Source of the DNA: a virus
DNA: 30,577 nt
Strand: one strand, 5' to 3'
Virus record (IMG/VR): IMGVR_UViG_3300034101_004187
Location: 1-30,577 of that record
The notes under the pieces were generated by a model. The model was not told the DNA's origin. It saw only the letters and a program-made list of their open reading frames with translations, and searched no databases. This document shows, piece by piece, positions 1-30,577 of the stretch; the first letter of the stretch is position 1; each line of letters starts with the position of its first letter. The position numbers and the translations under genes were made by a program.

Positions 1-743
1 AGGACCTTGAACGCCTTCTCCTTCCGGGCCTGCTTGCGCGCGGTTTCAGATGCGCGAGCGCCCAGAGACACAAGCTTCGCACCCTTCTTCACGGAAGTCT
101 TCGGCTCGCCGGCTTCGGTGCTCATCTTGCGGGACTCGGTGCGGGCAGCCTGTCGGCCAGGGGCTGGACCGAGCACGGGGTCCTTGTCCGCGTCCGCCGG
201 CTTGAGGCCAAGGGTGACACCGGCAGTGGAGGTGGGCTTGGCGAAGCGGACGTTCTTGATCGCCTCCCCGTACTTCTCGATGGCCCGCTCGTTGGTGGGG
301 ATCTTTCCCTCCTCCATGCGGACACGCAGGGCGCGCGCAACGGCCTTGCGACCTGCGGGGCTGTCAAAGACTGCCTTGATGATGGGCTGGTACTCGGCCG
401 GGACAGAGGTCTGGAACTCCTGGCGGGCACCAGTGCGCTTGCGGCGCATCGCGGCGAGCTCCTGCGGGGAACCCTCGAAGTACCGCTCGTCCGTGGGCTT
501 GACGCCGCCGAGCACTGCCTGTCCTGCACCAATGCCCTCGATGCGGTCACCGGCATACACGGAGGCCATGGCAAGGTGGCCCGCGATGCTCTTGTCGACC
601 TTGCCTGCGTCGATCATCTTCTGGATGGACGACCGGATGTTCTCGGAGGAGTAGTCGCCACGGGACCGCTTCAAGACCTCGAGAACGTGGTCGGCGGTGA
701 GGGATTCAGGAACCTTGATCGGTCGCAGAGGTCGGGTTGCCAT
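1..743 (-). CDS. Hypothetical phage protein, 3' end beyond window edge
   Basis: An open leftward frame of at least 247 codons starts at ATG 743 and stays open to position 1, so the C-terminus is missing. The protein begins MATRPLRPIKVPESL and is rich in Lys, Arg and Ala. Residues from about 150 on look disordered, with stretches such as KKGAKLVSLGARASETARK. The ATG is preceded by GGGA about 8 nt upstream, and the gene overlaps the end of the upstream gene by 38 bp, which suggests translational coupling in a leftward operon (2084 to 1). No domain is recognised. Position beside other leftward genes, away from the replication block, suggests a virion or late protein; that is inference. Competing frames across the same bases are lower-quality shadows. 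Confidence 0.7.
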   Translation of the reverse strand, partial: MATRPLRPIKVPESLTADHVLEVLKRSRGDYSSENIRSSIQKMIDAGKVDKSIAGHLAMASVYAGDRIEGIGAGQAVLGGVKPTDERYFEGSPQELAAMRRKRTGARQEFQTSVPAEYQPIIKAVFDSPAGRKAVARALRVRMEEGKIPTNERAIEKYGEAIKNVRFAKPTSTAGVTLGLKPADADKDPVLGPAPGRQAARTESRKMSTEAGEPKTSVKKGAKLVSLGARASETARKQARKEKAFKV

Positions 744-1218
744 TGCTCATTCCCTGTTCGTGGGACGGGATCATTCTAAGCACAAACCTCGTCAGTTCCT
801 CCGCGGCAGTTCGGATTGCCACGCGATCCGTGTCCTGGATTGAGAGGCCCCTGATGCGCCTGCTGTCGGCCACGGCACGCACGACCTGTTTCCAGTTCGC
901 GTAGATCTCCTTGGGGTCCACGCTGTTCCGGTACTGCTTGCGTGCCTTGCGGTAGACCTTCATGTAGGAGTTGGGGCCGATGAAGTCCTTCTGCCCGGGC
1001 ATCGACAGGTTCTTCATGCAGAGCTGGAAGGTGGCGGGATCGACGAACCCCACCCGGCCGAGCACGATGATGGGGCAGCAGATGGCCCGGCACAGTGCGC
1101 GGAAGGCACGGGTCTTGTCGATGCCGTAGGGCCGCAGCTCGCGGATGTAGTACTCCTCCGACATGAGGCGCACGCCCCTGCCGAAGGAGATGACATGCTG
1201 CTCGCCTGCCTCACTCAA
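706..1218 (-). CDS. Hypothetical phage protein, 170 aa
   Basis: Middle gene of the leftward unit. The longest reading starts at TTG 1218, two bases after the upstream stop, with no clear Shine-Dalgarno. An alternative ATG at 1164 (MSEEYYIRELRPYG) has AGGGG about 10 nt upstream and could be the real start, giving 152 aa. The protein is basic and mixed helical, with Cys in the segment AFRALCRAICCPIIVLG and a Tyr/Lys-rich centre (SYMKVYRKARKQYRNS). I recognise no family. It lies between a disordered protein and another unknown gene, so a virion or assembly role is possible but not shown. Confidence 0.65.
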   Translation of the reverse strand: MSEAGEQHVISFGRGVRLMSEEYYIRELRPYGIDKTRAFRALCRAICCPIIVLGRVGFVDPATFQLCMKNLSMPGQKDFIGPNSYMKVYRKARKQYRNSVDPKEIYANWKQVVRAVADSRRIRGLSIQDTDRVAIRTAAEELTRFVLRMIPSHEQGMSNGNPTSATDQGS

Positions 1219-1220
1219 GG

Positions 1221-2084
1221 TCAGAAGCCGAGACGGAGCCTGAGCTCATCGAGGATGGAAGGCGGAAAATTGCCCAGCGCATCGGCCGCCTGGCTTGCAC
1301 GACCGGCAGCGACAGCGGCGCGGCGGCCAGCACGACCCGCGGTCATGTGCTTGGCGTAGGCGTCGGCGTCCAGTTCGGCCATGCGTCGGCGGAAGTCGGC
1401 ATCTCCCTGTGCGTACTGCTGCTGGGTGCGGGCGACGTCTTCCTCGCCGAGTTGACGGGCCTGCGTGGCGTAACCGATGTCGAAAGCGCGCTGTTCCTGC
1501 GCACGATCCATCATCTCCTGCGCCTGCCGGTAGTCCTCGCGGGTGAGGCCGGGCGCACTCTGGTAGATGGACGAAGCGGGCGCGGCGTCGATGCGGCCCA
1601 GCGTTTGGCTGAGCGCGGACGGGCCGATGGGTTGACGACGGGGTGCAGCCTTGGTTTCCGGTCGACCCACGGGAGCCGCCATCTTCTCACCCACACCGCG
1701 CGTTGAGTAGGGCGCGGGACGCGGGCCCGGAGCGGCTGGCTTGGCCTTGGTGGGGGCAGGCTCTGCGCGGGCGAGGAGCGCGGGCGGCTTCGGCGCGTTG
1801 CGGGCGAAACGCTCGGCAAGCTTGGCGGGTCGGCCTGCGCGCTCGGTACGGGCACGGGCGGTTTCGGCCGTCACCTTGCTGACGCGGCGGGGTCCGGACT
1901 TCTGTCGGAAGGGAGTAGCGGAGGGTGGCATCGCGGCGACAGGCAGGCCGCGGTTGGGTCCGGTGGTGAAGGTGCCGGATGGAGTGGCAGTGTCAAGGCC
2001 GATGAGGGAGTCGAGCATCTCGGAGATGCGAGACATTTGCGCATAGCGGTCGGCAAGACTTGAATTTGTCGGCTGAGATGCCAT
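1221..2084 (-). CDS. Hypothetical Ala/Pro/Arg-rich protein, possible virion protein
   Basis: First gene of the leftward unit, 287 aa from ATG 2084. Residues about 40-170 are low-complexity and rich in Ala, Pro, Arg and Lys (ERFARNAPKPPALLARAEPAPT is typical in style), so probably disordered. The C-terminal part (about 180-287) is Gln/Glu/Arg-rich and probably helical (REDYRQAQEMMDRAQEQR), ending in ILDELRLRLGF. The start has only a weak ribosome site. Such proteins often sit in the structural half of phage genomes, as minor virion or ejection proteins, but no family is recognised and the role is inferred only from position and composition. Confidence 0.65.
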   Translation of the reverse strand: MASQPTNSSLADRYAQMSRISEMLDSLIGLDTATPSGTFTTGPNRGLPVAAMPPSATPFRQKSGPRRVSKVTAETARARTERAGRPAKLAERFARNAPKPPALLARAEPAPTKAKPAAPGPRPAPYSTRGVGEKMAAPVGRPETKAAPRRQPIGPSALSQTLGRIDAAPASSIYQSAPGLTREDYRQAQEMMDRAQEQRAFDIGYATQARQLGEEDVARTQQQYAQGDADFRRRMAELDADAYAKHMTAGRAGRRAAVAAGRASQAADALGNFPPSILDELRLRLGF

Positions 2085-2110
2085 AATGGGCGTTCCAACA
2101 AGGAGAGAAG
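2085..2110. promoter_or_regulatory. 26 bp divergent intergenic gap between the leftward and rightward units
   Basis: Only 26 bp separate the two divergent start codons (ATG 2084 leftward, ATG 2111 rightward). AAGGAG for the rightward gene lies about 8 nt before its ATG. There is no room for two non-overlapping promoters, so promoters must overlap coding sequence, or one or both genes are expressed from elsewhere. I see no convincing hexamer pair inside the gap. Confidence 0.4.
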
Positions 2111-3526
2111 ATGACTGACTGGTTGCAGAACCCGTTGCAGTCGCTTGAGCCCGTCAAGGTGGCTCGGCGAATCATACAGAGGCAGTTTACCGCGCCGGGT
2201 GGCATGCGCGGACTATGGAGATGGAAGAATGACTGGTGGAGCTGGGAGGGCGGCACATGGCGTGTGCTTGACGAGGAGCGCATCCGGGACCGTGTGTGGC
2301 TTGTGCTGGAAGACGCGGTATACGAGCGGCAGACGCAGAACGGCCCCGTGCTGGTGCGATACAGCCCTGACAAGCAGAAGGTCGACGGGGTCGTGCGGGC
2401 GCTGGAGGCGTTGGTGCGGATCGAGGCTGAGGAGGTTCCGCTGTGGCTTGACGCGCCGGATGAGCGGTTCCCGCCTGGGGAGACTGTTGCTTTCCGGGAT
2501 CGGCTGGTAAACGTCAAGACGCTGGAGACGTGCCCGAGGCCTGCGCGGTGGTTCGACACGGCAATCCTGCCGGTGGACTACAAGCCGGATGCCCCCACCA
2601 GCAGATGGCAGCAGGCGGTTGCTGAGTGGGGTGAGGGCGATCCCGTGTGGGCCGAGTTGCTGGCGCGGTGGATGGGGTACTGCCTGATGGGCAACCGGAA
2701 GTACGCCAGGTGGATGCTGATGTACGGCAAGATCAGGGGAGGAAAGGGAACTATAAGTTCCACTATTCGGAAGTTGGTGGGCCGGGATGCGTTCATGGGC
2801 GCGAGCCTGGAGGACCTGGCGGGGGGCTTCGGCATGGACGGGCTGGAGCGGACGAAGGTGCTGAGCATCAACGAGGTGAGTGAGTTGGACGGGAAGAGCG
2901 GGGAGAGGGTGTGCCGGGTGGTCAAGAACATCGTGGGCCGTGACCCGATGACGGTGGACGCGAAGTACATGCGGCAGCAGCGGAACGTGATCGTGAACGC
3001 GGCGGTGATCATGCAGAGCAACGAGATCCCGGTGCTGCCCAACAAGGGCAGGGGCCTGAGCGGGAAGATGCTGGTGCTGCCGTTCGAGGTCAGCTTTGAG
3101 GGCAGGGAGGACCTAGACTTGGAGGCAGAGCTGGGGAAGGAGCTGGAGGGGATTGCGGCGTGGTGCGTGGCGGGCGCGCACAGGCTGGAGAACAGCAAGG
3201 CGGCGGATCGGTGGCCGATTCCGAAGGCTGCTGAGCGTGCGGTGCACCTGTACCACCTGCAGAACAACCCGTTCGATGCGTTCCTGGAGGCGCGGTTCGT
3301 GGCGAGGAAGGACGGGTTCGTGAGCAACGGGATTCTGCGGGCGCAGTGGGATGCGTGGACGAAGGCCAACAAGATCCGAATGCACGTCGCGAGCAACATG
3401 CTGCCGATGAAGGTGTCGCAGGGCAGCAGCTGGGACCTGAGGCAGGTGCGGCTGAGCGAATCGCAGGGACATGAGCGAGGAATTGCTGGGATGAGCCTGC
3501 GAAAGGAGTACGATGACGAGCACTAG
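2111..3526 (+). CDS. SF3 helicase / D5-like phage-plasmid primase C-terminal-type ATPase
   Basis: 471 aa. It matches the C-terminal helicase part of phage/plasmid (P4/D5-type) primases: a Walker A-type loop GKIRGGKGT at residues 206-214 (K212), a Walker B region TKVLSINEVSE with N254-E255, and a sensor-like segment AAVIMQSNEIP near 298-306. Residues about 1-190 look like the D5_N-type linker, with Trp-rich start. No archaeo-eukaryotic primase catalytic domain is visible, so the protein is shorter than full primase-helicases. By family it would be a hexameric 3'-5' helicase acting at replication initiation. AAGGAG precedes ATG 2111. Codon use is strongly G-ending (GTG, CTG, AAG), unlike the C-ending genes from 4.2 kb on. 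Confident on the ATPase family, less on whether it primes. Confidence 0.9.
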   Translation: MTDWLQNPLQSLEPVKVARRIIQRQFTAPGGMRGLWRWKNDWWSWEGGTWRVLDEERIRDRVWLVLEDAVYERQTQNGPVLVRYSPDKQKVDGVVRALEALVRIEAEEVPLWLDAPDERFPPGETVAFRDRLVNVKTLETCPRPARWFDTAILPVDYKPDAPTSRWQQAVAEWGEGDPVWAELLARWMGYCLMGNRKYARWMLMYGKIRGGKGTISSTIRKLVGRDAFMGASLEDLAGGFGMDGLERTKVLSINEVSELDGKSGERVCRVVKNIVGRDPMTVDAKYMRQQRNVIVNAAVIMQSNEIPVLPNKGRGLSGKMLVLPFEVSFEGREDLDLEAELGKELEGIAAWCVAGAHRLENSKAADRWPIPKAAERAVHLYHLQNNPFDAFLEARFVARKDGFVSNGILRAQWDAWTKANKIRMHVASNMLPMKVSQGSSWDLRQVRLSESQGHERGIAGMSLRKEYDDEH

Positions 3527-3534
3527 GAGGCGCG

Positions 3535-3786
3535 ATGGCTCAACCGGACCAGGACATGATGGGCTGCGACCAGGTGATGGGTGTAGTCATGGGCGATGTA
3601 ACCCAGCGGGCAAGTGCCGCGATGAAGTACCTGGAGTGGCTGGAGGGCGTGACTGGTCCCCGGTGGATCGGGACTGAGCGCGGTGCGGTCAAGCAGGAGG
3701 GTCGGAAGGCCAGCGACGGGGAGCTGGAGGTCCGGAAGGCCGCGTTGCACTACCTGCGGCTGCACTTCCTGGGCGAGATGGACTGA
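3535..3786 (+). CDS. Small hypothetical protein, 83 aa
   Basis: Starts at ATG 3535, with AGGAGG (spacing about 5 nt) lying just after the helicase stop, so it is co-transcribed with the helicase. The protein is acidic at its start (MAQPDQDMMGCDQVMG) and helical toward the end (VRKAALHYLRLHFLGEMD). No domain is recognised. Its position directly downstream of the helicase and just before a terminator makes a small replication-associated or accessory role plausible, without proof. Confidence 0.7.
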   Translation: MAQPDQDMMGCDQVMGVVMGDVTQRASAAMKYLEWLEGVTGPRWIGTERGAVKQEGRKASDGELEVRKAALHYLRLHFLGEMD

Positions 3787-3810
3787 TAACGAGCTTCTTC
3801 TCTCCATGCG

Positions 3811-3836
3811 CCCCTGCCACCTTCGGGTGGTGGGGG
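3811..3836 (+). terminator. Hairpin terminator after the helicase operon
   Basis: CCCCTGCCACC and GGTGGTGGGGG pair (with two G-T pairs) around a TTCG loop closed by C-G, the very stable UNCG tetraloop type. It starts about 25 nt after the 3535-3786 gene. The following tract (TGTTTGCTTATG) is only moderately T-rich. It fits an intrinsic terminator closing the helicase operon. Confidence 0.7.
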
Positions 3837-3869
3837 TGTTTGCTTATGGGGCCAAGGGGGCGTACCGGA

Positions 3870-3898
3870 GTGACCTGGTGGTTTCTATCCTTTATATA
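3870..3898 (+). promoter_or_regulatory. Candidate sigma70-type promoter
   Basis: GTGACC (3870-3875), 17 bp spacer, TATATA (3893-3898): four of six matches to each sigma70 consensus box, at the left edge of the AT-rich island. It would read rightward toward the gene at 4204. Host sigma preferences are unknown. Confidence 0.35.
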
Positions 3899-3965
3899 TA
3901 ACTATCTCTACGAAGGAAAGAAAGGTTGGTATTACTGGTACGGGTTAGGGGTTTGGTAGGGAATT

Positions 3966-3995
3966 TTGAGAGGGATTGACCCTTTCCCATATTAT
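3966..3995 (+). promoter_or_regulatory. Candidate sigma70-type promoter upstream of the 4.2 kb gene series
   Basis: TTGAGA (3966-3971), 18 bp spacer, TATTAT (3990-3995): five of six matches in each box, the best promoter-like pair I found. A start near 4002 would give a leader of about 200 nt containing the 4120-4148 hairpin before GTG 4204. Confidence 0.5.
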
Positions 3996-4119
3996 CAGAC
4001 CCCAACGCAGGGGCCGCTACCCCCTCCCTCGACCGTGCTAGCGCGTGGCGCGGTCAGCGCAAAACGGCGCAGAGGCTCCTCGACGGGCGGGCGGTTGAGC
4101 GCGTGGTCGCGGCGCTTCC

Positions 4120-4148
4120 GTGACCTCCCTTCTTGCGAAGGAGGTCAC
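4120..4148 (+). repeat. Leader hairpin with TTGC loop
   Basis: Perfect 9 bp arms GTGACCTCC (4120-4128) and GGAGGTCAC (4140-4148); TTC/GAA extends the stem past one bulged C, leaving a TTGC loop. It lies 55 nt before GTG 4204. The same loop recurs in three further intergenic hairpins (4573, 5019, 5252). It could be a terminator/attenuator or an RNA-processing site. Confidence 0.6.
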
Positions 4149-4203
4149 TACCGCGTGTTGCGGTTGTGTCCATCCTGCATCCGTTTGCGAAAGGACGCCC
4201 ACC

Positions 4204-4563
4204 GTGGCTACCCGAACTGCTGCCGTTTCCACCGTTTCCGCTGACCTCGCCGCTGCTATCGCCCGTGCCGAGGCTGCCGAAGCCCGTGCCGCTGCCGCCG
4301 AGGCGCGCGCCGCCCGACTCGCCATCGAGTCCTGCGACTACGAACTCGTCGTGACCACCGGCATCCCCTCCAAGTTCGCCGGCGCGCCCGCGTGGGGCAC
4401 GGTCGAGTTCGTCAACCGCCGCACGGGCGACAAGCGCGAGATGCGCTACGTCTCGGAGCGCACCTCGACCCGGGCTGATGGCGCGACCGTCCTGACGGTC
4501 TACGCCAACAAGCCCGCGCCCGCTGCGCCCGTCGCGTCCAGCGACGCTCCCGCCGCCTCGTGA
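4204..4563 (+). CDS. Hypothetical Ala-rich coiled-coil protein, 119 aa
   Basis: Start chosen at GTG 4204 because GCGAAAGGA (4187-4195) lies at ribosome-site distance; longer upstream readings run through the leader hairpin. Residues about 12-40 are an Ala/Glu/Arg helix (AEAAEARAAAAEARAARLA) that should form a coiled coil. Residues 45-100 look like a small beta domain, and the tail is Ala/Pro/Ser-rich (PAPAAPVASSDAPAAS). No family is recognised. First gene after the candidate promoters and the first of a series separated by hairpins. The alanine and C-ending codon use is extreme. Confidence 0.65.
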   Translation: MATRTAAVSTVSADLAAAIARAEAAEARAAAAEARAARLAIESCDYELVVTTGIPSKFAGAPAWGTVEFVNRRTGDKREMRYVSERTSTRADGATVLTVYANKPAPAAPVASSDAPAAS

Positions 4564-4572
4564 CGCCCCTGC

Positions 4573-4605
4573 GCCCCCCTCCCCCTCTTGCGAGGGGAGG
4601 GGGGC
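4573..4605 (+). terminator. Intergenic hairpin with TTGC loop
   Basis: GCCCCCCTCCCC pairs with GGGGAGGGGGGC; a bulged C, then TC/GA and a TTGC loop. It follows the 4204-4563 stop by 10 nt and is followed by TTTCTCTCTCTC, so it looks like an intrinsic terminator. Confidence 0.7.
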
Positions 4606-4670
4606 TTTCTCTCTCTCCCGTGCGTCCCGTGTGTCGCACACCAACCCCGTGCTCGCGAAAGGAGCATTCC

Positions 4671-5012
4671 GTGTTTGACTATTCCCGTCTTGAGTCCGAC
4701 CTCGTCGTCCTGCGTTCCGTCCGCGACATCATCGCCGCAGCGGCGGGCTCCGCGCGTCTCGCGTCCGTCCCTCGCCTCAACCCCGACGTCGGCGCAACCA
4801 CGGACATCGGCATCGCGGTCGAGTACCTCGACGCCGCCATGGACCAGATCGACGAGGCCATCGCGACCATCGCGCCCCACATGCCGGGCTACACCCCGCC
4901 GTCCGCGGAGATGGACGGAGACCGCGACGCCGGCCTCGTCTGCGCCTCCTGCCAGCACGACCTGGAGCAGGACGCTGACTTCCGCTGCGTACGGTGCGGT
5001 ACGCCCTCGTGA
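4671..5012 (+). CDS. Hypothetical protein with C-terminal zinc ribbon, 113 aa
   Basis: Start chosen at GTG 4671, preceded by GCGAAAGGAG (4655-4664); an upstream start at 4560 would translate the terminator hairpin. N-terminal helical part (MFDYSRLESDLVVLRSVRD) and a central amphipathic helix (EYLDAAMDQIDEAIATI). The C-terminus carries two CxxC pairs, CASC and CVRC, spaced as in short zinc ribbons (near residues 92-110). Zinc ribbons of this kind bind nucleic acid or protein; which one cannot be told here. It is flanked by hairpins on both sides. Confidence 0.65.
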   Translation: MFDYSRLESDLVVLRSVRDIIAAAAGSARLASVPRLNPDVGATTDIGIAVEYLDAAMDQIDEAIATIAPHMPGYTPPSAEMDGDRDAGLVCASCQHDLEQDADFRCVRCGTPS

Positions 5013-5018
5013 CCCCTT

Positions 5019-5054
5019 GGGGGTACTTCCCGCTTGCGCGGGGGAAGTACCCCC
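5019..5054 (+). terminator. Intergenic hairpin with TTGC loop
   Basis: Perfect 13 bp arms GGGGGTACTTCCC (5019-5031) and GGGAAGTACCCCC (5042-5054), then GC/GC and a TTGC loop with two extra G on one side. It begins 7 nt after the preceding stop and is followed by TTTCCCCCC. Confidence 0.7.
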
Positions 5055-5098
5055 TTTCCCCCCTCCCCCCACCATCCAACTCCAACCCCGAGGACACC

Positions 5099-5242
5099 AT
5101 GAACGACGACGAACCCAACACCGAGACCTGCGACGGCTGCGAACAGCAGTTCGACCCCGAACTCCTCACCACCTGCCGTTACACCGAGTCCGATGGCAAC
5201 ATCGAATGCCTCCGGTTCTGTCCCTCTTGCATTTCCCACTGA
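5099..5242 (+). CDS. Small zinc-finger-like protein, 47 aa
   Basis: Start at ATG 5099, after GAGGACACC. The 47 aa protein has CDGC near residues 11-14, further Cys at about 26 and 37, and FCPSC at the end, so it has enough cysteines for one or two zinc sites. It is acidic at the start (MNDDEPNTETCDGC). It may be a treble-clef or zinc-ribbon mini-protein; no named family is recognised. Lying between two hairpins, it appears to be a separately terminated small gene, next to another CxxC protein (4671-5012). Confidence 0.6.
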   Translation: MNDDEPNTETCDGCEQQFDPELLTTCRYTESDGNIECLRFCPSCISH

Positions 5243-5251
5243 TCTCCTACA

Positions 5252-5292
5252 CCCCGTGCGGGGGGAGTGCTTGCGCACCCCCCGCACGGGGG
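5252..5292 (+). terminator. Intergenic hairpin with TTGC loop and T-rich tail
   Basis: CCCCGTGC and GCACGGGG form the base, followed by a G/C run and TGC/GCA around a TTGC loop. It begins 10 nt after the preceding stop. The following 40 nt are very T/C-rich (GTTTCTTTCTTCTTTC), the best poly-T-like tail of this series. Confidence 0.75.
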
Positions 5293-5340
5293 TTGCACTC
5301 GTTTCTTTCTTCTTTCTTTCTCTTTCTTACGGAGTCCACA

Positions 5341-5940
5341 ATGGACATCAAGTTCGATTCGCTCGCGTCCGCCGACCTGTCCGCCTTCCGCTACGCCTCG
5401 TCCACCGACTACCCCAACGGCCGCTACTCCGCGACCATCACGAAGGTCGAGCCCCAGACCTCGGACAAGAACGGCGACTTCTGCCTGCGCTTCCGCCTCA
5501 CGCTCGCCGTCGACCAGGCCCAGGGCATGCCCCGCCTGACCGTCACGGACCTCATCTCCTTCACCAACGGCACCGCCTTCTCCGCGGTCGGTGCCAACGT
5601 GTTCTGCGACCTCGTCGAATGCGTCGGCCTGTCCCGTGACTCGGTTCGCAACACCTGCAACCAGCTCCGCGACGCCCTCGCATCCGCCGACAAGCCCGGC
5701 GTCATCTCGTCCTTCCGCTCCATTGCCGAGTACGCGTCCGCCCTCGCCGGCTCCCGCGTCGCTCCCAACATCGAGTGGAAGGCCAGCGGTGACCGCGAGT
5801 TCGCCAACGTCCGCGGCTCGGCTGCCTGCCCCTCCTACCTCTCGGCCGCCAACGAGGTCGACCCCGGTGCCTCGTTCACCGGCGATGACTGCGACATGGA
5901 ACGCCAGCCCAAGCGCAAGCTCAAGGCCGTGCGTCGCTGA
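5341..5940 (+). CDS. Hypothetical protein, possible ssDNA-binding (OB-fold-like) protein, 199 aa
   Basis: Start at ATG 5341, after ACGGAGTCCACA (GGAG). Longer in-frame readings to the left would cross three other genes and two terminators. Residues about 20-75 (YPNGRYSATITKVEPQ, then FCLRFRLTLAVDQ) have the alternating pattern of a beta barrel and resemble phage DUF669/SSB-like proteins that limit or coat single strands. The tail is basic (ERQPKRKLKAVRR). A second protein of similar style lies at 25451-25972 beside the Sak4-like gene. Function is a guess from pattern only; not identified by a clear motif. Confidence 0.65.
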   Translation: MDIKFDSLASADLSAFRYASSTDYPNGRYSATITKVEPQTSDKNGDFCLRFRLTLAVDQAQGMPRLTVTDLISFTNGTAFSAVGANVFCDLVECVGLSRDSVRNTCNQLRDALASADKPGVISSFRSIAEYASALAGSRVAPNIEWKASGDREFANVRGSAACPSYLSAANEVDPGASFTGDDCDMERQPKRKLKAVRR

Positions 5941-5955
5941 GTCCATCCACTCGCT

Positions 5956-5991
5956 CCCCCACCAGCCTCTGCTCCTGCATGCTGGTGGGGG
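5956..5991 (+). terminator. Intergenic hairpin whose arms are inverted GCTGGTGGGGG motifs
   Basis: Perfect 11 bp arms CCCCCACCAGC (5956-5966) and GCTGGTGGGGG (5981-5991) with a 14 nt loop, 15 nt after the preceding stop. Both arms are copies of the Chi-like motif that recurs throughout the window. No T-tract follows, so it may be a terminator, a processed hairpin, or a DNA-level site. Confidence 0.6.
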
Positions 5992-6016
5992 ACGGGCTCT
6001 CCGCGAAAGGAACCAC

Positions 6017-6598
6017 ATGCCATCTCCATCTCTTCCGTCTCTCACCGTCGCCGCCCTCCTCACTCCCATCCCGTTCTCGTGCTGGGTCGTTCGCCACTCC
6101 GAGATCGACGCCGTCACCCCCACCACGCTGCCCAACCTCCCGCTCACCGAAGACCACCGTCCCTACTTCTCAGCCCCAGCCCACGACACGCTCGCCGAGC
6201 CCATCTCAGTCCCCGCCGAAGTCGATGGCTCCTACACCGAGGAGTTCTCGTTCCGCGCCGCGTGGGAACTGACCCGCTCGCTCGAGTCCCTGCCCGGCCC
6301 GTGGCAACACGCCTACCGCCAGTGGAATCGTCGCCTCTCCGAGCACGACCTCTCCATGTCCGCTGGCGGCGCGCACCGTTACGCCCAACCCCAACCCGCG
6401 CGCATCACCCCGCGACCACCGTCCCCCGCCATCCTCTCCACCTGCCAGCACGATCAGCGCCGCGCACTCCGCGCACGCCTGTACCGCCGACTCGGCATCG
6501 TCCGCTGTGCCCGCACCAACCGACTTGCCCGTGACCCCGACTCGTCGTGGACCTCCCACGCCCCTCTCGACCGGCGTGTCCTCTGGGCCCAGACCTGA
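6017..6598 (+). CDS. Hypothetical protein, 193 aa
   Basis: Start chosen at ATG 6017, preceded by GCGAAAGGA (6003-6011), the same leader as the genes at 4204 and 4671. The N-terminus (MPSPSLPSLTVAALLTPIPF) is hydrophobic, but it lacks a basic n-region, so a signal peptide is doubtful. The middle has Trp-rich helices (FRAAWELTRSLESLPGPW). The C-terminal half is Arg/Pro-rich and ends VLWAQT. No family is recognised. Strongly C-ending codons match its neighbours. Confidence 0.6.
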   Translation: MPSPSLPSLTVAALLTPIPFSCWVVRHSEIDAVTPTTLPNLPLTEDHRPYFSAPAHDTLAEPISVPAEVDGSYTEEFSFRAAWELTRSLESLPGPWQHAYRQWNRRLSEHDLSMSAGGAHRYAQPQPARITPRPPSPAILSTCQHDQRRALRARLYRRLGIVRCARTNRLARDPDSSWTSHAPLDRRVLWAQT

Positions 6599-6621
6599 CC
6601 ACCACCCCCGTCCTTTCGCAT

Positions 6622-6660
6622 CCCCCGCGCAGGGCCGCTCACGCGTCCCCTGCGCGGGGG
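6622..6660 (+). terminator. Intergenic hairpin
   Basis: Perfect 13 bp arms CCCCCGCGCAGGG (6622-6634) and CCCTGCGCGGGGG (6648-6660), 13 nt loop, 23 nt after the preceding stop, followed by ACTTCCTCTTCATTTCCC. Terminator-like; lacks the TTGC loop of the earlier ones. Confidence 0.65.
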
Positions 6661-6696
6661 ACTTCCTCTTCATTTCCCTTTGACCGGAGCAGTCCC

Positions 6697-6975
6697 ATGC
6701 CGACCCCGATCATCACCGCCAAGTACCAAGTCTTCTGCGCAGTCACCCCCACCGGCCGCATCATGCAGGTCTGGGCAACGCCCTCCGACTCCATGCCAGA
6801 GGTCATCGCCACCGACTACCCCGACCCCGACACCTGCGTCACCCACCTCGTCTGCGCCACCAACTCCTACGCCGAGGCCTTCCGCTCCTGGCAGGCCAAC
6901 GCCAACGTCTGCCGAGAGCACTGCTACGCCCTCGCCACCAAGGTCCACACCATCAACCCCGAACTCGAGGACTGA
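6697..6975 (+). CDS. Hypothetical protein, 92 aa
   Basis: Start at ATG 6697, after CCGGAGCAGTCCC (GGAG). It is the first gene after a run of hairpin-separated genes and lies three bases before the next start (6979), so the two are probably co-translated. Sequence begins MPTPIITAKYQVFCAVTP, which looks like a beta-rich start, and continues with a helical Cys-containing part (NANVCREHCYALATKV). No domain is recognised. Confidence 0.65.
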   Translation: MPTPIITAKYQVFCAVTPTGRIMQVWATPSDSMPEVIATDYPDPDTCVTHLVCATNSYAEAFRSWQANANVCREHCYALATKVHTINPELED

Positions 6976-6978
6976 ACC

Positions 6979-7767
6979 ATGTCAACCAATCGCCTCTACC
7001 TCCACTGCGGCGCACAGGACATCGCCTTCGATGACCTCGCCATGATCGTCCCGCCCGAGCCCACCGACTCGTGGCACCCCATCCCGCACTCCTCATTCGT
7101 CACCGCCATCCGCTCGGCCCTCACCCTGATGGGCGCAACACTCCGCACCGAATCACTCGCCGTCAAGCACGGCAAGACCGGTGCCGACAAGTTCTTCGGC
7201 CTCATCGAGTTCGAGCACCCGCTCATCCCGGCCCCCACCAACGACGGCCTCGTCGGCTTCGGCTTCCGCTCATCGTGGGACAAGTCCTTCGCGCAGTCGG
7301 GCACCATGTCCTTCCGCACGTTCGTCTGCGACAACCTCGCCATGTCGGGCGGCGAAGCCATCTCGTTCCACCGCAAGAACACGCCCGGCCTCGCCTCCTC
7401 CTACGACTCCACCATCGCATCGTGCATGGTGAACTTCATCACCCAGGCCCGCACCTTCGTCGCCACCCTCAACGACCTCGACACCCAGCCCCTGCCCGAC
7501 ACCCGCGAGTTCATCGACACCACCGCCTGCGCTCTCGCCGACAACGGCGCAGTCCTGTGGCAGAACGTCCCGCACCTGCGCCGCGAACTCGCCAACCCCA
7601 CCGGCCCGGGCGGCCTGTTCCCCTCCCGCTCGGCCGGCCTCACCAAGGGACTCGTCCTCCAAGCCGTGACCGAGGTCGAGAAGCGATCCCTCAACGCACT
7701 CACCACGCCCGACCGTCTTCGTGCCGCCACTTCCTACATCACCAACCTGGAGCCCACCCATGCGTGA
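6979..7767 (+). CDS. DUF932-like phage/plasmid protein, 262 aa
   Basis: Starts at ATG 6979. The central part (GFGFRSSWDKSFAQSG, then FRTFVCDNLAMSGG) resembles DUF932 proteins common on phages and plasmids, where a bulk-shape motif of the type 'R.V..N.L' follows a beta-rich half. The C-terminal half is helical (LTKGLVLQAVTEVEKRS). The function of DUF932 is not established; it is often found near replication or recombination genes. Identification is by resemblance only. It overlaps the next start by 8 bp. Confidence 0.65.
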   Translation: MSTNRLYLHCGAQDIAFDDLAMIVPPEPTDSWHPIPHSSFVTAIRSALTLMGATLRTESLAVKHGKTGADKFFGLIEFEHPLIPAPTNDGLVGFGFRSSWDKSFAQSGTMSFRTFVCDNLAMSGGEAISFHRKNTPGLASSYDSTIASCMVNFITQARTFVATLNDLDTQPLPDTREFIDTTACALADNGAVLWQNVPHLRRELANPTGPGGLFPSRSAGLTKGLVLQAVTEVEKRSLNALTTPDRLRAATSYITNLEPTHA

Positions 7768-7987
7768 CCCCACCAACCCCGACGTCCTCGCCTCCGCTCG
7801 CAACTTCGTGGACTCCACCAACAAGTTCCACATCAACGGCTACCCGCTCAACCAGGACATGATCTACAACCTCGCCAAGGACGCCGTCTCCCTGCACCTG
7901 CGGCTGACCCTCGCCGTCAACCACATCAACAACCTCCAGGCCCAGATCGACCTGCTCCGTTCCGAGATCGCATCGCCCACCGAGTAA
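7760..7987 (+). CDS. Small hypothetical protein, 75 aa
   Basis: Start at ATG 7760, overlapping the stop of the DUF932-like gene, with GGAG about 8 nt upstream. The C-terminal half is an amphipathic helix (LRLTLAVNHINNLQAQIDLL) that could form a coiled coil. No family is recognised. Probably expressed by translational coupling with its upstream neighbour. Confidence 0.65.
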   Translation: MRDPTNPDVLASARNFVDSTNKFHINGYPLNQDMIYNLAKDAVSLHLRLTLAVNHINNLQAQIDLLRSEIASPTE

Positions 7988-7991
7988 CGCC

Positions 7992-8615
7992 ATGAACACC
8001 ACGCTCGCCACCCGCACCCGTCCCTACACCGACCCGCACCCGTCCGCCTCCATCCAGCGCGACGCCGTCCGTGACATCAAGCAGTACTTCAAGGACCGCA
8101 AGGCCGCCATCGCCAAGCTCATGCGCGAGAACAACGCCGACGAGATGGACGAGTTCCAGTGGACCATGATCTACGACTTCGAGCACGCGCCCACGGTCAC
8201 ATCCCGCAAGCGACTGCTCGAGCACGGCATCATCCCCGTCCCGCCGCACGAGCTGGCCGACCCCACCAGCATGCACGACGAGTTGTGGACCATCATCGAG
8301 GCCCTGTCCCTCACGGGCATCTACCTCCTGAACACGGGCCACCTCACCGACAGCGACCTCTACGCCCGCCTGTACTACCGCATCCTCGACGAGGAGACCC
8401 GGCTCATGCCGCCGTCCAGCGAGGCCGCCGAGTACATCGACTGCCTGCACCCGATGGACATGCACCACCCGCTCGGCAAGATGATGACCCGGCGTGAGCC
8501 CGACATCTCGCCCACGCCCACCGGCCAGCCGTACCTGCGCGGCCCGCAGTGCACCACCCCGGGCACCATCAACTCCCGCGACGAGTACCTGCCTCGCCCC
8601 GCCTGGCAGGCCTGA
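7992..8615 (+). CDS. Hypothetical protein, 207 aa
   Basis: Starts at ATG 7992, four bases after the upstream stop; no strong ribosome site, consistent with coupling. Mostly helical and acidic: an N-terminal Lys-rich helix (DIKQYFKDRKAAIAKLM) and a middle with acidic and aromatic helices (MHDELWTIIEALSLTG). The C-terminal 60 residues are Pro/Thr/Arg-rich. No recognisable motif. Last gene before a 300 bp gap with a long hairpin. Confidence 0.65.
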   Translation: MNTTLATRTRPYTDPHPSASIQRDAVRDIKQYFKDRKAAIAKLMRENNADEMDEFQWTMIYDFEHAPTVTSRKRLLEHGIIPVPPHELADPTSMHDELWTIIEALSLTGIYLLNTGHLTDSDLYARLYYRILDEETRLMPPSSEAAEYIDCLHPMDMHHPLGKMMTRREPDISPTPTGQPYLRGPQCTTPGTINSRDEYLPRPAWQA

Positions 8616-8916
8616 CCACACGGGGTGGGACCCGGTTCTCTGACGAGGTGCCCCGGCTTGTTGCCGGTCGTATGCGCCGGGCTCCCACCCCACCAAGCCA
8701 CTGCCTAGACCTACCTGCAGCCGGTCGAAGCAACGTGGAAGCACCGCTGATCCGCCGTCGTACACCGGCGGGAAGGTGCGAAGTATCCCCCAGCCACCCG
8801 TCCGCCTCTGAGCACAGCCTCTGCTACTCCCTGCCGTGATATCCGCGCACAGTTCTGCAAGTTCGTCAACCATGCTAAGGCTCTGGCTGGTGGGGTACAT
8901 TTTCCCGAGGTCCCAC
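8616..8916. other. 300 bp intergenic gap upstream of the UDG gene
   Basis: Holds a long stem-loop at 8622-8691 and one exact GCTGGTGGGG motif (8886-8895). Short frames across it lack ribosome sites and have no credible composition. I see no convincing promoter hexamers, although a promoter for the downstream chain is expected here. Confidence 0.5.
8622..8691 (+). terminator. Long two-level stem-loop after the 7992-8615 gene
   Basis: Outer stem GGGGTGGGACCCGG (8622-8635) pairs with CCGGG-c-TCCCACCCC (8677-8691; one bulged C). An inner hairpin CCGGC-TTGTT-GCCGG sits at 8653-8667. It is about 70 nt long, 7 nt after a stop. It may be a terminator or a small structured RNA. No T-tract follows. 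Confidence 0.55.
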
Positions 8917-9591
8917 ATGCAACTCAACCTTCTCCCACCCAAGCCGTCGTGCACGGCGTGCGATCTCCATTCCGCCGCCAAGAACGTCGGCATCCCGTCC
9001 CGCCACCTACCAACCAGCCTCCCTCCCGACCCCACCAACCCCGTGGTCATCGTCATCGGCATGAACCCCGGCACCCAGGAGGACCGGCAAGGCGAGTGCT
9101 GGATCGGTCCATCCGGCCAGCTCCTGTCCGGCCCGTACCTCACCGGCTCCGACATCACCACGCTCGCCACCGTGTACCTCTGCAACGTGGCCCGCTGCGT
9201 GTCGCCCGGCGGCAAGCCCAAGCCCGCGCACTACCGCACCTGTTTCACCAACACGTTGCTTGACATCACCACGATCCTGGAACACCATGCTCCCTCCCAC
9301 GCGCGCGCCATCCTGTGCGCCGGTGCGGACCCCGTCACCTACCTGTCCCGCACGTTCCAGAAGAAGGCGATGTCGCAGCAGGACGCGTTCCGTGCGCAAG
9401 GCATTCCCATCCCGACCCTTCCCCGCACCCACCTCTTCTCGACCTACCACCCCGCCGCAGTCCTCCGTGAACCCGGCCTCATCCATCCGGTCGCCGACCA
9501 CATGGCACTGCTCCGCAACTTCCTGACCGGCGACCTCGCCCGACCGTCCGCCCCCACCATCCGCACCCCGTTCCTCCCGGTGACCACATGA
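8917..9591 (+). CDS. Uracil-DNA glycosylase superfamily, family 4-like (Fe-S)
   Basis: 224 aa from ATG 8917 (GAGG 6 nt upstream). It removes uracil from DNA in base-excision repair. Motif 1 is IGMNPGTQED at residues 47-56, the equivalent of GEAPGxxED in family 4. The third motif is the His of TYHPA (H178). Four cysteines, C12 and C15 (CTAC) and C94 and C109, are spaced like the 4Fe-4S ligands of family 4 enzymes. The first motif has Asn where family 4 has Ala, and the last has HPA instead of HPS, so substrate use could differ. A longer upstream reading from 8836 has no ribosome site. Heads the overlapping gene chain. Confidence 0.85.
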   Translation: MQLNLLPPKPSCTACDLHSAAKNVGIPSRHLPTSLPPDPTNPVVIVIGMNPGTQEDRQGECWIGPSGQLLSGPYLTGSDITTLATVYLCNVARCVSPGGKPKPAHYRTCFTNTLLDITTILEHHAPSHARAILCAGADPVTYLSRTFQKKAMSQQDAFRAQGIPIPTLPRTHLFSTYHPAAVLREPGLIHPVADHMALLRNFLTGDLARPSAPTIRTPFLPVTT

Positions 9592-9851
9592 CCATGGAAC
9601 AGAACCTCGCCCGCCGCAATGCCATGCTTACCGACGTCATCTCGCACCTTGAGCAGTATCTACAGGACACGCAAGGCTGCGATCATTCCGTTGGCATCTG
9701 CGCTTGCGAACTCCGCAACACCCTCGACGACTTCGGCGTCTACTGCCACACTCTGACCGGCGGCATTGTCGGTTGGCCCAACCTCCGTTTCGACGTGACC
9801 GAAGCCGACGCCAACAACACCTCCTTCCGCAAGGGAACCATCAATGACTGA
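9588..9851 (+). CDS. Small hypothetical protein, 87 aa
   Basis: Starts at ATG 9588 within an ATGA overlap with the UDG stop; a second ATG lies at 9594. The N-terminal half is helical (NAMLTDVISHLEQYLQD) and the middle has three Cys (CDHSVGICACE) that could bind a metal, although the spacing is not a standard motif. No family is recognised. Part of a run of small genes with overlapping starts and stops. Confidence 0.6.
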   Translation: MTMEQNLARRNAMLTDVISHLEQYLQDTQGCDHSVGICACELRNTLDDFGVYCHTLTGGIVGWPNLRFDVTEADANNTSFRKGTIND

Positions 9852-10074
9852 CCCCTCCGACAAGTTCATGCGCGAACACCTCAACCAGCTGGTGGGGTGG
9901 ACCGTCTCCCACGTCATCAGCATTCAGGTCGAGTACGGCATGGAACCCATGTACGGCCTGGTCTTCACCAAGCCCGACGACAAGAAGCACCAGCTCTTCG
10001 CCGTCATCCAATGCGACCCCGAGGGCAACGGCCCCGGCTTCCTCACCATCGAGAAGGAGAAGTACGGCACATGA
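9844..10074 (+). CDS. Small hypothetical protein, 76 aa
   Basis: ATG 9844 overlaps the upstream gene by 8 bp. The predicted protein has a helical start (DKFMREHLNQLVGWTVSHVI) and a beta-rich rest (MYGLVFTKPDDKKHQLFAVI). An exact GCTGGTGGGG motif falls within it (9888-9897), encoding Gln-Leu-Val-Gly. No family is recognised. Confidence 0.6.
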   Translation: MTDPSDKFMREHLNQLVGWTVSHVISIQVEYGMEPMYGLVFTKPDDKKHQLFAVIQCDPEGNGPGFLTIEKEKYGT

Positions 10075-10352
10075 CCGACCACCCGCACAAGCTTGACCGC
10101 CTGGCCATGCACCAGGAGTGGTACGACAAGAACCGCACGTTGCTGTTCATCGAAGCCAGCGTCGTGATGCAGGAGTTACTTGCGATGTGCAGGCAATACA
10201 AGGCCGAGCATGACGCGCTACGCGCCGAGCGCGACGAGGTGCGACAGTCGTATTGCTCGCTGATGGAGGCGTACCGAGGCGGCGATGGCAGGGTCACCGC
10301 GAACAAACTCGGATGGGGCTACCTGTTTGAGGAGGACAAGCCATGCCAGTAG
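10071..10352 (+). CDS. Small hypothetical protein, 93 aa, paralogue-like C-terminus
   Basis: ATG 10071 lies in an ATGA overlap with the upstream stop. Helical throughout. Residues about 47-90 contain ALRAERDEVRQSYC followed, after a gap, by KLGWGYLFEEDKP. The same AERDE.R..YC ... GW..F.ED arrangement occurs in the 11001-11234 protein, so these two share a domain. Similar short 'ERDE' helices are common in phage early proteins of unknown role. Confidence 0.6.
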   Translation: MTDHPHKLDRLAMHQEWYDKNRTLLFIEASVVMQELLAMCRQYKAEHDALRAERDEVRQSYCSLMEAYRGGDGRVTANKLGWGYLFEEDKPCQ

Positions 10353-10528
10353 GCGGCAGGTACAAGAACACGAAGTACGGACACAACGCATCGGGCGACG
10401 ATGTGTTCTTCATCCTCATCCCGATCTTCGCGGTCGTCCTGCTCATTGCGATGATCGGTGAGGCCCGGAGAGCCAAGAGCAGCACGAACCACAACACCAC
10501 ACAGAAGGAGACACGCCATGTTCAGTAA
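10343..10528 (+). CDS. Small single-pass membrane protein, 61 aa
   Basis: ATG 10343 overlaps the upstream gene by 10 bp. Residues about 21-38 (DVFFILIPIFAVVLLIAMIG) form one transmembrane helix, followed by a basic polar tail (EARRAKSSTNHNTT). A small inner-membrane protein in an early gene chain could modify the envelope or antagonise host functions, but nothing shows which. No lysis motif. Confidence 0.6.
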   Translation: MPVGGRYKNTKYGHNASGDDVFFILIPIFAVVLLIAMIGEARRAKSSTNHNTTQKETRHVQ

Positions 10529-10694
10529 CACCTGCGCCATGACACTTGCACAGAAGTCCGACCGCATCCTCGCCCAGACGCGAGGCTTGAGCGGAGCGAC
10601 ACCGAACGCCACGCAACTCATCGAAGAACTGCGGTCGGCGTTGGAGGAAAACATGAAGGAAGTGCAGCGGCTACGGAAGGAGGAAAGCAAGTGA
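10518..10694 (+). CDS. Small helical protein, 58 aa
   Basis: ATG 10518 overlaps the upstream gene by 11 bp, with GGAG about 10 nt before it. The C-terminal half is a charged helix (IEELRSALEENMKEVQRLR) that should form a coiled coil. Ends in a GTGA overlap with the next gene. No family is recognised. Confidence 0.55.
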   Translation: MFSNTCAMTLAQKSDRILAQTRGLSGATPNATQLIEELRSALEENMKEVQRLRKEESK

Positions 10695-10813
10695 GCGACG
10701 ATTTCGGAATCGGAGTGATTGTCGGCATCGTCCTGACGATGCTGTGTTGCCTCGCAGGGATCGGGATAAGCGTGCTGTTTCCAAGACGCCCGAAGAAGGA
10801 GGACGGCAAGTGA
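10691..10813 (+). CDS. Very small membrane protein, 40 aa
   Basis: GTG 10691 in a GTGA overlap with the previous stop; the frame MSDDFGIGVIVGIVLTMLCC continues to a TGA at 10811. One transmembrane segment (about residues 6-29), then a basic tail RRPKKEDGK. GGAGG lies about 7-12 nt before the start. It is short, but its fit in a GTGA-overlap chain on both sides supports it as a real gene. Confidence 0.55.
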   Translation: MSDDFGIGVIVGIVLTMLCCLAGIGISVLFPRRPKKEDGK

Positions 10814-11004
10814 GCAAGAAGAAGCCCAAGACCAAGATCACGAAGGCCGAGCGAATCGAACGGCAGATCAAGTTGCTTTACAAGTCGCTTGCCGAACATC
10901 GGGAAACCGAATGGGCGCTTGGTCTGACTGCGGAGCGCGTGTTTGTTCGTATCTACGAACTTGAACAGATCATGCGTGGCGAATACGAGGAGGACGGCAA
11001 GTGA
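10810..11004 (+). CDS. Small basic/helical protein, 64 aa
   Basis: GTG 10810 in a GTGA overlap, preceded by GGAGGACGGCAA. Very basic start (MSKKKPKTKITKAERIERQI) and a helical middle, then an acidic end (MRGEYEEDGK). The basic start could contact nucleic acid, but that is only composition. The same GAGGACGGCAAGTGA sequence ends this gene and the preceding one, a local repeat that supplies ribosome site and overlapping start. Confidence 0.55.
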   Translation: MSKKKPKTKITKAERIERQIKLLYKSLAEHRETEWALGLTAERVFVRIYELEQIMRGEYEEDGK

Positions 11005-11234
11005 AGGACACAGACATCATTGCGGCGATTGCGCCTGACGCGGTATCGCTGATGGACAAGGCAATCGCGGAGATCAAGCGACTTCGGCAGGAGAACGCAA
11101 CCCTCACCGCCGAGCGCGACGAGGCGAGGCGGATGTATTGCTACGCAATCCCGGAGAATTGCGATGAACACGAAGCAAGAAAGATTGCGTGGGAGCGCGG
11201 CTGGGACTGCTTCAAGGAGGACACCAATGACTGA
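11001..11234 (+). CDS. Small hypothetical protein, 77 aa, paralogue-like of the 10071 gene
   Basis: GTG 11001 in a GTGA overlap, preceded by GAGGACGGCAA. N-terminal helix, then RQENATLTAERDEARRMYC and GWDCFKEDTND at the end, matching the AERDE.R..YC and GW..F.ED parts of the 10071-10352 protein. The heptad-like 'RQENATL' suggests a short coiled coil. Function unknown. Confidence 0.6.
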   Translation: MKDTDIIAAIAPDAVSLMDKAIAEIKRLRQENATLTAERDEARRMYCYAIPENCDEHEARKIAWERGWDCFKEDTND

Positions 11235-11397
11235 CCAGCATCTCGTCGAATACCTCACCCGCATGGACTGCCGTGGGCACAGCGTCCCCATGATCGCGGC
11301 CCGTCGCATCGAGGAACTGAAACGGGAACTCGCACGCGCCAACCAGCGCATCGGTCTGTACCAACACCACGCATCCAAGAAGAAGGCGAAGCGATGA
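11227..11397 (+). CDS. Small hypothetical protein, 56 aa
   Basis: ATG 11227 overlaps the upstream gene by 8 bp, with AAGGAGG about 8 nt upstream. Contains a helical segment (ARRIEELKRELARANQRIG) and a Lys/Arg-rich end (ASKKKAKR). No family is recognised. It ends in an ATGA overlap. Confidence 0.55.
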   Translation: MTDQHLVEYLTRMDCRGHSVPMIAARRIEELKRELARANQRIGLYQHHASKKKAKR

Positions 11398-11675
11398 AGG
11401 ACAACGTCAAGTACATGCTCCCGCCCACCGGCATGGACGGACGAGTGCCGGTGCACCAGCCCGACAACGAACTCAATACGAAGGACTACCTCCTCTACCT
11501 CAAGGGCATCGCCCATGCCACCGGGTGGGTCTGCCTGAGCAGCGAACTGATGGATGAGATCGCCGACAACTACCGCCTGGTCGATGAGTGGGGCAACCGT
11601 CGCAAGTTCGAGAACGACCGGCTCAAGGAATCAATCGACCGCTACGTCAAGAAGTTGAAGGAGCTGAAGAAATGA
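11394..11675 (+). CDS. Small hypothetical protein, 93 aa
   Basis: ATG 11394 in an ATGA overlap with the previous stop. Mixed start (MKDNVKYMLPPTGMDGRVPV) and a helical, charged C-terminal third (LKESIDRYVKKLKELKK). No family is recognised. The sequence is of ordinary composition with no obvious motif. Confidence 0.6.
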   Translation: MKDNVKYMLPPTGMDGRVPVHQPDNELNTKDYLLYLKGIAHATGWVCLSSELMDEIADNYRLVDEWGNRRKFENDRLKESIDRYVKKLKELKK

Positions 11676-11980
11676 GCGATGCTGCACCCGGCCACGATCC
11701 CTACGACCCGGCGACGGAGCACAACTACAAGAGCCGCACGCCAACCGGCGACACCCCGCTCGGCGAGGCGATGCTGTACTGGATGAACTACCAGTTGTGG
11801 TACGGCACGCCGCAGGGAATGCCGACCCGCTCCCTCATGTCCACATTCCTCCGCTGCGTGGACGAGATCAACAGGCAGACCGAGGTCATCGTCACGCTGC
11901 GGCAGGACCTGAAGGAAGCCAAGGCACGCAACACCATGTACCTCTCCAAGATCCAGGAGTACGAAGCCCGTGAGCAGTAG
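11672..11980 (+). CDS. Small hypothetical protein, 102 aa
   Basis: ATG 11672 in an ATGA overlap. N-terminus is polar (MSDAAPGHDPYDPATEHN). A middle Trp/Tyr-rich helix (GEAMLYWMNYQLWYG) leads into a coiled-coil-like C-terminus (EVIVTLRQDLKEAKARN). It overlaps the polymerase start by 11 bp, which suggests coupling between the small-gene chain and the polymerase. No family is recognised. Confidence 0.6.
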   Translation: MSDAAPGHDPYDPATEHNYKSRTPTGDTPLGEAMLYWMNYQLWYGTPQGMPTRSLMSTFLRCVDEINRQTEVIVTLRQDLKEAKARNTMYLSKIQEYEAREQ

Positions 11981-14057
11981 CCCACGCGTCATCTCCCTCG
12001 ACATCGAGACCTACGGAGCAGCCGCCACCAACGGACGCGGCACCATGCTCCCTGCCCAGACCGTCTTTCACCCTGCACGGGCCATCGCCACGGACGGCGT
12101 TGCCCGCCAGGACCTTGTCCTCACCTGCGCCATCACGGTCGCAGCAGCCGAGCCCCCACCAGCCAACGTGCCCGGCTCGTGGAACCTCGATGGCGTGGCC
12201 GCACTCGTGCCCGGTCCCACCTTCACGCTCAACCTCACCGACCCCACCACCCACGCAACCCTCATCGCCTGGCTCCGTCACGCGCACACCATCGTCGGCA
12301 TGAACCTGCCGTTCGACATCCTCTGGCTCCGCGCATTCAGCCCAGCCATCGCCCTCGCCCTCAACGGCAGGCACACCCTCATCGACCTGTCCGTCGTGAA
12401 CTTCCTGCACTCCGAACTCCGACCCGAGCGCAGCCTCAAGTCCCTCGGCCCCGTGCTCGGCACTCACGCGTACAACGATGCCGCCACCCTCAAGGACGGT
12501 CGCCGCTTCGCATCCCCCACCAGCCCCGAGCTGCACGCCTACAACGCGCAGGACACCCACAACACCCTGCTCGCCGTCGCCCACCTCGCACGCCGCATCA
12601 AGCAGGACTACCCGCAGACCCACAAGTTGGGGGAGTACAGCGTCCACCACTTCAGCGAGACCCTGTGGTCCACCATCCGCATGAGCGAGGCCGGCATCCC
12701 CTTCAGCCTGCCCCGCCTCATGTCCCTCGAGCGTGAACTCCTCGACCAGGCGGAGACCGCAAGCAACTGCGCCGCTGCTGGTGGGGTACTCATCGAAGGC
12801 GAGGGCAGCGTCCAATCCCAGCGGGAGTTCATGGCCCGCTGCATCGAGGACATCCTCCCCACCAACCCCGACTTCCTCTCGCACCCCCTGCTCACCTACA
12901 CCGAGAAAGCGAAGGAACTCTCGTGGTCCAGCGAGAACCGCCGGCTCATCGCCAGCCACCTGCCCGACTCGCATCCAGCGCGCACCATCTTCGAGTGTGC
13001 CGACAAGCACAGCACGGCCCAGAAGTTGGTGTCTTCCTACACGTATCCGCTCTTGCGTCACCGTCGCACGAAGCCGACCGACCGTTCATCTGTCCTTCTC
13101 AGCCGGCCAGATTCCCCCACCATCGGCATCGCCTACCCCACCTGGTACACCGTCCCCTCGATCCCCAAGGACTCGGGCTCTGAGGGCGGCACCATCCAGG
13201 CCCGCATTACCTGCAAGAACCCCGCAGCCCAGACATTCCCCGCCGTCATCAAGGACTGCGAGGCCAGCCGCTACCCCGGCGGCAGCATCGTCTCGTTCGA
13301 CCTGAGCCAGATCGAACTGCGCGTCGCAGCCATCCTGTCGGGCGAGCCCACCCTGCTCGCCGCCTTCAACGACGGCGTTGACCTGCACACCCAGCGCACC
13401 CTCGCCATCTTCGGGCAGGACTCCAAGGACCGACCGGACTTCAAGGCCCTCCGTCAGATCGGCAAGACCGTGAACTTCGCCGACCTGTTCGGTGCATCGT
13501 CGGCCCGCCTGCAGCGCAGCGTGCTCGACATGTCCGGCACGCTCTACCCCCTCACCTTCTTCGACCAGATCGTGGCGTCCCGCTACGAGCAGCGTCCCGG
13601 ACTGGTGCAGTGGCAGCACTCGCTCTGCCGTGAGGCTGAGGCCAAGGGCTACATCGAACTGCCGTACACCGGGCACACCCGCACGTTCACCAGCTTCCGG
13701 CTGGACCAGCGTGCGTGGAACACCCGCCGTGAACTGAAGCAGGTCCTCGCCCGTGGCGGCAAGTCCATGATCTCCGAAGTCTGCAACTTCCCCGTGCAGG
13801 CAACCGCCGGCAACGTCATGCTCGCCATCCAGAACTTCATCCATCGGGCACTCGGCCCGATCACATCCCCCACCAGCCACAAGCAGCCGCAGCTGTTCCT
13901 CCAGGTCTACGACGCGCTGTACTTCGACTGCCCGCCCGGCACGGAGAAGCAGGCGGCGGACCTGATGTGGGCGGCCGTCGAGTTCGTGGGCACCGCCGGG
14001 TATTGGCATCAGTTGTGCAAGCGTTCGGGACATCACGCACCCCTCATCTACGAGTGA
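11970..14057 (+). CDS. polA: DNA polymerase I (family A) with 3'-5' exonuclease
   Basis: 695 aa from GTG 11970. Copies the phage genome and proofreads. Exonuclease motifs: ExoI DIE (D11, E13), ExoII in GMNLPFD (D116), ExoIII YNAQD (Y191, D195). Polymerase motif A is FDLSQIELR (D444), motif B runs from R495 and K499 to F507, and motif C is VYDALYF (D648). No 5' nuclease domain is present, as usual in phage Pol I. Odd points: motif C reads YDA where HDE is usual; in motif B the NFG..YG of Taq/E. coli reads NFADLFG, so the conserved Tyr (E. coli Y766) is Phe while the F762 position stays Phe. It overlaps the preceding gene by 11 bp. Confidence 0.95.
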   Translation: MSSSPRVISLDIETYGAAATNGRGTMLPAQTVFHPARAIATDGVARQDLVLTCAITVAAAEPPPANVPGSWNLDGVAALVPGPTFTLNLTDPTTHATLIAWLRHAHTIVGMNLPFDILWLRAFSPAIALALNGRHTLIDLSVVNFLHSELRPERSLKSLGPVLGTHAYNDAATLKDGRRFASPTSPELHAYNAQDTHNTLLAVAHLARRIKQDYPQTHKLGEYSVHHFSETLWSTIRMSEAGIPFSLPRLMSLERELLDQAETASNCAAAGGVLIEGEGSVQSQREFMARCIEDILPTNPDFLSHPLLTYTEKAKELSWSSENRRLIASHLPDSHPARTIFECADKHSTAQKLVSSYTYPLLRHRRTKPTDRSSVLLSRPDSPTIGIAYPTWYTVPSIPKDSGSEGGTIQARITCKNPAAQTFPAVIKDCEASRYPGGSIVSFDLSQIELRVAAILSGEPTLLAAFNDGVDLHTQRTLAIFGQDSKDRPDFKALRQIGKTVNFADLFGASSARLQRSVLDMSGTLYPLTFFDQIVASRYEQRPGLVQWQHSLCREAEAKGYIELPYTGHTRTFTSFRLDQRAWNTRRELKQVLARGGKSMISEVCNFPVQATAGNVMLAIQNFIHRALGPITSPTSHKQPQLFLQVYDALYFDCPPGTEKQAADLMWAAVEFVGTAGYWHQLCKRSGHHAPLIYE

Positions 14058-14059
14058 AC

Positions 14060-14371
14060 ATGTCAGGCATCTCCATACCACCCGTCGTATTCAATTCCCT
14101 CTACCGCCACTACCGCAACGGCACGCCACCGGGCGGGTTCCTCGATGCCGTGCTCTCCGACAAGGCACACCTCTCGGCAGCATCGGCCGACCCTCTCAAC
14201 CGCCTGCACCTGGCGGACATCATCCTCTTCAACCATTGGGCCAAGGACTACGGCTACCTTCGGCAGGTGGGGGACCCAGCAGCATTCGACCTGAAGTGGG
14301 AGGCATGGCGCATCCGCTTCAGCCCGCAGGCAGAGGAGATCTCATTCGGACAAGGAGACGACGATGACTGA
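14060..14371 (+). CDS. Hypothetical protein, 103 aa
   Basis: ATG 14060 lies two bases after the polymerase stop. Sequence begins MSGISIPPVVFNSLYRHYRN and contains a helical centre (LNRLHLADIILFNHWAKDYG), ending in an acidic stretch (GQGDDDD). No family is recognised. Being directly downstream of the polymerase suggests a role in the same stage, but nothing in the sequence shows it. Confidence 0.65.
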   Translation: MSGISIPPVVFNSLYRHYRNGTPPGGFLDAVLSDKAHLSAASADPLNRLHLADIILFNHWAKDYGYLRQVGDPAAFDLKWEAWRIRFSPQAEEISFGQGDDDD

Positions 14372-14672
14372 CAAGACCATCAACCACCGCAAGGACATCA
14401 CCATCTGGGTCGAGGCCGACATCGTCAGCCTGGACATCACCTTCGACTGCACCATCTCCATCACCCACACCACCGCCGCACCCGGCCAGCGTGCCCGGAT
14501 CGTGGAGATCAAGGAAGCCGAGCCCATCCACGTCTCGTATTCCGACAGCGACGACAACGAGATCACCTGGCACTACGGCGACAACATGCCCCTCACCATC
14601 GTCAAGGCACTCGACGTCCTCGACGGCGTCATCAACGACAAGCTGCGCGAAGCAGCGGAGGAGATCCAATGA
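14364..14672 (+). CDS. Hypothetical protein, 102 aa
   Basis: ATG 14364 with AAGGAG about 8 nt upstream; overlaps the preceding gene by 8 bp. Beta-rich first half (HRKDITIWVEADIVSLDITF) and an acidic region with YSDSDDNEITWHYGD, then a helical end (LDVLDGVINDKLREAAEEI). No known family is recognised. Forms a chain with the next two genes through 4 bp and 1 bp overlaps. Confidence 0.65.
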   Translation: MTDKTINHRKDITIWVEADIVSLDITFDCTISITHTTAAPGQRARIVEIKEAEPIHVSYSDSDDNEITWHYGDNMPLTIVKALDVLDGVINDKLREAAEEIQ

Positions 14673-15076
14673 CAAACTCGACGACCGAATTCCCCACCAT
14701 CCGCACCGTCATCAACCAGATCCGTCCCATCCTGCCCGAGGGCTTCCGCCTCGTCGTGTCCTACAACGGTTCCGACGACAGCGGATGGTTCGAGGACTAC
14801 TGGTTCGAGGACAGCAAGGGCAACCGCATCGACGACCAGTCCCCCAATGCCAAGGCCGCATTCGAGATCGTCGGTGACAACCCATCCGCCATCCACGAAG
14901 AACTCTACAAGCTGCTCGGCACCCGCTTCCCGGGCTGGGAGATCGGCGACGGCCACGTCATCGGCAGCCACGGGTACTTCACCATCGACAGCAAGACCAA
15001 CTGCATCACCCAGAATCACTACATCGACTTCAACGATGAGCAGGACGAGAGTCCTGACGAGGTGGTCCCCTTCTAA
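14669..15076 (+). CDS. Hypothetical protein, 135 aa, faintly DUF6878-like
   Basis: ATG 14669 in an ATGA overlap, preceded by GGAGGAGATCC. The segment VVSYNGSDDSGWFEDYWFED and the later FPGWEIGDG...GYFTID pattern recall the small DUF6878-type proteins of phages and plasmids, in which acidic and aromatic residues flank a short beta unit. This is a resemblance from memory and could be wrong. Function of that family is unknown. Confidence 0.6.
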   Translation: MTNSTTEFPTIRTVINQIRPILPEGFRLVVSYNGSDDSGWFEDYWFEDSKGNRIDDQSPNAKAAFEIVGDNPSAIHEELYKLLGTRFPGWEIGDGHVIGSHGYFTIDSKTNCITQNHYIDFNDEQDESPDEVVPF

Positions 15077-15468
15077 TGCACCCCTACCACCACGCCCTCT
15101 CGTCCGCCAAGAAGCACGGCGGCCAGCCCTCCGACTACCAGTATATCCACGACTGGTTCGATGCAACCAAAGCGTTCTTCGGTGACGCCCGCCACCGTGC
15201 ACTTCGGCACCACACCGCCGGCATCTTCTGGTGCGAGGAGGAGTTCGGAACCACGGTCCCCACCAGCGAAGGCAAGAAGATCCCCGTCCGTGTCATCGCC
15301 GAGCAGCACGTGATGGAGGACATGGGTTTCCTGCCCACCCCTGAGTGGTGGCTGAAGCAGATGGTGCTGGCCCCCGCCATGAACCGGGTCCCCACCAAGC
15401 CCGAGACCAGCCCGGTCGAGGAACTTCAGCGGACCCTGGCGGTCGAGTTGTACAAGGGCGAAGGTTGA
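15076..15468 (+). CDS. DUF6915-like protein, 130 aa
   Basis: ATG 15076 overlaps the upstream stop by 1 bp (TAATG). The start MHPYHHALSSAKKHGG, followed by YIHDWFDATKA, RHRALRHHTAGIFWCE and VIAEQHVMEDMG, fits the His-rich pattern of a short conserved protein annotated as DUF6915 in phages and bacteria. No catalytic role is established for it. Named by resemblance only. An exact GCTGGTGGGG motif (15258-15267, read on the minus strand) falls within the gene. Confidence 0.65.
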   Translation: MHPYHHALSSAKKHGGQPSDYQYIHDWFDATKAFFGDARHRALRHHTAGIFWCEEEFGTTVPTSEGKKIPVRVIAEQHVMEDMGFLPTPEWWLKQMVLAPAMNRVPTKPETSPVEELQRTLAVELYKGEG

Positions 15469-15484
15469 TCGCTAGGATGGAGGC

Positions 15485-16090
15485 GTGTCCCACGTCACCG
15501 TCCTGATCGACAGCAGGGAGAAGAAGCCCCTAACCTTTCCCGCACACCTTGTGGTGCTGGACAGGAGCAAGCCACCCACCGCCGGTCGGTCCCGCACATT
15601 GACGGTCCGCACGCAGTCTCAGACCATCAAGACAGGGGACTACCGGTTGGTGGGGGGCAGCTCCGCAATCGAGCGGAAGGGCAGCTTCGAGGAGATCGCC
15701 GGTAACTGCATGACGATGGACGGCAGACGCCGGTTCCTGGACTGTTGCAAGCGGCTGGTGGGGGAATGCCGCACTGCCTGCCTCCTGTTCGAGGGCGCAA
15801 TCGGAGGGTTTGATGTGCGTGCTGGACTTCCGCATCCGGGTGTTGCGACGGATGCTTTATTGGATATCATCGGGGAGCACGGGTTGCCCCTGATGCTTCT
15901 TCCCCTGAGCACGACCGGCCAGCGTAGGGCCGCAGGTGAGTGGGCATTGAGGTGGCTCCTGTCGCAGGAGCGGAATGGCACAGGTCACCCTCACCACGGA
16001 CGTCAAGAACTTCAGCCGCAACACGTTCACGTCAGCGACGTCGGGAACCCCGAACCGGGTGACGACCACGACCCGACCGACCGGAAGTAA
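15485..16090 (+). CDS. ERCC4-type nuclease, C-terminus apparently recast
   Basis: 201 aa from GTG 15485, with GGAGG upstream. ERCC4/XPF nuclease domain: VLIDSREKKP at 6-15, TGDYRL (D52) and AIERKGSFEE with E63-R64-K65, matching the conserved (V/I)ERK signature. Enzymes with this domain cut branched or flap DNA, so a role in recombination or replication-fork processing fits. The last 40 or so residues (ERNGTGHPHHGRQ...) overlap the first 116 bp of the 15975 gene in another frame and look like out-of-frame coding rather than a native end. An exact GCTGGTGGGG motif lies at 15754-15763. Confidence 0.8.
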   Translation: MSHVTVLIDSREKKPLTFPAHLVVLDRSKPPTAGRSRTLTVRTQSQTIKTGDYRLVGGSSAIERKGSFEEIAGNCMTMDGRRRFLDCCKRLVGECRTACLLFEGAIGGFDVRAGLPHPGVATDALLDIIGEHGLPLMLLPLSTTGQRRAAGEWALRWLLSQERNGTGHPHHGRQELQPQHVHVSDVGNPEPGDDHDPTDRK

Positions 16091-16457
16091 CTCGACGGTC
16101 TTCGGCTCCAGCCTCAACTACATCAAGCTCAAGCTGCTGTCCACCGGGACCACGGCCCCCACCATCTACGTGTTCGGCTGGTCGTTCTGGTCCGACACCA
16201 TGACGTACGTGCCGCAGCTCCTGTGCTCCTTCAGCACAACCATGTCCGCCACCTCGCAGACTTCCCCCGAAGGGACCACCCTCTACGAAGTCGCAAGCAT
16301 GGCACTCATCACGGGCGACGCCAAGTTCTACACCGGAGTTTCTGGAACGGGCAACGGCGGGTTCGTGATGATCGACACTGTCGGTTGCCACACGCTCGAG
16401 GTCTGCGCTGTGGATGCCACGGGCACCACGATCCATGTCCTCAGCTCGGGGCTCTGA
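15975..16457 (+). CDS. Probable small virion/tail protein, 160 aa
   Basis: ATG 15975 has AGGAG about 7 nt upstream, so the start is well supported despite a 116 bp overlap with the nuclease gene. The protein is Thr/Ser/Gly-rich and beta-patterned (SLNYIKLKLLSTGTTAP, YVFGWSFWS). It has no catalytic motif. It begins a run of fibre-like proteins, so it is probably a small structural or fibre-associated component. The role is inferred from composition and position. Confidence 0.65.
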   Translation: MAQVTLTTDVKNFSRNTFTSATSGTPNRVTTTTRPTGSNSTVFGSSLNYIKLKLLSTGTTAPTIYVFGWSFWSDTMTYVPQLLCSFSTTMSATSQTSPEGTTLYEVASMALITGDAKFYTGVSGTGNGGFVMIDTVGCHTLEVCAVDATGTTIHVLSSGL

Positions 16458-16459
16458 CC

Positions 16460-18709
16460 ATGTACGAATACCGCAACCGCACCCGCTCTCTGTTCTCCAA
16501 CGCTCCATCCATTGCGTATGGATCAGGAGCGCAGTCATTCTTGAATGTCGAGACCATCGCTGGATCTCCGCTCGTTGGCGAGGCCGTTGCGCTGGCACTC
16601 CGTGGTCAGCAATCGATGACCGTATTCATCGATGGGGACAGCAACGAGAACCCTGGATCGGAAGGCTACCTGTCGCTCGGTGCTAGGAACTCCTCTTTGC
16701 TCGCGGCGCAGGACGCAGGCCTTGTTCGATCCGGCTTCATTTCTCCGGGGTTCTCCAACTACACGACCACCATCCCGGTGCGATCAAACGCGACGAACGG
16801 GAACGTGACTTCCTCGGATTTCACGACCAACCTCGTCCAGCAGAGCCAAGCACTTGCGACTTCACCGTGGACGAAGGATGCAAGCGGAACGGGATCGCTT
16901 GTTCCGACCGTCACGAACAACGATGACACGGCCCCGGACGGAACGCAGACCGCAACGCGCCTGCAGCTCACCCGAGGCGCATCGGGCTTCAGCCGCGTGC
17001 AGCAGCTCCGAACGTCCACGGCAAGCCAGCCGCACACGCTTTCGGTGTGGATGAAACTCAAGTCAGGGACCACACCTGTCGGCGTTGGACTGCGAATCGG
17101 CGGGGATGGCACGTACGTGGTGAATCACACGGTGACGAGTACGTGGCAGCGTTTCTCCTACACCGTCCCTGCGGTCGGGCAGCCGAACACGACCGTCGAT
17201 GCCCAGATCATGCTCTGGTCGTCAATCACAGGAAACAGCCTCACGGCAGACATCTTGGTCTGGGGTTGCCAGCTTGAGCTGGCGACTTCCGTTTCCGCGT
17301 ACATCCCAACTACCACGGCATCCCGGTCGCATAGCGACGTGCTGACCCCGATGCTCCCGGCATCGTGGATCGGCGGAAGCCAGCCGATGTATTCCGCGCC
17401 AAGCGGAACAGGAACGGCGGGTGTGTTCTTCAATCTGCAGTCGCGTGGAACGCACGTCGATCCTCGGCTAGGCGTCGGGGCGGGTGCGGACACTCCTTGG
17501 TGGTCGCAAACGGCTGGCGAGACCTTCTGCGACATCTACCTGCTCAAGATCAAGCTCCCCGGATACGGGTCGGAGGTGACTGCCCGCGTGACGGCAACGG
17601 ACACTCTGGCCGGTTTCGGCAGCGTGAACGCCGTGGCGACCTATACGAGCGGAAGCGGCGGTATCGCAGCAGCCAACCTCAACGCTAGCGAGTACACGAC
17701 CAATGACATCGCGGTGGTGCGGATTCCTGTCACGTTCCAGGACAGCGGCAACGTCACGAGGCTTGCCTCGCAAGTCAACATTACCGGGAGCGGCGGGAAG
17801 GTCGTTGTCTGCGGAGTGGAATTCGTCAGGCCGAACAGCAAGGGGCTGTCGTTCTCCGTGGTGTCTGCCCGAAGTGGGTACAAGCTCTCGCAGTACGTCA
17901 CGGATCACGCCGATGCGGGGCCGGTATACAAGACCATCGCGGATCGCGCAAAGGCAGACGGAGCCGTAGTCGCCTACTGGCCGCAGGCGTGCGTGAACGA
18001 TGCCTATGTGGCTCCCAAAGCAACGGCAGCGCAATTCAAGTCCACGGTGGAGAGCCGGATCGCACAGGTGCGGCAATCAACCTGGCTGGGCGGAGCCACG
18101 TTCATTGTCCTGCCCGGTGCGCCGTATCGTGACAGCGGGACGAACTCGGTCGATTCCAACGATGCGGAATTCGACAACTACCCGTCCGCGATGCGGGACA
18201 TCGCAACCCAGAACACGTCTGGCATCGTCGCGCTGAACGTTCGCAAGTACCTCCACAAACTCGGATTCAATCGCGCCAGCGAGAATCCGTTCCTGTCGGG
18301 ATTGGCCTGGACTGTCCCGACCTCCGTGCGCGGTGGTTCGGTTGCCAACATTGACGGCATCGACCAATGGCGGCTCAACGGATTGAACCCCGTCAATCCG
18401 CTCGTGGACTATTCCTACGCATCCGGCACGTTGGCATCCTTTCCTTCGGCGGGCTACATGGTCTCGGTTGCGACTGCAGCAGGAGCTTCGGATCACCCGC
18501 TCCGAACCGGCAACGGCAAGTGGTACGCCGCACGGCAATGGCTCACCATCCCTGGCGCATCTAGCATCACTTCGGAACCCGCCAAGACCGCCAACGATTC
18601 CATCGCAGCAGGAACGCCGGATCTCGTGCATTTCCGTGGTCACGCGGTATGGCGAGTTCGTGCAGCCGAAACCCATCTCCTGCTTCAGACGGCGGCAACT
18701 CTTCGATGA
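16460..18709 (+). CDS. Tail fibre/spike-like protein: SGNH hydrolase with inserted lectin-like domain
   Basis: 749 aa from ATG 16460. N-terminal SGNH block I is TVFIDGDSNEN (S61). Residues about 120-310 form a jelly-roll lectin-like domain of the kind seen in phage fibres: NLVQQSQALATSPWT, APDGTQTATRLQL, LWGCQLE-type (VWGCQLELA) and YIPTTTASRS. SGNH blocks resume with ARSGYKLSQYV, YWPQACVND (N513) and SDHPLRTGN (D678, H679). So the esterase core appears split by a carbohydrate-binding insertion. It would bind and de-acylate host surface polysaccharide. D and H are adjacent rather than spaced as DxxH, which is unusual. Codon use is less C-biased than the neighbouring genes. Confidence 0.75.
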   Translation: MYEYRNRTRSLFSNAPSIAYGSGAQSFLNVETIAGSPLVGEAVALALRGQQSMTVFIDGDSNENPGSEGYLSLGARNSSLLAAQDAGLVRSGFISPGFSNYTTTIPVRSNATNGNVTSSDFTTNLVQQSQALATSPWTKDASGTGSLVPTVTNNDDTAPDGTQTATRLQLTRGASGFSRVQQLRTSTASQPHTLSVWMKLKSGTTPVGVGLRIGGDGTYVVNHTVTSTWQRFSYTVPAVGQPNTTVDAQIMLWSSITGNSLTADILVWGCQLELATSVSAYIPTTTASRSHSDVLTPMLPASWIGGSQPMYSAPSGTGTAGVFFNLQSRGTHVDPRLGVGAGADTPWWSQTAGETFCDIYLLKIKLPGYGSEVTARVTATDTLAGFGSVNAVATYTSGSGGIAAANLNASEYTTNDIAVVRIPVTFQDSGNVTRLASQVNITGSGGKVVVCGVEFVRPNSKGLSFSVVSARSGYKLSQYVTDHADAGPVYKTIADRAKADGAVVAYWPQACVNDAYVAPKATAAQFKSTVESRIAQVRQSTWLGGATFIVLPGAPYRDSGTNSVDSNDAEFDNYPSAMRDIATQNTSGIVALNVRKYLHKLGFNRASENPFLSGLAWTVPTSVRGGSVANIDGIDQWRLNGLNPVNPLVDYSYASGTLASFPSAGYMVSVATAAGASDHPLRTGNGKWYAARQWLTIPGASSITSEPAKTANDSIAAGTPDLVHFRGHAVWRVRAAETHLLLQTAATLR

Positions 18710-18781
18710 CTGACATCGACCTTAAACCAACCGAATTGTAGTTGCTATCGCAAACACGCTTCTCCTCTCTCTATAACCCAC
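18710..18781. other. Short gap between the two fibre genes
   Basis: 72 nt, more AT-rich than its surroundings, ending CTCTCTCTATAACCCAC before ATG 18782. TTGCTA (18742) and TATAAC (18772) are both present but 24 bp apart, too far for a normal sigma70 promoter. No Shine-Dalgarno is visible for the next gene. Confidence 0.3.
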
Positions 18782-20545
18782 ATGAACGAACTTCAACTCA
18801 CCGCGTCAGGCACGATCCCCGGCTACAGCTGCGTCAAGCTGGTAGGGTCAGATCAAGTCGGAGTCACCACCTCCAGCTCCGATGTCGTGTTCGGGGTGAC
18901 CACCTTCTCCCAGAAAGAGAACGGGGAGATTGTCCAGCTGCAGAGTGACGAGAACAGCACTCGACTCCTGCGGGCAGGAGGGACCATTGCCGCCGGCGAC
19001 TTCCTTGTCCCCACAACCAACGGCTCGGTGATTGCGTCTTCTTCTGGTGTGTTTATTGCTTCTGAGTCTGCAGTTTCAGGTGAAACATTTTGGGCATCTC
19101 AAGTTCAATTTGCGGGAGGAGCCCCTTCTGTTTCGATCTCGGGAACAAGCGCGAATGGTTTCAATTACACGTTTAATTCAAATGTAAACACCATCACGCC
19201 AACCGGGGCAAGCGGATCGAACGCCAACACGATTTCCGGCGGCGGCAACAGCGCGAACCCGAACCTCATCCTGAACAACGCAGCCGACCCGACTTGCGCG
19301 TATCGCACCATCGGCGGCGGATACGACAACGTCATCGGCAGCACCAATCTTGGCGACGGCGCAATCGCCAGCATCGTCGCCGGTGGCGCGCACCATCGCG
19401 TTCGCAGGCCCACGGACATTTCGGACAACCCAAACCCCGCGTTGTCGGGACTCAACCCGGCTCCGACCACCGCCTGCCTATCCTTGGATCAGCCGGATCA
19501 CGGAACCATTGGCGGCGGCGGATACAACGCGATCCGCAACGGCAACTACGGCACGATTGCGGGCGGCGAGAACAACGTCCTAGAGGGAGAGAACGCCACC
19601 TACAACACCGCGCAGGGCGCGACCATCGGTGGTGGCGGCATCAACTTCATCACCGGCAACTACGCGACCATTGCTGGCGGCATCTACAACAAGGCACAGC
19701 AGATCTGGTCTGTTATCTGCGGCGGCTACGAGAACTACATCCAGATCCTGGATGCAACGCTGTTCAGCAACAACAGCGCAACAATCGGCGGTGGGAAGCA
19801 GAACCGAATCTACAACGGAAGTGCAGCGACCATCGGCGGTGGACTGACCAACAGGATCGGCGCGAGCGGCGATGCGGCGAATGATCGCGGGACGGGATCG
19901 ACCATTTCCGGCGGCGTCGACAACACCATCGGGGCCAATGGGACGAATGCGCGATACGCAAACGTGACCGGAGGGCAGCTCAACACCGTGAATGCGTGGT
20001 GGGGCAATGTCCTCGGCGGCTATAACAACCTCGTCAGCCCGAGTTCGTTCCCGAACGGCGAGTACTCGGTGGCGATGGGACGGGATGCCGAATGCCAGCA
20101 CCACATGACCGTGTGCCAGGGCGGCGGGATCTTCACGGGTGCGGCGCGAGGCAGCGCACAGACGCAAACCACCGTGCTGAAGGTTTCCACGTCCAACGCA
20201 ACTGCGACCGCGCTGGTTGCCGGTGGCGGTCCCGCGAACTCCGGTGAATTGGCGATGCCAAGCGATTGCCTGTGGGGATATCGCGTCATGGTGGTTGGGC
20301 GGCAGACGAATGCCAACACCAACTGCGCCTGGGAAATCACAGGGCTGGCAACCAATGACGCCGGAACCGCGGCCATCGTTGGAACGCCAACCGTGACGGC
20401 CCTGAATACCGTCCCGGCTGGATGGGGAAGCCCGACCGTGAGCGTCACCGGAAGCAGCACGCGGCTGTTCTTCAATGTCACGGGAGCGACATCCACCACA
20501 ATTCGGTGGGTGGCGCGAGTAGAAATCACTCAAGTCATTTCATAA
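18782..20545 (+). CDS. Tail fibre / head-fibre-like protein with GG-repeat beta-solenoid
   Basis: 587 aa. Residues about 1-95 (MNELQLTASGTIPGYSCVKL and GTIAAGDFLVPTTNGSVI) resemble the DUF2190-type N-terminus used by phage decoration or fibre proteins to attach to the virion. Residues about 176-418 contain about eleven repeats of the type (T/V)I(G/A)GG..N.(I/V), each about 14-25 residues. Such repeats form left-handed beta-solenoid trimers in YadA-like adhesins and phage fibres. The last 100 residues form a beta-rich tip (WGYRVMVVGRQTNANTNCAW ... RVEITQVIS). A trimeric receptor-binding fibre is the most likely reading. No ribosome site is visible. Confidence 0.8.
   Translation: MNELQLTASGTIPGYSCVKLVGSDQVGVTTSSSDVVFGVTTFSQKENGEIVQLQSDENSTRLLRAGGTIAAGDFLVPTTNGSVIASSSGVFIASESAVSGETFWASQVQFAGGAPSVSISGTSANGFNYTFNSNVNTITPTGASGSNANTISGGGNSANPNLILNNAADPTCAYRTIGGGYDNVIGSTNLGDGAIASIVAGGAHHRVRRPTDISDNPNPALSGLNPAPTTACLSLDQPDHGTIGGGGYNAIRNGNYGTIAGGENNVLEGENATYNTAQGATIGGGGINFITGNYATIAGGIYNKAQQIWSVICGGYENYIQILDATLFSNNSATIGGGKQNRIYNGSAATIGGGLTNRIGASGDAANDRGTGSTISGGVDNTIGANGTNARYANVTGGQLNTVNAWWGNVLGGYNNLVSPSSFPNGEYSVAMGRDAECQHHMTVCQGGGIFTGAARGSAQTQTTVLKVSTSNATATALVAGGGPANSGELAMPSDCLWGYRVMVVGRQTNANTNCAWEITGLATNDAGTAAIVGTPTVTALNTVPAGWGSPTVSVTGSSTRLFFNVTGATSTTIRWVARVEITQVIS
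19307..20034 (+). repeat. Tandem coding repeats of the fibre solenoid
   Basis: Encodes about eleven imperfect repeats beginning TIGGG, TIAGG, VICGG, TISGG, NVTGG or NVLGG, followed by ..N.I/V. DNA repeats are diverged (ATCGGCGGCGG or ATTGCGGGCGG variants), so the similarity is stronger at the protein level. Confidence 0.75.
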
Positions 20546-20554
20546 AGACAAGAC

Positions 20555-20755
20555 ATGACCATCGAAAGAGACAACACCGTCAAGCTGTCCATCCGTGATT
20601 GGACCGCCATCATTGCCGTGGTGCTGACGATTAGCGGCGGGGTCATCGGTGCGTTCATGCACCACGACCGGTTGCTCATGCGCTTGATCACCCAACAGGA
20701 GAACACCAATGCGCGGCTGGACAAGATTGAGCGCCAGCTTGACGCTGGTCGCTAG
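20555..20755 (+). CDS. Small membrane protein, candidate holin, 66 aa
   Basis: ATG 20555. Residues about 17-34 (WTAIIAVVLTISGGVIGAFM) form one transmembrane helix, and the C-terminal half is a coiled-coil-like charged helix (QENTNARLDKIERQL). Single-pass proteins like this often sit next to lysis genes as holins or holin-like proteins. It overlaps the following lipoprotein gene by 47 bp in another frame. No endolysin is recognised nearby, so the lysis role is inferred. Confidence 0.6.
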   Translation: MTIERDNTVKLSIRDWTAIIAVVLTISGGVIGAFMHHDRLLMRLITQQENTNARLDKIERQLDAGR

Positions 20756-21212
20756 CCTGCTGGTGGGGTGCAGCGAACTGGCCAAGGTCAGTCGGAACGC
20801 GAACGAGATCCAGGCTGAGTCGCAAGCGCTCATCGACCACGGACGGCAGGTGAACGACCAGGAGGTCATCGCCCGTGCCGGACGCATCCACGATCTTGCT
20901 GGCGACATCCATGCTCGCGTACCTCACCTTGAGGACAAGACACCTCAATGGCTGGAGGCATTGTGGATACTGGGTATCGCCGTGGTTGCCGTGGCGGTGG
21001 TCATCCTCCTCTGGCAGACGGGCCTTGGCACCGCTGTCCGAATCGCAATTGGCTGGCTCCCGCGCCGGAAGGTCCAGGACGCAGACCTCGCCGCCGGCAT
21101 GCTGGACCCGGACAAACCTGAAGATGCCCGCGAGTATGTCGCTGCGCGGCGGGCATCAGACCCGGAGTTTGATGCTGCGTGGCGACGCATTCACAAGAAG
21201 GAACGCAAATGA
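20709..21212 (+). CDS. Candidate unimolecular spanin: lipoprotein with C-terminal transmembrane segment
   Basis: 167 aa from ATG 20709. Lipobox LVGC with C21 after a basic MRGWTR start and a hydrophobic core; the next residue is Ser (not Asp), so outer-membrane sorting is expected in a Gram-negative host. Residues 22-80 are helical and charged. A transmembrane helix lies near 84-103 (ALWILGIAVVAVAVVILLW), followed by a polar 60-residue tail with an Asp/Arg-rich end. A lipid-anchored N-terminus plus a C-terminal transmembrane segment is the u-spanin layout (as in phage T1 gp11). Spanins fuse the two membranes at lysis. No endolysin is seen, so this stays a candidate. Confidence 0.65.
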   Translation: MRGWTRLSASLTLVASLLVGCSELAKVSRNANEIQAESQALIDHGRQVNDQEVIARAGRIHDLAGDIHARVPHLEDKTPQWLEALWILGIAVVAVAVVILLWQTGLGTAVRIAIGWLPRRKVQDADLAAGMLDPDKPEDAREYVAARRASDPEFDAAWRRIHKKERK

Positions 21213-21325
21213 TCCTCGCAAGTTTCTCTGACTTTCTCGGTAACCTGTGGTTCGCGGCCCTGCTCGGTGTGGTCGGCTTCGTCGCCGGCTGGTACCTCTG
21301 CAAGAAGCACGGCTCCAAGCTCTGA
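21209..21325 (+). CDS. Very small membrane protein, 38 aa
   Basis: ATG 21209 with AAGGA 8 nt upstream, in an ATGA overlap with the lipoprotein stop; stop at 21323-21325 overlaps the next start (TGATG). Sequence MILASFSDFLGNLWFAALLG continues VVGFVAGWYLCKKHGSKL: one transmembrane helix, basic tail. Probably an accessory lysis or envelope peptide; unproved. Confidence 0.55.
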   Translation: MILASFSDFLGNLWFAALLGVVGFVAGWYLCKKHGSKL

Positions 21326-22242
21326 TGCCTGATGTCCCGTTCCAGGTGAGGGCAGCGTCGAGGAACATACACCTCGTCGACTTGACGTGCACCGCGAGAA
21401 CGAACGAGTGGTGGTTCCTCCTGTCCGGGGACCGCCACCATGACAACCCCCACGCAGACCATGCCCTCGAAAAGCTCCATCTGGACCAGGTGCTTGAACG
21501 CAATGCAGGCGTCATTGATGTGGGTGATCTTCACTGCGCGATGGAAGGGAAGTTCGACCCTCGCCGGAACAAGAGCGGCATTCGCGAAGAGCATGCACTG
21601 GCTGCGGACTACCTCGATTCCCTAGTCCGCCACGCTGCCGACTTCTACGCGCCGTACTCAGCCAACTTCGTGGTCATCGGCCGTGGCAACCACGAGTCCG
21701 CGATCCTGAAGAACTGCGAGACGGACCTGACCGAGCGCACCTGCGAGCGCATGTCCCAGATCAGCGGGCACAAGGTTCACCCCGGCGGCTACGGCGGGTG
21801 GGTCCGGTTCCTTGCGGAGCTGAACAACGAGAGGTACACGCTCAGCCTCAAGTACTTCCACGGTGCGGGCGGCGCGGCCCTCATGTCCTTCGACACCCTG
21901 AAGGTCCGGCGCAACGCAGCCGTCATGCCGGACGCAGACGTCATCGTGCAGGGCCACGTGCACAAGCAGTGGTTCATGCCGCTGTCCCGCGAGCGGCTGG
22001 TCTGTGACAGGGGCGGTTGCCGCGTCGTGAGCGACATCCAGTACCACGTCCGCACCGGCACCTACAAGGACGAGTTCGGAGACGGACACAGCGGCTGGCA
22101 CATCGAGCAGGGCCGGGGTCCCGAAGTACAGGGCGCGGTCTGGATGCGGCTGTACCTTGCCAAGAAGTCCGGACGAACCGCAGGCAGCGGCGAAGCCAAG
22201 ACCTACTACCAGCTCACCCCCGAATTCCACCTCGCGCACTGA
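21325..22242 (+). CDS. Calcineurin-like phosphoesterase
   Basis: 305 aa, start chosen at ATG 21325, overlapping the previous stop by one base (TGATG). The metal-binding motifs of the Mre11/SbcD-calcineurin superfamily are in order: GDRHHDN (D36, H38), VGDLH (G67, D68), GNHES (N122, H123) and GHVH (H211, H213). Such enzymes use two metal ions to hydrolyse phosphoesters. It could be a DNA nuclease subunit or a phosphatase; without the SbcC partner it is not assignable further. Neighbouring PD-(D/E)XK and recombinase genes favour DNA metabolism. A longer reading back to 21247 would run over the small membrane gene. Confidence 0.85.
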   Translation: MPDVPFQVRAASRNIHLVDLTCTARTNEWWFLLSGDRHHDNPHADHALEKLHLDQVLERNAGVIDVGDLHCAMEGKFDPRRNKSGIREEHALAADYLDSLVRHAADFYAPYSANFVVIGRGNHESAILKNCETDLTERTCERMSQISGHKVHPGGYGGWVRFLAELNNERYTLSLKYFHGAGGAALMSFDTLKVRRNAAVMPDADVIVQGHVHKQWFMPLSRERLVCDRGGCRVVSDIQYHVRTGTYKDEFGDGHSGWHIEQGRGPEVQGAVWMRLYLAKKSGRTAGSGEAKTYYQLTPEFHLAH

Positions 22243-22254
22243 CCCCCACCAGCC

Positions 22255-22524
22255 ATGGCGAAGGGCGACCGCATCCTCAAGATCCGTGGTCAGCGCTGGA
22301 GGCTTCGCTTCGTGGCGAACCTGGGGGACGCCGAGGGCCTGTGCCGCAAGGACGAGCGCATCATCCGCATCGCCCTGGGCTATCCCGAAGACCGCACGCT
22401 GGACTCCATCATCCACGAGGTCCTGCACGCAGCACTGTGGGACCTGGACGAGGAGGCCGTGAGCGAGACCGCGAACGCCATCTCCGCTGCCCTGTGGCGG
22501 GTGGGGTACCGCCGAACCCTGTAA
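22255..22524 (+). CDS. HExxH small metallopeptidase-like protein, 89 aa
   Basis: ATG 22255. IIHEVLHAA gives the zinc motif HEVLH (H54, E55, H58) with helical flanks, typical of short phage zincin-like (SprT/minigluzincin-type) proteins. A third ligand is not obvious; Glu in the following WDLDEEAV is a candidate. No Shine-Dalgarno: the 12 nt between the previous stop and this ATG are almost entirely the CCCCACCAGC motif (22244-22253). Substrate unknown. Confidence 0.7.
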   Translation: MAKGDRILKIRGQRWRLRFVANLGDAEGLCRKDERIIRIALGYPEDRTLDSIIHEVLHAALWDLDEEAVSETANAISAALWRVGYRRTL

Positions 22525-22741
22525 GAAATACTTGTGACTTTTTCTTACTGCTGGAGCGGAAGTGCTACACATCTGCACAAGTGTCACCGAGGGAGATTCC
22601 CGCCACTCCCATCGCCGGGGTCCGGCATCTTCGGGTGATTAGACCATCGGTGAATGAAGTACATACTACACCCGTCCCCCTTAGAGTCGCGCACGCGGGG
22701 AAGCGCGGTGCGCCCCGCGTGCGCTCACCCAAGGAGTCCCA
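22525..22741. other. 217 bp intergenic region upstream of the nuclease gene
   Basis: AT-richer start (ACTTGTGACTTTTTCTTAC) with TGCTACACA at 22563-22571, an extended -10-like element with a poor -35. CTTGTG (22531) and CACAAG (22577) are inverted. A strong hairpin follows at 22689-22724. It probably holds the promoter or leader of the nuclease operon; the promoter call is weak. Confidence 0.4.
22689..22724 (+). terminator. 12 bp perfect hairpin in the leader of the nuclease gene
   Basis: GCGCACGCGGGG (22689-22700) and CCCCGCGTGCGC (22713-22724), 12 nt loop. It lies 18 nt before ATG 22742, with AAGGAG between. No T-tract, so it may be an attenuator or structured leader rather than a terminator. 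Confidence 0.5.
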
Positions 22742-23965
22742 ATGCCCCCACCAACCACACCCGTCAAGTACCCCACCAGCACCACAGACGATGTCCGCAG
22801 TTGGCTTGAGGCCCACGGCATCTTCAGCCGCAGGCCGCACATCCGTTCGTCCGACTACCGCCTGCTGCGGTCCTGCCCCCGCACCTACTACCTGTCCCGC
22901 AAGCTGGGGCTGGTCAAGGCGTTCCAGTACAGCAAGGCCCTGACCCGGGGCAGCTGGGTGCACTTGGCGTTCGCCTGCATTCTCGATGACCCCACCGACC
23001 GGGCACTGGCGTTGGAGCAGGCCATCGTGGCCCGGTGCGAAGAGCTGCGGGAGGTCGCCAAGCAGATGGGCGCAAGCCCGGAGAAGGTGCGGGAGATGGT
23101 GGCCCGTGAGGAAATCGACGCCCGAACCAGCATCGCGTGGTTCAACGCAGCCATGCAGGTACCGGACGGCAGCGGCAAGACCCTGGCCCAGCGGTTCGCG
23201 GAGGACTGGACTGTGGTGGAGCAGGAGCCCGAGATCCTGTACGCAGACTGCCTCATCCAGCCTGATTGCATCGTGCGGGACAAGGCCGGCAAGTTGTGGA
23301 TCGTGGACTTCAAGACCACGTCCATGTCCACGAATGCCCGACTCCAGACCTGCCCCCTCGAGTTCCAGACTCAGCACTACTACTACACCCTTGCGGATGC
23401 CATGGCAGCACAGCCAGAAATGGCCATTCAGTATGGCGGCGACACGATTGCCGGCGTCCTGCACGTCGCGGTGCGAAAGCCCAGCATCGAGTTCGGACTC
23501 AAGGACCGTCCGTTCACGCTGGACGAATCGCCGTTCAAGAGCGGACCCCGCAAGGGCGAGCCGCGCAACGAGCGCATCTACACGGGCGAGCCGGACCCGT
23601 ACCTCTACGAACAGCGTTGCCTCGACTGGTACATGGGACGCGGTGAGTACAGTCACTTCGAGCCCGAGCGGCTGACCGATCCGTGCGTTGCGATTTCCAC
23701 CACTTCCGCGGAACTCCTGCTTGCAGAAGATCTCAAGTGCGAGTACCATGATCGCCTGTCCTTCATCCGGAAGTACACGAGCCGCACGTCCCAGCCCAGC
23801 GAATTCGAGATCGGTGATCCGGTAGTCCAGCACGGTACTCCGTCGCCCTACCTCCCGTTCCACATGGTTGAGCCTGGCAAGTGGCCCGAGTTGATCCTGG
23901 CTGAAGGTTTCCTGCAGAGAGACAGAGACGGCCACACGGAGATCGACCATGGAGGAAGCGGCTAA
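22742..23965 (+). CDS. RecB-family PD-(D/E)XK nuclease
   Basis: 407 aa from ATG 22742, with AAGGAG upstream. Motifs in order: SCPRTYYLSR near 40-49 (RecB/Cas4-type start), GSWVHLAF with H74, PD at 174-175, VDFKTT with D189 and K191, and FQTQHYYYT (Q motif). This is the PDDEXK_1 architecture of RecB/AddB-type and Cas4-type exonucleases, here without any helicase domain. It lacks an obvious Cys cluster after the core, so an iron-sulfur cluster is not shown. It probably resects DNA for recombination. A perfect CCCCACCAGC motif lies just inside the start (22771) and another immediately after its stop (23966). Confidence 0.85.
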   Translation: MPPPTTPVKYPTSTTDDVRSWLEAHGIFSRRPHIRSSDYRLLRSCPRTYYLSRKLGLVKAFQYSKALTRGSWVHLAFACILDDPTDRALALEQAIVARCEELREVAKQMGASPEKVREMVAREEIDARTSIAWFNAAMQVPDGSGKTLAQRFAEDWTVVEQEPEILYADCLIQPDCIVRDKAGKLWIVDFKTTSMSTNARLQTCPLEFQTQHYYYTLADAMAAQPEMAIQYGGDTIAGVLHVAVRKPSIEFGLKDRPFTLDESPFKSGPRKGEPRNERIYTGEPDPYLYEQRCLDWYMGRGEYSHFEPERLTDPCVAISTTSAELLLAEDLKCEYHDRLSFIRKYTSRTSQPSEFEIGDPVVQHGTPSPYLPFHMVEPGKWPELILAEGFLQRDRDGHTEIDHGGSG

Positions 23966-24455
23966 CCCCACCAGCCAGGAAGCCACACGAGCGGTCCTTG
24001 GACCGGCCATGTGGATGGAGTGCCTGCGCCTTGTCATCGCCCCACGCATTGCCCGCACCGTGCGGGATGTGCCGGACATCGAGAACAGGCAGCAGCTCCA
24101 CCGGGCGTTCTGCCAGATGCACGAGGTGCGTCCTTCCTACTCCACCTTCAGCGGGTGGTGCGAGGACCTGGGCATCAACTTCAAGAAGCGCATCGAGGTC
24201 AGCATCCCCGGCTGGCGGGAGATGCCCCGGCCTGCCCCGGACTTCATCGGGCCCATGCCTGCTGCCCCCACCCAGCCGATGAGGCAGCAGATCGTGCAGG
24301 ACGAGGAGCCGGTGGACCCGGACGCACCGGTGCAGTGGGACGGACCGGCTGCCCGGGAGATCCCCCTCGAGGCGTTCAACGACAACATGCCCACCATCCT
24401 GCCGGGTGGGTTTCGTGCCCCGACGTTCATCGGGGACAACAACTACGGCAATTGA
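23949..24455 (+). CDS. Hypothetical protein, 168 aa
   Basis: ATG 23949 (GGAG upstream) overlaps the nuclease gene by 17 bp. The N-terminal half is helical with Trp/Cys residues (WMECLRLVIAPRIARTV, TFSGWCEDLG). The C-terminal half is Pro/Asp-rich (QDEEPVDPDAPVQWDGP) and probably disordered. It lies between the nuclease and the recombinase and is probably part of that operon. No family is recognised. Confidence 0.65.
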   Translation: MEEAANPTSQEATRAVLGPAMWMECLRLVIAPRIARTVRDVPDIENRQQLHRAFCQMHEVRPSYSTFSGWCEDLGINFKKRIEVSIPGWREMPRPAPDFIGPMPAAPTQPMRQQIVQDEEPVDPDAPVQWDGPAAREIPLEAFNDNMPTILPGGFRAPTFIGDNNYGN

Positions 24456-24476
24456 CCGCAAACCCAAGGAGTCATC

Positions 24477-25376
24477 ATGACACACTCCGTCACGCACGGC
24501 ACCACTATCGCATCCAAGTACGCTGGTCTCGGCAATGCAGTCACCACTGGTCGCACTACTCCTGCCCGCATGCTTGGCCTTGTGGTCGGTGAGGCTGGCT
24601 GCGGCAAGTCTTTTCTCCTCCAGTCCCACCCTGGCGCGTACATCCTCAACCTTGACGAGACTCCTGCGGTATGCGGGACCAGCGAAGCGGTCATGTTCCC
24701 CACCCCCGGTCCTGACGGCCGATCAGTGGACGAGAAGGGAAATCCCATCGTGCTCGACTGGTCCGCACTCGAGGCGAAGCAGAAGGTGCTCATTGAACTG
24801 GCGAAGGCCAACCAGCCGCGGCCCGAGACCGTGGTGATCGACACCCTCGGTGCAGCCATCCGGCTCCTCCGTCCGCACATCGCCAAGATCTACGGCCGCG
24901 AGCGGTTCACCGACGTCGACGGCCGGCTGGGCTGGGAACGCCTGTTCGACACCCTGATCGAGTTCGGCACTGTCCTGCGCCGGCACGGTTACGGCGTCTA
25001 CTACATCGCGCACCTGTCCCGCAAGCACGTTCCGCTCAGCGAGAACCAGAACGTCGAGGAGTACAAGATCCTCATCTCGGACGGCCTGTACGCCCGCATG
25101 TTCCCCATGTTCGACATCGTCATCCCGATCACCGCGCAGTGGGACGTGCGGGAGATCAGCCGGGATCAGGAGACCAACGTGGGCGGCAAGGTAGTCACGC
25201 GCCGCGTTACCAGCCAGGAGAAGGTGCGCCGCCACTACTGCTCCTTTGACAACCCGAAGCTCGAGGGCATCGCCAAGGTCCGCACGCTGTCGCCGCTCAC
25301 CACCATTGAGCTCCCCCGCGACAACGCGTGGCAATCCTTCTGCGCTGCCTACGAGAGCGCGAACGCGTCCCGCTGA
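24477..25376 (+). CDS. Sak4-like RecA-fold recombinase/ATPase
   Basis: 299 aa from ATG 24477, with AAGGAG upstream. Walker A GEAGCGKS (residues 38-45, K44) and Walker B TVVIDTLG (D122) in a RecA-type fold; the C-terminal half is beta-rich (EKVRRHYCSFDNPKLEG). The size, motif spacing and position next to an SSB-like gene fit phage Sak4 single-strand-annealing recombinases, though other AAA_24-type ATPases are possible. It would pair or anneal single strands made by the adjacent nuclease. Its stop codon sits in the loop of a hairpin (25359-25394). Confidence 0.75.
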   Translation: MTHSVTHGTTIASKYAGLGNAVTTGRTTPARMLGLVVGEAGCGKSFLLQSHPGAYILNLDETPAVCGTSEAVMFPTPGPDGRSVDEKGNPIVLDWSALEAKQKVLIELAKANQPRPETVVIDTLGAAIRLLRPHIAKIYGRERFTDVDGRLGWERLFDTLIEFGTVLRRHGYGVYYIAHLSRKHVPLSENQNVEEYKILISDGLYARMFPMFDIVIPITAQWDVREISRDQETNVGGKVVTRRVTSQEKVRRHYCSFDNPKLEGIAKVRTLSPLTTIELPRDNAWQSFCAAYESANASR

Positions 25377-25394
25377 CGCGGGGGTCGCGTTCGC
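25359..25394 (+). terminator. Hairpin over the Sak4-like stop codon
   Basis: GCGAACGCG (25359-25367) and CGCGTTCGC (25386-25394) pair perfectly; inside, CCCGC/GCGGG surround the loop that carries the TGA stop (25374). A T-rich tract (CGTTTCGTTTGTTTCGTTTCTTTC) follows, so termination or partial read-through control is plausible. Confidence 0.6.
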
Positions 25395-25450
25395 TTCCAC
25401 CCATCGTTTCGTTTGTTTCGTTTCTTTCACCCATCTCTACGGAGAATCAG

Positions 25451-25972
25451 ATGCCCATTGAGAACAACGTCAAGGCCATGTTCAACTCGCTCAACAACAC
25501 CTTCGCCAACGTGCAGCCGGACAACGGCATGGGCGCTGGCGGCTGGTGGCCGGCAGAGGGTCAGCACGAGGTGTTCGTGTCCAGCCTCAACGTCCGCCCG
25601 AGCGAGTACAAGCTGCCTGACGGTCAGAAGGTGGCCGGCACGGAGATCGTGTTCCGCTACCAGCTGATCAACGACACCGACCAGCCGAACGAGCCGCGCT
25701 CCTTCGACGGTGCCGCCTTCCGTCTCCCCCAGGACACCAGCGTCCTGGACGACAAGGGCCGCATGCGCGTCGAGATCGAGGCCCGCCGCCTGAAGGGTCA
25801 CCTCCAGACCATCCTGCGCCGGGACGTCAAGGATATCGGTACCGCCCTGGCGGACGCCGATGCCAAGATCAACGGTCAGGACGCGGTCGCCGTCGTGGTC
25901 AAGTGCCAGTACGACAACGTCAACGGCAAGACTTACCGCAAGGACTTCCTCGTGAAGCCCCTTGCCGGCTGA
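25451..25972 (+). CDS. Putative ssDNA-binding protein (DUF669-like), 173 aa
   Basis: Start at ATG 25451, after GGAGAATCAG. Begins MPIENNVKAMFNSLNN, then GGWWPAEGQHEVFVSSLNV and EIVFRYQLINDTDQP, a beta pattern with Trp and aromatic residues as in phage DUF669/SSB-like proteins. The end is basic-neutral (YRKDFLVKPLAG) with no acidic tail typical of bacterial SSB. Position after a Sak4-like gene fits, since Sak4 recombinases usually have an SSB partner. A similar-style protein is at 5341-5940. Named by context. Confidence 0.7.
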   Translation: MPIENNVKAMFNSLNNTFANVQPDNGMGAGGWWPAEGQHEVFVSSLNVRPSEYKLPDGQKVAGTEIVFRYQLINDTDQPNEPRSFDGAAFRLPQDTSVLDDKGRMRVEIEARRLKGHLQTILRRDVKDIGTALADADAKINGQDAVAVVVKCQYDNVNGKTYRKDFLVKPLAG

Positions 25973-26004
25973 TTCCTGCTACACTACCCGGTACCCCACC
26001 AGCC

Positions 26005-26093
26005 GGGGGAGGGTTGCTCGCAAGGCGCCCTCCCCCTCATAGTCCCCCGGATAGCCCCCCGGTTGCCCCGCACGACGGAGAGCGACCGGGGGG
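26005..26093 (+). terminator. Two successive GC-rich palindromes before the 26115 gene
   Basis: GGGGGAGGG (26005-26013) pairs with CCCTCCCCC (26028-26036), and CCCCCCGGT (26055-26063) pairs with ACCGGGGGG (26085-26093). They occupy most of the 142 nt gap. A CCCCACCAGC motif (25994-26003) lies just before. Probably a terminator and/or leader structure. Confidence 0.55.
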
Positions 26094-26114
26094 TTTCCGG
26101 AGGGGGGAGAACAA

Positions 26115-26552
26115 ATGTACGAGACACGGTTCGTCTACCAACTGCCGCTTTCATCCGCAGGGGATGTCGGGAATCACGTTGCAGACGTAGTGCAGGCAAC
26201 AGGACACGGACCGACCAACGTCAACTTCATCGTGGACGAGAGCGAATCCACCGTGACGGTGACGTACATGACGCAGACCACGCGGGAAAGCGATCACATC
26301 ATCAACAACTGGAAGCGCATCAACGGTCGGGTCCAGGTCGAGCGCACCCACAAGATCAACCCCGACCACTTCCGCAACCTGGCCATGGCCGGCGAGGAGA
26401 ACCGCAAGCTCCGCAGCCACATCGCGCTGGAAGTGGAGCGTATGTGCCTCAAGGGCGTGGGCAGCAAGGGTGTGCTGGACTACCTGCTTGAGTGCGAATC
26501 GGTGATTGTCGAGCTCAAGGAACTCGTACAATCACAGCGTGCATCAGTCTGA
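26115..26552 (+). CDS. Hypothetical protein, 145 aa
   Basis: ATG 26115 with GGAGGGGGGAG just upstream. Sequence begins MYETRFVYQLPLSSAGDVGN and has a central beta-like part (NFIVDESESTVTVTYMTQ), then a helical C-terminal third (CLKGVGSKGVLDYLLECESV). No family is recognised. Last but one gene of the rightward block. Confidence 0.65.
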   Translation: MYETRFVYQLPLSSAGDVGNHVADVVQATGHGPTNVNFIVDESESTVTVTYMTQTTRESDHIINNWKRINGRVQVERTHKINPDHFRNLAMAGEENRKLRSHIALEVERMCLKGVGSKGVLDYLLECESVIVELKELVQSQRASV

Positions 26553-26595
26553 ACACGGCCTGTCCGCAGTCATCTCGAAGCACTCAGGAGAGCCC

Positions 26596-26985
26596 TTGTC
26601 CATCACGGGCCCCTCCCCCTACATCGACACCACCGAACCCCTGCCCGCATACTGCGGCATCTACCGCGCACCCACAGGCTGGTGGGGTGTGGTCGTGCAC
26701 TGCCCCCGAGGCACCCACCCCCAGGACGCCGTGCGCCACTTCGAGGGCAAATACCCCGACATCACATGGTGCGGACAGGAAGCATCCATCGGGCTCTACC
26801 GCCTGCCCACCAACGAACTCGTGGTGTCTGCCCGCATCCATGAATCAGGGCAGCAGCAGATGACAAGCACCATCGAACGAAGCACGAACCGCGACTTCGC
26901 GGAGACCCGCTTCGACCGAAGGCGCGTGCCGGCCGGTGTCCGTTACCTGCCCGGCAAGCAGCTGCAGCTCTGGTTCTCGCTCTAG
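26596..26985 (+). CDS. Hypothetical protein, about 129 aa
   Basis: Start chosen at TTG 26596, where AGGAG sits 5 nt upstream; GTG 26539 or TTG 26506 would extend it but have no ribosome site. The protein has Trp/Tyr/Cys-rich segments (YCGIYRAPTGWWGVVVHCPRG) and a basic C-terminal region (RDFAETRFDRRRVPAGVRYL). No family is recognised. The stop TAG (26983-26985) interlocks with the stop of the convergent gene. An exact GCTGGTGGGG motif falls in it (26688-26697). Confidence 0.6.
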   Translation: MSITGPSPYIDTTEPLPAYCGIYRAPTGWWGVVVHCPRGTHPQDAVRHFEGKYPDITWCGQEASIGLYRLPTNELVVSARIHESGQQQMTSTIERSTNRDFAETRFDRRRVPAGVRYLPGKQLQLWFSL

Positions 26986-29900
26986 CGGTAGCCCCAGCGG
27001 TACATGTCGCCCTGCTCCGTAGGCCTGCCGGGAACCCCACCAGCCATGAGCTGACCGGGCAGCGTCTCCTCGACAGCCTGCCGATACACGTCGCGTGCAG
27101 TGACGTCCATCGTCTCCAGCGTGCGGCCGACCACGCTCTCCTCACGCAGCTTGACCGCCTGCTTCATCTGGTCTTGCGTCACGGTCAGCGGCATGCCGAA
27201 CCGCTTCTCGAAGTCCACCTTCACGCGCTTGGCCGCGCTCATGTTGTTGCCGAGCACCGCAGCGATGTATTGCCTGCGCCCCTCGCGGATGGCGTCCCGG
27301 TTTTTCAGCAGGAACTGGCTCAGCTCCTGCGGATTCCCGAACCGCCCCAGGTCCGCACCGAACGCACGGAGCACCACGTCGCTGGTGGGGTACTGTCCCA
27401 TGAACCTGCCGTCCGTGTTGTACACCGGCACCATCCCGCTCTCGGCCTGACGCCAGTCCGCAAACGTCCTTTGCAGACCCACCGCCTGCAGGGTCTCGGT
27501 CGGAGGCATCGTGCCGATCAGCCGGCTCACGGCCACGCCGCCCGGGATCACGCGGGGAAGCACGTCCTGCAGGATCTCGGCATCACCGGTGCCCAGGAAC
27601 TTCACCGCGTTCCAGCCCACGTCCACCGCGGGTGGGATGTACAGCGGAGGCTGGTCGCCCTGCAACGCCTGCTGTCCCCCCACGATGTCCGTGAAGCCGA
27701 ACGCCAGGCCCCTGCTCAGGTCCACGCCCAGCGCGTTCTTGCCCACCTCGTACGCCACCGCACTGACCGCAGCCATCTTCGCCAGGTCCTGCAGAACCGG
27801 CATGGGCCTGGTGGGGTCAATCATGCGGGGCACCGCGAAGATGTTGGCAAACGAGCGCAGGCCGTACTGCGCGAACTGCCGGAACAGCGGCTCCCTCAGC
27901 ACAGGCAGGTAGAACAGCGCAGGACGATTGATCGGGCTGCTGCCGAACTGGAACTGCTGCACGGCCATGGCCGCGTCCTGCTCAGCGCGCTGCAGGTTGC
28001 CGACCCCCACCCGCCCTGATCCCTCGTACGCGTTGAGGATGGCGTTGGCGGTCACCGTCCGGTTCAGCGTCTCGCTGAGCTGGAACGGCTTCATCAGCGT
28101 CTCAAGCAGGCTGAACTGCGGCTTCCCCACCAGTGGGCGGGTGGCGTATCCCGTCTGCTCAACCGTACCCCATGTGCTCCCGATGTCGGCGATACCGGAG
28201 ATGTCCACGGTATCAGCCCCGAATCGGCGGCGGAATGCGCTGCTGAGCGCAGCGCGTAGTTCCGCCTGGCTTGCGCCAGGGCCGAGTTGCTTCCGTACCT
28301 TCAGGTACGTGCCGATCTGCTCGAAGCTCTGGGCGTAGGCCTTGACCGTGTTCTTGAACCCCAGCTGATGCACGCTCTGGAGCGGCTGCAGCAGGTTGAT
28401 GAGAACGGTGCCCATGTTCAGGCCCATGTGGCTGCCATACATCAGACGGGTGGCTGCCTGCCACGGCAGGAACTCGTCCGCAGCCACGTCGTTGCCCCAG
28501 GCCCGGAGCTGCTGCACGAACTTCGCTGCGTACCCACCGCTGCGCTCGACCGCCTTCATCAGCCCGCTGTCCGCAAGCCTGCGCGCACCCTCGCGGAACT
28601 GGCTCGACACCGCGGCGTGCACCCCGTCCTCGAGCGGCTTGATGCCGATGGAGGCAGGGATGATGTTCCTGCGCCACTGGTCCACGAGGTACTTGTCCTC
28701 GGGGTTCGCCTTGTCCATCGCCCGGAGGTCGCCGTCAATCAGGTCGAACCGGTTGTACGCACCCAGCGGCCTCTGCGCCTCTTCCACCTCGCCCAGGTCC
28801 CGGACCCCCACCGGAGCCCCGCCCTCGCGTGCAGCTCCAAGCGGACCCGGCAACCGTGCCTTGTTGAACGCGCCCGGCCCGAAGTCACGGACAATGGCCT
28901 TGGTTGCTTCGTCCGCCGACACGTCCTTGCTGAACAGCGCGTAGTCACGGGCAACGCTCGCCACGTACTTGCTGGCCGCAACGTCGGGCGCAAGACGCAT
29001 GACGCGCGCCATGTTCTGCTCCGCGAGCTGCCCCTCCACCCTGCGCTGGGCGACGCGGATCAGCTTCTGCATGTGGCCCGTGCCACCGAACCGGTCGCGG
29101 ATGTAGATCAAGTCGTTGGGGTCCCAGCCAATCGCGGACTTGCGGGAACGCATCAGCGTCCGACCGCTCGGGATCATGTCCGATCCCTGCGTCGCATCGG
29201 TCGCTTCCTCACCCGTGTAGGGGTTGTACCGCATGCGCCGACCCATCCGGTCCCGAGCCTCGACCGTGTTGCGGGGCATGTAGTAGGGGTCCTTGAACCC
29301 CTCCGAGTACGCCTCCACCACGACGTTCTCGATCTCCTGAGCCGTCATGCCCCTCGAGATCCGGCGGGTCCGCTTCTCCGCAGACGCCATCAGACGGCTG
29401 CTGACCTCATCGCTCAGCAGGGCCCTGACCGCCTCTTCCCCACCAGCCATCAGTTGCCCGGACTCGCTCATGAAATTCGCGTTCTTCAGGCCCTGCAGCT
29501 TCCCGCGCACGAGGTTCAGGAGCTTCTTGCGGTCGAGCACGAACCCGTCGCCGCGTGCATACGCAGCCTCGTCGCCCGCCAGGTACACCCGCCCCATCTC
29601 GTAGAACTTCCGCTGGGCTTCGATGAACCCGTCCAGCCCGAACTCCCGCTCCACCGCCCGCAATGCCGAATCGTCCCGGACCAGCTTCTTGCGGGCCAGG
29701 TCCTCGAACCGCACCCGTGCCCCGCCCTGCTCGATGTCCGTCAGGCTGAGCGAAGCGTCCGACCGGTTCATCGCCCCCCGTGGGGCGTCCTTCTTCAGGC
29801 CCAGCTTGAACCGGACCATCTCGTTGTTCAGCCGCCCCATCGACTGCAGCATCGTCTCGCCAGCCTCAAGGCCCGGCATCTCGGCAAGGACTGCGGCGTG

Positions 29901-30577
29901 CTTGGCGGACTTGAGCCGGTTGCCGTTCAGGCTTCCCTGCTCCCGTGAGTACAGGTCCTCGAACACCTCGTCCGTGACCTGGATCGTCCGTACCTTCTTC
30001 TTGCCCTCCGCGTCCCGGTACCCCACGCGCACGAACCGCTGCTTGGGCACAACGCCGGCCACGACCCGCTCCGTCCGGTCCTTGTCCCACCCCAGCGTCC
30101 GCACGGCAATCACGCTGCGGATGTCACGAAGGTCACGGGCCACCGCCTCGTTGGGCGCGTTCTCGGGCTCCAGCCTCGTTACCTTCACGCCGTGCTTCTT
30201 GCTCAGCGCGTTGAGCAGCCTCTCGACCTCGCCTTCCATGACCGTGCCCAATCGGGTACGGACCTCGCCCATGTCGCTGATGGCACCCTGCATGACCAGC
30301 CCGATGCGCTGGCCCTGGCTCTCCATCGCGCCGCTCGTCAGCCGAAGGAACCGCAGCATCGGCCACTTCGCAACCGCATACGACCCCACCCCACCAGCGG
30401 CAAAGAACCGCCTGCCAGCCATCACGTTCCGCACGCCAGGGGCCCCACCTGCCGAGGCAAGCACGCCCATCCACACCAGCGGGTTCGTCAAGACGTCCAC
30501 GACCGTATCCGATGCGGCGTTCCCCCCGTACTCAGCCTTGAGTTTGTCCTTGAAGGACTCTCGCTCGCGGGGGCTCA
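26982..30577 (-). CDS. Large internal virion/ejection-like protein, 5' end at or beyond window edge
   Basis: Leftward frame, open to the right edge: at least 1197 codons. A GTG at 30500 is an internal possibility, but the frame continues and the last visible bases read TG AGC CCC CGC, so an ATG (MSPRERESFKDKLK) may begin one base outside. The protein is long, helical and Gln/Arg/Ala-rich, with a hydrophobic N-terminal segment (NPLVWMGVLASAGG) and conserved-looking C-terminal parts (LINLLQPLQSVHQLG, QFSLLETLMKPFQLSETLNR). It resembles 'large polyvalent' internal virion proteins of podoviruses that form the DNA ejection channel; I see no lytic transglycosylase motif. Several exact Chi-like motifs lie in it. 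Confidence 0.75.
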   Translation of the reverse strand, partial: SPRERESFKDKLKAEYGGNAASDTVVDVLTNPLVWMGVLASAGGAPGVRNVMAGRRFFAAGGVGSYAVAKWPMLRFLRLTSGAMESQGQRIGLVMQGAISDMGEVRTRLGTVMEGEVERLLNALSKKHGVKVTRLEPENAPNEAVARDLRDIRSVIAVRTLGWDKDRTERVVAGVVPKQRFVRVGYRDAEGKKKVRTIQVTDEVFEDLYSREQGSLNGNRLKSAKHAAVLAEMPGLEAGETMLQSMGRLNNEMVRFKLGLKKDAPRGAMNRSDASLSLTDIEQGGARVRFEDLARKKLVRDDSALRAVEREFGLDGFIEAQRKFYEMGRVYLAGDEAAYARGDGFVLDRKKLLNLVRGKLQGLKNANFMSESGQLMAGGEEAVRALLSDEVSSRLMASAEKRTRRISRGMTAQEIENVVVEAYSEGFKDPYYMPRNTVEARDRMGRRMRYNPYTGEEATDATQGSDMIPSGRTLMRSRKSAIGWDPNDLIYIRDRFGGTGHMQKLIRVAQRRVEGQLAEQNMARVMRLAPDVAASKYVASVARDYALFSKDVSADEATKAIVRDFGPGAFNKARLPGPLGAAREGGAPVGVRDLGEVEEAQRPLGAYNRFDLIDGDLRAMDKANPEDKYLVDQWRRNIIPASIGIKPLEDGVHAAVSSQFREGARRLADSGLMKAVERSGGYAAKFVQQLRAWGNDVAADEFLPWQAATRLMYGSHMGLNMGTVLINLLQPLQSVHQLGFKNTVKAYAQSFEQIGTYLKVRKQLGPGASQAELRAALSSAFRRRFGADTVDISGIADIGSTWGTVEQTGYATRPLVGKPQFSLLETLMKPFQLSETLNRTVTANAILNAYEGSGRVGVGNLQRAEQDAAMAVQQFQFGSSPINRPALFYLPVLREPLFRQFAQYGLRSFANIFAVPRMIDPTRPMPVLQDLAKMAAVSAVAYEVGKNALGVDLSRGLAFGFTDIVGGQQALQGDQPPLYIPPAVDVGWNAVKFLGTGDAEILQDVLPRVIPGGVAVSRLIGTMPPTETLQAVGLQRTFADWRQAESGMVPVYNTDGRFMGQYPTSDVVLRAFGADLGRFGNPQELSQFLLKNRDAIREGRRQYIAAVLGNNMSAAKRVKVDFEKRFGMPLTVTQDQMKQAVKLREESVVGRTLETMDVTARDVYRQAVEETLPGQLMAGGVPGRPTEQGDMYRWGYR

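Follow-up and report, generated by a model that had tools for sequence, protein, structure and literature searches.

Probable RNA switches among the conserved gap hairpins of an uncultured phage, chiefly ahead of genes for SSB-like proteins

Introduction

In phage T4, gp32 is a repressor of its own mRNA. The operator consists of a folded element and, after it, a leader of more than 40 nt that has less structure, contains repeats and runs to the ribosome-binding site; RB69 uses the same operator scheme with a diverged sequence (PMC535899, PMC3014915). A review from 2010 considered the gene 32 pseudoknot to be possibly the sole viral structure of its kind in autoregulation (PMC3014915). Pairing of a 3'UTR element with a Shine-Dalgarno sequence has a known example in icaR of S. 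aureus (PMC3868564). In Cluster K mycobacteriophages, the start-associated element SAS is a fixed 13-bp sequence, GGGATAGGAGCCC, and the inverted repeats of ESAS share a consensus sequence, with RNA pairing unsupported (PMC3203893).

Here we compare these systems with the hairpins in the gene gaps of an uncultured phage. The window, by which we mean the whole stretch analysed, is a 30.6-kb record from IMG/VR. A nucleotide search against known phages gave no match to it, and for its DNA polymerase the matches among them reach only ~24%; about ten close relatives, with DNA polymerase identities of 82-98%, were found among viral contigs. The plus strand of 2111-26552 encodes a primase/helicase-like protein, a family A DNA polymerase, a uracil-DNA glycosylase, a PD-(D/E)XK nuclease, a Sak4-like protein and small genes. 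A search of eight contigs for a phage RNA polymerase (PF00940) returned no match, the control being equally silent, and Rfam recognised no family in the window at the gathering threshold and gave chance-level matches only at a relaxed one. When genome contigs were searched for a host or prophage, the single match was a 10.6-kb Myxococcales MAG contig (41%). The functions that we assign to hairpins, leaders and genes are inferred from sequence.

Results

The original prediction described TTGC-loop hairpins, closed by C-G and with unrelated stems, in four gene gaps, and two more strong stems in the gaps that follow. All are present, the former at 4120-4148, 4573-4605, 5019-5054 and 5252-5291, with starts precisely as predicted, the latter at 5955-5992 and 6621-6661; folded as single strands, they reach z-scores of -4.0 to -6.4, and none of 200 shuffles is as stable. 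Because the GC-rich sequence made folding in sliding windows too noisy across the whole stretch, hairpins were located with a compact-hairpin scan. Gene gaps account for 7% of 2111-26552, and all six hairpins scoring at least 33 there fall inside them (binomial p 1.4e-7); the gaps at 4564, 5013, 5243 and 6599 outscore 300 of 300 shuffles. The stems of the TTGC hairpins are imperfect, each having a bulge of 1-2 nt, 2-3 bp below the loop. The set reaches further, to 3808, 22689, 25359 and 26005; nearly every plus-strand gap longer than 50 nt holds a long GC-rich stem with an asymmetric bulge, and the hairpins sit 6-22 nt 3' of stop codons.

Four hairpins, A to D, are central to the comparison among relatives:
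5252-5291, plus strand: hairpin A, with a 14-bp covarying outer stem, a 5' bulge, an upper stem of 3-4 bp and a small loop (TTGC here)
6621-6661, plus strand: hairpin B, covarying, with 17 bp, a 1x2 internal loop, a constant CGC/GCG upper stem and a variable loop
22689-22724, plus strand: hairpin C, bulged, without a U-tract, directly 5' of the Shine-Dalgarno sequence of the PD-(D/E)XK nuclease gene
25359-25394, plus strand: hairpin D, sister of A, with the stop codon of the Sak4-like gene inside it

Across the genus, A and B are conserved in shape. All 14 outer pairs of A are 100% paired in eight distinct sequences, with five changed on both sides (0/500 shuffles); what is counted here is sequences rather than events, and only six of the 14 pairs vary in A; the counts for B are of the same kind. 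In B, the 17 pairs are likewise 100% paired, eight are doubly changed, and 0/500 shuffles reach the covariation score. Sliding the partner abolishes the signal in both hairpins. The asymmetric bulge is kept as well, as a 5' bulge of 1-3 nt in A and as the 1x2 internal loop below the CGC/GCG stem in B. Hairpin C is retained, with different stem sequences and the same geometry, in the more distant phages L051-L053. From sequence, we conclude that the most conserved gap hairpins are probably RNA switches, chiefly 5' of SSB-like genes. The hairpin by itself is not specific to such genes, because B and C are also bulged and precede genes not known to encode an OB-fold.

What is conserved is not the loop. 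The original prediction had taken TTGC on variable stems as the mark of one RNA family, to be abandoned if the stems failed to covary or the loop failed to persist in related phages. The strong covariation in A and B supports a functional structure; the loop differs at orthologous positions, reading TTGC, GTTC, TTC, GTT or TGGT at the position of A and TGAT, GTT or TTTAT at that of 4120, so a single family recognised by its loop is refuted and TTGC is no conserved loop. The string CTTGCG occurs 47 times in the window, with 23 copies expected.

A repeated leader, GCGAAAGGA, had also been predicted before the starts at 4204, 4671 and 6017, where it is indeed found. The window holds four plus-strand copies and one minus-strand copy, against 0.19 expected. 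Two of the sites are:
4187-4195, plus strand: extended Shine-Dalgarno sequence GCGAAAGGA of the gene at 4204
4655-4663, plus strand: extended Shine-Dalgarno sequence of the gene at 4671

Only the GAAAGGA part is conserved; it lies 5-8 nt 5' of the starts and complements, over 7-8 nt, the 16S tail CCUCCUUUC, a common bacterial sequence that may not be the host's. Since the bases before it vary among relatives and are not kept between leaders, GCGAAAGGA reduces to an extended Shine-Dalgarno sequence rather than a special leader motif. An antisense gene started from the minus-strand copy at 6611 was rejected, as its starts and lengths vary between relatives. The arrangement resembles SAS/ESAS in that a repeated element marks the starts of non-structural genes, about half of the SAS elements having inverted repeats upstream (PMC3203893). 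It differs in that the leader motif of the window is GAAAGGA, a complement of the 16S tail, in place of the 13-bp GGGATAGGAGCCC, and that the gap stems covary without a consensus.

Two of the hairpins, A and D, are followed by unusual leaders and by genes of one predicted kind:
5292-5340, plus strand: U-rich leader with CGTTTCTTTC at 5300-5309; it would form the downstream half of the proposed translational operator
5341-5940, plus strand: predicted OB-fold, SSB-like gene (model and weak PHROG match)
25395-25450, plus strand: U-rich leader with CGTTTCTTTC at 25419-25428, 5' of the second OB-fold gene
25451-25972, plus strand: second predicted OB-fold, SSB-like gene (model)

The AlphaFold2 models of the two proteins have a mean pLDDT of 77 (moderate confidence) for 5341 and 84 for 25451. 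For both, the best PDB match in Foldseek is PrgE, a DNA-binding OB-fold protein (probability 1.00, E ~3e-4), with low TM-scores of 0.34-0.56, and RPA and SSB entries are among the matches that follow, again with low TM-scores; the 5341 protein also weakly matches a PHROG single-strand-binding family (E 0.0017). Both are thus predicted to be OB-fold, SSB-like proteins. Their leaders (49 and 56 nt) rank first and second of 34 for T content (0.50, 0.42), with mean unpaired probabilities of 0.72 and 0.61 that are unexceptional among gaps. They have CGUUUCUUUC in common, which occurs nowhere else in the window, and the 10-mer CGTTTCTTTC is found twice, once in each leader, with 0.01 copies expected. 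In the near-complete contigs of four relatives, G001-G004, CGTTTCTTT is confined on the plus strand to these two leaders, though it is not in all of them, and there is one stray minus-strand copy, in G004. The T-rich leader at D persists in L051-L054, at ~54% protein identity, and is absent in more distant phages possessing the gene. In the leader of one relative (L018) only, a 4-nt complement to the loop, of the sort that a pseudoknot would use, was seen by eye.

Both A and D show the anatomy of the gene 32 operators of T4 and RB69, in which a U/A-rich leader with less structure extends from a folded element to the ribosome-binding site, and on this analogy we propose that, with their leaders, they are translational operators of the SSB-like genes, a tentative assignment to which we give somewhat less than an even chance. 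The likeness extends to a folded RNA upstream, a U-rich leader of more than 40 nt and, downstream, a gene that is here predicted to encode an SSB-like protein, and to the way in which sequence diverges and structure is kept (PMC535899, PMC3014915). In contrast to T4 and RB69, the folded element as seen here is a GC-rich bulged hairpin, where theirs is a pseudoknot, the leader carries CGUUUCUUUC instead of UUAAA repeats, and two OB-fold genes of an unrelated phage have the same leader box. In the proposed mechanism, A with its leader (5252-5340) and D with its leader (25359-25450) would act as translational operators: the SSB-like protein from the downstream gene would bind the folded element, spread along the CGUUUCUUUC-bearing leader and cover the ribosome-binding site, so that its synthesis would be shut off once single-stranded DNA is covered, as with T4 gp32.

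The gene at 6017, which lies between hairpins F and B, points to a possible second kind of control:
5955-5992, plus strand: hairpin F, part of the 6017 gene's leader, with a sequence that is kept in 11 loci (~10 phages)
6003-6011, plus strand: Shine-Dalgarno sequence GCGAAAGGA of this gene, with its pairing partner at 6611-6619
6611-6619, plus strand: TCCTTTCGC, complement of that Shine-Dalgarno sequence, in the 3'UTR directly 5' of hairpin B

The element at 6611-6619 is a perfect complement of the Shine-Dalgarno sequence of the gene at 6017. In relatives the two change together, as GC-GAAAGGA/TCCTTTC-GC, GCTGAAAGGA/TCCTTTCAGC and GCAGAAAGGA/TCCTTTCTGC; they match over 9-11 nt within clades and 7-8 nt between them, with about three joint changes in all. 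As in icaR, a 3'UTR complement of the gene's own Shine-Dalgarno sequence is found with its pairing kept across relatives; L008 shows a poor fit of 8 nt only. Another leader matches the 3' element better in W, L009 and L016, and in some genomes the match is equalled or bettered. It is possible, if somewhat doubtful, that this Shine-Dalgarno sequence pairs over long range with its 3'UTR element. Hairpin B would mark the 3' end of the message, and the anti-Shine-Dalgarno element beside it could pair with the ribosome-binding site of the same gene. What icaR and this gene would have in common is a 3' element complementing the Shine-Dalgarno sequence of the same mRNA, with the ORF enclosed (PMC3868564); the match of 9-11 nt, the adjoining covarying hairpin and the phage mRNA set the present case, proposed from sequence, apart.

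A third group of hairpins looks like terminators, judged by a plus-strand T-score in which each hairpin is compared with all window positions:
3808-3839, plus strand: hairpin with a TTCG loop, then a U-rich tail, 3' of the gene that ends at 3786; putative intrinsic terminator (T-score p 0.006)
4573-4605, plus strand: hairpin with a TTGC loop, then TTTCTCTCTC; putative intrinsic terminator after gene 4204-4563 (T-score p 0.001)
5019-5054, plus strand: hairpin with a TTGC loop, then TTTCCC; putative intrinsic terminator after gene 4671-5012 (T-score p 0.004)

All three combine a GC-rich stem with an immediate U-tract on the transcribed strand; the position of the first is kept in eight genomes, with T-score p <= 0.011 in relatives, and many relatives have canonical U-tracts at their variable-gene gaps, some with runs of seven T. 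By these signals, 4573 and 5019 are very probably intrinsic terminators, and all three, lying 3' of lineage-specific small genes, would limit read-through. They resemble Rho-independent terminators in GC-rich stem, T-rich tail and location 3' of stop codons. Other hairpins of the set differ, as U-tracts are weak or displaced in A, B and D and absent in C, 4120 and 5955. The T-score p values are 0.14, 0.62 and 0.19 for 4120, 5955 and 22689, which lack a U-tract, and 0.094, 0.052 and 0.028 for 5252, 6621 and 25359; in A and D, the U-rich sequence begins ~9-11 nt past the stem. Over all relatives, intermediate values are seen for A, B and D (p ~0.003-0.28), and in some relatives the tails of A and B are moderately U-rich (p 0.003-0.05), so partial termination may occur there. 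In L008, a canonical terminator stands at the position of B, which makes some termination at B possible. Minus-strand T-scores show no overall elevation. The suggestion that every gene is terminated separately thus holds for 4573 and 5019, and also 3808, is weak at 5252 and 6621, and fails at 4120, 5955 and 22689.

The first variable gene has a leader of another design:
4120-4148, plus strand: leader hairpin 1, with a TTGC loop and one bulged C, without a U-tract, part of the first variable gene's 5' leader
4150-4164, plus strand: leader hairpin 2, ACCGC[GTGTT]GCGGT, with an NYGUU loop, one nucleotide past hairpin 1

Leader hairpins of different sequence are present at the counterpart of 4120 in L019, L007 and L015. 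The NYGUU hairpin, a variable stem of 5-8 bp with an NYGUU or GCGU loop, lies between terminator and Shine-Dalgarno sequence of variable genes. Of 24 leaders, 12 contain it, where shuffles would give 0.11 and the whole genome averages 0.01 per 85 nt; this count overstates the evidence, since the motif was defined after the leaders had been inspected. A noncoding stretch of 285 nt at 8616-8900 appears to be a conserved structured RNA, previously undescribed; its first domain is topped by an NYGUU-type loop. In an informal check, the distant phage L071 had five GCGT hairpins 30-35 nt 5' of Shine-Dalgarno sites. A covariance model (R2) of the tandem leader hairpins of L070-L078 found 14 plus-strand copies in those distant phages and none in the window genus, so homology with the 4120/4150 pair was rejected and only the layout is common to both. 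The layout also recalls the HK022 put RNA and lambda nut (boxB), in that leader hairpins stand near an early transcript start, 4120 and 4150 are tandem stem-loops, and NYGUU hairpins, like boxB, are 5-bp stems with pentaloops; the loop differs from boxB, and we claim no sequence similarity.

Discussion

Taken together, the structures, their conservation and covariation, the U-tracts, the leader motif, the OB-fold predictions and the joint changes of a Shine-Dalgarno sequence and its 3' partner would fit a composite explanation in which the hairpins of the gaps form in the plus-strand transcript, belong to several kinds and do different jobs. We regard this composite as a whole as evenly balanced between right and wrong, with protein binding, repression and termination itself as its conditional steps. 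The parts are a mixed set: beside terminators and a ribosome-binding site of the usual sort, there are two or three conserved RNA structures for which a regulatory role is plausible.

Could every gap hairpin, A and B among them, be an intrinsic terminator, complete or partial, so that expression is graded along one early operon, possibly with an override by a processive antitermination system that has the NYGUU leader hairpin as its RNA site? Operons combining many terminators with antitermination are known (PMC8955417), and the placement of the hairpins 6-22 nt past stop codons, the plus-strand U-tracts at 4573, 5019 and 3808 and in relatives, the canonical terminator at B in L008 and the NYGUU hairpins in 12 of 24 leaders (0.11 in shuffles) speak for such a system. 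However, an immediate U-tract is missing at A, D, C, 4120 and 5955, covariation together with a conserved bulge goes beyond the demands on a terminator, no factor for antitermination was found, and the NYGUU motif was defined post hoc. We consider graded termination of this kind unlikely as an account of the whole set.

The bulged hairpins could also be sites of RNA processing or stability, cut in an RNase III-like manner or acting as barriers to 3' exonucleases, so that the replication operon would yield several messages, each with a stability of its own; long GC-rich, asymmetrically bulged stems in nearly every plus-strand gap longer than 50 nt, with geometry kept while sequence changes, would suit such a role. 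We judge it decidedly improbable, as the upper stems have only 3-4 bp and the totals of 15-19 bp are short for an RNase III substrate of two helical turns, no cleavage sequence is conserved, and the U-rich box common to both OB-fold genes would go unexplained. That the repeats act as DNA (as cruciforms, recombination joints for small-gene swaps or replication signals), which their being inverted repeats and their retention in the very variable small-gene region 4204-5242 might suggest, is very improbable given their stop-to-start placement, the U-tracts on the plus strand only, the U-G pairs that the plus strand forms at the base of A and the lack of a conserved core like that of att or attC sites.

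A more ambitious version of the composite explanation would make the hairpins parts of a genus-wide, undescribed post-transcriptional network: an SSB operator shared by two genes ~20 kb apart (a sequence-free hairpin plus the CGUUUCUUUC box, for auto- or cross-repression), a 3'UTR anti-Shine-Dalgarno switch, and the NYGUU hairpins of the small genes together with the 285-nt RNA. The NYGUU hairpin on both small-gene leaders and the 285-nt RNA would then imply a common RNA-binding factor. As a whole we think the network rather doubtful. The most specific and most testable reading is that of an operator at A and D, where our belief, while higher, stops short of half.

It is chiefly in T4-like phages that SSB is known to control its own translation through an RNA operator that has been defined. 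If true, the operator proposed here would add a second, unrelated lineage, with a hairpin operator before two OB-fold genes, and would make it testable whether such regulation recurs with different RNA shapes. Covarying, sequence-free stems are also a warning against searching the gene gaps of phages by sequence motif alone.

A conserved structured RNA ahead of the uracil-DNA glycosylase gene

8616-8900, + strand: conserved structured noncoding RNA, ahead of the uracil-DNA glycosylase gene

The core of this RNA is present in 17 viral contigs, and likewise in the distant L069, and the RNA had no match in Rfam. Its 3' domain is almost invariant (GTATCCCC...AAGGCTCTGGCTGGTGGGGTAC). The 5' domain covaries, with 10 pairs changed on both sides and a covariation score reached in 0 of 500 shuffles; its apical loop is of the NYGUU type, the pentaloop of the second leader hairpin (4150-4164) that recurs before small variable genes.

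Leader and gap structures

A repeated leader element is found in the distant phages L071 (1640-4979), L072, L078 and L070, where a GNRA-loop stem is followed by ATTC, a GCGT-loop stem, a third small hairpin and the Shine-Dalgarno sequence. A search with R2, our covariance model of these tandem hairpins, returned 14 copies on the + strand; the stems covary, and the element matched nothing in Rfam.

Other gaps of the window carry structures of their own. Upstream of the 6017 gene, the leader hairpin at 5955-5992 keeps its sequence (CCCCCACCAGCCTCTGC...GCTGGTGGGGGA) across all 11 loci that were compared, a conservation that its neighbours do not show. Ahead of the second OB-fold, SSB-like gene (25451-25972), the hairpin at 25359-25394 spans the end of the Sak4-like gene, with that gene's stop codon placed in the hairpin loop, so that a ribosome completing the gene would melt the hairpin. 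Ahead of the gene at 26115, positions 26005-26114 contain a GC-rich hairpin (GGGGGAGGG...CCCTCCCCC), kept in the related loci L008, L014 and L022, and a second inverted repeat. The noncoding, AT-rich block at 3887-4005 (CTTTATATATA...GGGAATTTTGAGAGG), strongly conserved across all relatives, is probably an early promoter or a replication origin.

Tail fibre and genome form

The 587-aa protein encoded at 18782-20545 contains many IGGG/IAGG-type repeats which, judged by eye on the translation, resemble a trimeric adhesin head; it is probably a tail fibre.

Loci L056 and L006 proved to lie on one contig, IMGVR_UViG_3300020514_000004, from a phage very close to that of the window (98-99% for the polymerase and 6979 proteins, lower for the small genes). 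Both its ends flank window positions ~8.3-12.0 kb, and the assembly break thus coincides with the noncoding RNA at 8616-8900. The positions of these contig ends suggest that the genome is permuted, at ~50 kb.
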